This document shows positions 1-64,000 of a DNA stretch of 64,000 nt, in pieces. The stretch is from NCBI GenBank assembly GCA_007644065.1, contig VJWN01000009.1, positions 806,001 to 870,000 on the forward strand. Reading direction: 5' to 3'. Each line of letters begins with the position of its first letter. The stretch's first letter is position 1. The translations under genes and the position numbers were made by a program. The DNA comes from Margaritispora aquatica (taxonomy: Eukaryota; Ascomycota; Leotiomycetes; Helotiales; Discinellaceae). A model generated the notes under the pieces. That model was not told the origin of the DNA. It ran no database searches and saw only the letters and a list, made by a program, of their open reading frames with translations.

Positions 1-2783
1 CTGGATGCTTGGTTTAGGGTTTGAACAGTTGATGTTGTTTGACCTGCCGTGCGTTATTGAAAACAGTATTGCATGAGCAGAATGGTATTTATGGTGTTGT
101 GGAAGTAGGACAATGTTGTTGCTTTTGATTCATAGCACGTCATTCTCGGGTCACTCAACGACTCATAGCACACTTGCAAGCCGATTATGGCCCACAGAGA
201 GCGATTGCAATTGTACAGTGATACATAAATCACCCAGTGTCCGAACGACTTGACCACACTATTTGTCGCTTAGCTCACTTAGAAACATTTACATATATGA
301 CGGTCTGTACTGTGTAGAGGATTTCTAAGTGGGGCGGAGTCAAGATAAAACTTGAATGTGATGAACTGGTAAGATAATAGTATAGTGGGAGCTAAGAAAA
401 TCACGAGTGTTTCGTGACATATATACATTTTACCCATGGAATCAATGCAAATTTATTGAGGCATCAAATGTGAGGTGTTTTGAGGCTGTCAGAGTGAACA
501 AGCAAAACTACCCTTTGTTTGGTAAGAGCTAGCGCCCTGGGTAAGATGATCAGAATAGATTTTTGGTTGAAGTCATCTAAATTACATGTGCTGATTATTT
601 AATTTGGCATTATTTCATGATGTTACATCCAAAGCAAGCTGATTTCTTGTACAAGTTGTACCTTTTCTCAACCCCTCACTTCCCCTTTCCGACCAGTCCA
701 GACTTTAAAGCAACGCCATTTCTACCGTAAGGCAATAATAGCTCCTCAACTTGACCTTTAAACCCATTCTTCGCAGTGTCTCCACGCCATCCAGCCAGAA
801 TTTCAAAGTCTATTGCTCACCAATCCATGAAACATGCTCTACGGTAAGCCCAGGCTACAGATCAATGCTACGTCCTCCCTAGCATGAGACTATTCCCACG
901 ATCATCAGAACCTTATTCATATCAAGCCTTCTTACTAGCTTTGAGATCTTACCTAGTAGCCTCATCTCCACTCAAACCATTTCCCTCAACTTGTACTTCA
1001 GAAATTCTTTCGGGACATCCTCATATGTCGCTTCTGGATCTTGGTCGAAATGAGCAGAGGAGTTCCGCGAGATTTCTTCAGGGACATGGTAATTGATGCC
1101 GAATAGGTGACCGCTGATACAGATCTTGTCTGTTCTGATAGATCTGTTGGAGATAGCTGACTTGTTGTTAGTTTGGTGGGAGGATGATTAGCTAGTTTTT
1201 GACGACATTTTGACCAATTTTCTAGAAGTCTTTTAGCTGAGAAATTAACGGAAGCCTTGGACAATGCTTTGTAGAGTCAGATATGAAAACGCGTGAATCT
1301 GCTTTTGGGGGTAAGTAGAAATTGAGACCCCTTTTTCCTGCTTCGCGAAGGCCCCTTTGATGTCAATTTTTTTTTAGTTATTACTGTGATTCACTTCAGT
1401 TGGTATGTTTTCCCTGTTAGTAGTGCTATTAAAACACGACATTCAACGACTCCTAAAACAACAGCATCCCTCTAGCCTTTTTTTTTCAGTTCGCGTCGTG
1501 GTTTATGACAAGCTCGACACAGCAAGTCTTCCAGTTGGTTCATGGCGCAAGACTGTCGAAATTTAGCATTGGTCTGGAAATTTCATTATTGACAGCTGCT
1601 CACTTCCAACTTCTTTTGAAATTATTTTCGAAGAACCATCTTATAGCACGTCCAAGTCTCTCCCATTTTTTTTCCTTTCACCTTCTCCGTTGCTTCTGCC
1701 TCTTTGCATCTTACCTGGCCTATTGCAATATTGTCCATGGTGTTGTTCTGTTGGTTGAGTGAGGTTATATCAAGCTTAGTGAGTTTAAGTTGACCACAAA
1801 GTTCTTCGATCTTCCAGTATTTAAGTTTTTGTATGAATATTGAAGTCGTTCATGCCTGGGTCACGGTCTGAAAATCTAATTCATGAGCCTCGGCGTGATG
1901 ATAATTGAACCACCCAAACATCAAGTTGACCATCATCTGTAGTGGTTCGTGATATTGACTACAGTCATTAGTCATTGATTATTTGTTTTCGAATGTGAAT
2001 TCAACCAAGCGATTTCGTTTTCGCTGCATGTGCTTACGACAGCAACACTCGAGAAAAAAACAATAATTTTCCTAAAAAGTGTTGAAGATCAAACTAACGA
2101 ACCTGAAAACGGAACTCAATATGCTGGCCCGAAGACCCTCATATTGTGTGATTGACTTCTTTCTTGCATTTCGATCTCGATTTCGATCTCGGGTTTGTCC
2201 AGGCTGGATTGTTGCTATAAAAACAAGCTTTCTCGCTTAAGTTGTAAGCTTTCAAGGGGCGTTCGTTGCCCAGTGGTTACGAGGGTCATAAACCTCCACT
2301 TACTTACTGCCACAACGGTAACCCAAACTTTCATTGATGCACTTCCAAGCCTCTTCTCTCAGCTTCTCATCCACTCACTAAAATCCAACTACCACAGTTC
2401 AGTCCGAATCAAAGCCGAATGCACTCAACCTCCAAGGCACGTTCCTGAATACTAAATGCACTTCTGGCAGGCCGTACGCAATAAAGAGGAGATGAATCCA
2501 CATCTTGACCTTGTTCCCGATGCAAAGAAGTGAAGCCCGCAGGAAGCTTCTTTCCTTATCGCCAATCAAAGATCCACGTTCATGCCCGTGATACAGGTAC
2601 ATTGAAGAGCTACTGCCGGCATCCTAGCTTAGCTGGTAAGAATCCCACTCAAGCACTTGATGACGGCGGAGTTTCAACAAACTTGGATGATAGACGCAAT
2701 TATAAAATAAGGCATAATTCCTTCTTTCGTTGCGGTATCCTGCTCTGAAACATTCTGGTGATTGTGTGTCATTGAAGTGCACA
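1..2783. other. intergenic region, no gene seen
   Basis: I see no convincing gene. The open frames here are all under 90 codons, lack family motifs and carry no plausible chain of splice sites. The last part is the upstream region of the sphingomyelinase gene, including the TATA-like box listed separately. Confidence 0.6.
2701..2708 (+). promoter_or_regulatory. TATA-like box upstream of sphingomyelinase gene
   Basis: TATAAAAT lies 83 bases before the chosen ATG, a position compatible with a core promoter and a short leader. This is an inference from sequence and spacing only. Confidence 0.35.
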
Positions 2784-4886
2784 ATGGCAAAAGCTTCCCT
2801 CTATATCTTTGCAGCTTTGTCTGTAGCGAGAATCAGTTCAGCTCAATTGCCAGGAGCAGCCTCATACGTTGTCAACTCAGGCTTTCCAACCTCCATCTTC
2901 TCAAGCTACTATGTCAAGCCTGGTCCAACTCAAGAGCCTCAACCAGCTCTGTTTGACCCAATCTTGAACTACACCTATCCTCTCAACCTGACAGACGCAA
3001 CGACAATACCCACAGCTGATCTCGATCCCGTATACTATCCTCCTGGAATTGAAAATCTAACCAATGCTACTTCCGAGGCATTGGTGGCACTCGCCATGGC
3101 CGAGATCAAGAGCATCATCTATGAGGATGGTGGTCTAGCAAACAACTGCTCAAAATGCATTGCTGCATTGAGCGTTGGCAAAGTCTTGGCCCAGACAGCA
3201 CCAACTTTCGTATCAGATGCTATGGTAGCACTCTGTCAAGCTACGGGATTCTCCTCAAATCTCACGTGTCAGAGAACCTACACAGCAGGTAGCTATGGAG
3301 CTATCTGGACCCAGGTCTTGGCTTTGGCTGATGTTACTGGATTGGATGGGAGATACATTTGCAACTCTCTCAGTAGCACGTTCTGTTCAGCTCCTCTGGT
3401 CACGCCTTTGAACATTACGGGTTTGTTTCCTAAGCCCAAGCCTAAGAATGCAACTGCACCGAAAGCAAGTGGAAAGAGGGTCAAAGTCCTTCACTTGTCC
3501 GATTTCCATCTGGATCCAAGATATCAAGTTGCGTCAGAGGCGAATTGTTCGTCTGGTCTCTGCTGTCGATACTCGGGAGCTGCTTCTACCTCTCAAGCTG
3601 TCTTCCCGGCACCATTGTATGGAGCCTACAAGTAAGCCAACTCTCTCATGTTGTGAAATTAAACTAACACATCCAGGTGTGATACACCATATTATCTCGG
3701 TCTTGCAGCACTTCAATCCATCGCCTCCATGACCGGAACAGGAAAAACAGTAGCAAGCCCAGCATGGACTTTGTATACTGGTGATCTCGTGTCTCACGAC
3801 CAGCAATACCAGCTCTCTCGTGAGTATGTTGAATACACCGAGACAAGCATATACTCGATGTTCAAATCCTACATCAAAGGCCCTGTCTTTGCCGTCCTCG
3901 GAAATCACGATTCTAACCCCGAGGCCATTGAGGGTCCACACTCCATGCCGGGCCCTCTCGGGCAGCAATTCTCCTGGAACTACGAGCACGTCTCTGGTCT
4001 GTGGAAGAACAATGGTTGGATCGATGCCAAAACAGCCGAGCAAGCTGCGCTCCATTACGCTGGATACTCCGTCAAGAACCACTATGGCTTGCGTGTCATT
4101 ACCATCAATACCGATTTTTGGCTCAAAGCTAACTACCTCAATTTCATCAACACCACCGACCCAGACGTATCAGGTACCTTCAAGTTTCTGATTAATGAGC
4201 TGCAAGCAGCCGAAGACGCTGGCGAGCGCGTCTGGATCATCGGCCACGTACTCTCTGGCTGGGATGGCTCCAACCCGCTTCCCAATCCCACAGATCTCTT
4301 CTACCAGATCGTGGACCGCTACTCACCACACGTGATTGCGAATATCTTCTGGGGTCATACTCACGAGGACCAAGCGCTCATTTACTACGCCAATAACGGG
4401 ACCGTGATGAATTCCAGTACTGCTCTTGCAACGGCATGGATCGGTCCCTCTGTGACACCGCTCACGAACCTTAATTCCGGATACAGGATGTACGAAGTCG
4501 ATACAGGCTCATTCGATATCTACGACGCTTATACGTTCTACTCAGACGTGAATTCGTACTCTGCGCTCAACTCCACAGGCCCTACTTACAAATTCGAGTA
4601 CTCGACCCGTGAAGCCTACGGTGCAGCCGCGAATTGGCCTGCCAACGCACCATTGAACGCGACGTTCTGGCATAGTGTGACAGAGGCGATGGAGAAGAAT
4701 AGGACGCTGGTTAGTGTGTTCAATGGTTATCAGGGACGCTTGAGCGTCAGAAGTCCAAATTGTACTAGTCAGGCTTGTGCTGAGGCCAAGGTGTGCTATA
4801 TGAGGAGTGGTAGTGCGCCAATTGGGTTGAAGTGTCCGAGGGGGTTTGCGAGCGTGCAGAGTCCATATACGGGGACGAATTTCTAG
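2784..4886 (+). CDS. acid sphingomyelinase-like phosphodiesterase, secreted
   Basis: Predicted secreted calcineurin-fold phosphodiesterase of the acid sphingomyelinase family, which cleaves sphingomyelin to ceramide and phosphocholine in the lumen or outside the cell. Exons 2784-3631 and 3677-4886 with a 45-nt intron give 685 residues. The ATG is the one that starts a clear signal peptide (MAKASLYIFAALSVARISSA, residues 1-20); an earlier in-frame ATG at 2730 would bury it. A Cys-paired saposin-B-like stretch lies around residues 110-210. The metallophosphatase motifs follow in order: LHLSDFHLD near 236, YTGDLVSHD, VLGNHDSNP, a GHVLSGWD segment where family members usually have GHIPPG, and FWGHTHED. 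Many Asn-X-Ser/Thr sites fit secretion. The C-terminus has a Cys cluster and no GPI signal. The family is secure; the natural substrate is inferred. Confidence 0.93.
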
Positions 4887-4999
4887 TGTGGGGAAAGCTT
4901 ACGAGATGAGATGTTCAGAATGCTTGATGATAGAAAGCGAGCTACGAAGGATGACTTAACATGATAATGAAATATATCTAACCACCACTTAGCCAAATC

Positions 5000-6623
5000 T
5001 CACAATTTCGACCTAATCCTCTCTCCAATCTCCCTCCCGACCTCCCCATCAGGCAAGAACCAATCCAAATATCTCTCCGCCACCTCTCTCTCCCCTTCAG
5101 CACCACCGCCCAAACACAAATCAGCATGCCTCTCAGCATCATATCCATAAAACTCCCACACCGCCCTCGGATCCCCATACAAATTCGGACTCCTCCTAAT
5201 CCTCCCCACCATCTCCAACCTCATCTTCTCATCTCTCATCTGACTCGGCTCTCCCCCAGGAAGTTGCCAAATCTGCCCATTCAAAAAACTGATCTGCTGC
5301 TTCAGTCTCGTCTTCGGCATGCGTCCATCCTCATAGACTGCGATAGCTCCTGCAAGACTGAGGTCGCCCTGCACGACGCGCGCGATGCAGCGAGCGAGGA
5401 ACGCCCCGTCTTCAATGGCCGTCGCAGCCCCTTGTGCCATGTGATTCGTCATGCTGTGCGCTGCATCGCCCATCAAGACGACGTTTTTCTGGGCATTACT
5501 CCAGCTTTCAAGTGGGCCAGTGACAAGGAGAGGCCACCGTTGGACCTCGGTGATCATTTCCACGACGCGCTTGATGCGCGGGTCGTAGTCTTTGTAGGTC
5601 TCTCTCATCTCGGCGATTGTCACGTCTTCCACTTTGTCGACGAGCCGATCGAGGTGGTGCGAGAGCACGAGGTTGAAATCTCGCCCACCGGAGATGGGGT
5701 ACGTGATGATGTAGTTCCCGTAGCCCATCCAGACATCCATTTTCATTCTTCCGTGGGCGATGAGTCCTCGTGCAATAGGATCTGCTTCGATCAGCGTGTA
5801 GGGCACAATGGCGCGGTAGGCACAGTTGGTTGTTGGGGGTTTAGGGGAGATACTGGGAAAGAGAGTCTTTCGCACGATGGAGTTGATGCCGTCTGAGCCG
5901 ATGAGGAGATCGAATGTGTGTTCTCGACCGGAAGAGGTGAGAACTGTGACTTTCTTGTCGGAGGAGGAGTGGTCAGTTGAGACTACGCGTGAGGAAGTCA
6001 AGAGGATGGCGCCGTGTTTGAGTGCCACTTTCACCAATGCTGCGTGGAGATGGGCTCGGTGGACTACCCACCATCTATATATGCTTTAGTATGAAGTGCA
6101 ACCTGAGAGGTGAAAGGGGTAGCGAACGGGAACCCAAGATCTCGCCTCATGTCGGGTATCATAGTCGTGTGACCGACTTGCGTGCCATCTCGCTTCCTCA
6201 TGTTCAACTCCTCAATTTCAACGAGGTCTGAGCCGATTACATTTGATACGCCCCATTTTATAAGCAATCTTGAAACATTGGGCGTCATCTAGAAGCAAAG
6301 GTCAGCTGCATATGTTTGATATTATCTCTGTCAACTGTCGCTGGGATATGAGATATGTGAGATGAAATCGTAGTTCACAAAGCCTCACACTGTTCACACA
6401 TGGAATGCGTTCCAACAAGAGGAGGCTCACCTGAATTCCCGCTCCAATTTCTCCAAGTTCAGACGCAGCTTCAAGAACCGTGACTTTGGCTCCAGAGATA
6501 CGCAGTGCTATCGCGGTTGCCAAACCACCAATGCCAGCGCCACAGAGACCGACATGAAGCTTTTGCTTCACCTGTAACTATTTTTAGTCCAGAGCCATCA
6601 ATGTAAGAGACTCAACTAACCAT
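5000..6623 (-). CDS. FAD-dependent monooxygenase, salicylate hydroxylase type
   Basis: Group A flavoprotein hydroxylase, a family that uses NAD(P)H and O2 to hydroxylate aromatic substrates. The model has four exons on the minus strand: 6621-6623, 6431-6571, 6128-6288 and 5000-6074, giving 459 residues. Motifs are the N-terminal GAGIGGLATAIAL dinucleotide loop near residue 11, GSDGINSIVR (DG motif), VLMGDAAHSMTNHMAQGAA (GD motif) and PWWVVHRAHLH, all standard for the family. The first exon is just the ATG: the 49-nt intron begins GTTAGT directly after it and the next exon opens GTG AAG CAA. The third intron uses a weak GTTCGC donor but has a CTAAAG branch site and restores the family motif. 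It lies downstream of a Zn2Cys6 regulator on the same strand. The aromatic substrate is unknown. Confidence 0.9.
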
Positions 6624-7495
6624 GTTTTTAGTTTATGAAAAAATATCGAAGTCGTTACAAGTTTCACTTTCGCCCTGCAGTGTGAGCTGGACTGAGGGGA
6701 TCGACTAGCCTTTCCTCGATTTCACAGCTCAGGAAGAACAATTATATATCAAGAAGACCAGAAAAAAAGGGGAGAAGATAGAAGATATCGACATCGCAAT
6801 CGCTCTTATGCAGGCCAGCACAGAGCCAGATTCATCGAACCTCGACTTTCTTCATGTGTCCGAGGCACCTTCTGAGAGCATCTTGATGCATATTTGAGTT
6901 ATTTCCGGCTTGCAAATCAAGACTCATGCCCGTCGCTATTCACGGACGCCCAATGGCACTATCGAGATCATCCACATCGATTGGATGTCAATATGTACTA
7001 AATGAACTTTGGCTCCGGGAAGAGGCACGGGAAAGTTGGGGGTGGTGGGGGCTGGGAACAACCCCGCCGGATTTAACTTCCAGGTAGATCAACCGAAGTG
7101 TTATTGAAGATTCATCTCGTGATATATCGTAATTCCATTTCTGTCCAGGAATTGGATTGATCATATGAGAGGCGTATTCGCACGAAATATCATCTATCGG
7201 TAGAGTAAGGTGAGGCAGTTGCAAAGTACATGTGAATCTCAAATCGACGACCACGTCCCGTGATCGACAATAGTCGAAATGCTGAATGGTAAACCATGAT
7301 TGAAAACTGCCTGGCGCATCTGATGCGTTAGAAATAGTGGAGGTATTGTCGAGGATATCCAGAAACTGGTTTCGAAGTTCGAGTCTGCATTTCTGAGGCT
7401 CGCTTCTAATCACGAATCGTGGTGCATGTATTGAGAGACTTTTTAGATTGCTGTTTCATAGAGGGTGAGTAGGCGGATCCCCTAACTTGCCTCTG
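6624..7495. other. intergenic region between monooxygenase and regulator
   Basis: No supported gene. A 141-codon minus-strand frame (6988-7413) has no ATG near its start and no recognisable domain. A TATATAAT-like stretch near 6743-6750, about 120 bases before the monooxygenase ATG, is a possible core promoter. Confidence 0.5.
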
Positions 7496-9727
7496 TCAAT
7501 TCAAGTCCATGAGCATACCCTTACTCCAATCAATGCTGTTTAGCCAATCAAAGTCATCATTCCCTTCTGGAAACCAGAACGAGTTACTCGGATCCAGGAC
7601 CTGCAGTTGAGCTTGATCGTCTGGCTGGGTAGGGACTTCAGGCTGTGAATCGAAGACCTGTTCAAGCACTCTCTTTAGCACTCGAGCCATTCTCTGGCAC
7701 AGTTTGTAGTTTCCTGCTCCTGGCTTGACCCATTCCAGAAATCCAATAAGTAGGCTAAGAGACTGCACCACTTCTGAGCAGGAAAAATTGATGTTGTCGA
7801 TTTTGGGCTGGCGCGTACGCTTGAGGAGCTCTGAGCATAGAATGCCAGTTGATGGCATGCCATAACACATGAGCTTGGTACTATTATTAGTTGAAACCCA
7901 GATTCATGGGACTCTTAAACTCATAATATAATCGAAATCATGATGTCGGCCGACACAACGATCTCGGTTAAGCCAGAGAAAGACCACAAGATCCACCACT
8001 TCTCTAGAGACATCGAGCAAATTCTGCTTGCCTTCATTTCCTCGTTCCACGCATAACCTTTCAAGTAGAAAGTGGATCCGCAAGTAGTCAAGCCGAGCGA
8101 ATAACGGTCGCCATATCTCGTGATCTGATAGAGATGCGAGATACTCTTTTGTTATGTGTACCATTTTAGGAACTTCCTTTAAGAATAGTTGTTGAGTTCT
8201 CAGCTTGATTTCTCTAGGTGGATGTCAGCTCGCGGCGTAATTGGAATTGATTTGACGTACTGAACTCGCTCCATGGAAAATTGGGATGCAGTTCCCACGA
8301 ACATCTCCATAACCTCATCCTGAATAAAGGCAGTGGTCACCTTGATGCGACAGATCGTAGCATCGTGTATCTCTCCCCCGGTGCTCCAACCTTCGTAGTC
8401 TAATTGATCCACCTCTCGTTGAAGTCTGTCACCTCCTTCCATAAGAGCTTCATCTGAAATGTCGAATGGGAGTGGACATGAGTAGTGACGATGGCTGAGA
8501 GCCGGAGGTCTTCCAGTAAACATTGCAATTTCTTTGTCGTTATAGAAGCAGCATCCACTGAGACGTTTTCTGACTTCAGATTTGAAGGTTATGGCTAGTT
8601 CTCCTTGGTAGGCATGCAAGCCAATTGCGGTGGCCACAGCAACCATGTCATGATGAAGTCGCCAAACAGAAAGGCCTGTGTATTTGTCAGCCCTGGGTGT
8701 TTAAAAATCGTGGTTGAGATCACCCACAAAAGTCTCCGTTGATCACAGTCTCAAGAAGCAAGTTCCTGTGAAGCATGCTAAGTACAACCAGATTTAAGGA
8801 ATTCCTAGAGAGATGCATGCAACTTTCAGTTGACTTCTTCATCTCTGCAATCAAACTCTTTCGCCCTTGTTTGGTGGTACTGTCCGGAAATTTGTCGAAA
8901 TCAGCATCCGGAAGAGACATGAAACCATAGGCAAGGTTGACTAGCAAGACTCCGATGCTCTCCCACCTAGTATTGATTCCAGAAAATGCCTTGTGCCACT
9001 CTTTAGAATCGTCGGGTTCGTCTAATGGCCCATGACTATTTCTACTTATAATGCTAGCCAATCTCTCTAAATCAGATTCGGTCCTTGGCTTCTTCAACAA
9101 AGGTCGAAATGCATCCCAGAAAGCTCTGAGAATGAACTCAACTGTCAACTTAGACATACCAATCGCCGTAGAATGCGCGAGATGCCACTTGATAAGAGTT
9201 ACACAGGTCTCCTCATCCGGAATCGAGTTCAAAACCTGAAGAGTCATCTTACGCTCTGAGGAGTCGAATTGTAGATTTTCTACAATCTCTTCTTGCTCCA
9301 CATATATGTCTTCATGCTGATCTGGTGAGATTGTGGCAGAGAAGCTAGTAGACCCAAGATACCCCGAAGTATCCTTGAATCTCTCCTGCATATTTGAGAT
9401 CAATGATCTCGGTGTGCCTAGCAAAGTACCGGGAGGGGTGGCAATGTAGACGGATGCCGGAGTAGGCGATTTTGACTGTGCAGGTCTCTTCCCTTGGGTC
9501 ATTGGTGCCTCTAAAACTACACACCGGGTTGGGTCTTTCCGTTTCTTGCATCTGGAGCATGTATTCTCCTGGATGGAGGAGATATCGCAGCGCACTTTGG
9601 CCTTTCGGCATGGTTCACAAGCTGGTTGAAGTCCATTCCGACGCCGACCAACACTTGCTCGTGGTGATTCGGTCATAACCATCACTGAAAGGGCCGCCGG
9701 GGAAAGTATCGTGGCTTTCCTTAGCAA
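7496..9727 (-). CDS. Zn2Cys6 fungal transcription factor
   Basis: DNA-binding regulator with an N-terminal binuclear zinc cluster. The six cysteines are in CEPCRKAKVRCD and CSRCKKRKDPTRC (residues about 36-69), followed by a fungal-specific middle homology region containing LSVWRLHHDMVAVATAIGLH. Four exons: 8728-9727, 8261-8675, 7913-8213 and 7496-7873, about 697 residues. Introns of 52 and 47 nt restore frame cleanly. The last junction is less certain: the only frame-preserving choice I find is a 39-nt intron (GTCCCA...CCAAG), shorter than its neighbours. The C-terminus ends in a Trp/Asp-rich stretch (DFDWLNSIDWSKGM) that could be an activation region. An internal Met at residue 18 is an equally good start. 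It may control the adjacent monooxygenase gene; that is inference from position. Confidence 0.88.
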
Positions 9728-10501
9728 TTTAGGTGTATTATAGATGATTTCTTTTCGAAGGAGAGTAAAGTGGGAAGTGTTATAAGCTAGAGGACTTTGT
9801 CGGTCTTCGCTAATATGTTGAGCCTAAAAATCGGAGTAAGCTTCGGGGTACCCACACCGAGACAACCACGACAAATCATGTTCCTCTGTTCTTAGTAATG
9901 TTTACTTGAAGCTCAAGTAGAGACTTCCGTCAGTCCATGGAGCTTGGTAAGATCAGAGGCATGCAAGACTGTAATACTTGTCTTGATAGAACTTCTCTCC
10001 TTGGACTAGAATGTTTTAAGAGAACAATATGCCTCCGCATCCAGGAACGCAGTGAACTTATTGAGAGTAGATCTGAGAGTAGATCTGAGAGTAGATCTTC
10101 CCAGTTGCCTCTCCAAGGAAAATATTCTCGGTGCCTTTTTTGAAAACAGAAATCGGTAAAGTTGCAGCTTTACTCAATATACGTCTTGAAGAAACACAGC
10201 AAAGGATAAATGGTAGGGTAGGTGCATGAGTTGCAATGCAAGAACCGCACTGGCGGAGGTAAAATACAGACTATTATTGCTCAAAATTGAAAGGGTAAAC
10301 TGCGCAGAGGTTCCCCTCCTTCAACGCAAAATATACACGAACTCAGACGCCCAAGATGTCAAACTAGGCTATGATACACGATGAAATGGCCACACCTCTA
10401 TAGGTGGTATTCCATGCTCTTTGAACACCTCGCCTGCGTTCCGCTTCTGATTCCAACGCCCCGAGCAAAAATCAAATAAATGTCTTATATCTGCCCCCTT
10501 C
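9728..10501. other. intergenic region with a short tandem repeat
   Basis: No gene seen. A 12-base unit (GAGAGTAGATCT) is repeated three times at about 10063-10098. The region holds the upstream sequence of the Zn2Cys6 gene and the 3' end of ATG27. Confidence 0.5.
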
Positions 10502-11582
10502 TCAAACTGCTGCATAACCGCCTCTACTTCCGCCGCCCTGCACGGTGCTGATCACCCTTCTCGACCAGTCCTTTGCCAAGTAGGGCACATCACGGATTGT
10601 ATCGCCGTGTGGGAGTAGATCCCACCCTCGTGCACCGTATCGATTGTAGTTGAGCCATGAGCCAAAGATTAGATAGGTAGCTGTTGAAAGGAACGCACTA
10701 GAGTATGTTAGAATCGGACCAGCGAACGTATGCAGATAATCTCGAGCACTCACATAATAATGAACCAGGTAAAGAAACCCCAGTGGTTGCTTCCCATGGC
10801 ATCCTGGTCTCTCTTCGTGTTCTCACAAGCATATTTTGTCCTCCACTCCAAGAACAAGACGTCCTCCTTCTCGCCAGATTTGTCATACTTCAAGTACTTC
10901 AAACTTGGCACGCTCGACGAGTTCCCAACCTCCGCCCTCTTCTCTTTTCCATTATCGTATTTATCCTCTGGATCCCACAAATTCTCGTCGCCTTCGAGCA
11001 TCTTGTCACAGATGAACTCCACAACTGCTTTCTGTGGTCGCTTCGCCTTGGTCTCTGGGTCTATCAGGAATCCGCCATTTATTGTGAGACGCATGCCCTC
11101 CTTCTCAGAATCCGCGTGCGAGGTCGATGTCCTGAGTCTCTGCCAGTTTGCATCGATGTATCCTCCTCCGTGTTGTTTGAGATCTCCTGCAATGGCGGTT
11201 GCGTGTACGAAGGTGTCCGCCTTGTCGATTTTACTAATCACACGCTCGATCCCACACACTGTGCCTGTTAGTATTACCCCCTTCAACAGGGAGACTGATT
11301 CAAATTACCTCGCGTCCCGCTTGGACACTGTTGGCTCTCTGGGATCTTATCGAAAGACACCCGCCGTAAGGGCCTACAGAGATCGATGGTGTATGTTGTG
11401 TTTTTGAAGCTTGCTTCATCGTCAATAGAATACAACACCGACTTAGGTCCTCCCAGTTTACTCAGATCCCAGGACACTCTATCTGCTTGTATATGGTCGC
11501 AAACTAAGTTCACTGCTGCTGTAAAAGAAAAGAAAACGGTGGAAACTATCACCGCGCTGGCCGGTGCTTGAGGTATCCGCAT
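10502..11582 (-). CDS. ATG27: autophagy protein Atg27-like, type I membrane protein
   Basis: Atg27 is a type I membrane protein with a mannose-6-phosphate-receptor homology domain that helps Atg9 traffic during autophagy and selective Cvt-type transport. Exons 11309-11582, 10754-11264 and 10502-10697 (introns 44 and 56 nt) give 326 residues. I see a hydrophobic N-terminal signal (about residues 1-24), a Cys-containing luminal domain beginning NLVCDHIQADRVSWDLSKLG, and one membrane segment around 248-275 whose sequence is completed across the second intron (FFTWFIIIAFLSTATYLIFG). The cytosolic tail ends GGYAAV, matching the C-terminal YSAV-type sorting signal known in yeast Atg27. It is divergently arranged with the NmrA-like gene. 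Confidence 0.9.
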
Positions 11583-12816
11583 GGTGAAAGAGCTGGCAAT
11601 TATGTAACAAGGAAAATGTGACCTGTATTAGGACGTAGTAGGTTGTTTGTTGAAAGTACAGTTGAAGGGTTGGGTGGCAGAAGTGGAAATGTGAATGAAA
11701 GGTGCCAATCTGAATGTTGTATCTTGGTCATGGCTAGAATCTTGAAGATGACGACCAGCTGCCTCCCGGTTCGTATAGCGTATGACGTATTCGTACTCAG
11801 CTGATACGCCCATACGAGGTGGCTGAAATCGCCAATCTCCAATTAAATGCCCATCACTTTATCTTTAGTCTTCAAAAGTAAACTATATTCCTTCATGCAA
11901 GGTTTTGAATCGAAATTTTTCCTCATCTTCTGTGATTTTAGACATTAGTTCTTTTACTTGATTTGTCAGTCGATATCTACTACCTTGTATAGAGAGGCAT
12001 GCCTTACTTCTTACTTGTACCCATCAATTCCCTACCAGTACGTCGGAATATCCGAATATAGAAGAAATCACTGGGTTCGTCCTCTTGATTGACCACTTCA
12101 TCTCGAATAAGAGATCGCATCATATCAGTCACTTCCTAAGTAGCCATTCATTATTCATCATAGGACAGGAATGTTGTTCCGAAGCATGTCAATTATCTGT
12201 CCTAGATATCATGCTACCTAGAATCATTAGGCGAAGATTGAATGCCACATCAGAATCATCTCATGTAGCATTAAGCCTCTAAACTACTCTCGAAGTTTGC
12301 AAAATCTATCAAAAGCCCAAAATAACGAGCATGAATCTAATGCTTGGCGTCTGAGAATAAAAGACAAGGAAGATCTCAGTATGAACGTCAAGTCTAGTTT
12401 CACACTAGCGACAAATTGCTTTGAACAATACCTTGTATCCTGGAAGATTTATCTACCTTACTCAAAGTAACAATTGTGATACAAAAACACAAATAACTTA
12501 ACATTGGAGATCACAAGTGACTCTCTCCAATACACACACCTGATGATTCAAGCGTATTTGGTTAGCGAAGTACTCGATATGTAGCTTTCATACAGCTTGC
12601 GATTGCTTTCAAAACTGTAAACAGACGGCTCAATTTCCATCTCTTTTAGATACCTACCCAAGGTGCTCTACTAAAGATCAGCTGTCATTTAGCACGTACT
12701 TCGATTGAACTAAAATCGCTTACCCCTCCCAGCCGCTGATCCGAATACTTCAAGAAACAAATCACAACCTTAAATATCTACCCATAAAGTATCAACTGTT
12801 TACGGAGTATTTTAAA
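11583..12816. other. divergent intergenic region, ATG27 / NmrA-like
   Basis: About 1.2 kb between two divergently transcribed genes, so it should contain both promoters. I see no further gene and no convincing promoter element. Confidence 0.5.
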
Positions 12817-13871
12817 ATGGCGAGAGACGTGCAAAGGGTCATTGTTGCTGCAGTAAGTACCTAAGTATTCATGTTCATTGACAAGAACAAACACGTGATT
12901 ACAACTACTAAGTCCATGTCCAGACACCAACCGCTCCTCTACTATCACATCTCATCCATGCGTTTTCGCACAAACCCGAGTATGAAGTAGTGATTTTAAC
13001 ACGAGAAACGAGTATCACATTACCTGGCTCAAATTCCCACTCACACCACCATCACACACAAGCCAACGGTCATTCCCACTCACACGCAAAACCGCCAATT
13101 CACATCCAGACCTCCTTCTCAGAACCAGAGCTTAAAGACATCTTGGATGGCAAAGAAATCCTCATATGTCTCCTCACAGGCTCAGACCTGCATCTCTCTG
13201 GCCCACTCATTGATGTCGCCTCTGCGGCGAAGATCAAGCTCGTTATCCCATCCGAATTTGGGCTTGACACCAGCAACACTGAGATTCGGGCCCTGCTGCC
13301 TCCATACCGGACGAGATATGAGATTCAGGAGAAGCTGAGAGGTTCGGGCGTGAGCTGGAAAGCTATCTACTCCGGCATTGGAATTGAGGACGGGTTGAAG
13401 ACGGATGGCGTGTTGGGGATTGATGTCCTGTGGTCGAGTGCTGTTGTGTTTCCTGGGAATGAGGAGACGAGAGTTGCGATCTCCACGTATGCCGATATTG
13501 CGGAGAATATTGTGGCGTGTTTAGAGGACTCGGAAGAGGTAGCGGGCAACGAAGTGTATACTTCGAGCTTTCGAGCCACGATTGGGGAGATTTGTAAAGT
13601 GGCTGAAGTGGAGTTGGACAGGACGCTTGATAATTATGAGGGCAGCCTTGAGGGCGCAAAGAAAGAGGCTAGCGAGAGGATGAAGATAGGTTTCTTCGAT
13701 GGCGGTGTCGCGTTGATGGGCAGAGTGGCGGCTTGGGATCCAAGTGTTGGCGCTTGGTCTGCTTGGGAAGATAGAGAGGGGAGTAAGCAAGATCAATGGA
13801 AGACTGAGGTGAAAAGAGTCGTGAGGATGGTAAGAGATGGAAAGATTGGAGGTGATGGATGCGGGTGCTGA
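12817..13871 (+). CDS. NmrA-like / isoflavone-reductase-like protein with His-rich insert
   Basis: Member of the atypical short-chain dehydrogenase group that includes NmrA and isoflavone reductases. Exons 12817-12852 and 12924-13871 with a 71-nt intron (TACTAAG branch site) give 327 residues. The VIPSEFGLDTSN segment near residue 100, the beta-alpha pattern and a typical C-terminal half (YADIAENIVACLED) support the family. Two features are odd. The N-terminal strand runs VIVAATPTAPLLSH, so the usual glycine-rich dinucleotide loop (GxxGxxG) is missing. A His-rich insert at about residues 47-68 contains HSHHHH and HSHSH. It may therefore be a non-enzymatic sensor or metal-responsive protein; that is inference. 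The splice choice at the N-terminus is the only one I find that keeps the frame. Confidence 0.8.
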
Positions 13872-15283
13872 AATGATTCCCCCAGATGTTTAGGTCGACT
13901 CCGAGACCTGGACGCTGATACTGATGCTGAAAGCAACTTCTCGATTATGCATCGATTCTTAGTCCAAATCGCCCCATACATCTTGACAGTATCTACATCT
14001 GCGATGGTAACACAAAGCGCAATATTTTACATCGCCTACCACATGCTCTCCGCACTGTCCTGCGTCAGTTCACCATCATTTTGCAAATACACTTAATCTT
14101 ACAATCTTTGCACTATTTCCAATTTCCTTGCAACACGTCCAAGAAATTAGTTTCCTTTCTGGCACTATGTCCTTAAATCCAAGATCGTATTTTGATTTCT
14201 TGCTCCCAAGGGCAAGTACTCCGATCTTGAGATTGACGAGATTCATTTTGGCGAAATACATTGTGAACGACGGGAAGAGCATTTCTATTATCCTTGAGAT
14301 AAACCGAAAGAAAATTTTTATGTTTTGTGTTTCGAGGGCAGCTGATAAGTGGTGTCCTAGCCAAGAGGCTTAGTTGTTGGCGTTAGGTCATTCAGTTTGG
14401 TCCGTTGACGGTAGCCGAGAAGCTAGTTCCAACATCCTATGGAACGTATATCTAGGCATCGCTTGGCCATCAATCAGATGTTTGCTTGTCGTGCAAGAAT
14501 GATTCTATCGTGGCGAGACGGTATCTTGGTATGCGGATTGAGTGCTGTCATTTGAGTGTTATGGAGTGCAATTGGTTAGTTCATGATGTCGACTTTATGG
14601 GTGGTCTGAAAAGATACGAAGGAATGATCTTGCCTGACCTAGTGTATACAAGAACGAAAAAGTTCCTAGGATATTCAACCTATCTGTAATATCTTAGACG
14701 TGGATCTAGGTAGTGACATCTAGAAAATCCATGGTCAAAATTTCGAAAACGTCGAAGATTATTGAACAATATGTGAGATGAAGTCCGCACTTTGTGGATG
14801 GCAACATTTTTTTTTAGGGTGGTTGATAATTTTAATGACATGCTATTCTTTATTATGAAGCCCAATTTGAGATATTGACCTGACTGTAGAGTGGTAGACG
14901 CTCTCAGCAGCAATGCTAAACGGAGAGTGCATCGAATGCCTTGTCAACAGGCAAGTAGAGGAGCTCCTTCCTCATCGCGAGAAAGACTCTAGCAATAGAT
15001 GCCCCAATGTTATTTTTGGGGGGAAAATCTCGATAGAAGCAACAAATATTCATCAGTATATCAACACTCCATCACAATTGCAGATCTGTTATCAAAATCC
15101 TGGACCTGGCTCAATTTACCGGGTAACCAATTTACCAATATCAGCTATCCCCTCGCATTCTGCTCCAAGAAACAAATCAAATCACTAAATCAAGAAAGCA
15201 TTGCCCCTCAGTCGTACCAATTCTATCGTCGAAACTCCTCAAACACGCACTCACCTAAGTTCAAACAAGCAAAGCGAGTCACA
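13872..15283. other. intergenic region, no gene seen
   Basis: Only short frames without motifs on either strand. It holds the 3' region of the NmrA-like gene and the upstream region of the small Cys-rich gene. Confidence 0.5.
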
Positions 15284-15832
15284 ATGTCTATTCACCCTGC
15301 ATATACGATCCTAAGCAAGGTTCTTTACGACGATAATCCGCTGAGTATATCAGATCAGGAGAATCTAACACAATACACCAATAGCCTCTGCGAGAAACGG
15401 CTTAAAGGGGATGGAGATACAATGCCAGATCACATCACTCTATTCAGCCACATGATGCGCGTCTACCACGGCATCCGCTGGCTGCGGGCCAAAGGACTGG
15501 TAGACTACGATCCGAGAACCAGCACCGATCCAAACGCGGTGTACCCATACCCGAACATGTCTGAGCTGGATGAGTTGTTCCACCTGGGCGTGATGATGCT
15601 GGATAAGCCTACTCGGTGGGCACACGTGCAGGCGGAAGCTGATGGGCAGTTGCTGAAGAGGCTCTTGTTGGTGAGCCGGGCATCGAAGATGGGATTGACG
15701 GGATCTGGGTTGGAGCCGGTGTGGACATGCTGCTGTTGTGCGGCTGAGTGGAAGCTAACGGAGCAGAATTGTCGAAGTAAGAAATGCGTCTTTCGTGTGC
15801 GTTGTCGAGGATGCAGGCAGTTACTTTTGTGA
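15284..15832 (+). CDS. small Cys-rich protein, unrecognised
   Basis: Single-exon frame of 182 residues; I do not recognise the family. The ATG at 15284 follows a CAAGCAAAGCGAGTCACA leader; the frame is open further upstream but that sequence looks non-coding. The first 150 residues look globular and partly helical, with an acidic N-terminal half. The last 35 residues are cysteine-rich: a CCCC run, then single and CxxC-spaced cysteines ending RCRGC. This suggests a zinc-binding knuckle or ribbon. There is no signal peptide or membrane segment. The stop TGA overlaps a possible GTGAGT splice donor, so a further 3' exon cannot be excluded. Confidence 0.55.
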   Translation: MSIHPAYTILSKVLYDDNPLSISDQENLTQYTNSLCEKRLKGDGDTMPDHITLFSHMMRVYHGIRWLRAKGLVDYDPRTSTDPNAVYPYPNMSELDELFHLGVMMLDKPTRWAHVQAEADGQLLKRLLLVSRASKMGLTGSGLEPVWTCCCCAAEWKLTEQNCRSKKCVFRVRCRGCRQLLL

Positions 15833-17680
15833 GTCGGGATACTATAGTTGTGAAATTGGCAGATGGATTGTGAAAGGCAGAAAAGGGTAAATAGTCATAC
15901 GAACTCTGGCAAGCAACATGTAGCATAGAATAGCGTTAGCAGCAGTACATCAAAAAATATGTACACAGCGAATTTTGAGAGAGCTTTTAATCCAAGAAGA
16001 ACGGATGATGAACTGGTCTTTGATGTGTCTTGCCCAAAGTTCGCAACTCCTTCGCATCAATGCGATGGAGGTCAAAGGAAAGTTTCCCATGTTGCTGTGC
16101 ATAGCTGGACAAAGAGGACAAGAGCCGGTCGAAACTTTGTCAACAAGGAGTAGGAAGGAATACTCCTCATCATAAGAACCTAGCAGTATATCAAAATAAC
16201 TTCGTGCCACGAAATAAGACCGACAAAAAGTTCAAATCAGACAGGCATTTGGGACCGTTGCCTTGAAGTGAGCCTGATGAAAAACACTCTCCCTTGGTAT
16301 ATAATTGGAAAGAAACAGATTACTTGTCATGCACTTCATGCTCGATGAACATGCTGTGCTGATTGTAGGTATCCTCCAGGGCTGTCTGTATAATATGTGG
16401 ATAGTTCCTCATAAGGAGAACAAAAACGGAATAAACGCACTTGAGCTCCATCTGCTCCTCTCATGGATACTTCTCCTGAATATCCATCTCATTTTCGGAA
16501 GTACCGACATATTCGCAACCCTAGGATATTTAAATGGTGGAACAAAACTTACTTCACGAGCCAGATGAATGGCATCTATCACAGCCATTGATTAAATCTA
16601 TATAGAGTTTCTATGGAAATGTGTTGAATGAGCTTGATTGTACCAAGGGAGAGTTGGACCAGTATCGGGAGAAGTGTGAGAGGAAGTGTGTAACGCATAC
16701 TCACCCTGCTAAGTGGAATCTGACTGAGGCTGCTTGTGATGGTGTTGATATTTGGAGAGGAGGACTTTGGTGACATTTAGATGAGTGAGGACGACATTGA
16801 AGATGTGCGAGGTTTGGATAATAGAACTGTTTAGAGTATCCAGTAGTACAAAAAGAGTTACAGGATAAGCAGAGTAGAGAGTGAAACTTGATGAAGAATC
16901 AAGTTGAAGTTGGTCTTGGTCTGCACTGAAATACCATTCAACCAAAGTTGCACCTTATTCACCAACTCGCCTGATTTTGCTGGAATGAAAAGTTCAATAC
17001 CATGCCCGCCGCCATTAACTCAAGGTAAGAAAGGAGACCTTCGCTCCCAGTGACCCTTACTATGTCTGTGTCTATATTTCAAGACGTGCCTCTGTACTAA
17101 TTCTCGTTTAGAAGAAAACCCAAGCCAAATCGTGGCCGACGACGATGCAATCATTCTCGTATCGCAGGTCCAAGACTGAGTTATCTCATTCACGGAAAGC
17201 TCGGCCTCGTGTTCAACACCTACAGATATTGAGGTTTCCCCAATCCGGTGTCACTGTTTGAGGAAGAAAAAGTCATGCGGTTAATCAGCTGCATACCCGC
17301 GAGTTGGGTTGGCTCAAATACAGGGGAAAGGAGATGTTAGCGAGGAGTCGAATGGGTTGTTCTTTGTGGATCAGTCTATCCTTGGGGCAGTGCATCAGGA
17401 GATTAAGAACAGGAAACATTCCTCGAGTTAGGCAACAGTATTCTGCTTCGCGCTTGTGCACAACATGTTGCTTTACCTACCTTGCTTCTGTGGACTTTGA
17501 GGTTCGTGTTCCGAGGTAGCGCTCACTTTGATCTGAGAACTGAACGGTCTGCCATGACACTGATAGGATTTCAGACCTCCCTAGATGGGAATCTTAAGAG
17601 TTTATACCCAACAGTATCGTAGTATATGAATTAATAGAAAAAGAATAGTTGGTGGATGAGGATGGTCAGTCTCAATAATA

Positions 17681-17727
<47 letters not shown>
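17681..17727 (+). repeat. (ATG)n trinucleotide microsatellite
   Basis: About 15 perfect copies of ATG/GAT in a non-coding stretch, directly visible in the sequence. Confidence 0.95.
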
Positions 17728-17962
17728 CTTGGCTATGAACAATTTCAAACTTCAAACTTTATCCCGAGATTCTGGCGATGTGGGTCTCCTCCTCTCTGAC
17801 GGCGAAGCTTGAAATGAAGCTTAAAATAAAGTGACAATAACAACAACAATAACCCTGACAATAACAGCTCCGTGTTTCCTAAATCGACCTCAAGTTTCAT
17901 TCTGTTCCCAGTGCTCATTTCCCCATCATGACGAATCCGAGAAACACAGCCTCAATTCTTTT

Positions 17963-18033
17963 TTATCAATCATCAATTAATTGATTACCTACCTTATCAA
18001 TCATCAATTAATTGATTACCTACCTTATCAATC
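17963..18033 (+). repeat. 31-bp tandem repeat with internal palindrome
   Basis: Two perfect copies of a 31-base unit beginning TTATCAATCATCAATTAATT, plus a partial third copy. Each full copy contains the 12-base palindrome TCAATTAATTGA. Confidence 0.95.
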
Positions 18034-18716
18034 CTTCCGGTTCTATTCTTCCTACTTTAGGTACGATACTGTAGGGTACTGTAGTCCAAGGTAGAGTAGT
18101 CCAATCATCAATGCATGTGCCCCGCAATCCCTATCCCTATCCCCATCCCCATCCCCACCATTCCCATTCCAGGTCCATTCCATTCCATTCCATGGGTTGG
18201 TTACTTCGACACGTGATTGCAGAAGCCAAACCCACCCTCACCTCAGGGCAATATCCGACAAAATCCAAATGTGGAGAATCCCTAGGATGGTGATGGTGTT
18301 GAAGCTTTGCTGATTTGACTAGCTGTGCTGTCGCTGTGCCGCTTCGGACCCCAAAAAATACCATCTCGATAACATCCGGACCTGATTCGCCTATTTCGTG
18401 CCATCGGATGCATGTATTATGACCTTTGTTAGCATGCATTTCGAATATGAAATAAGCTCGTATCATTGGCAGGGGGCGTCGGTGATGGTCTAGATTTGGG
18501 TTGGGTCTCGTCTTCCCATTGACTTTTGGCTAAAGTACAGTAGTGGAAGCTTGTCGAGCTTGTTCACTGCACTGTACAAAAGTAAGCACGGGCAAAGTTG
18601 GGTGTAGGTAGGCCGAATAATGTGTGCTTTTTGTGCTTATGTTAGGTTCCATCCATTGCTTGCTTGCTTGCTTGCTTGCGGGAGGGCGGCGCCAGTTGTT
18701 TGTCCATCCGCCGTCA

Positions 18717-18909
18717 ACCACCACCACCACGACCACGACCACCACGACCACCACCACCACCTGCCTTTTTGCCCTTTCAACCAACGACAGGGCAAGCAAG
18801 CACAGCTGCCCTGCTGCACCTTCACGATACGAGATCGCTCTCGCTCTTCGTCCATCCTACACTCTCTACCTCCACCTCCACCTCCACCTCCACCTTCACC
18901 ACCACCACA
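18717..18909 (+). repeat. low-complexity CCACCA / CTCCAC tracts
   Basis: Two imperfect pyrimidine-rich repeats, CCACCA/CGACCA at about 18717-18762 and CTCCAC at about 18867-18909. Each opens all three frames into low-complexity His, Pro or Thr runs, so frames here are not evidence of coding. Confidence 0.85.
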
Positions 18910-19192
18910 TCACTTCACTACCTCTGTACCTCAAGTTGAGAGCTATGCCTCTCCTCTCTCTAGTCCATCGAATACCTACATCAAACCTTGCAGTCTGAGA
19001 TAGACGTTCTCATCAATCCGACTGGATTCCGTGGTTACACTCGTTTGTGGTATCGCATTGACGACTCTTATGCTTTTGTCCTCCTGAGAGTCTCGGCTTA
19101 CGGTCTTTTGGTCGAAATCTGCAACTGGATAAGAACGGGATTGTCTATTCTATAATTTCTACATACACTCGTTTTCAACATCGACGGTCAAA

Positions 19193-20995
19193 ATGGTTGG
19201 AATATGGAAGAGTTGTGCCCTTCTCTGGCTGTGTGTTGCACCCGTCAGATGCGCCATCGGTACTGTAGATTGGACAAAGCCTGGTATGGTGAAGATTTCT
19301 TGGGGGATTGCAGATGGCTTGCTGACCAAATTGTTCTATAGACTCCGTCAAACGCGCCGCCAGTGAGGTCGCATATACCTTGCTGACCTTTTACAAAGGC
19401 AACGAAACGGGTCAAATTCCTGGGTTATTACCTCCTCCATACTACTGGTGGATGGCAGGTGGCATGATGGGCAGTCTCATTCAGTACTGGCACTATACAG
19501 GCGATACGACGTACAATCCTCTGGTTATGCAAGCCATGCAATTCCAGGTTGGGGCGCACAACGACTATATGCCTATCAACCAAACGGCATCTATGGGCAA
19601 TGATGATCAAGCGTTTTGGGCGCTGGCGGCAATGGCAGCGGCGGAGAACAAATTCCCTGATCCCCTTCCAACTCAACCTGGCTGGTTAGCACTCGCCCAG
19701 GCCGTATTCAACGAGCAAGCCGGACGATGGGATACACAGTACTGTAATGGAGGACTGCGGTGGCAGGTGCCGCTGACTAACTCTGGCTATGATTTGAAGA
19801 ACACTATTACCAATGGATGCTTCTTTAATCTTGCCGCTCGACTCGCAAGGTACACTGGAGATCAACACTATGCGGATTGGGCTGTGAAGGTGTGGGATTG
19901 GATGTACCGCATCGGACTGTTTGACGATCAATACAATGTATATGACAGCACAGAAGCCGATCTTCTCAATTGCACTACTATAGGCCATAACCAGTGGACA
20001 TACAATGCTGGCACCTTACTCATGGGCGCTTCTACTATGTATAACTTTGTAAGTTTATTCTACTTGCTTTGCTTGGCAGGACCTTAAGCCTCAAGTTGGC
20101 TTCAAACATGTGCTAATGAGTGCAGACGAATGGATCCGAGCTCTGGCGAAATCATACCCAAGGTTTACTGAACACTATTGAGTTTGATTTCTTCCCGGAG
20201 AATAAAGGTGTGATGAAAGATATCTGTGAAGAGTATGGCGCTTGCAATTACGATCAAGTTTCATTCAAGGCATATTTGGCTCGTTGGATGGCAGTTGGCA
20301 TTCAAATGGCACCATTCACCTACAACCAATCACACACTTTACTAGTGAAGTCCGCACAGGCAGCCGTGGCACAGTGTAATGGTGGACCCTCGGGGAAACT
20401 ATGTGGACAGAAATGGTACAATAACGGCGTTTGGGATGGTACCCAAGGTCCAGGACAACAAATGGCTGCGTTGGAGGTCATTCTTGGGACGCTAGTAAAT
20501 TTTGATAGCACAGATGCACCCACAGCACCTGTTACAAACACTACCGGTGGCACATCACCTAGTAATCCCTCAGCTGGTTACAACGCAAGCGCGCCTGGCA
20601 ACTCTATCATTTCACCAGCCACGAAATCAGGCAAGGCCGGCGCATGGTTTCTCACGGCCTTCGTAGCAGTTCTTGCTCTCTTCATGTGGGTTTTCATGTC
20701 AACGACCATGTTTGAGGATGGACGCTCCACAGTGGCAGGGGGAAAGAGGAAGAGAAGTAGGTTGACTATGGCGAGAGCTCTGGAGAAGAGCGAGTCGCCC
20801 GTCATTGATCTCAACAGCAAGGGCAAGGGCAAGGGCGTCGAGCAGCCGATTGCGAGCCCGAGGGCGACTCTATGGATGCAAAATGAGCATCGGAGGACAG
20901 ACAGTCTCCCTATCATGGCTCCTATCTCGGAGCACAGCAATAGCATGAGGAAGAGTGTGAAGCCGATTTACAGGGGAGGTGACGACCTAACATAA
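19193..20995 (+). CDS. GH76 mannan endo-1,6-alpha-mannosidase (DFG5/DCW1 family)
   Basis: Cell-surface glycoside hydrolase/transglycosidase of family GH76. In fungi these enzymes act on the mannose core of GPI glycans and help attach GPI proteins to the wall. Exons 19193-19283, 19342-20048 and 20126-20995 give 555 residues. A signal peptide (about 1-20) precedes the (alpha/alpha)6 domain, with [15 protein letters not shown], the catalytic Asp pair in [16 protein letters not shown] and a late [12 protein letters not shown] Thr/Ser/Gly-rich linker follows. There is then a membrane helix at about 437-458 and a basic tail of nearly 100 residues (GGKRKRSR and a GKGKGKG run). Yeast Dfg5 and Dcw1 end in a GPI signal instead, so the anchor here is a true transmembrane segment. 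Confidence 0.93.
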
Positions 20996-23352
20996 GGCGC
21001 GCTGGAGAATAACAGCATTTTGGTCACGGCACATTTGTTGAGGCGTTGTTGGAGCATAGGGCTCATTGGGTTTGAGCATTAGGCGGATTTTTTTCAACCG
21101 CAGCAAGTGAGCCAGTCATGAGTGGACTGAACACAGCTCCAGGCAGTCCCTACTATAGATACATAATGGGTTGAGCAAATCTGATATGCTTTGAGCGGAG
21201 GGTGTTATTGATAGCTAATCCTAAAGGGAACTTTTCGTGTGCTCGTGATACATCTCTACCTATACATTCTTCAGCTGTGCTTTCTCTGTTGTTCAGTGGA
21301 TCCTTATGGCCAGTATCTGACTCTTTTCCTAGGTTATGCGTTTGTTCCTCTAGAGCCTCGACGTATTAACCTTGCTTATGTAGCTAAATTCGTACTTGCC
21401 CCTTTGAAAATGCCGAAGGAGGGATCATGTGATCGGCGAACTTGGCGACGGGGCAAGGAAGCAAGGGCAATCTCTCGTGTCTCGCGCCTCTTTTCATCTC
21501 GACAAGATGGTTATGCCTCGACGAACATCTCCAACGAACGATTATCGGGCTTTCCGACTGCCAAACTTCGGGACCAGACAGTGTCCTTGAGATCGAGTGA
21601 TCTCAGAAGACATCAACGAGATGGGAAGCCTTGTGGAAGTGTTGAGTTGGACAATGCAGGCCGACAATTGTCATCCTTTACATTGACTCTAAAGGAACGA
21701 AGTGTGGAAGGCTTCGTGACTGAATGAAGCGGTAGAGGTAAGCTGTTGATCTGGAGATACCTTGAGTATTAGCTTTACTGATCCAATGCAGTATTAATGC
21801 AAGACATGTTCTGTACCTTACATCTGAAGGTTCGGCGATCAAAATGAGTGTGTGCATGCACAGTCTCACACAGTCTGTGGCAGAAGGCCGACGAAAAGAA
21901 ACGCCATTTGTGATACGGTCAGAATCTGTCATCCACCAATCCGTACGTAGAGCGGCAGGAAGCATACTCTTTTATGTGCTCAGTCGAATACCGAGTGATG
22001 CAGGTGCAAACCAAGAGAATTTGTGCTTTTGCTTTTGCTTAGCGACGCATGCATGTCTTGCTTCTGGGGGGCATATATACTTTCTTTTTTTCTTCCTTTT
22101 TATTTTTATTTTAGGACGGCTCATGAGAAACATCTCCCAAGATACGGCATCACAGTCGTTTTGCTCCTGTGAATGATGGGATGACGAGTGAGTTGATCCT
22201 CAATGAAAGCCTGCCGTACCAGCCGAAAGAATTTCTCGGGAGCAGTCAATACATGAGCTCAGACTTTCACGGGAGAGTCGATGGTGACCTTGATTTGGGA
22301 TTCGACATTGCTGTACCTTGCCGTGCTTGGGTGATTTATTCTCGTTCGTTTCGCAGTTCGAATTTTGGCCAAGCTGAGTTGATGATCATATACGTCACGT
22401 CGTGGAAATGAAGAAAAAGCGACAAGAATCATCGCGGTAGTAATGGAGCGATAGCCAAGCTACCGCCCAGTGATAACCAGTCCAAAAGAGGAATCTGAAT
22501 GGGCTATGATTGACATCGTCTTGGTGCGTCAGGGACAACCAAGTCTGCGAGCTCAAATTTGAGTCAGTTGGATCGATTTTCAACACATGGAAAATGATTT
22601 CATTGTCAGCTCTGACATTCGATGCGAACAGAGATGTCACGCCTGAGGATATATTCTATGGTCATTCCAGTAGACCTCAATTCGATGATCGCGTGCCGGC
22701 AGACGAACCTTGTATGTACGGAGGTAGAGACAACCCTCAACCAAGGCAAAAGAAAAAGAAAATCTGTATCAACAGGATCGGTTAGATCAGCCCCTTTGAG
22801 CCACAGGATAGCAAACAAACAAAAACTTGATGGCGGTGCCCCTGCAGCGCTGCAGGAACAGTTTTTGAATTATGATCTCCTGTAGATCTTTTTTACGCTT
22901 AAATGTCTTCCCTGTGACATTTGAACCAATACTTTCAACGAAACGAATGGGACCTTGTCAAGATTCTATGAACCCTGATTAAACATGGTCTTTCTAAGAT
23001 ATTCCGACGGGCGCGAAGAGATAAAAGGGGAAATAAAAAGCAAAGTATTGACCGCCACAGCCGTCTGTCTTTTCGACTCACGATCCTTCGGTAAAATTCA
23101 TGGCGGCGCCAGCAGCATTCGAGAGTGCGAGGATGTCTTGAATATTCGTGGCTCGAAAGTCGTTTGTCTCTTCTTCGACCGCTCCTTAGCGTCCCTTCTC
23201 TCTATTATAACTCTGCTCCCACATTGGTTCCTTGGCAAATTTCTTTCGTGACATACTTCTCTACTGTCATGTTTGTCGTTCTTTTCTGTTAAGTTAGAAT
23301 TTCGTTGTTCATTTTCGCTCGAGTTTTTAAGGGCAACCTTCCAGTCTTTACA
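20996..23352. other. intergenic region, no gene seen
   Basis: About 2.4 kb. A 162-codon plus-strand frame at 21239-21727 lacks domains, hydrophobic pattern and splice continuity and was not accepted. The right end is the upstream region of the fusion gene. Confidence 0.5.
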
Positions 23353-26300
23353 ATGAGGTTCTCTTTCAAGGTGGTGTTGGCAGCACTCTTTTTGCCTTCA
23401 CTCACTATTGCTGTCAGCTCTACCGATGAGTATCAGGACTGTGTGAGTGCAATCAGTGGAAATTTTTGGGGCAAAATTGACGTTCTAGGATGCTTCACAA
23501 TCTGGGTATCTTCCAAACCATAACATCGACCCAACCCAACTGGGTGCTTACAAACAAGCTTGGAAAAGCACATTTAATAATAATGAAGGCTTCACTGCAA
23601 AACCCCTCGTCTACACGCCAAGTGGATCTACAACCGAGATGGTCATTGTGGTATCAAATTCGAATATAATTCGAGTACTGAATAGCGCAACTGGAGCGCT
23701 TCTTTACACCCGAACTTTGGATCCTCCTTTCCTAGCGAGTGATTCGTTTTGTGGCGACATTGACAACAGTATTGGAATATCAGGTACTCCCATCATCGAT
23801 CCGGACACCGATATTATGTATTTCTTCTCGAAGGGTTACAAGAATGGCATTGCGGGCACGGCCTTTGCTAACACCATTGGTGGTATGTCGAACATGTATC
23901 AAGAAAGTGTAACACTACTTACTCCTCGCAGGTCAATATAAGTTCTATGGAGTTAAGCTTCCAACACTAAGTGATGTCGCTGGATTCCCTGTCAGTATGG
24001 AATATCGCTCAGCGGATAATGATCATGCACGTTATTTTGTTGGCGGTACACTTCTGCAACGTCCAGGATTGGCCATGGTCGGAAATGCGATCATCGGTGG
24101 GTTTGGTGGTCACTGCGACAACTTCAATTACACCGGTATGCTGGTGTCAATCACGAAGAGTGGTGTTGTCGGGGGCATTCAGGCCATGGTTGCGGCTCCA
24201 GGTAGGATAACATTCCGCTTGTGATTTATGTGAGCTAATGTGATAGGTGCTCCTTCGCCGCAGCAATTGGATATCATGCAAGCAGGCAATGGAAAGTCTG
24301 GAATCTGGCAAGGTGGTATGGGTCTGGCGGTGAATGGCAATAATGTCTACCTTACCACTGGGTAAGTCAATTTTATGTCCCAGTGAAACGAGAACTAACT
24401 GCATTAGAAACGGTAAAGGACCAGGAGTCAACAAAGTGCAAGGCAAATCGAACAGTGGAAAAATGTACTTGAGTACACTTGAACAGGTCGTCGCAAGCTT
24501 TGCTGTCAATCCAAATACTGGATTCCTTACCCAACAGGATTGGTTTGCGCCGTGGAATTATGACACTCAACTTAATGGTGCCGATCAAGATATGTCCGCT
24601 TCTGGAGTTGCTTTATTGGATAGAAATACATTCAATGCACCTGGAGTGGGGGTCAATGGCATTGCGGTTGCTTCTGGGAAGAATGGAATTGTAAGTTTCT
24701 CGGAACACTTCTATGACTGTACTGACGGTATGTACAGGTCTACGTTCTGGACGCAGACAACCTTGGTGGCTTCTATAATGGAAAGGGCTTTCCTGACGCA
24801 AGTGAGTTGTCTGATTCTCTTTGATGATCAAACTGACGATTTAGCCCTACAACAACTTTCATTTTCTAAATCGTTCTATGGGGGTGTCGCTAGTTATCCC
24901 CAGGAAGGTGGTTATCTATATTTATGCCCAACTGGAGGGCCTCTTTATGCTTATAAGTACGGATTGGATTGTAATGGGAACCCTCAATTTACGCTCGCCG
25001 GGAAGGGCGGTGTGGGTGCTGGTCTTGCTTGCAACAGCAATCCAACTGTGACCAGCTTTGGTGGTCAACCAGGGACCGCAGTTGTAGGTCCTCTCCATGT
25101 TTTGATCCAATCTATTAGCGCTGATGAGTCATAGGTTTGGCTGAACGATGTCAACGATGGGGTCCTTGCATATAGCGCTATTCCTGTTGATGGCGTTATG
25201 AAACAAATCACTCTCGGCGTCAACACCGGTCGACTGAACAAATTCCAGCGCACAACGTTTGGTAATGGCAAGGTTTTTGCACAACAGAATAATGCTCTTA
25301 TTGCAATTGCTCCGGTGGGAGGAGCATCGACACCTACTTATGTCCCACCAACACCGAGTTTGCAGACGCCTTCCAGTGCATCTGTATGTAGTTCGACTTC
25401 ACAGGCAGCAACTTCTTCACAAGCAGCCATCTCTTCTCCGGCTGTGATTGTCGGTGTCTCGTCTTCGTCAGTCCGCCCATCGTCATCAACAACTACTGTG
25501 AGCGTACCTAGCTCATCAACAACGATTATCAGCATACCTAGCTCATTAAGCCCAACTACAAGTTCGTCTTCGGCCGTTGTTCTCAGCTCAAGCGGTTCAA
25601 CAAGCATCACCCAACCTGCGTCGTCAACCATTCTTCCATCTTCTGTTGTCCAAACGACGTCGAGTACCATCACAGTCAGCGCACCAGTTTTGACCTACAC
25701 TCCTAATCCGAACGAGCAGCAGGTCGCCGGTACGTTCAATTACATTGGTTGCTTCTCAGACGGAAATATTAGAACACTTCCGGATGCCAAGTTCATCTAT
25801 GATCCTATGACTCTCGAGTCTTGTGCCACGAACTGCGCAAACTATAATTATTTTGGAGTGGAGTATGGAAGAGAGGTGAGTGATTTGTCGCCCAGTGAAC
25901 ATGATTTTAGCTAATATAACAGTGTTACTGTGGTTATAATCGTAAGTCTTGAGCCCTGCATTCAATCTCAGTCTAGGCTAACACACCTTAGTGGATTATA
26001 GTCTCCATGCTAATGAGCTTACCTGCAACAAGCCTTGCTCTGGAAATGCAACTCAACTCTGTGGCTCTGGTAAGCAGATCCACAAGCTTATATAGTGTAG
26101 AAATTGATGAATTCTCTAGGCAAACTCCTGAATGTCTTCCAGAACCAGATTTACAAGGCGCCACCCCCCAAGCCTGTCCACAAGGCGGGTGTTGCCTCTT
26201 ACGGCTGGATTGGTTGCTACACCGAGACAACAGGTGGCGGGCCTCGTGCTCTATCAGCCGCTGCCCTTGCGGCGGACACGATGACTGTCGATGCATGTGT

Positions 26301-28889
26301 CAGCTTCTGTGGTGCTTACGCATTCGCCGGAGTTGAGTATGGGCGAGAGTGTGAGTCTTTTCATGATATATATCAGTGCTGTACTGACTGACTCTGGAAG
26401 GTTATTGTGGAAATGTCATCAACCCCACCGCAATCCTGGCAACCACGACTGACTGTAACTTCTTGTGCGCTGGGGACAAGCTGGCATATTGTGGTGGTGG
26501 TGGAAGGTCAGTGTTATCATCTTCATTCTGAGAGCATTGCTGACATACATTTAGACTTGATATGTACCAACTTGGTGCTGCGGTCTCCTCATCATCCTCT
26601 GCAATTTCGAGTACGGCCACCCCATCAAGCACGGCACTTTTCAGCTCCAGTGATTCATCTACACTTGTCACATCGGTGCTTTCCTCATCCTATGATTCTT
26701 CCAGCACCAGCTCAATTCCACTTACTAGCTCAATTCCCGCATCAACGACTATCGCTTCATCTTCGACACAGACGTCATCGACCGCCAAGGGGACGGCTAC
26801 AAATGCCAAAGCGGTATTACGAACTTACAATTGGAACGTTGGCTGGGTTAATGCAGCTCCTGATGGATTCTCTCGTCCCATGATTGGTATCAATGGTGCT
26901 TGGCCTTGTCCCCCGATCAATGCAAATATTGGCGATACCATCAAGATCAATTTGGTCAATAACCTGGGCAATCAGAGTACTTCCCTTCATTTCCATGGAT
27001 TGTTTCAACAAAACACATCTTATGCGGATGGACCAGTGGGTGTGACTCAGTGTCCTATCCAGCCTGGTGCAAGTGAGTTGCTGTAATTCTGATCAACGAT
27101 TGTTGCTGACAGCTGTAGCTTTCGTGTACCAATTTGTCCTTACTCAGTCCGGCAGCTATTGGTATCATGCTCACATTGGTGGACAGTACATGGGTACCTA
27201 CTCCATCTCCTTTCATGGGTTTCGCTAACCAATTTAGATGGTCTTCGGGGTCCAATCACCATTCGCGATGCCCGTGATCTCAACAACTATGGCAACATCG
27301 ATGCCGAATACACTCTCACTCTCTCTGATTTCTACCACGTCGAAGCACCGCATCTTATAAACTATTTCCTCTCACCAAACAACTATGGTGGTTCTGAACC
27401 TGTTCCTGAATCTGCACTGATCAACGAAGCACAATCAGGTACAAGGTTTACCATTCTCCCTGGGAAAACATACTTATTCCACATCATAAATATGGGTGGT
27501 CTCGCTGCACAGTTCTTGCAGTTTGACCAGCACGATATGATTATCATTGAAGTTGATGGCACCTACACCGTGCCTACGACCGTGAGTCAGCTTTTTGTAG
27601 CTGTAGCGCAAAGGTATAGTGTTCTGGTTAAGGCGAAGTCAACTAAGACACAGAATTTTGCAATCGTGAGTGAGTTCATGACGGATATGTTTGACTCGAG
27701 TTATACCCCAGATGGGATGCAGCCTGTTGTAAGTTTGTTTCCACGTAGCCTGGGTCGACGGAAACTGACGGTGTCCAGGCGACTGCTTATTTGGTGTATG
27801 ATCCTGCTCTACCAATGCCCGCACCTTTTGATCTCCAGATCCAACCTTGGGATGATACCTCTCTGCAACCTTGGGACATGCAACCTATGTGGGATTCACC
27901 CAATATTAAATAGTAAGTGTGGCTATTACACGGTAAAGAAGCAATGCTAACCAAAGTAGTGTGTACCTAACTGCAACCTTCGCGTCTCAAAACAGCTGGG
28001 GCTCTAACCGAGCTTCATTCAATGGACGATCGTACATTGGACAGAAGGTATTTACCCTCACTCACTTCGCATGAAACACTCTGACATCACTAGGTCCCAA
28101 CCCTCTACTCCGTCCTCACAGCACCCGCGAATTATCTTACCACTCAACCCCAAATCTACGGAGCGATTAACCCACAGATAATACCCTACACTGCTGCGCC
28201 CGCGACCACGGTTGTCGAGCTCTCCATCAACAACCATGACAGCCGCGCGCATCCCTTCCATCTCCACGGCCACGCCTTCCAGGTCATCCAGCGCGCAGGG
28301 CAAGAGCCGCAGTGGCCCGGTCTATACGACACCCCAGTTGCGCCAATTAGGCGCGACACTTTGGTTGTGTATCCCGGTGTAGGCGCGACGATTCGCTTCA
28401 AGGCTGATAATCCAGGCGTGTGGCTTTTCCATTGCCATACCGAATGGCATGTCGAGGCCGGTATGACGGCTACGATTTTGGAGGGCCTGGAGGAGTTGGT
28501 GGCAAGGAAGCCATATATTCCTGCGTCCCATCGATCTGTGTGCGATGCTCAGGTATGTTTTTGTCTTTTTCCCAATCCAGCTCAATCATCTCACCCCGTC
28601 CCCTTACCTCTCTCCCAATCATGCTCCTCCCTCATTGCTCCCACATCACCATTTGATTACCAAAAAGTAGCAAATGAGTCAAATTCTAACATACCGCGCG
28701 CAGAAAATCCTCAGAAAGGGTAACGCAGGAGGAAACAGCAAGAATTGGCTCGATGTTTCCAACGCCAATTACGAGTCCGATCAGTCATACTACGGCGCCA
28801 TGGTCACGCCGCCAGCGTCGAATCCGTATCAAGGCCCGGTGATGAAGGCCAAGAGGCACTGGAATAACGGCACACCGTTTGTTGGTTGA
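23353..28889 (+). CDS. secreted beta-propeller / WSC / WSC / multicopper oxidase fusion
   Basis: One 19-exon gene for 1526 residues. Exons: 23353-23442, 23489-23882, 23932-24201, 24247-24361, 24408-24690, 24738-24801, 24845-25083, 25135-25875, 25923-25941, 25992-26069, 26120-26350, 26401-26506, 26555-27072, 27119-27193, 27238-27728, 27779-27912, 27960-28047, 28094-28552, 28704-28889. Domains: signal peptide (1-20); quinoprotein-like beta-propeller (about 31-549); Ser/Thr linker; WSC 1 (about 686-768) and WSC 2 (about 789-882), each with [11 protein letters not shown]; second Ser/Thr linker; three-cupredoxin oxidase (about 960-1465). Copper motifs are LHFHG (about 1022), YWYHAHIGG (about 1065), [10 protein letters not shown] (about 1365) and [14 protein letters not shown] (about 1423). 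The oxidase resembles Fet3 ferroxidases but has no C-terminal membrane helix. Exon 8 carries propeller end plus WSC start, and exon 13 carries WSC end plus oxidase start, so this is a true fusion. Likely an extracellular, wall-bound copper oxidase; substrate unknown. Confidence 0.9.
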
Positions 28890-30571
28890 GCTACCAAGTC
28901 TTTGTTGAGGTGTGCGGGTGTTTCTGTATGTTAATGGGAGTGATTTATATATTTTCTTGTTGGTTACCTTTGGATTTGTAGAATGAAGTTTGGGTTGGGG
29001 TGATGAGGAGTTTAGGCTTTTTGGTTCGAGCTTTCGTCGGTAGACGTATGAAGATAAGAATAAGTATAAGATGTATCATTGAGCTTTAAGACGACAAATA
29101 TTAAGATGTCTATTTATGCCTTTCTTTCATGTCTCGTGTTCTTCTGCGTGATCTAAACAGTCGTCAAGCGCCATTTTAGATTTCTTTTTTAGTTGTAATG
29201 TATACGAATAGCGGGCTGGCCCACTCACCAGATCTTGCTGGGTCGCTGGTTTGTATGAAGATTCCATCCCGTCTGTTATCGGTATAGCTAGACAATGAAG
29301 CTGAATATAAACGTATGTGATTTTCATAGTACTAGTTAGCCGTTTGCATGTATGTATATACGTATACATTATCAGGAAAGAAATTCCCGAACATCGCCAT
29401 TATTCCCACGAGATTCCCAAATTTCCCGTCATAGCATCAAAGATCAGAAATCAGAGATCAGAGATCAGAGAATCTACCTCGGACTCCCAGCCAGGCGAGT
29501 GTAGGATCTTCCTACTGTTGTGTTATATGACAGATGTGAGTGAGCGGGTAAGTGGGTGAGTGAGGGAGTGTTTAATAGGAGATGCGGGCTGAGCTGAACT
29601 GAGCCGAGGGTTAGGGTTCGTTTTAGGTTCATGGGTAGGATTATGGGTATCGGTATAAGGTTGGTGGGATGTAAGATGCTACATGAGTTGTGAATGGTTG
29701 GATGATTAGATGGATGGTGGGAGGGTAGGAGGGTAGGTATAGTATATAGAGTGTAGAGTGAAGAGTGAAGAGTGAAGAGTGAAGAGTGAAGAGTGAAGAG
29801 TGAAGAGTGAAGAGTGAAGAGTGTAGAGTGTAGAGTGTAGAGTGTAGAGTAGAATCTTTTGGGCTCGTGATCTTTTGCGTTGAGCTTTGGGGGGAGGTAG
29901 ATAGGTGGGTAGGTAGGTAGACTCTATTACAATGACTGCTCTCATCCACTGGCCCATCAAACACTCATACATCCACCCAACTAATCCATAAGGTAGCCGA
30001 GCTACGCCCTCCCTCCGCGTATTGATTCGGGAGGCTAAGCTAACTAGCTACCTTTCACTTTATACTCTCGTTCTTGAGATTGAGAAAGCGCTCAAACTCT
30101 CTTTTAGCTGGACGATACGAATGAGTGAATCTGAGATAGGATCTCGTCCTCTTTGTCGTTGTTGTTAGTATTGGTATCGCTGTCCTGAATTTTTGTCCGT
30201 CGCAAAAGAATGAACACCCGTCTCCGAAGCTCAGGTTTTTTTTCTTGTTCTACTAACCGATATGTTGATTCTGGATTTTTAATTTTGGATTCTACTGCGT
30301 GGTTTGGGGAGATATTCGAGTGTGGTCAAATGTAGGGAAAGGTGGTGAGATATAACATTTATTTTAAAAATATCGCGTAGTAATAATATTCGATTACTAA
30401 GATATGGCTATATTTATTAAAAGGTACTTTACTTTACTTTACTTCTTATTTAATGTTATCTTAAATTTAGTGATCAAAAAATAGCCAACCTACTATGTCA
30501 TATAATCTGTAGAATTCAAAATCAATATATGACTTCAATTTCAGCTCCCTCTATAGACTTCAACATACGCA
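28890..30571. other. intergenic region with minisatellite and AT-rich end
   Basis: Lies between the convergent ends of the fusion gene and the metalloprotease gene. No gene seen. The segment at about 30340-30540 is strongly AT-rich with an ACTTT tandem stretch near 30425-30445. Confidence 0.5.
29749..29851 (+). repeat. 7-bp minisatellite (GAGTGAA / GAGTGTA)
   Basis: About 14 copies of a 7-base unit. The centre is a homogeneous GAGTGAA block and both edges carry the GAGTGTA variant, so two unit types are arranged in blocks. Confidence 0.95.
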
Positions 30572-31825
30572 TTATACTTTCATTCCGACATCAAGCCAGG
30601 CTTTCCTCACAACCTCCTGTGCTTCACAACCAAAGCTTTTAAGCGCAACAACAATGGTCACAGAGGCCCAGTTCTCAAATGTACAACTTGGCGTCATTCT
30701 CCTATGGCGCAGAGCCTCAATCCAGATCTTGCCAGCCTTATCCCACGAGTGCCCCCCAAAGGCCATTGCAGCTAGGTAGAATGCTCTGTTTGGAATGCCG
30801 GAATTGATGTGCACTCCACCCAGATCCTCCTGCATCGATGACTTGGCCGTTATGGATGCAACCTGTGGGTCTTTACCAATCCCAATATCTTCCAACTTGT
30901 ATGCATTGCCCGGATCTTTCATAGATCTCAATGCAACTCCTTTCCATTCCGGGGCTATCAAATCCTCACCTATCAACCAATCTGCCTCTGTCACTGGTTG
31001 GTTCTTGTGCCATTGTTCACACATTGTCCCGATAACGTCTGCAATGTGCTCGTTCAAAGCTCCAGGATCATCGGTCGATGTCAGCGGCATGACAGTTTGC
31101 ACATATGCGTGCGCCATCTCGTGTGCAACGACTTCCAAGCTACGCGTAAAATTACCGAAGCATCCTCCAAAATCATGAGTGGACACTCCATTGTTCCAAG
31201 GGTCATTCTCCCAGCCGTCACCGAATACTATAACGTGTGCTAACTTTTTATTGTTGAGTCTCTGCCACCATGCACCAGGAAAGTAGAATGAGTAATGGAC
31301 GATGCCAATCAGCGGAGTGCCATTGCAGAAGACGGAGGTATCTTTCAGGGCTTCACGGAAGAAGTTGCATACAATCCCCATATTCTCGAAACACTCATTG
31401 ACCGTCTTGTCATTGCCTTCGTCAATATTTTTGTCATCTTCCGACCGCCACACCGCTCCAGGAAAAGCTTCGGCCTTGTGGCAATACTGCAGGTCAAAGA
31501 TGTGCCGATTTGCACTCTTGGTTGTAAGAGGCTTGGGTAATTCCAACACAGCTCGCTCCAGACTGCTTTCAATCTTTTAAGATTAGCGTTCGTATTTCCA
31601 CCACGTGGCACGCACGCAACTCACAATCAAATCATCAGCTTCTGTACGTGGTACATGAACGACTCTAATATATTGTTGGGTAGTTCCAGGTTCAGCATCT
31701 TCCTGTTGGGCTTGAAGATCCGCCTCTCGTTTGGCTTCAACTGCTTGGAGGAGGTGTGGTGGGATGAACAAGCAAGGTGACTCTAAAGTTGTTTGAACTT
31801 CACTTGTGTCGTTTATGTCTGCCAT
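30572..31825 (-). CDS. M4 family metalloprotease, protealysin-like
   Basis: Zinc endopeptidase of the thermolysin family. Exons 31625-31825 and 30572-31573 (51-nt intron) give 400 residues. Zinc ligands and active site are VVAHEMAHAY (HExxH, about residue 218), then NEHIADV with the third ligand (about 242), and GGVHINSGIPNRAFY with the transition-state His. These are the hallmark M4 motifs. There is no signal peptide. The N-terminus carries CLFIPPHLLQAV, matching the short PPL-type propeptide of bacterial protealysins rather than the long thermolysin propeptide. Length fits protealysins with a short extension. M4 enzymes are mainly bacterial, so ancient transfer followed by intron gain is plausible. 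It is divergent to the PPPDE-like gene. Confidence 0.92.
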
Positions 31826-32750
31826 TCTGCCTGTAGCTTGAATATCCTCTGCGTCAGAGAATCCTTCAAATCATCGGTCTGGAGCAGTCTTCAAGTAAAC
31901 TATAGAAGTCGTCAAGTTCGGAGTGCGCGAGAATGAGGATGAAACCAGCTGATGGTTTTCCAAGCCCGCATCTCAACCCAATAGTCTATATGACTCTGCT
32001 TGTAGAATCAGGTTTCGGTTATGAAAGTTCTGTCGATCATTTCCCAGTCAATCTCCTCCTAGAGCAGTATCGATTGATCAAGTGCTCAAGTATTGACATT
32101 TTCAGCTGCTCCACCTGAATCAGTGGAAGACACGAGGGACCATAGCAGTTCACTCGAACTTGAGAACAATCAAGAACTCCAACTGGAAGTGGAGTTTGAC
32201 TGCAGAAATATATTGCCATACCCCGCATTCTACCGATTCGAGTGGAAGTATCTCCGATATATTGCTGATTGGCACATGTCCGCAACGGCCCGCGATGTTG
32301 AGTAACGCCACAACCGAAAATCAAAGCTGACAAGTATTGCTCTGCTCATCTTATCCTAAAGTAGCAACAGTCTTCAGCTTCAGGACGCACGGATTTCTGT
32401 TTTCAGCATAACACACACCGCATCTTCCCAGTTTGAAAGTACCCCTCATTGATGCCCCACCCCTCAACCAATTTCTATACAGGTTGTCATCGTGGGAATG
32501 CGGCATTTTTAATCGATACGGCCAGGAAACAGTCCCATGATATATCCAAAGCAATGGCTGGAGAAAAACTTGGCTGAAAATCATGAAAAGATGATTCGAT
32601 TTATGACTTCTAGAATAGAAGCGTGAACGATGAAGTTCAGCTGATAGAAGCTGTCAACAGGTATAAAACAGCAGCACTTCCCACGGAAAAGACTCAAAGT
32701 CAATCATCAATAATATCTTCAAGTTATACTTTCATATCAAAGCAGTCAGC
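31826..32750. other. divergent intergenic region, protease / PPPDE-like gene
   Basis: About 0.9 kb shared by two divergently transcribed genes. A TATAAAA box at about 32662-32668, 89 bases before the plus-strand ATG, is a reasonable core promoter. No other gene is seen. Confidence 0.5.
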
Positions 32751-33511
32751 ATGGGAATCCACCACCCAAACGTCGACCGCGTTCCTGCCGGAGAGGCCAA
32801 CATCAATGACAACGAACGAAAAGTCTACATTGGCTTTCGAATGGTCGGAGGACCTTTTGCAGCATTGACCGATGCCTACCTGAGCGGCCCAGCCTTTCTT
32901 AGCAATTTCTATGGATCCAAGATGCCCAACCCAAACTACCACTGGTGCATTATGGTCGGTGATTTCTACCACCAGCTCCAAGCTACCAGCATGAGTATCC
33001 TCGTTGATGGATGGAACTATTACGATAATGATAAATGGTCTGAATTCGGACTGTGGCAGAAGTACGAAATTGGAACCACTCGTTTCAACGATGTCGCAAT
33101 CACATCTGCTGGTATGTAGAAAGATCCCTTCAGTCAGGCACCATGCTAACTCTATACATAGGCAGGCAAGCAATTGAAAGCATGCCAGAGAAGTACGACA
33201 TTATCTACAACAACTGTCAAACATTCACTCTGCGTCTTGCCGACCTGATCTGTCGTAACGGTCGTCGCAAGGTGTACACAACCTGGGACCGCAATAATCT
33301 TCAAATCGGTTTCATTCCCGGTCAAGAGAAAGGCAACGAGAACAGAGGGACTGAGGAAGTCGAGGTAGCGTATGTCGAGGATGGATTGGCGCAATCAGAG
33401 TTGTTGCAGAAGATCGATGATCTCATGCTTGAACACACTCCAGAGATCACGGGTGAGGATTTGGCAAAGGGAAATGTTTGGAAACCCGAGAACAAAGAGG
33501 TTGAAGCATAG
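32751..33511 (+). CDS. putative papain-fold protein, PPPDE/DeSI-like
   Basis: Exons 32751-33111 and 33162-33511 (50-nt intron) give 236 residues. Residues about 60-145 resemble the circularly permuted papain fold of PPPDE/DeSI and LRAT-like proteins. A His-containing strand (NYHWCIMVGDFYHQLQ) comes first and the Cys helix (YNNCQTFTLRLADLI) follows, the order expected for a His then Cys dyad. No signal peptide or membrane segment is seen; the C-terminal 70 residues are acidic and probably flexible. Family members remove SUMO or ubiquitin or act on lipids, so activity cannot be assigned. I match only the dyad and the fold pattern. Confidence 0.7.
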
Positions 33512-34004
33512 GTTTACTTCGAGTAGTGATTGGACATATAAAACCAGTTCGGTCACTTCCTAGACCCACGTGACCTCGCAAGCGGAAAGAAAAAACAGGT
33601 GGAAATACATGGATTGCTACTGAATTCTATAGCAATCTTGTAAGCTGTACTGAAACCAATAATAACAAGATTCTTGACAGAAGAAGAGTTCAGCGGCACA
33701 ACGGCATATTCCATTGCAGATATTGTGGACACAAAACCAACTTTGATCAATTCGTGCCAATGGAGAAGACTTAACTCCTCGCAGAAGCCCACAATCGCAT
33801 CGTAACATACTCCAGCCTTATATGCTCGTACTTTCACCCCGCATGATCATACTTCTGCGTGCTTGCAGCTCCTCCACTGATCAGGCCTTTGCGACGACTG
33901 CTTTGACAGTCCTTGACTGCATATGCCAGTCGACAACCACCTCTAGAGACCAATCCTCATAGTCCTGTTGCTCGTTGTCACCTTTATCCAGCTTTGCTGA
34001 TCAA

Positions 34005-34605
34005 CATGCGCACGCTCAAGGTACAAACTCCTCTTGCATATCCCTGCGCGTTACTGTCGGTCGCCTTTGGTAAAGGAGAGATGTACCACGCGCATTCTCG
34101 GTCTTGAAACCGCAGCATTGAGGATAGAGTAGCTCTTTCCATGAACCCAAGTGCAGGAGAAGCGGGGGTTTTCTCGCCACATCTTTAATGTCCAGCTCAT
34201 AACCACTGCTCCAATAACTCTCCTGACCCATTTAGGAGTATTAGGATCTTTTAAGGATCGTGCTTATTAGATAGCGCCAATATACCTTGGTATGGTCTCG
34301 TCGTGATAGTATTATTGCGTCATGGAATTTCCCTTTGGTTTAGATACTCTTTCATGATCAAGAGAAGCTTCCTAAGTACGTAGGCGTTGCTGTAAATCCT
34401 TGTCTCGTTGTTGCATCCATCGTACTCTTGTTGCTTATGATGGTGCATACTCCTTTATGAGCTGACGGATCGATTTGCGGCCACCACTACGACTTAACGC
34501 GTCATAGAAACGTGTTTTTGATTGAGTAGAGTGTTCATGAACTTCTTTTGATCGAACTGGTGTACTAGGATAGTACGAAGAGCGTGTTGAGAGAGCCATG
34601 TTGTT
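34005..34605 (-). pseudogene. degenerate Tc1/mariner-type transposase remnant
   Basis: On the minus strand an ATG at 34597-34599 opens a frame with a helix-turn-helix pattern (SRSGGRKSIRQLIKEYAPS). It hits a stop and resumes as TRVRWMQQRDKDLQQRLRT. This resembles the N-terminal DNA-binding part of fungal Tc1/mariner-like transposases. Beyond it the frame is broken by several stops and apparent frameshifts, with scattered basic segments. No terminal inverted repeats were identified. The identification is from memory of the pattern only. Confidence 0.45.
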
Positions 34606-35363
34606 AATGGAGTAGAGTGAACAGAGTGTGTGATCAGGACACCAGTAATTTAGGTGTTCTGGCTTACTAATAATATGGGTGGTCTACGACTTTTGGAACC
34701 CACTAGTGATCCTCGACTTTTGTTTCCATCATCCACTTTCCAATCCCTTCAACTTTCCTCTTCGTGACGAAAACGTATCATGCTCATCGAGAGCGACCTC
34801 AGATAAGGTAAGTATCCTATCCCTCATTGGTCACGTGATATGGTTTCTCTTAGCAGGAATCCCTGACGATTGGGGACTCCTACGAGAAAGGACTCCAACT
34901 TAGAAAGAGGACTCGATATAACACGAAGGTTCCATATAACGAGTAAATAGTTTTACTCTTTTAGGAGCTTCGTACTCAAATTAAGTTAGTAAATACCTCC
35001 TATTTGCTGGTAACTCTAGTCTTACTCCTCGCAAAATCTCGAACCTTGTTCAACCCCGAAATCAGATAGTTGGCGAATTATACAGATAGACCAGCCGTCA
35101 CAATAGTCTTTTTAATAGTAATAATAGTTGTATATTTTATATCCGAAAATAATAAACATATGAACCGGGATCCTAACTAAAGAATAGATAGGAAATCAAT
35201 TATATAGTATAGAGATTAGTAAAAAGATAGGATTAAAATATCTAAAAAGCTTTTATAGTAGTGGAGATCTTCATATCATCTCCAACTAATATATTGTATT
35301 ATACTTTTTCGATTTGAACCTATCTTGGTCTTGACCGGTCTGGTCTGGCGCGGTCTGGCTATT

Positions 35364-35629
35364 TGTTAACTAAATCCATTGGGTCGGTATAATAAATAGA
35401 AAGGAATCGGTAGGAAAGATAGAAATGTATAGGTATCAGCATTCCCGAGTTTTTGAGGAGAAAGAGTAAGGAAGAGAGAACAAGGTATGGGTTTTTATTA
35501 TTTAACTTGAGTTGACTTCACGTAAGTTGATACTCTATTACAACAAAGGTTGTAAGGGCCAAATAAGATATCCCATTTCAAAGTTGTTCACTTTTTAGGC
35601 CCTTAGACTACCAGGTATCTATACCAACA
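35364..35629 (-). repeat. possible solo LTR-like segment
   Basis: Read on the minus strand, the segment starts TGTTGG and ends TAACA, with a pyrimidine-rich transcribed-like middle, as in a short Copia LTR. No target-site duplication flanks it and no primer-binding site was recognised, so this is weak. Confidence 0.2.
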
Positions 35630-38600
35630 AGACTCAAGAAACATAGATGAGTTAATCAATTGGAGGAGATCGACCATTCGTAGTGTGAAAAGGTTCTCGG
35701 CATGTGTTTTAGATGGTTACGTTGCGTGTTATGTGTATCTGTGTGAGTTGGTCAATCTACACACTGGCAGGCTCGTCATGTAGATGAGCAAGAGACAATG
35801 GTTTGTGGAATGCGGATGCCCGAAAGGACTTTCGTTAGTTGATCCGGGCGATCGGTTTGTTCATTATGTGCCTGTGTAGTTATCCCACCTAGGCACTGCC
35901 CAATACCCTTGATAGGCTGTCGTACACCTAATTACAGTGATTAGTCTATGCTAGCACTTCGTACCTTTCTCATTTGAAAGGTATGACCTTTCGTCATACG
36001 AAGGGAGAATATACGTGACTCCTTCACTTGAATGCCGTGGTTGCGGAACTTGTATCCGATTGAATGGAAATCTGACAGTTGAGTTTCTCTTTTCACCGTA
36101 GCACAACACACAGTCCAGCGATTTTGCGAGATGGTTTCGTGTTCTCCCTCCTGCATAATGCACATTATTCTCTCGAGACACACAGAGGAATGTCTTCTGC
36201 TTCGAAAATAGCCGGTGGGAAAGGAGAAGCGAGTCTCAGCGGTGTAATGGATAAATTTCATCCACGAATGTGATTGACGAGCCTTCAGAATCCTTCCGCA
36301 TGATAGATTCGATTCGGTCTCATAGTTGATCTGATATCAAGTCTCCATCGCCGATGCCTCGTCCTCTATTCTGGTCGTCGTTGTCGTCAACACACGATAG
36401 AGACGCCATGATATAATCCCCACACTCGAGCTCCCCTCCAGGCCTTCCTCCATCCATCCATCATATAATCCCCACAAGCATCTAAAACACAACTCTCCGT
36501 CACAATTCCCACTCACGGTAGTCGATCAAACCTGCATGTTCTATTTTCGACTTTTTCTAGTGCGACGGGGCACCTTTTTAGTGGCATTAGTGATGGTATG
36601 ATGTTTGATCTTATGCAGAATCGCATCAAGAGACTTCTCAATTGTCCAATCATCAGTCCCAAGGACGCGTGGCACTTCGTCGGCAAAACACACCTCCAAT
36701 CACTTCCTGTCATTTGTACGTTGGATGAGATGTTTCGTTTCAAGTTTCTGTCTCCTCTTTTTTCTTTTCACCTTGACGTTCTCGATGCTCGATGCACCAT
36801 GCTTAATGTTCGACTGGAGTTGCTGCAGTCTCTGGATGACAGGAAGCTTGACGTTTGTGGATCCCATGTTCTTAGCATGAATGGCAAGGCGGATTTGACG
36901 ATTCGTCTGAAATTTGAAATACCTCGGTACTGGAGAATCAGTAGCTTCACGGCTGTTGCCACAGGATCCATGATTTTGAATCTTCGGCGTATGATGGCAA
37001 TTTTAACTTTTCTTCGGGACTGAATTCAAATACCATACCGTAAAGACCGAAAGTTTGATAGATAGATTTCTTTCGGGTCGGAGATCTGGGTCAATGTTTT
37101 AGAAGCCGATTTTCAACCTTAACGCTAGAAGTGGACGAAGTGGATATGCAGTGGTGGAATCAGATGTTTGAAAGAGAGCAGGAAAGAGAGGTGGATATAA
37201 GCTTAATAGATTGGTGAGGCTTGGTTCATTTTACCCTTATCTTTTAGATTCTGACATGACTGGAAGTCCGAAAAGAAACACTCAAAAGGATGATGTTGGA
37301 AGTAGTGTTTTGGTCCAGCCTTCAACCGTATCTTGAGACCGTAAACCGCTTGATGTTCGGTCGGCACGGGTTAACTCGGATCCGACACCATTGAGCCGTA
37401 CTTGTCTCGTACGGTATGCCGGAGTCCGATCCGAGCACAATGTGTGTGCAGCCACCACACAAAGTGGACGGATCTATGGAAGTCCGGCAGAGGCAGATTC
37501 TTTGTAGTTGAAATCCATCTTTCTCCTTTCTCTCGCATACTGGTGACGATGATGATGTATCTGTGGTGGCTAGAATGTGGCTTTTTCGCTAAAACATTAC
37601 GAATCTTCAAATCCTCTGTCATGCTCTCGTCCATCTATTTTTGCTCCAAAATTCCTATCATAAGGCTGATGATCACGGGAAAGTCCCCAAGAGTAGATCC
37701 GCCCGTCGTGGCTTCAGCTCTGCCAGGGTAGGTGATGTGTTTTCATTACCCTGAGATGGATGGTGTTCGAGGCTGTGAAATGTGGGTTTTGCATAAATCT
37801 GCAAATGAGACAATTTGCAGGGCGATGGATAGGGATAAGACTTGCTGTTTGTTGTGCTTGGAGTTATGAAGATCCGTACGGATATATTCCCCGATTCGGA
37901 GGGGGAAAGTTTGTTTGGATGCGAGCGAAGTCAGGACGATGCTGGTAAGTGGTGAGAGATATGGGTGGTTATGGCGTGAAAAGAGCGAGGTGTGAGGTGT
38001 GAGTTGTGAGATGAAGCAGTTGTGTCGTCTGATGTTGATGGTGAGGATGAGATGCTGGTGAAACGGCTGTCATGGTGAGTAGAGTACGGTCTGAGGGTTA
38101 GATCGAGATCTGATGGATGTCTTCGGCTTCATGTTGATGGGTGTCTTTCTCCAGGAATTCAACGATCGGCTTTCTTCTACTTGTGTCAAATCTTGCGAGT
38201 GTGTTTGGCAATTCTTTTGAGCTCAGAGCTCATTTCGATGATTATTGTCAACATTGTCAAAGTCCTATAATATTGAAACCCATCAAGTGTTATTTTCCTC
38301 TCTTTTCATTCTTTCCCTCCTCTGCCGGACCAACATCCCCAAATGAAGAGTTTATATTATGGCATTTCATTTCATACCTCGGTCGTCTTGAGTCAAGTTA
38401 GACAACTGGCATATTCTTTTACGGCAATCTCCATGTTCTGCACCACCAGTCCACAACAACCAACGGCAACGGGATCTGAATGACGATCTTCCACATGAAA
38501 CGGTAGGCGAGGGTCTAAATTTGGTGCACCCGTCCACATTGGTTGTCTGCCAACGTCTGGAAGTGGAAAGGTGGTAGAACCTCCTTGGAAGCATGACAGA

Positions 38601-39879
38601 ACAGATGAAAATGTCCACCTGGAATGCTTGTACCTTTCCGCTGACACATCCATTCTCTTTCCTGGAATCCAATCACACAAGGACGGAGGATGGCATTTCA
38701 CCGGTCGCCGTGGGTGTCCCTGGCGCAGGGGACAGACTGTAATTGGTGGATGGAGAGATCTGAGGCCGGAGTGGAGGGAAGTCTGAGCAGTTTGGGATCT
38801 TTTGGCCAGATGTGAAGTGGAAGTGGACTGGGTTGAAGTGGAAGTCGAAAACTGCCAGCACCACAGTCATCGAGCGTGAGGGAAGCCCTGCTCACTGCTT
38901 GAAGATGGAAAGTTACGATATGTTCCTTTCCTATCCTAACGCTTGGAAGACAGTATGGTCTTTGCCACACGGTGGGGCAACAATGCTGGAATCTCATTCC
39001 ATGACTGGTTCTGAATGGTGGAATCGCATGGCCTCGCCCTGAAAATCAACTGGGGCAGTGCATGAAGTGGCCCTCCTTGACTGTTCCTTGACTGCACCTT
39101 GACTGCTTGATTGTCCCCCAAAACCAAGCTTTCCTCATTTACCACCAAATCACACAGCAGGTACTTGAGCCCCCCGTCTCCCTCGTACTCTCAGCAATTG
39201 ATCCTCTCCCATTTTCATCGACGTACCTCACTCACCTCACGCCGCTTCTCATCAATCACTTCGCCATCGTCATACCAGCATAACCATATCGACAGTCGAA
39301 TAGTCGAAGTCGTTGGTCCATTCACTTGCATCGACTCCCAACATCCCAACATCCAAACATTAACTCAGCCTCAATCCATCCTCCATCGATCGTTCTTGTG
39401 TGGATTACATAAACCTCCATCGTCCAACGAAGAGGGTCCAATATTCAAGAATACGAAGAAGAAAGCCAAAAGTGCGCAAAGTGCCAACTTCCCATTTCCC
39501 ATTTTGAGAGAAAGGGTCCAAAGTCTGTCCGACTGCCGAAGACCCACTTCTTTCTGCTGCGGACCTCCTCGCTTCGTTAAATCAACCATTCAAATTTGCC
39601 CTTGTCGTAGGCCACGCGTCCTCTAGCCGAGCCTGAGTTTCCGGTGTTTCTTGGTCTTTCAGGTCGTTCCTCATCAGGCATCCAAATTCCTCTTTACTCC
39701 CCCATTATCCTCCACCAACCTCCACCCACCAACCTCTACTACCACCACTACCTCACATCACGACTAACATTTCTTCATCAAACACGATCAACACATCGCA
39801 GAACATCAACACCTGATTGCAGATTGAATACAACCAACCTAACAAAAGTCAATCGCATATCGACGACAATCAAATCATC

Positions 39880-41629
39880 ATGTCATCGCAATCTTCATCC
39901 TCAATGTCACACCAAACGTCGCAATCCAGTTGTTTGGATCCGCTCGACTCCTTGATCGACTTCTCGGAATACGACAAGCTATCCTATCCATCGTCATCAG
40001 TATCTCCATCCATCAAGAGTCAGTTCAGCGGACGAGCACATTCAGCAACGCCTCTGCCATCGAGCACACAGCCAGATCTCAGTGGGCCAAGTCATAACTA
40101 TACCGAGTATCGTCAAGCAACCGGTATTCCACAGGGAGCCATTGCAACTACTACTGCCATCAACCAGATGAACGCATACAACAATTTTGGGTCTGGATAT
40201 CTCTCGGGTGTTGAGCAAGATTTCGACTTCAATACCGCCCCTGTTCAAGGCAACTTCCCATCCGACATGGACATGGAATTCAATTCTCCCGAATCCGAAC
40301 CAGCCTACTTCTACCCAGAGTCATCTTCTCCAGAGTTCATCAACCCAAGTGCCATCGGAGCGGTTCTGCCAACCCAGACAAACCAACCTGGACGTGTCTG
40401 GCCGGGCATTCATGCACAGCAAGCCGCTTTGGCAGCCAAGGCACAGGCTCAACAGAAGCAACAGCAACAAATCATCCAGCAACAAAGACAGCAATCCATG
40501 GCTCCCCCTCAACAACAGCAACAACAACAAAGACCACGCCCAAGATCCCACACCCAGACCGATCCTATCGTCGAGGAGAAGATCTCTCAACTCTTGAACT
40601 CCATGAGACAAAGCAGCGTTGATACAAACGATGAGCACACTCCACAAATGTCGGCTCACCGCATGCGAAAGGAAGAGGAAGATATGGATGAGGATGAGAG
40701 GCTTTTAGCCAGTGAGGAAGGCAAGAAGCTGAGCAGCAAGGAGAGGAGACAGCTTAGAAATAAGGTCTCCGCACGCGCTTTCCGATCAAGAAGGAAGGGT
40801 AAGTACAATATCAGAGACTCGTTGGAATTCAGCTAACATCCAAATAGAATACATCAGCCAACTTGAAGGAGAGATTGCTGTCAAGGTCAACGAGAACGGC
40901 GAGCTCCGGTCTCAAAACCGTGCTTTGATGGAGGAAAACACTCGTTTATCCGACCTCACTCGCATGCTCCTGTCATCTCCATCATTCTCTGGTTTCCTTG
41001 ACTCACTTGCCACCAACCCAGCTGCTGCACAAGCTGCACAGGCTATCCAGCCAGAACCACAACCTCGCCAAGTCCGTAAAGATGTCAACCCATACGCCGC
41101 TCAAAGACAACAACAGCAGCATATCGGCATGACGATGATGCCAGAACAGCCCATGGATTTTGGCATGCTCGATCTCAACAACAACAACAATGGCCTCTTC
41201 TATCAGCCACAAGTCTTTTCCGTTCTCAGCGTCCCAGAAGCCGCGATTGATACCGAGATCTTGTCAGGAAAGGGATCATCATCAGTTGTAGAGAAGGTTG
41301 AGCTACCAACCGTTGAACGTGCACCTGTCATTGAATCAGAAGTTCAAACTCCTCTCATCGTTGACGAGGAGTTTGATGCCGATCCTGCTTTTGCTCTTTA
41401 CGCTACATCGCCTGCTACCATCTCACCCGCTCCAGTCTCATCCGCACTACCTGAATTCGATATTAACTTCTTGGCCAACCTCTCTATCAAAGATTCTAAA
41501 TACGAACTTATTGTCGAACACAAGATCGACGAGTCTGTATCTGATGCCGCTATGAGGAAGGTTGACCGGATAGCAGCAAGCATGGACGCATGTATGGCAC
41601 GATTGATGAGCTTGACATCGCAACTGTAG
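39880..41629 (+). CDS. bZIP transcription factor
   Basis: Exons 39880-40798 and 40848-41629 (49-nt intron) give 566 residues. The basic region is KERRQLRNKVSARAFRSRRK (about 287-306), containing the N-x7-R signature. It is followed by a leucine zipper with heptads in EYISQLEGEIAVKVNENGEL and onwards. The intron sits exactly between basic region and zipper. The N-terminal 280 residues are Ser/Gln-rich with long Gln runs, and the C-terminus is acidic and probably activating. The basic region looks closest to the IDI-4/ATF-like fungal group, but I do not assign an ortholog. The ATG has a good ATCATGTC context; the upstream frame has no ATG. Confidence 0.92.
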
Positions 41630-44598
41630 ATGTCCTCGTTCTTCGTCTTTGATTTTGCTGCGTTTTAGCGGGTGGGGTTTGATGCCCAAGCATCTGGCGT
41701 TCTTCAATGATTGCACTTGCAATAACCTACACTGTGTGAATATTTCATTTGTTTTATTTGTCATATATTTGGATGGAGGAAATTTGTAAGAAGTGTCAAT
41801 AAGGGCGCAGAATGATTTTACGGTGTTACGAAAGTCGGAAACCAACATTACTCTTCTTATCCGTTGAGAATTGATCACAGATTATCCAGAAGGAGTTGGT
41901 AGGAGGTATTATAGAGATAGCATAGCAATTATAAATTAAGAATAAAGAACAGTCTCAAAATGCCCTTTTTCCTCACAAAGTTTGACTTGTGGTTTTTCTC
42001 ACTTGAATTACATGGCTCTTCCCTCTCTCAGTGAGTTGTTAATGCATGAGTCAAGTCGATTCTATCTCTGCACCAACCACATTTTTACGCTCAGGGTTCT
42101 CCTGAAGATCATATTTTGCAACCTTGACGTTGGTTGCAGCCCCGCCCCGCAATTCAGTCCCGCAGTCTCAGACATATCTCCGAGACGATCATCCATCCAT
42201 CCATTGCATCCCATACCTAGGATAGTTAGGCGAGCTCCTGTCTGGCCTGGCTGGCCCCTGGGGTTTGGGTCTGGCTCTGGATGTGGATGTCAAACTGCTA
42301 CTCCACTCTGCGGTGGATATGTGCTCATATTGCTGTGGATTTTGGAAGTGGATTTCTGAGGGTATGGTATGGTGGAGTTTAAATCAGGGGGCGCGAGGGA
42401 GTTTGAGAGTTGAGGTTTGAGGTTTGGAGGTTCTGGCGTTTTGGGGTGACAGACTGGTGGATGGACGGCGGTTGATGGATGGGCTTGATGGGTGGAGGCT
42501 AGGGTTCTGAGGATTGAGATAGGTTGTGTGTGGTTCGATGTTGTGGTATCGTTCGTTTGGTCGTTTGCTTTGGGCGTTTGTGATGATACTAGTGCCTTAT
42601 GCTTGGATGGGATTTCAAGGTTGGTGGTGGTGTTGTTGTTGTTGTTGGTCAGATCAGATCAGATCAGATCAGATCAGATGTTGTCTTGTCTCGTCTCGTC
42701 TCATCCAGTCTCACCCAGTCTCGTCAGGCTAGGTATGAACCACATAAGGTAACTCACGCTAGGTTGGTTACTCTTGCAAGTAAACGAGTGAGTTTGTTAT
42801 TTCTGAGCTGTCGTATTAAGGGTTACGCGCACTAGCCTCGAGTATCTTCCTATCTTGAGACCCTGTAGCTTCTTCTTCTTCTGTCAAGATAGATTGTTAG
42901 TCTATACAGAGCACCCTAAAGTAGTGAGTGGAGTGGAATGGAGCGGAGTGGATAAGAGGGGTTCTTGAACTTGGAGACGAAGGAGCGAAGCAGAGAGAGA
43001 ATGGAAACGCTAGAACGAATTATGGGTTCTTCTAGGTAGCTTGGTAGCTTGGTGAGACTAGTCAAGAAGGGAGGAATTGCGTGATTAGTGGTCGTGCGAT
43101 GTGCAACAAAACGAGGTTTTGATTCATATTCGTACTAGGTAAGACTATGTTATGCTCCATCTCATCCTTTGAATTAGAATAGTAGAGGAAATTTATATTT
43201 ATTAGCGCGAAAGACCCAGTGGAAATTAGGGGGAGAGTAGGGATGCAAGATCTCGTCTTTTTTGCCTACATTACTATTAGTTTCCTCAAGTACTGATTCT
43301 TCTACTCTCTAGTACCTTAGGTATGAAAGGAGTTCTGACGACAAAAATGTGAGATTCCTTTGCTTGTTTGTTTGGCACATGGCGGTGCTGGAGATGTGTG
43401 TTGGTCGGGCTGGTGAAGATATCTAGCTTCCTGAGGTTATAAGGAGAGTTTGCTGTCCTTTCGACAGTAGTGATTTTGAAGGGAGTATTGCTAGCTCACT
43501 CAAGGGCTGTTATGGTTCTGTGTCCACACATAGTGTAGAAGTAGAGTATTTGAGTTCAATTCTTTTTCGTTTTCACCTCCACGTTGAAGTGTCTTTATCT
43601 ACGGAGGTGCAGTGGAGTAGATGAATGTGATGCTCGAGCGTTTATACTGATTTAGTGGTCATTTAAATGTAGTGCAATGAACTCGACCGATTTTAGATTT
43701 CATTCTTCGAGTTGATCGGAATGAAAACGTTCATCAATTGGAGAAACAGACTTGCTCTAGTCATGTGACTCGCTTCTTGAAATTTCATTCAACCGGATAG
43801 AAATGGAAGTTCACCAGAGGATTACAAGTATTAAGCACTACTTTTAACTTACCATGATTCAGGTATTCTTCCATGACACATTGCCATCGCTCCCAAATAC
43901 GTCACCTTCAATCCTACGAACAAAGGGTCAATATCTTAGCTCCAACGAACCATTGGATAAGGAGATCCAGTATACGTGATTGTCCAGAGCACGAAGGCGT
44001 CAAGTAAATCACAATTGCCTCTGAACTTGGAAGATATGTGGTTGATGGTACAGATTCTACTGAATGTGGCATCGAGGTTGTGCTTGGGAAGTGTTTGGGC
44101 AGAACAGGTGTCAATCATTTCTCAGGATATCATCAATGGTGAGGATCTTCAGTGGCTCGAATATCTTCCTAGTCAAAAATTTTGACTCAAGGAGAGGGCC
44201 ATTTGTTAAAGAAAGACTTTTAAATTGAGGTATGAAAGTAATTATTCTGCTTTGTGCCCTTATTTCAGTTGAAGTTAGTCACCAAATCAGTTGATATGCT
44301 ATTCACCTCTCGAACTCGTCTAGACCAAACCTGTATACACGCCCATTTTCTTGCAATCTATATTACGTTAGATCTCAAGGCTTGGTAAACTGAGCTTCCA
44401 ATGTGACGTTTTGTAAAGACGAATCGGGTGGGAAGTACGCGCTCATCACGTGTATTCGCTTAACCTCCCCAGCCAAGCGTATTGACGTCTAGAGCACGTC
44501 AAAACTTCAACTTCGATTTCAATCACAATTCCAACCTTAACCTCAACTCATCGCAAATCTTCAACCACTTCCCATTACTGTCAATCGCAATCGCAACA
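41630..44598. other. intergenic region, no gene seen
   Basis: About 3 kb of simple-sequence-rich DNA, including the AGATC repeat listed separately. Open frames here are short and lack motifs. Confidence 0.5.
42651..42679 (+). repeat. (AGATC)n pentanucleotide repeat
   Basis: Five to six perfect copies of AGATC, bordered by TGTTGT repeats on the left and GTCTC repeats on the right. Confidence 0.9.
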
Positions 44599-46563
44599 AT
44601 GGCTTCCTCAAAAGACTCGCCACCAAAAGTGTCAAAGGCCAAAGCCTCCTCTAGAAGGGACAAGAAGCCCGCGGAACCAAAGAAGAAGAAAGGAAAGAGA
44701 CAGAGGAAACCAAAAGCCACAGATGCAGTTCTAGTCGCGCCAGTCGCAGAAGTTAGCAAGAAGGCATCGAATGTGAACAAAGGCAAGCCAAGAGTTAGAA
44801 AGGCGAAGAAGAAGAAGAATGAGAAGGAGAGTAGGGCAGGTCTTGCTGCTGCGAAAGCTGCGGCTATTGAATTGCAGGTGGTAGGTATTTGATGATTCGA
44901 ATGAAAGTTTTGATGTGTAGAAATGGCTGATGAGAAGTAGGAAATAGGAGATGCACAAGTTTCTGAGAGCGGGAATGGTAACGAGTTTGCAGATATGGTA
45001 GCTTCGAGTCAACTGCCGCAATCGGTCAGGGAGGATCAATCGAAGAAGCGCAAACGCGAATATGAATCGTCTGCAAATCATAACTTGCAGGTAACAACAA
45101 AAATCAGAGGCAATGAATTCAAGCAGCTGAAGAGCACCGCCGTCACCCCTGTGGACGAGACCAGCACTACCAATCCATTGTACTCCTGGCTATTGAGTCA
45201 AAGACTACTTGAGAGCTTTCCACCACGAAAAAAATTTGACCCAGCAACACTCATCCTCGACTGCGAAATACCACTCACTCTAGAAGAACTAGCATACATT
45301 CAAGCTCCAAGATATGTTAGCAAGGCTGGCGGCAATACCTGGGAAGTTCTTCAAGTCCAGCCGTGGACAAAAAAGGTTCCGGTCCCACTAGGTGTTGAAG
45401 AAGATCTTGAGCCTGTCTACGCATGTCTCTGGAGCAAATCAGATGAGACTTCGTTATGGAACAAATGGACTTCGGAGGATGAAGCCTGTCTGCGTAAGAT
45501 ATCGCGCGAAGAGATCGTGTTATGGCACATGACTGAAAGGCTTTATGGTATTGTTCCTCCCGATATTATGACAGGTTCGCTCTTTGTCACTCGAGCCGAA
45601 GAAGGTGGCGTGGAATTCACATGGTTCACTCTTTCCGCACAACACCAAACAGTTTATTTAGAGCCGCATGGGTGGAGTCGGCGTTTCTGCGAGCTACTCT
45701 CACGAGTAATATGCTGTCCGGCCTTCTCGTCAAACTTGAATTTCCTCCGCTATATTCTGGAATATACTGTGTACCTTCGCGTAGCAGATGAGAATCAAGT
45801 TCAGGAGCCTAGCCTCCCGAGAAGAGATTTCGCTGCAATTATTGACACACAACGCTCAATGAACCGCAGAAAGTCTCTGTCAACTTTGGGCGTTGACGTT
45901 GAGGAAGTCAACGATCTTTTCCGTCACCACGGAAACCAATACCCATACCTGGATTTCATCTCCGATCTCAGGCGTGTGGTGCCTATCATAAAAGGAAACG
46001 AAGATCCAAAGCTTTGCAGTGAGGACCTAAAAGATATCATCTTCGCATGGGACAATTTCTACATTGAGCGCAAAGAAAAGCTTTGTATATCGAAGTCCAT
46101 CCAGGAGGCAAAGAATGGGTACGATAAGTGCTATCCTGTGGTTGATATCCTAAGGCCTTGGGAATTTAAACAGCCAATCTGGGGCAAGAAACGGGATTGG
46201 ATCATGTCTTGCAGACGCAAGAGTGTGATCCAACTGCGAACCGCGGAGGGATTGAGGGAACAGTCTCCTGCTCAGGTGCGAAAACATTCTGTAGAAGGTA
46301 CGACGGATCATACCTCATCTGCACCAGCCAAGGGAGTGCATTCTGATGTAGATGGAGAAACTCAACCTTCAGTGGAAACTACTTCATCACTCACCGCAGA
46401 GAAAGAGCATGAATCGAGCTGGTGCAGAAATGAGCCATTGCAATATGACGACGTGCAAGAGAAGCAGCTAGAACCCCGAGATGAAGAACCCGGTTCTGAA
46501 GACTTGATGGCGAGTCTTCTCTCAAGCCTCGATGCAGATATCAATCGAAGACGATCATCATGA
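44599..46563 (+). CDS. unrecognised protein with Lys-rich N-terminus
   Basis: Exons about 44599-44880 and 44941-46563 give 634 residues; I do not recognise the family. The donor could be three bases earlier without changing frame. Residues 1-94 are strongly basic (runs such as EPKKKKGKRQRKPK), consistent with nuclear localisation or nucleic-acid binding. Residues about 150-470 look globular, with many Trp and aromatic residues (NTWEVLQVQPWTKKV, HMTERLYGIVPPDI). The last 120 are acidic and Ser/Glu-rich, probably disordered. No signal peptide, membrane segment or catalytic motif is visible. The long open second exon and clean splice phase argue that it is a real gene. Confidence 0.75.
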
Positions 46564-47245
46564 CATGTCTATCTAAATGCGGCGGCGGTGGAGGGGATGT
46601 TGAGACAAGGTGGTGCTTGGCAACCATTGCCTTGGATTCAAGAGCGAATTCTCTGAATTGAGATGGTCAGTTTCTGCTCTGGATGGTAACAGTAGAGATT
46701 TACTATTAATACGACATAGCATTTTAGGCGTTGGTCCCGGATACCCATTTGAAAGTTTGCGCGCAGGCCGATCTGTACTAGATCGAGGTTACTGGCTACT
46801 ATTTGAAGCGAATACAATCTGAATAAACAACTTTTCTATCTAATTCTGCCTGGGTGATGATATATAAAATATCAAAAAACTCCCAGACAACACCAGAGGT
46901 TGCTTATCTTGCCCTGAATGAATCTTTTACTTACGAAATTATATTTGAAGGGGTCATTAAGCGAGATTTCTTCAAATAGAGAGGCAGTCTGATATAAGGA
47001 AGGTTCATTCAGATCAATGTCACCCCTTTCGAGAATTATTCAGAATCCAAATTCGTAGTTGCCGGCTTGAATTGGCATTTACTTAGATTCTACTAGCTCT
47101 CCAAATATGAAATCTCTCCCTCCACAGGCACACTCATGCATCCAATCTCTGGACCGTCGATGTTAGATTTATATTTGTTAGAAAGATTATCAACAACATT
47201 TGTCAACAAGCACTCATCGTCTATTTGTATACATTTCCGAACAAG
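46564..47245. other. intergenic region, no gene seen
   Basis: About 0.7 kb between two plus-strand genes; no feature recognised. Confidence 0.5.
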
Positions 47246-49062
47246 ATGCCCCCAAACAGGCAGGCATCAGATAGGCCGTCCCCGACTGGACGACAAAGGC
47301 GACGAGCTCAGGCAAGGCCGCAGTTCCAGGCGGAAGCATTATCCCAAGCAGGACAATCATCCCCAGTATACGCCCCATTTCAAGTAGCAATCTTACATTC
47401 ATACGGAGAAACACTGCCTAACCAGAACACGCAAGCAAGCTTTGCATCTCAATTACCACAGCTGGAGGATACACGCCTTGCCAGTCATCTCTCAGTCGAC
47501 GGAGTGACCGGGACAGATGAACCAATTCCCAATACCTACTTGGACAATGCACCTACTCAAGATGCCTTTTCCCAAGACAGTTATTTTTCGTTTCAACCTA
47601 GTCCCTCGTTCAGCTCAATGCGACAGACGAACACAAATCGGCATCACGCATATGCACAGGTACCACAATCCGGCCGTCTCACACCGGAGCAGAGAAGTCT
47701 CATCCCACCAGAGATCCAAGCACAAATTGCAGCACGGAAAAACTCAACCATTCCACCTCCACCTTTGAAGGAGTCTTCGTTCTCGTGGGACTTCGACGGC
47801 TGGCACGACATGCAAAACATCAACTACGAGTCCTCTTCTGCAGCTGAATTTACGTATCAAGGCAGCTTGATGGATGCAAGAAGGGAGCGGGAGAGGGTAG
47901 CTGAGATTATGATGACTGGTGGGCGATGGGTGGAGGTTCAAATGGAGTCGAATGGTGGAGAGGCGTATCGGGGTCCTGTTCCCGAAGGGCCAAGGAGGCT
48001 AATGGAGAGGAAAGAGGAGATGGAAGAGGAGAATGAGAGATACGAACATGGAGGACATGAACAAGGAAGCGAAAGTGAGGTGGAGGATTCAGATGTGTCA
48101 TTTCATGGGCAGCCTTCGCAGTCGACGCAGCAGTCAGCTCGTCACGATCAGAGAAACGGCTATCATGGTCAACGTCAAGGCAGACCAGCTCCGAATATGC
48201 CCCGTCCTAACCACATATTTCCAGGTCACCAGAGACGCAATACCACAATGGAGAGCCGTATTGCGCAGTCGATACAAGGTCGCTATCTCCCTCTGTTTAT
48301 CCAGCTTCTCCCTCCCTTCATCTCAAGTCTCGTTATGACTTTCTTTGGAAGACAAACACTGACGTGCCCCCAGAGCAGCGAGCAATATACCAGGCACAAA
48401 TCGACATGTCTATGGGCAGAATACCGAGTTTCATGCCTTCAGATTCCTACGCCCATGCCCATTCTCATCCCGCGCCGTCTCGCCACTCGGTGCTCAATGC
48501 TCTTCCTCATCGTTCACATTCGTTTGCTTCACAGCTGCCTCCTAATTTTTCTCCGAATTTCCCTCCCCATCCTCCTGCCCAACAAGATTTGACACCACCG
48601 ATGCAGGGAATAACCCATCTTCCTTATTCCTATTCTCATCCAAGTCACGAATTGATGCCGTCACAAAACCGAATGACACCCTCTTATGATGGCCCAGCCT
48701 CCGTGCATGAACCGCCGCCATATACACTGGAAGAGCGATGGCCCGCTGGCGTTCCTAGGTACACTGAGATGATGGACGGCGCTCCTCGACAAAGCAGGAT
48801 AGCACTGCTAGGTCAGTCAATAGGTCATCGTCTTCGTCAACCCCTTCCTCCTCTCCCTCCCTCTATTCCAATCGACGCAGATGTACCGCAAATGGCACCA
48901 CCTCCTGGGTCTTCTGGGCCAGCCGACGCAAACATGCCGCCGGTACAAGAAATTGGACCACCTTCTCCTCCCCCTCCATGTTATGAATTGGTGTTGCTAG
49001 CACCGGAAACAAGTCCTTCACCTCCCGGTCCAACTGACGCAAACATACCGCCAGAAAATTAG
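47246..49062 (+). CDS. unrecognised low-complexity protein with PPxY motif
   Basis: Two-exon model 47246-48257 and 48305-49062 gives 589 residues. I do not recognise it. Composition is Gln, Pro, Ser and His rich, mostly disordered. One region about 170-245 looks more ordered (SFSWDFDGWHDMQNINYES, then a charged helix). The C-terminal part is Pro-rich with EPPPYTLEE, a PPxY motif able to bind WW domains such as those of Rsp5-type ubiquitin ligases. A repeated (P/T)DANxPP phrase occurs near the end. The junction is the uncertain point: the chosen 47-nt intron (GTATTG...TCCAG) is the only pair I find that links both frames, giving SRYDFLWKTNTDVPPEQ after it. Confidence 0.6.
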
Positions 49063-50722
49063 GAGGAAAGGTCGGTTCATGACAAGATACTCACTTTTAG
49101 GCATACCAGGGTGCTAAGATAGTGTTGAATCGAAGATGTTGTTTCTTGGTTTTCGTGCTCGAGAGATAGCGAGCGAGCGAGTAATGTTTCTGTAGCGAAA
49201 TAGAATTAGTTGTATAAATACCTTTCCTGCCTATTACTTGATGGCAAATCTGAAATTCAGTTTTTGTTTGCGTATTGAAGTGAAAGAGTTATGAATGAGG
49301 TTTACTGGTGCATTGGCTGTAGAGAGAAGAGAGTGATCCTCCAACTCTCAGTGTGCCATTCCAGAGAACACACATGTGTGACTGATCAGCCTTCCATAAT
49401 AACCACCCTCGCAGTTTCTGAGCTAAAGCCTAGCCCTACGCCTCACCACTACTATCCGTCTCCGATACAGATTTCTTCTCGGCTTGTTGACCACCATCAT
49501 CATCTTCTTCTTCGTGGGTCGCATCGTCCTCACTATTTTCGCTGTCTTCACCGGAGAGAGCCAACTCCGAGCTCTCTGTGCGCTTCTCTCCTTTCTTTTT
49601 CTCTGGAGCAGGAGCAGGTATAGGGTTGGGTGTAGATTTAAAAGTCGTGGTTTTGGCGTGCTTGGTCTTGAAATGTGGAATGTGGCAGGGTTGCATCGCG
49701 AGGCGCGCAGCAATGCGTGCGGAGTGTAGGCCTGGACCGCTGAGGAAAGGATTGCGGATTTGAGGGGGGTGCGTTTGTGAATTTGGCATGTTGGAATGGG
49801 TATAAGTGGGCGTGGTCTTAGAAGACGTGGATTTAAGCACTAGTTAGAGCACGGGCTGGACTGTTTTGCGAGGCATTTTTTTTTGCGCTTGCAATTGTGG
49901 ATGAATAGATGGGTTGAATTGATACTAATCTCAAATGGGAGTGTAGTAATATTATGGGTTGGCTGGCTGGTGTATGGGGTGGTTGCAGTGGTGATTGTAA
50001 ATGTGCAGGAGTGTAGAAAGGCTGCTGAAGGAAACCGTAAGCTCGAGCGTACTCAAGTATACGCAGAATGAGTCCCGAAAGTTTTCAGCACGAAGAAGAG
50101 TGAATTGCTTGAATATTTGTGTTTTCTTTCCAAGCGATGGTCGATATAGCTTCGATTTCGCAGAGTCCCTAGTAGCTCTTCTATCGAAACACCACCTCCT
50201 CTCTCGAGATCTAATTGACAATGCTAAATAGAATCCAAGTAATCTTAGTGACTTTGTCTTTGAGATGGTTTTGAGGTAGAATATCCCCCGATCCTTAAGA
50301 TGTTCGGTATGCTACCATCAAGCTACCCACTTAGTTCACCCTAAGTGACTTGGAGCCACTTACGCCGACACTTAGCCCACAAAGCCGTATGTGAGAACAA
50401 TTTCAGTCCCTTTCATGAAATTTTCTACCAGAATTGACGAGTGTAACCATCCAAGAAAGATTTTGTGCCAACGCAATCGAAAGAATTTCGTGTATGCCCA
50501 AGGTAAGCGCTCACTCTACTCCATGCTTTCACTCCCCGCCCCACGACAACGAGTTGTCGAAAAAATCGAGAATTACCAAACTGACAGTGTTATTCCAGAA
50601 TCCAAGACTTTCGCTGCCACTTCTATATCCTTACGCATTCCAACTTCTGTCAATTGATATCCCTACTAGGCGCTGGACACTCTTCATCTATCGAATATCG
50701 AACATCCCAGACACCCGCAATC
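49063..50722. other. intergenic region with one weak small gene
   Basis: Apart from the doubtful minus-strand frame listed separately, no gene or regulatory element is recognised. Confidence 0.45.
49436..49789 (-). CDS. possible small protein, basic then acidic
   Basis: Frame of 117 residues starting MPNSQTHPPQIRNPFLSGPG. The first half is basic with Arg/His (HSARIAARLAMQPC), then an Ala/Pro linker, and the C-terminal 50 residues are Glu/Asp/Ser-rich. The frame is open upstream to 49840 without another ATG. I recognise no family. Composition is protein-like, but the sequence is short and partly low complexity. Confidence 0.35.
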   Translation of the reverse strand: MPNSQTHPPQIRNPFLSGPGLHSARIAARLAMQPCHIPHFKTKHAKTTTFKSTPNPIPAPAPEKKKGEKRTESSELALSGEDSENSEDDATHEEEDDDGGQQAEKKSVSETDSSGEA

Positions 50723-51190
50723 ATGTCGTCGGCTCCAGAACACCAGTCGCAATCCTATAACACCATGTCCAGTACAGTACTTAATGTAGTAGCCACATTC
50801 GTTGTAATTATGGTGTTTGACTTTGCCATAAAACGTCTCATTCTTACGAGGACTGACACTCCAACGGCTCCACGTACAGCGATCGACGCAGCTGCACTAC
50901 CCACACTCGCTGTACCACCCGTTGCAACTGGTGCGCGACGTCGTAGACGCCGGTCCAAGAAAGGCAAGCACAACAGCGAGTCCAGTGCTGCTGAATCTCA
51001 GGAAGATTCAATCTCTGATACTTCTACGGCTGATACTTCTATCCAAGCTGAACAGGTCAGCGATGGCGAGATTCTTGATGGGTTCTCGAAGGTTGTTCGT
51101 CGCCAGAAACGACGCAAGGAAAAGCAAGTAATCCTGCCAGCTTTTATGGGAACTGAAATTGAAGTCTCCATCGAGGTTGCGGATGTATAA
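50723..51190 (+). CDS. small single-pass membrane protein, unrecognised
   Basis: Single-exon frame of 155 residues from an ATG in AATCATGTC context. One hydrophobic helix (VLNVVATFVVIMVFDFAIKR, about residues 17-36) is followed by a linker, a strongly basic patch (GARRRRRRSKKGKH), an acidic Ser-rich stretch and a second basic cluster (VVRRQKRRKEKQ). This looks like a membrane-anchored protein with a charged, probably cytosolic or nuclear-facing tail. I do not recognise the family. It ends 225 bases from the convergent STAND-type gene. Confidence 0.6.
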   Translation: MSSAPEHQSQSYNTMSSTVLNVVATFVVIMVFDFAIKRLILTRTDTPTAPRTAIDAAALPTLAVPPVATGARRRRRRSKKGKHNSESSAAESQEDSISDTSTADTSIQAEQVSDGEILDGFSKVVRRQKRRKEKQVILPAFMGTEIEVSIEVADV

Positions 51191-51414
51191 TCCTTAGAGG
51201 ACCAATCTGTTCCTGATGTGCCAGTCTTGGAGGTGCAATCAGATTCTGAGGTCGTGATTTGGTGTTAAATTGCCTCTCCGATTGTGAGCATAGCACTTCG
51301 CGTGACATATCCATCGCTCGACTTCTGTCAATGGACCCAGTTCGCAAACCGCAAATCAAGTCAAATAACAGAGCTGGATGACTTATTTGGCTGGTAGAAA
51401 ATTCCAAAGGCAGT

Positions 51415-53254
51415 TCATCCAAACGTTGCAGTCACTTCAGTGACAGTAATAGTTACCTGCTGTTTGTACAAGGTTCCCCTTTTCCATCCACTCTCCGAGC
51501 AAATATCAAAACACTTTTCATTCTCAGAAACAGTATCGGCAAGACTCTCCCAGTCTTTCTGTGGCATGTCTAAGCGGACCTTGATGCTGTGGCATTTCCC
51601 ATCCATCATTGCACCGATGGTAGATGGTGATCTGATCTTAGCGGACATAGCCGCATCGTCAATCAGCCAGTATTTGAGCACGAGCCGTGCCCATTGTCTC
51701 TCATCTAGCAGATCACTGTTTTGAACATACGAGCGATGAAGAGCAGTGGCTTCTTCTGATGCTGCTAGAGTTTGTAACAGCCACGCATTCACACGATCAA
51801 GTTTGCTCGTCCATGCCGGTTCCCCCTGTAGTCTCTGCAATCGCCGGCTAAGAATTGTAAGGTCCTCATTCTGTTCTTCCATTTCTGGCTCATCAAGCTT
51901 GGGCAGATCTTGCCCATACCCTGAGCTAAGAACCTTGTCGATGTCTTCCATATCCAGTCCCTCTAGCCAGCAAAGCTGTCTGGCTTGTGCAAGCTCAAGC
52001 CTGAGTGATTCTAGCTTTATTTGAACATCTTGATATTCCTTGGTGTCCATGAGATCGAGGGAATCTGCCCCTTGAAATTTTCGAATGCAAGTGAGAAGCT
52101 TAGTATGGAGTGAAATAGTTTCGGATATCCGAATTATTTCCATATATGCTAGCAGTGAGCTTGGACAAAAACTCTTGGCTGCATCTAATAGCTTTTTAGA
52201 GCTCTGGACTCCATCAATTGGTGGTGCTACTCTCCTATAGCTTCCTTGCGTCGAGGCATAATCAGAATGAATTGAAAGCGTTGGAACTCCAGGGTGTTCA
52301 GCTATGGGCGATGAAGGATCCTGATACCGTGGTAACCTAGGCGTGATCTGTGTATCAATTTGCCCAAGACTGAGAGAACTTTTCCTTCTCACCGGGAGAT
52401 TGGAAGATTTCCCATACTGTGAGGTCCGCTTACTACCAACCGAGGAGGCATTTGATGTGACAGATGGTCGCCGAGGAGAAATATGGCCTGAGAAAATTGC
52501 TGAAGTCTTTCGACTTCCTCCACCAGATCGGACGCTTCCAACTGAGGATTGAGAACGAAGTAGACTTTGGATATCTGACATTTGATCTGCTAGGCTCTTC
52601 AAACTCGGGCAAGGCGAGCCCTGGGGACCGCCAGCGAGCTGTGATTCCAATCTCTGCAAGGCATCGGCCGTGATCTGATGGTTTGCTGTCGATTTAGAGT
52701 GTACCTCGACTATCTTGGACTCGATTGACCTGAGATGTGAAGTATGTTGGATATTAAGGTGTCTGTTTGATCAGCCCTTGTCTTTAGCTTAGCTAGGGCG
52801 TAACATACCTTCCAATGACTGAGAGCTTGATGCTGATATTGTCCTTATGACTGGCAATTTCTCTGAAGATGCCATCAAAAGATTCTTTCTTCAAGGCTAC
52901 CAAGAATCGCCTCTTCACATCATCAAAAGACCCTTTACCGCTCTTTGATTGGCTTGAGCTGGCGACCTTGACCCATTGGCAAACGTCATGTGAGCAGTCC
53001 TCGAGCTGGATCTGTAGTGACGATAGAATACTCTTAGCAATGAAAGTAGATGCACGTTCGAGTTTAAGGACAAGCTCTTTTACGTCCTGTATCGTGTCCA
53101 GGAGCGACTTGAGGGCGGAGATAAACTTGGCAATGGTTCGAGATGCATCGTTGAAATTGGTGAAGATGCCCTGCAACTTCACGATACCAGTGAGGATTTG
53201 ACCAGCAAGAGAGATGATTCCGGCAATGCCAGACACAGCAGCGACGACCTCCAT
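51415..53254 (-). CDS. protein with STAND-type fungal N-terminal domain
   Basis: Exons 52809-53254 and 51415-52762 (46-nt intron) give 597 residues. The N-terminus (MEVVAAVSGIAGIISLAGQI) and the helical region to about residue 145 look like the PigL_N/fungal-N class domain at the front of many STAND receptors and NLR-associated proteins. No NACHT, NB-ARC or repeat domain follows. Instead there is a Ser/Arg-rich linker (about 190-300) and a second helical region (about 310-510) with charged heptads. The C-terminal 80 residues end in a beta-rich segment (YKQQVTITVTEVTATFG). It may be a partner or relic of a recognition protein. The N-domain family is a pattern match; the rest is unknown. Confidence 0.75.
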
Positions 53255-54197
53255 GGGTACATTGAGAATGGAGAAATGGAAGAGATCTTGAAATGGAGAA
53301 GAAAGAACAACAATATATTGATGTAGGGACGGATCGTGGCTGAGGTGAGAAGTGGGAAAATATCCCTGCTCCTGCAGATCAATAGTAACATGGCTGAATA
53401 CTCCAAATTGTGGATGAGGGACTGAAGAGAATTGTATAATGCTAGGTAAGCTTCTTAAGCTTCTGATATGAAATGATTTGCTGGAGAACTCTATATGATC
53501 GCGAAGAAATATACATGCACCTCATCCAAGGAGGGTATAAATCATGTGATGCTTTCCGTTGTGAGATCATTCCCACCCCTTTGAAAGGATAGAAAATAAA
53601 CCGACAGAGAGTCATAAACTGATACTCATGGGCGAAGAGTAAAGCTATAACCATAGCCAGGAAGAATTCCTGGTTACGAGTAAATATTTCACACGTGACA
53701 TCAAATAATTGTGTGGGCATTACGATAGAAAATGAAAGGTACCTTATTCGTGAGTTAGTTTTAGAAGTCCTTGAAAGGTCCTTGGAACCAACAATAACTG
53801 TTTGGGAGAGCTAGATGGTAAAATAAATAAAAGGAATGAGGACTGAGTAAAATCGCATATAAGCTCTTCACCATGCCGCAGCCGAGTACTTGGTTGACTT
53901 GGAGATTCAAGTTGATGTATAATTTAGCGCCTTTCGAGACCTTTTATATCTCAATATCTAACTAGCGTATTATTGCTAGATCCGTACCAAGTGATTCCAG
54001 TGCGAATGATTGTTCTGTTTTAGCCATTCTTTTCTCCCATGTCATTCCGCCATGAACGCCAATAAACTCCACGCTTGAATTGTCAAATCGACACATTCCC
54101 AAAACCTTCGCATCATGATTCTCACACCCGACCCAGCTAATAGGCCCATACACATTCATCCCTACCTTTATATCAACTAAACTCCCAAATCCATCTC
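53255..54197. other. intergenic region, no gene seen
   Basis: No supported gene. It carries the upstream region of the STAND-N gene on the minus strand. Confidence 0.5.
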
Positions 54198-54978
54198 CTA
54201 CGCAGCAGGCGCCCCAGATCCCGAACCTACTTCAACGTCAATCTCTGTCGTCTCAACTCTTCAATACAGCTCCTGGCTTAAGACAGCGAATATAGAAAAG
54301 AAAGACAGCACTTACCACTCCCCGCGCTCCCAATCTTCCGCTTCTTCCTCGTCTTCATCACCACAACACTCGTTCTCGTCCACGTTCTGCCCAAAACCCT
54401 CAAGCGCAAGAAATATACATAAAGAATTGCAAGCAGTACTGCGACGCCTCCAACGACACCGAACACGATGCCGACGAGATCTGCTGTTGTGAGGCCCGGT
54501 TTGGAGATTGGGAGGGCGGTTGAGGCTTGGGTAAGGTTTTTAGCTCCGTGTTTCGAGAAGAAGAAACAGATGAGATGCAGAGTTTGTGGTTTAAGAAACA
54601 AGGAGGAAACTCACTACTGTCACCAAGCAACACTCTAGTTGTGTAGGTCGTCGTGGGGTTAGTAACCGTCAACGTGATGTAGTACGCATTAACGTCCAAC
54701 TTCTGATGTGCAACAGGCGCCGGAGTAATCTCCGCAATCTCCAAGGAATTTTTTCCAGACGCTATCGTTTTGAACGTACTGCTCGTCGTTGTCGAATATC
54801 CAGGGGTCAATGAAGCAAGCGAGTGCGCACCAGACCCTTCTCGCGCGAAATTCTCATTCTCATGCTCATCCGTGTTCCCCCAAGACCGCAACTGACGGCG
54901 AGGCATGGATGCAGATGCAATTGCAATCGCTGCTGCGTAGTTATTTTCGTCCTCGTGAAAATGTACATCGTCGGTGAC
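54198..54978 (-). CDS. single-pass membrane protein, 5' exon unresolved
   Basis: Three clear exons: 54615-54978 (frame open from the acceptor at 54979), 54316-54543 and 54198-54256. From the internal ATG at 54906 the product is 192 residues, but the reading upstream (VTDDVHFHEDENNYAAAIAI) is clearly coding. A first exon with the true start and probably a signal peptide should lie between 54980 and about 55160. A candidate ATG lies near 55153, but I could not fix its donor. After a Thr/Ser-rich ectodomain there is a small-residue-rich membrane helix (LVGIVFGVVGGVAVLLAILY) and a basic tail ending SGSGAPAA. The plan resembles wall-stress or adhesion-type proteins; the family is unrecognised. Confidence 0.65.
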
Positions 54979-55736
54979 CTATGTCTGCTCTATTCTCAAT
55001 GCAAACCGGACAACCACGAACAAATACACGAAAAATTCCAACCTCCATATCTGGAACGAAAGGGCACCCCACAGCCTCGCAGAAAAGCATTGGACATTGC
55101 TAGACGCACATGCATGATGCAGAGACATAACGCTGTGTGGGAGGACAGCCTCATGTAGTGCTGCGTTGGCAGCGAGCGCGAATCAGGCTAAAGGAAAAAG
55201 ATATACTGGCCAATCCGCTTTGGGATTCAAACAAGCGATTTCAACAATCTTCAAGGAACAAGAGGAGAGCCAGTGAGGTGAGAGGAGTCTATATGCTGTA
55301 TTTATATTTGACGAATGAGATGTGAAAAGATTGTGTTCTATGCTGCTTCCATGCTTTTGTGCTCCCTGTGTTGTTCCGCATTTGCCCCTCCAGTCTGTAT
55401 GTGATAATGATGTCTGTGACGCTGATGATGCTGCGATGCGCGCTGTGCCTATATATGCAATCCAAATGTGAAATAAACAACCAATTGGAAAAAGAGAAAG
55501 AAAGAAAAACTCCCTCGCCATGCCATGAATTCAACACATTCTCTTATCCAAAAATTCCCAGACTCCAAACAACGCTACAATTGAAGGGAATGCCACAACG
55601 TCCTTTCGTCGCTAAATTGCACATCAATAAAAGAAAATGATTCCATCCAATGCTCTGGGCCAAGCTACTGCCAATTGCTGGCGAGTTAAGTACTTATCCT
55701 GACCCATGATAATAGGCGGGTAAGTACGATTAATTA
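54979..55736. other. intergenic region with probable hidden 5' exon
   Basis: The part up to about 55160 probably contains the first exon of the membrane-protein gene to the left. The remainder shows nothing recognisable. Confidence 0.4.
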
Positions 55737-58700
55737 TCATGGGTCTGGGTAAGTGCGCAGGAACTTTTCATACCCTTTATACGCATTCGCCGTAACATGT
55801 GCATCAAACCCATAGATTCGCGTGAGTCCACCACAGCTATCTCTCCACAGCTTCTTGGCCTCAATATGGTGTCTGGGACTCGCAGCTCTCATTGCTTCCG
55901 CAAGTCTGCCCTTACTCTTCAGTGTCTCCGGGTGAAAGTCACCCATGTTGTGCTGATAGGCGCAGTGAATCTGTCGGAACAGTCCTTCGGCTTCGGAGCT
56001 GGCGGGACTGCCCCGCTCGCGCTTGGCGAGTGCCATGTGTGTAGCGCATTGGAGGGAGCTCTGGTGTTCAGAGCCGAGCATCCATGAAAGACCTTCATAG
56101 GCTTGCTTGTGGAGGTTCTCGATGGTATCGAGGGTTTGGGTGCGCTCCGACTGGTAACGGTGGAGTTGAGCACGCATGATCTCTCCTTTCCAAGTCATGC
56201 TGATGAAGTAATCTGGATGGCGCTCGCCGAGAATGGCTTTGCGACCGAGGAGAGCGAGATCAATCTTCTGAAGAGCAGCGAGGTGTTGTCCGAGACCTGA
56301 GAGAATGACTGCACGGTTGTGCAGACTTGCGAGTTGATCAGGATGGAAATCCTCGCCGGTGAGGGATCCATTGGTCAGAACGACAGTGCGTTCAGTAAGA
56401 CATCTCTCACTCAGGTTATCAGCCGCTTTACTTCCGTCCTTGAGTCGGATAACATCTGCCAATTGATTGCGACTCGTCATGGTATCTGGATGAGTTGCTG
56501 GTTCTAGCCATGGTCCCTGCTCTCGGGCTGCCAAGACGGTGAGGTTCATTGCCTCTGCCGCCTCATACTTGCCACGAGCGAACATGATGCGAGCGATTTC
56601 GCTTTTGCAGGTCATGACTGTTGGGTGGTTTGGAGAAAGCTTTGCGCCAAGTCGTTCAATAGCGTTATTAAGAACAGCCTCTGCCTCATCAAATTCAGCA
56701 ATCGTCGTTGCCTTTGAGATCAGGATTCTGGCCTTCAGAACCTTGCTGTAGAGAGTCTCAGGATGCTCGGGTCCAAGAGCCGTCTCTCTACCACGAAGTG
56801 CCTCCTGGATATATCGGTGTGACTCGTCAAACTTGCCATCCTTATGGAGAATCTCGGCAAGGTTATGGCAACTAGATAAAGTGTCTGTGTGTGAACCTCC
56901 TAGCCTGGCAGACCTTTCTGCGAGCGCTTTCCTGCACTCGGATGCTGCCTCTCGATACTTGCCTTTCTGCATTAAAGCCATGCTGAGATCATCCGTGGCA
57001 TTTGCTAGATCAAGTTTGTCGGCATTGGAAGCATCTCCCGCCGTACGGACCTGTTTGAATATCTCGATTGCTGTATCATATCGGTTTGCACAGTCAGCAA
57101 CCTCCAGTTTGGCCATCATGCTCTTCTTCCAAAGGTTGCCGGGATGTCCAACTTCCATTGTAAGGCCTCGAAGCATCTCGTGCACTTCTCTGTATTTGGC
57201 CAGGAAATCAAGCATAGTCACTTGGTCCTGTACGATGACAAGACACTCTGATGGCACCGGATCCGGAAGGACGCTCTTGGCGAGTGAAGCCATCTTTAAG
57301 GCTTCAGAAAAGATGCCTTTGCGCTTGAAGTATGCTGACTCCCTGTGGTATATGGTGGCTATGGCGATTCGCAATGTGTCGCTGTGCATATTATATCCGC
57401 TGATCAACTGTGTGAAAGTATCTTTCCACCAAGTCCGATCCTCACAATTGGCATCTGGGTAGTGTTTTGAAAACGCCAACACAGCTTGATCATACCATTT
57501 CCTCTCTTCCAACATCTCCGACTCATCAGAGAGGGGTCGCTCACTCCCGAGAGCCTTCCGCATCGTTAGATATACCATTGGGTGAATAGAAAACGTCTCG
57601 GTTATGAAATCCTCTTCAATCGCGAATTGTGCTCTAACAATTATCATGAGCAAAATCTTGTCTAGTGGATCTTCTGTCTCAACTAGTGAAAATGGTACTG
57701 CTTTGCCACCGAGGTAGTAAATCTGATACAGAAGTCGGCTTGGTCCTGGTTTGGACTTTCGAAAGCTCCTTAGATCAAAGACACCCCGGCCAATGACGGA
57801 CATGTCATGATCTGGCTTGGAGTAATGATCAATTCTGCTGAAAAGTCGCAGCTGAAATGCTTCTCCTGTCGAAAACATGCTGTAGAACTGAGACACTGTC
57901 ATCTGTGTGCTGTTGATGACCTTTGTAACTTGGATGACAGCTCGAGGGATGCAATACAGAGACTTGACAACTTCCTGGATCTCTTTTTCGGTCGAGGCAT
58001 CATGAGCGTATGTCTCAAGATGATCACACATTATGTTGACGCATGCATCCAGCTCCAGTTCTCTAACTTCACACATCTCATGTGGTCGAGCGATCAAGTT
58101 TCCATCACGACCATTCCTTGACACCAGAATAACAGTTCCGTCAAAGTTGCGAAGATCGTTGATAAATGATCCCCGATCACCCGCTGTCTCATACAAATCA
58201 GATCTATCACCAGAATCGACAACAAGAAGGGCACCCCGTTCATGTTGAGTGCGCAGCCAGTCTTCTAGTTGCATTCCGGCTTTTGCTGTTGTTGCCGTTT
58301 CTTTCGATCGTATATCGTCCGGTCCGAACCAGAATACAGGTGTGTTTGGAGAAACTAGTCTAGCTCTGTATACAAACTCAACGAGAAGTTCTGTTTTTCC
58401 AAGACCACCTAGACCAGAAACACCGATTCTGCATCTCTGCTGAGGTCTCCACATCCCAAAGATTTGACTTAGTAGACCAAAGCGACCATGGAAATTTGGA
58501 TTCCTTGAGTATGGAACCTTGAATGGCGCGGACGGTTGTTGTGGGGGGCTGCCTCCATCATGTTCAGGCTTTGTCATCAAAGTGTTTTCATTACTTTGAA
58601 GACGAGTTACCAACGACTTGACAGACTCGTCAAATGAATTGAAAAGGGCTAATGCATCAGATAACTGAGAGGCAATCAAAGAGCGATCTTGTACGACCGC

Positions 58701-61469
58701 TGCCATTGTAGGAATTTGGTTTACAACTTCCGGTGTAGTGTTAGTGGTTCTTGAGTGAGAACGAAATGATTGTGGTGGGGTTCGGATTTCTGGTGGAGTC
58801 TCGTTTTCTTCGGGGCTATCCTCAACTGTTGATGCGTAACCCGAAAATGGTCGAGGGGGTGGAGTAGGATTCGGTATTGGAACCTCCAGCTCTATATTAT
58901 TTGAGCTGATATTCTGAAAAGAATATTCAGGCTCAGTGTGAGTTACGTCTGGGCTTGGACTTCGCTCTAAATAATCCTCGATTTGTGGTGTCAAATCAAT
59001 TACTGGGGGTATTGATTCGGGCTCAGTGTGTATTGCGTCTGGACTTGGAATTCGATTGAATGGGTCTTCGATTTTTTGAGTTGATTCAGTTTCAGGGACA
59101 ACAATCACGGGCTCAATTTCAGATCGAGGAGTATGGGCCAGAGTTTGTCCGTTGGTGATTTCCGGTTGTAGAGCAGTGTTGCAAAATTGCTCTTCGATTT
59201 CTGGCTCGGGAATGATTTCCTCGTACACAGGTTGCTTTGCACCGATGATGATTTCTTCAGTGACGGGCACAGGATTTTCGATGAGAATTTCCGGTGTAGA
59301 TTCAAGATGTATTTCTTCGACGGGCAAAGACTCTTGTGGTACAGGACTAATCTCTGTCGTGTCTGGAGCAGCAATAGACTCGTCTTCGGCAGCAGACAAA
59401 CTTGGATCTGGAAGTTCAGGGGTGTGGATGACGGGCTGAATCTGATCTTCTGGGAGAGACTCTTCGTGGTCTAGAGAGAGGGTTTGCGGTTCTGGTTGAG
59501 ATAGCTCGAAGGACGAGGCAATTTCCTGCTGGAGATTTTGGTTCTCTGCAATTGGTGATGGATCCTGAGAGGGCTCTTTGATTGCGGTGCCAGTCTCTTC
59601 TTCTGCGAAGTCTTGTACTGGTTGCTGATCTTGGCCGTAGTACTCCTCACTGGGTTCCGGGGGAGTTAGTTCGAGTTCTTGCTCTTCAACAAGTTCCTTG
59701 ACAGGTTCTTCAACGAATTCTGCGGCTGGTTCTTCGACTTGGGGTTCAAAGGGGGCTCCGATGGTTTCGTTGACAACGTTCTCGTCCGGTTCTGGTGCAA
59801 GTGTTGGCGGAGTGTCCTGGTAATCAGCACTGGGTGTTTGATCGATATCAATGGCAGTTTCCGATGGCTGAGGAAGCTCTTCTGGAGTTTCAACTATTGG
59901 GTCTGGCTCGTATTGTGGGACTAATTCTTCGGCAGGGAGATGGTCTTTGAGATTGTGTTCTTGTGTTTCTTTCTCGGTAGCTTTTGCTTCTGGTATCTGA
60001 GTGTGGGAGGATTCCTCTTTGACTTCTTCAGAATGGAGGATAGAAGATTCTTCTTTCTCCACCTGCGATGGCTCTCCTGTAGGTTCCTCAGCTAGTGGAG
60101 AGTCGAAAAGATCTTCAGCAACCTTCTTCTTTTTCTTCTCTTTTTTCGACTTTTTTCCTTTCCCTTTGACCTCCTCGATTGGCAAAGAGACTTCTTCTTT
60201 CTCTTCCTGCAATGGCTCGTCCACAGGTTCCTGGACTGGCTCTGCTATAAATTCCTGGGGTGGCTGAAAGTCAAAAGTGTCTTCGACAATCTTTTTCTTC
60301 TTTTTGTCTTTCTTCGAGGGTTTTGATTTCTCTTTGATCTCCTCAGGTGGCGGGAGAGAAGATTCTTCCTCGACTTGTTGCAATGGCTCCTCTACAAGTT
60401 CCTGGGGTGGTTCTTCCACGGGTTCCTGGGGTGGCTCTTCTACAGATTCTTGTGGTGGCTCAAAGTCAAAAGTGTCTTCGACAACTTTTTTCTTCTTTTT
60501 GTCCTTTTTCGAGGGCTTTGATTTCTCTTTGATCTCCTCAGGTGGCGGGAGAGAAGATTCTTCCTCGACTTGTTGCAATGGCTCCTCTATAGGTTCCTGG
60601 GATGGTTCAGGATCAAAAGTATCTTCAAAAACCTTCTTCTTCTTCTTGTCCTTCTTCGACGGCTTCCCTTTTTCTTTGACTTCCTGAGGAGGTGGGAAGG
60701 ATTCTTCTGTCTCTTGTTGCAATGGCTCGACTATGGGTTCTTCAGCAGCCGGTTCCGGATCAAAGGTATCTTCGAAAACCTTCTTCTTTTTCTTGTCCTT
60801 CTTCGTTGGTTTCCCCTTCTCTTTGACGATTTCCTCAGGGGGCGGGAGTGTAGGTTCTTCCTCCTCTTGTTGCAATACTTCGACTATAGGTTCTTCAGCA
60901 GCCGGTTCCGGATCAAAGGTATCTTCGAAAACCTTCTTCTTTTTCTTCTCCTTCTTTGCCTTTTTTCCTTTCTCCTTGACTTCCTCAGGAGGTGGGAAAG
61001 AAGATTCTTCTGTGTCTTGTGGAACTGCCTCAGCAATTGGTTCTTCTGGTGGTTCTAAGTCAAAGGTATCGTCGACTCCCTTCTTCTTCTTATCCTTTTT
61101 CGTCTCTTTTCGTTTTGATTGCTTGCCCTTCTTGGTGATTTGAAACGACTCAGGAAAGGGCTCAGATTGTGTTGTCTCTGCGACTGTAACAGGTGTATGC
61201 CCTCCACTTCCGTCAAGTGTATGAATATCAAGATCGTCAATCGGTTCCTGCTCCTCCAAATGTGCTTGTTCAACGTTTGCTTTCTCGGGTTCGGACGAGT
61301 GAGGAGTATTAATAGTTGAATCAGGATCCGATTCAGGTGAGCCGGGACGTGTCGAATGATGAGGAAGATGTGGGGTAGGAATTACTGAGTGAGTATCGAG
61401 CGTGCCCTCGGTTGTAGGTTGGGAGGGATACTCAGTGAGTTCGACTTCCACGATAGTTTGAGAAGACAT
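55737..61469 (-). CDS. NLR-like STAND protein: Lys-rich repeats, NB-ARC, TPR
   Basis: Intronless frame of 1910 residues from the ATG at 61469. An in-frame ATG at 61532 would add a hydrophobic leader and lies upstream of a TATATA tract, so it is less likely. Order: N-terminal acidic region; seven imperfect repeats of about 50 residues (about 110-470) with core KKDKKKKKVFEDTFD; a long Pro/Glu-rich stretch to about 900; an NB-ARC-type NTPase with P-loop GVSGLGGLGKTELL (about 1012) and Walker-B-like GALLVVDSGD (about 1080); and kinesin-light-chain-type tetratricopeptide repeats (about 1340-1870) with LGxxHPxT phrases. Such proteins are fungal NLR analogues thought to act in non-self recognition. 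Here no known effector domain is seen; the charged repeats take its place. Ligand and output are unknown. Confidence 0.88.
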   Translation of the reverse strand: MSSQTIVEVELTEYPSQPTTEGTLDTHSVIPTPHLPHHSTRPGSPESDPDSTINTPHSSEPEKANVEQAHLEEQEPIDDLDIHTLDGSGGHTPVTVAETTQSEPFPESFQITKKGKQSKRKETKKDKKKKGVDDTFDLEPPEEPIAEAVPQDTEESSFPPPEEVKEKGKKAKKEKKKKKVFEDTFDPEPAAEEPIVEVLQQEEEEPTLPPPEEIVKEKGKPTKKDKKKKKVFEDTFDPEPAAEEPIVEPLQQETEESFPPPQEVKEKGKPSKKDKKKKKVFEDTFDPEPSQEPIEEPLQQVEEESSLPPPEEIKEKSKPSKKDKKKKKVVEDTFDFEPPQESVEEPPQEPVEEPPQELVEEPLQQVEEESSLPPPEEIKEKSKPSKKDKKKKKIVEDTFDFQPPQEFIAEPVQEPVDEPLQEEKEEVSLPIEEVKGKGKKSKKEKKKKKVAEDLFDSPLAEEPTGEPSQVEKEESSILHSEEVKEESSHTQIPEAKATEKETQEHNLKDHLPAEELVPQYEPDPIVETPEELPQPSETAIDIDQTPSADYQDTPPTLAPEPDENVVNETIGAPFEPQVEEPAAEFVEEPVKELVEEQELELTPPEPSEEYYGQDQQPVQDFAEEETGTAIKEPSQDPSPIAENQNLQQEIASSFELSQPEPQTLSLDHEESLPEDQIQPVIHTPELPDPSLSAAEDESIAAPDTTEISPVPQESLPVEEIHLESTPEILIENPVPVTEEIIIGAKQPVYEEIIPEPEIEEQFCNTALQPEITNGQTLAHTPRSEIEPVIVVPETESTQKIEDPFNRIPSPDAIHTEPESIPPVIDLTPQIEDYLERSPSPDVTHTEPEYSFQNISSNNIELEVPIPNPTPPPRPFSGYASTVEDSPEENETPPEIRTPPQSFRSHSRTTNTTPEVVNQIPTMAAVVQDRSLIASQLSDALALFNSFDESVKSLVTRLQSNENTLMTKPEHDGGSPPQQPSAPFKVPYSRNPNFHGRFGLLSQIFGMWRPQQRCRIGVSGLGGLGKTELLVEFVYRARLVSPNTPVFWFGPDDIRSKETATTAKAGMQLEDWLRTQHERGALLVVDSGDRSDLYETAGDRGSFINDLRNFDGTVILVSRNGRDGNLIARPHEMCEVRELELDACVNIMCDHLETYAHDASTEKEIQEVVKSLYCIPRAVIQVTKVINSTQMTVSQFYSMFSTGEAFQLRLFSRIDHYSKPDHDMSVIGRGVFDLRSFRKSKPGPSRLLYQIYYLGGKAVPFSLVETEDPLDKILLMIIVRAQFAIEEDFITETFSIHPMVYLTMRKALGSERPLSDESEMLEERKWYDQAVLAFSKHYPDANCEDRTWWKDTFTQLISGYNMHSDTLRIAIATIYHRESAYFKRKGIFSEALKMASLAKSVLPDPVPSECLVIVQDQVTMLDFLAKYREVHEMLRGLTMEVGHPGNLWKKSMMAKLEVADCANRYDTAIEIFKQVRTAGDASNADKLDLANATDDLSMALMQKGKYREAASECRKALAERSARLGGSHTDTLSSCHNLAEILHKDGKFDESHRYIQEALRGRETALGPEHPETLYSKVLKARILISKATTIAEFDEAEAVLNNAIERLGAKLSPNHPTVMTCKSEIARIMFARGKYEAAEAMNLTVLAAREQGPWLEPATHPDTMTSRNQLADVIRLKDGSKAADNLSERCLTERTVVLTNGSLTGEDFHPDQLASLHNRAVILSGLGQHLAALQKIDLALLGRKAILGERHPDYFISMTWKGEIMRAQLHRYQSERTQTLDTIENLHKQAYEGLSWMLGSEHQSSLQCATHMALAKRERGSPASSEAEGLFRQIHCAYQHNMGDFHPETLKSKGRLAEAMRAASPRHHIEAKKLWRDSCGGLTRIYGFDAHVTANAYKGYEKFLRTYPDP
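60060..61140 (-). repeat. coding tandem repeat of about 150 bp, seven copies
   Basis: Within the NLR-like gene the Lys-rich core plus EDTFD recurs near plus-strand positions 61055, 60905, 60758, 60610, 60460, 60270 and 60105. Copies 2 to 4 are nearly identical in DNA, and copies 5 and 6 share another variant with an extra Glu/Pro insertion. This points to recent unequal exchange. Confidence 0.85.
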
Positions 61470-62328
61470 TATGAAGGAAGGTACCAACGAAACCAATATA
61501 TACACTGGATATACATAACATATGAACGACACTCCATATAAACGAAGACCTCACCTCATGAGACAACAACACCCAAGTTCAATGCACGCTGAGCTTTGAC
61601 ACATTCAAATTGGATGAAAATAACCATGACTCCATGTATTTCACTTGTTGTCCTACATGAAGATCCGCTGAACTACATCGGAATATCTTCATATTGGACC
61701 TGAGTGGTCCTGAGGAGTCGGTAAACGGTCGAGTGACCTGAGCCTCATGAGCCCGAACAGCAAATATGAGGATGGAAGACATCCAATTCGTCCAAGTTGC
61801 ATGGCGTCAAGCTTGGGTTGGGATTCTGAGGAAGCAAGCAAAGGAACGGTGAGGAGGGGGGCTGGTGGCAACACGAGATATAGTCGAATCATCTTGCAAG
61901 GCACGAGATGCAGCTGCAGGTGCGATGTGCTGTGGATTTCAGGATGAATGTGATGGCAACTAAGCTGTGAGCTGTAAAGACAATAGAACACGTCGGGCAT
62001 CAAGCAGGGCGACTGTTGGCTGGTCGTCCAGTTGTCAATTGACGTTTCGTAAGCTGGCCAGGCTTGGGTTGTGGAGAGATGGAAGATGTGGCTGCGTCAG
62101 GGTGGCTGGTTCTCCCCACGTGATCTCGGGCAAAAAAAAGGAGAGGTGAGGGTGAGGCTTGATTACCTAAGGTACCTACTTTAAGTGGGTTCATCCGGCG
62201 CTAAGTACTGCCGACCGGATAACGATAGGAAAAAAAATAATGAGGAACGAACAAGTTCAATTGACAGCTTCTCCGACCAATGCGACAAACCACGAATACT
62301 ACCCCGCCACAAACGACACGTATTCATC
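61470..62328. other. divergent intergenic region, NLR-like / SDA1
   Basis: About 0.86 kb between divergently transcribed genes. A TATATA stretch at about 61497-61503 lies roughly 30 bases before the NLR-like ATG. No other gene is seen. Confidence 0.5.
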
Positions 62329-64000
62329 ATGGGCAAAAAGAGAGTTGGCGCCTTGGAGAAGGTTGACGCAGATTTGTATGTTGTTCTCGGAATTTACGGG
62401 GAAGTGCAGCTAACATTTCAGACCTAACCTCCAATACAAAATTCGACGAGATCCGAAGTAAGAACCCCTCACATACCTCCAATCAATCCAGTTACTAATT
62501 CACGCCTTGCAGATCATACAGCGAGGACTTTCTGAATCAGTATGGCCAGTACCAATCTCAGCGCGATATCTTCCTGGCATCACCAAGCACAGCCAGCTCG
62601 ACTGGCATTGTGTCTTTTCGGGACTTGATCGATTTCGTGGCGCATGTAGCAGATTGCTTTCCTGAGGATACCGCAGATTTTCCAGATGATCTGAAGACAA
62701 TCCTCACGTTACATCATGCTGAACTGGAGAGTGAATTGCGGGAGAAGATCGTTGGTAGCTTGTGCCTACTGAGGCGTAAAGAAATCATAGATTCGGCACA
62801 ACTTCTTAACATCCTCTTCCCAATTCTGGTTGCCACCCCAAGTAAAACACTCCGCACTCTTTTATACTCAAAAATCCTCTCAGATCTACGAACATCCAAT
62901 TCCAAGGCCATCAATCACCGATTAAATCGAACAATTCAAACTGCTCTTTTCAATCTCCTTACCTCTGACAGGTCATCTTCCAAAGGCATATGGGCAGTCA
63001 AAATCACAAGAGAATTATGGAAGCGCCAAATATGGACAGACTCCAAAGCTGTCGAGATCATGAAGGAGGCGAGTCTTGCGGATAACGAGAAAGTCATTGG
63101 TGGTGGTGTCAGGTTCTTCTTGGGTGGTGACAAAGAGCGAGAAGAACTTGAGGATGATAGCAGCGACGAAGAAACTGTTGATATTGGCAAATTGAAGCAT
63201 CAAATTGGTATCAACAAGAAGAGTAACAAGACCAAGAAGAACCTGGAAGCTGCCGTAAAGAAAGTACGGAGAACTGAGAAGAAGAAGAGCCAGCCACATC
63301 CTCTAAACTTCTCTGCCCTACACTTACTACACGATCCACAAGGTTTTGCGGAGACACTCTTCTCGAAACACCTGCAAAATTCCAAGTCGAAACTTAATCT
63401 TGAACAGAAGTTGATTGTGCTTCAATTGGTTTCACGTCTTGTTGGTCTGCACAAGTTAACTGTAATCTCATTGTACTCATACTTCACAAAATACCTCACA
63501 CCACGACAACCTTCAGTCACATCTTTTCTAGCATCCTTAGCACAAGCAACACACAGTCTTGTTCCACCCGATGCGCTCGAGCCATTAGTCCAGAAGATTG
63601 CAAATGAGTTCGTGTCTGAGGCATCCGCATCCGAGGTCGCTTCTGCTGGGCTTAATGCAATCCGAGAAATCTGTGTCCGACAACCACTAGCAATGAGCGA
63701 CACACTTCTACAGGACTTGGTCATGTATAGAAAGAGTAAAGACAAGGGCACCATGATGGCTGCAAAGGGCTTGCTTTCATTGTATCGCGAAGTCGGCGCC
63801 GACCTTCTCAAGAAGAGAGATCGGGGTAAGAATGCTACAATGGGTATTCGCGCAGGAACGATCAAAGAAAGGAGATTTGGAGAGCAGGAAGTTGGTGGCA
63901 TTGAGGGTTTGGAGCTGCTTGAAGAATGGAAGGCAGAGGAGCGAAAACGGAAACGTGCCGAGAAAGGATTACCAGAGCTTGGGACTGACGAAGAGGACGA
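62329..64000 (+). CDS. SDA1: SDA1 family protein, 60S ribosome biogenesis (cut by window end)
   Basis: Sda1 is a nucleolar/nuclear protein needed for maturation and export of pre-60S subunits and for actin organisation and G1 progression in yeast. Exons 62329-62375, 62422-62457 and 62513 to the window end (introns 46 and 55 nt) are in phase, and the frame is still open at base 64000, so the C-terminus is missing. The start MGKKRVGALEKVDADLPNLQ and the following QYKIRRDP, SYSEDFLNQY and ASPSTASS stretches are family hallmarks. A helical-repeat region follows (TLHHAELESELREKIVGSLC, KGIWAVKITRELWKR). An acidic patch (EELEDDSSDEE) precedes the conserved HPLNFSALHLLHDPQGFAE segment. It is divergent to the NLR-like gene. 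Confidence 0.95.

What the first reader, a model, noticed from the sequence alone, without database searches (positions are those of the whole stretch)
23353..28889. Single secreted protein joining beta-propeller, two WSC domains and a multicopper oxidase
Nineteen exons all splice in phase into 1526 residues. Two exons bridge the domain boundaries (propeller to WSC 1, and WSC 2 to oxidase), so the fusion does not depend on guessing introns. WSC modules are thought to bind glycans, and quinoprotein-like propellers may bind a redox cofactor or act as a scaffold. The combination suggests a wall-tethered redox machine for iron, phenolics or melanin chemistry. I do not recall a characterised protein with this order.
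Basis: partly seen in the sequence, partly recalled or inferred. Interest (0 to 1): 0.88.

Follow-up and report, generated by a model that had tools for sequence, protein, structure and literature searches.

The report
Wall-tethered fungal copper oxidase fusion
A fungal gene really does encode one secreted protein that strings together a propeller domain, two WSC domains (a module linked to cell walls) and a copper oxidase; related fusions exist in other fungi, often listed as separate pieces in databases, and their chemistry is untested.

Summary
Nineteen exons (23353-28889, +) splice into 1526 residues: signal peptide, quinoprotein-type propeller, Ser/Thr linker, two WSC domains, second linker, three-domain multicopper oxidase (MCO). 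Exons 8 and 13 each cross a domain boundary in one open frame; relatives confirm the frame and the last intron. The order is not unique: a protein named from Acephala has propeller-WSC-WSC-MCO, three others have one WSC, five none, and a second copy in this genome reads propeller-linker-MCO in one frame. Trees of both modules place the fused forms in one supported set that also holds some unfused or partial entries. Several database entries named laccase, Fet3 or Abr1 lack a secretion signal and begin inside linker, WSC or propeller: apparently split models. The MCO keeps all copper ligands and the E185 and D409 equivalents of Fet3p, has no membrane anchor and no permease neighbour. Most likely it is a secreted, wall-held ferroxidase/laccase-type oxidase (inferred). 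The propeller keeps the Asn, Asp and Lys of the PQQ alcohol-dehydrogenase site but lacks the vicinal disulfide; cofactor binding is open. Eight literature searches aimed at the architecture showed no description in what I saw. New variant of a known kind.

The parts
23353..23442 (+). exon 1: start codon and signal peptide (residues 1-30)
   Evidence: N-terminal 9-mer hydropathy 2.73
23489..23882 (+). exon 2: propeller; codes C118
23932..24201 (+). exon 3: propeller; codes C223 of the conserved HCD loop
24247..24361 (+). exon 4: propeller; codes W272
24408..24690 (+). exon 5: propeller; codes N291, D349, D351, K381
24738..24801 (+). exon 6: propeller
24845..25083 (+). exon 7: propeller
25135..25875 (+). 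exon 8: bridges propeller end, Ser/Thr linker 1 and start of WSC1
25923..25941 (+). exon 9: 19-nt micro-exon inside WSC1 (CYCGYN)
25992..26069 (+). exon 10: WSC1
26120..26350 (+). exon 11: end of WSC1 and first part of WSC2
26401..26506 (+). exon 12: WSC2
26555..27072 (+). exon 13: bridges WSC2 end, Ser/Thr linker 2 and MCO start (first copper HxH)
27119..27193 (+). exon 14: MCO, WYHAH copper motif
27238..27728 (+). exon 15: MCO, E1128 and D1227 (Fet3p E185 and D283 equivalents)
27779..27912 (+). exon 16: MCO
27960..28047 (+). exon 17: MCO, R1300 (Fet3p Y354 position)
28094..28552 (+). exon 18: MCO, D1361 (Fet3p D409), HPFHLHGH and [12 protein letters not shown] copper motifs
28704..28889 (+). 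exon 19 (151-nt last intron, 1526 residues) with stop codon 28887-28889
25327..25707 (+). Ser/Thr/Pro-rich linker 1, about residues 550-676
26571..26804 (+). Ser/Thr/Pro-rich linker 2, about residues 883-960

Best explanation
The gene encodes one secreted protein. Shown by sequence: a signal peptide; a propeller of the quinoprotein alcohol dehydrogenase/BamB fold (modelled on a relative) with a conserved residue cluster that aligns in part with the metal and cofactor site of those enzymes; a Ser/Thr linker; two eight-cysteine WSC domains; a second linker; and an MCO with every copper ligand. Inferred: the WSC pair holds the protein to beta-glucan-type polymers of a cell wall or matrix; the linkers act as glycosylated spacers; the MCO, secreted like Mco1 and not coupled to Ftr1, passes electrons from Fe(II) (possibly also phenols or Mn) through the type 1 copper to O2 at that place, limiting Fenton chemistry or generating Fe(III)/radicals locally. 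The propeller probably binds a ligand or metal, on a flexible tether and not in a fixed contact with the MCO.
For: One frame through both domain boundaries and agreement with nine fused relatives. A second fused copy on contig C12 of the same genome runs from propeller end through linker to MCO in one frame. MCO best solved match Fet3p 1zpu, E 4.8e-109, against 6e-71 for the next, a laccase. All ten His and the Cys copper ligands are present here; E185 and D409 equivalents are kept in 34 of 34 rows of the clade set (one of the 34, P0195, later proved a stand-alone protein). A C-terminal hydrophobic segment occurs in 0 of 22 fused-clade proteins and in 69 of 97 stand-alone relatives. The only FTR1 matches found in the genome are on C2, about 4 kb from another MCO. 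A review says that P. [quoted passage not shown] SiWsc3, with three WSC domains, binds beta-1,3-glucan (PMC9024836, passages). AlphaFold of propeller-linker-MCO P0005 gives a disordered linker (pLDDT about 25) and pTM 0.52.
Against: D283 of Fet3p is present here but in only 11 of 34 clade rows, and Y354 is Arg, so iron may not be the main substrate of the clade. The type 1 axial residue is Met here (9 of 34; Leu in the other 25, and in 96 of 97 stand-alones), which by general knowledge lowers the potential. The Wsc1 paper reports no direct glycan binding for sensor WSC domains (PMC9024836), and five of nine fused relatives have no WSC found by BLAST, so wall binding is not essential to the fusion. 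No expression, protein or activity data.
Confidence: 0.6

Rival explanations
1. Two adjacent genes (a secreted propeller-WSC protein and a separate MCO) are joined only in the model.
For: Databases list propeller-only and MCO-only proteins for the same organism with equal longest-contig length in five fungi: Acephala P0113/P0179, Thozetella P0117/P0180, Stipitochalara P0115/P0183, Leptodontidium P0121/P0197, Podospora appendiculata P0142/P0184. One stand-alone MCO with its own signal peptide, P0195, falls inside the clade with weak support.
Against: Of the 15 MCO-only entries of the clade whose N-termini I printed, four begin in the linker, three in the propeller (P0184, P0185, P0187), one in WSC (P0197), three probably at a WSC end (P0181, P0200, P0201), three are partial at the MCO start and one (P0191) is unclear; none looks like a signal peptide, though P0200 just passes the hydropathy test. 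By that crude test 2 of 23 entries pass (P0195, P0200; 6 of the 23 do not even begin with Met), against 87 of 97 stand-alones. Exons 8 and 13 cross the boundaries here and the C12 copy is open across the join.
Confidence: 0.05
2. The propeller is a working cofactor-dependent dehydrogenase (PQQ or another quinone/metal) whose reduced product is re-oxidised by the MCO: a two-step extracellular redox relay in one chain.
Against: The second Cys of the vicinal pair is lost (G119; column G 33, T 24, V 24, N 9 of 105); the metal-ligand Glu has no clear counterpart; Trp and Asp alignments differ between templates or programs; the sequence matches behind them are weak (1kv9 stretch i-Evalue 0.33); no rigid contact of the domains is predicted; the propeller also occurs without any MCO.
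Confidence: 0.2
3. The propeller is a non-catalytic binding or spacing module, like BamB-type or empty quinoproteins, that aims the MCO at a target.
For: Propellers not known to me as enzymes (BamB, YxaL, designed Tako8 and Cake8) score as high as or higher than the dehydrogenases in VIA-align; vicinal disulfide missing; the same propeller heads WSC arrays with no oxidase found.
Against: Near-invariance of the polar residues at the site is more than a scaffold seems to need.
Confidence: 0.4
4. A pigment (melanin) oxidase of the Abr1 type.
For: Two clade members are named conidial pigment oxidase Abr1 (P0184, P0187).
Against: Those names sit on models that begin in the propeller. The review says Abr1 has only the E185 equivalent, whereas this clade keeps D409 too. 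Of ten other window ORFs scanned (of 45 listed) seven had Pfam matches and I recognise none as a pigment synthase; three had no match.
Confidence: 0.1

Closest known systems
Fet3p of yeast (1zpu) and the Fet3 iron-uptake ferroxidases
   Same: Closest solved structure by sequence; copper ligands; E185, D283 and D409 equivalents in this protein
   Different: No C-terminal membrane anchor by hydropathy, no FTR1 neighbour found, Y354 to Arg, axial Leu to Met, fused to propeller and WSC
Secreted Mco1 ferroxidase of Phanerochaete chrysosporium (PMC3129051, passages)
   Same: Secreted; E185 and D409 equivalents, the pair kept throughout this clade
   Different: Not described as a fusion in the passages seen; the window protein has the D283 equivalent as well; sequences not compared here
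Hybrid B heme peroxidases and WSC glyoxal oxidases (PMC5571214, PMC3620520, passages)
   Same: Secreted fungal redox enzyme joined to WSC repeats; such domain combinations appear among the search hits
   Different: Other catalytic fold, no propeller of this family, no MCO
CBM20 laccase ZtrLac1A (PMC6700816, passages)
   Same: MCO with an appended carbohydrate-binding module
   Different: AA1_3 laccase, starch-binding module, no propeller or WSC mentioned
Eight-bladed PQQ alcohol dehydrogenases (1kv9, 8gy2)
   Same: Fold; aligned Asn, Asp, Lys and first Cys
   Different: Second Cys lost, Glu ligand unclear, far in sequence (no Pfam match)
Fungal PQQ enzymes of AA12, such as CcPDH (PMC6881789, passages)
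   Same: Secreted fungal modular propeller redox protein
   Different: Six-bladed; the paper says six- and eight-bladed types share no sequence homology
Tc323 of Trypanosoma cruzi (PMC13384848, passages)
   Same: Eukaryotic propellers related to PQQ alcohol dehydrogenases; the paper mentions uncharacterised fungal and plant relatives
   Different: Six propellers predicted nine-bladed, no WSC or MCO mentioned in the passages; sequences not compared here

Membership tests
Multicopper oxidase (three cupredoxin domains) | All three Pfam MCO domains and the copper-ligand His/Cys | tested here: met
Fet3 iron-uptake ferroxidase | E185, D283 and D409 equivalents | tested here: met
   All three in the window protein; D283 in only 11 of 34 clade rows
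Fet3 iron-uptake ferroxidase | C-terminal transmembrane anchor | tested here: not met
   hydropathy scan only
Fet3 iron-uptake ferroxidase | FTR1 permease gene beside it | tested here: not met
   Only FTR1 matches found are on C2 at 686538-687238; window is on C49
Sensu stricto laccase | Laccase signature motifs and phenol oxidation | not tested
   Motifs not scored; activity needs the bench
WSC domain | Pfam PF01822 over cut-off and eight cysteines | tested here: met
   two stretches, 131.9 bits in all; 8 and 8 Cys
WSC domain | Binding of glycans | not testable with these tools
   needs protein
Eight-bladed PQQ alcohol dehydrogenase | Eight-bladed quinoprotein fold | tested here: met
   model of the relative P0115, not of the window protein itself; blades judged by the matched structures, not counted
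Eight-bladed PQQ alcohol dehydrogenase | Vicinal Cys-Cys disulfide above PQQ | tested here: not met
   C118 kept, G119 in place of the second Cys
Eight-bladed PQQ alcohol dehydrogenase | Metal-ligand Asn, catalytic Asp, Lys | tested here: met
   N291, D351, K381 aligned with 1kv9 and with the 75-row profile; the 8gy2 alignment shifts the Asp; roles in 1kv9 recalled
Eight-bladed PQQ alcohol dehydrogenase | Metal-ligand Glu and stacking Trp | tested here: inconclusive
   Glu falls on C223 or N225; W272 matches the Trp of 1kv9 in HMMER but another Trp in hhalign
AA12 fungal PQQ enzyme | Six-bladed propeller | tested here: inconclusive
   No AA12 title among the rows shown, but absence from the list excludes nothing

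The most novel reading that the evidence does not exclude
The propeller is a eukaryotic eight-bladed quinoprotein with a remodelled cofactor or metal site (C118, C223, W272, N291, D349/D351, K381), and the fusion is a self-contained, wall-held redox relay in which the propeller oxidises an alcohol, sugar or lignin-derived donor and the MCO re-oxidises its carrier with O2. A 2026 paper calls the six-bladed CcPDH the only other eukaryotic PQQ enzyme with demonstrated activity besides its own nine-bladed Tc323 (PMC13384848, passages; the title of PMC6881810, seen in a listing, adds a Trichoderma AA12 enzyme), so an eight-bladed one would be new as far as I saw.
Probability: 0.13. Interest if true: 0.85.

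Novelty: new variant of a known kind. Interest (0 to 1): 0.5.

Why it matters
The fusion defines a recurrent fungal protein type hidden by split gene models and by a propeller for which Pfam gave no match in this protein, P0115 or P0127, and NCBIfam none in P0115. It offers a test of whether fungi hold Fe(II)/phenol oxidation at the wall through WSC modules, and of whether eukaryotes use eight-bladed quinoprotein-like domains. Re-annotation would also correct entries named Fet3, Abr1 or laccase that appear to be truncated pieces.

Tried and rejected
An automatic splice search over-called introns (55 exons) and was dropped for a hand model. The 1537-residue form with the 118-nt last intron was dropped after alignment. 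A PDB sequence search with the propeller alone gave only a chance antibody match. The profile A1 was dominated by HYDIN-type Ig domains carried by long rows, so a mostly propeller-only profile A3 was used. Grouping errors mended: P0195 was counted as fused and found stand-alone; P0200 and P0201 were first counted as stand-alone and found to begin in a linker. For the propeller tree and the 106-row conservation count I kept only rows aligned over at least 400 residues, so P0117 and P0142 were dropped. Pfam did not find Ig domains in P0002, where I infer them. No AA12 title is among the rows shown. Literature: ten searches, of which eight bore on the architecture and two on residue roles; none of what I saw describes it. 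Of the eight papers with 'WSC domain' and 'multicopper oxidase' I looked into passages of two, PMC3620520 and PMC3463431. Subscription papers and preprints are not in that library. Thirteen papers were seen as passages found by terms, none as whole text; the others only as search listings with the start of the abstract.
Full report
Observation. The window is a stretch of a 42.4-Mb genome in 49 contigs held as G000 (C49:806001-870000). From its introns and relatives I take it for an ascomycete fungus; the nearest relatives are mostly Helotiales and Sordariomycetes by their names (orders recalled); the species is not known to me. The hand-built model has 19 exons and 18 GT-AG introns, 43-51 nt except the last. 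Exon 8 and exon 13 cross the domain boundaries in one frame; the chance of such open stretches at window composition is about 2e-6 and 1e-4.

Relatives. Of 112 proteins found with the whole protein, nine carry propeller plus MCO: P0002 with two WSC domains in the same order, P0007, P0008 and P0009 with one, P0001 and P0003-P0006 with none by BLAST (part of that output was cut, and rows P0044-P0057 were judged by the Pfam column). P0002 and P0007-P0009 have 313-348 residues between propeller and first WSC, against about 130 here. I take the extra part for Ig-like domains because related propeller proteins have weak Ig matches (P0011 below, P0107 above the cut-off); Pfam found none in P0002 itself. 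Many other hits are propeller plus WSC arrays, or WSC with peroxidase or glyoxal oxidase domains. In the own genome the propeller search finds seven other loci: C12 with an MCO and no WSC found; five with WSC hits downstream (two on C34, one each on C5, C48 and C10); and C1 with Ig-like matches below the cut-offs and one weak WSC hit. The C12 copy reads from propeller end through linker into MCO in one frame.

Split entries. I printed the N-termini of 15 MCO-only entries of the clade: four begin in the linker, three in the propeller, one in WSC, three probably at a WSC end (inferred from likeness to DMYQLGA here), three are partial at the MCO start and one is unclear. In a crude hydropathy test 2 of 23 such entries pass (P0195, truly stand-alone, and P0200, barely); 17 of the 23 begin with Met. 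Of stand-alone MCOs 87 of 97 pass, of full fused proteins 8 of 9, of seven propeller-only entries five. The 23 and the 97 are the best 120 listed of 4719 proteins found. Five organisms have a propeller-only and an MCO-only entry with the same longest-contig length; I infer, but did not see, that they are neighbours. In other fungi in both lists, for example Diplogelasinospora, Lasiosphaeria, Bombardia and Mollisia, the contig lengths differ, so those may be other copies.

Trees. In the MCO tree of 73 rows the 26 fused or split rows lie in one 28-row set (SH-aLRT 99) with P0200 and P0201, then labelled alone but beginning in a linker. In a careful tree of 40 rows 25 fused or split rows form a 26-row set (100/98) that also holds the stand-alone P0195, itself weakly placed (81/61); the fused label is therefore one side of a branch in 0 percent of 200 bootstrap trees. 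The label MCO there needs 7 changes, at least 5 by starred branches. Several of those rows are unfused or partial models, so one origin with later losses is my simplest reading but is not proved. I infer that an MCO was added to a propeller-WSC ancestor and that Ig-like and WSC parts were later lost in branches.

Oxidase site. Fet3p is the best solved match (E 4.8e-109). Counting by hand on that alignment, with chain index plus 21 as precursor numbering (recalled, and consistent with the acidic residues named in PMC3129051 and PMC11817551), Fet3p E185, D283 and D409 meet E1128, D1227 and D1361 here and Y354 meets R1300. In 34 clade rows E is 34/34, D409 34/34, D283 11/34 and Arg at Y354 33/34 (one gap); in 97 stand-alones E is 94, D283 92, D409 97, Tyr 74 and Arg 23. 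The T1 axial residue is Met here. A review states that E185, D283 and D409 are decisive, that E185 and D409 contact iron, and that secreted Mco1 has those two (PMC3129051; also PMC11817551). A C-terminal hydrophobic segment is present in 0 of 22 fused-clade proteins and in 69 of 97 stand-alones. The only FTR1 matches found lie on C2, about 4 kb from an MCO hit at C2:681914-682201, so iron uptake is probably served there.

Propeller site. Aligning the family with 1kv9 (weak, stretch i-Evalue 0.33) and with 75 PQQ dehydrogenases (hhalign: local default E 3.2e-6, probability 88, 284 columns, alignment read; a second setting gave E 9.6e-9, probability 95, 437 columns, alignment not read) puts C118 on the first Cys of the vicinal pair, G119 on the second, N291 on the TGN Asn, D351 on the WD Asp and K381 on the KNG Lys. 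The roles of these residues in 1kv9 are recalled; a paper on XoxF1 confirms the disulfide above PQQ and metal-bound Glu and Asp in methanol dehydrogenases (PMC8546591, passages). In 106 propellers C118, C223, W272, N291, D349, D351 and K381 are kept in 98-100 percent of the rows with a residue there. The second Cys is absent, the Glu unclear, and the Trp and Asp positions shift between templates or programs. PQQ binding is therefore neither shown nor excluded.

Arrangement. AlphaFold of P0005 (propeller-linker-MCO, 1155 residues; its own linker looks mis-annotated) has mean pLDDT 74.6, a disordered linker and pTM 0.52, which suggests tethered beads. The window protein itself was not folded.

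Verdict. The fusion is real and well supported by sequence; the architecture is shared, modular and, as far as I could search, undescribed. The most likely role is an extracellular, WSC-held ferroxidase/laccase-type oxidase with a ligand-binding propeller; the ferroxidase and wall steps are inferred.

Noticed in passing
window about 19190-20995, +: A GH76 (DFG5/DCW1-type, name recalled) gene lies just upstream on the same strand; a possible wall-related neighbour.
   Followed up: partly
window 30572-31576, -: Thermolysin-type M4 metallopeptidase gene downstream.
   Followed up: no
G000 C2:681914-687238: An MCO match and two FTR1 matches lie about 4 kb apart, probably the genome's Fet3-Ftr1 pair.
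   Followed up: partly
G000, many contigs: 123 WSC matches in the genome, counted exon by exon, so fewer whole domains; many lie in arrays.
   Followed up: no
P0107, P0099 and relatives: Bacterial-looking proteins join a related propeller to Ig-like domains, a start like that of the fungal propeller-WSC proteins; an old transfer is possible.
   Followed up: partly
P0184, P0187, P0188, P0200 and others: Entries named Abr1, FET3 or ferroxidase begin inside propeller, linker or probably a WSC end and look like truncated fusion proteins.
   Followed up: yes
L022 (G000 C1:2162500-2170500): Propeller paralogue with a weak Ig-like match and Ser/Thr linker whose C-terminal part is unclear.
   Followed up: partly
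window 29748-29850: Heptamer tandem repeat AGAGTGA, 14.7 copies.
   Followed up: no
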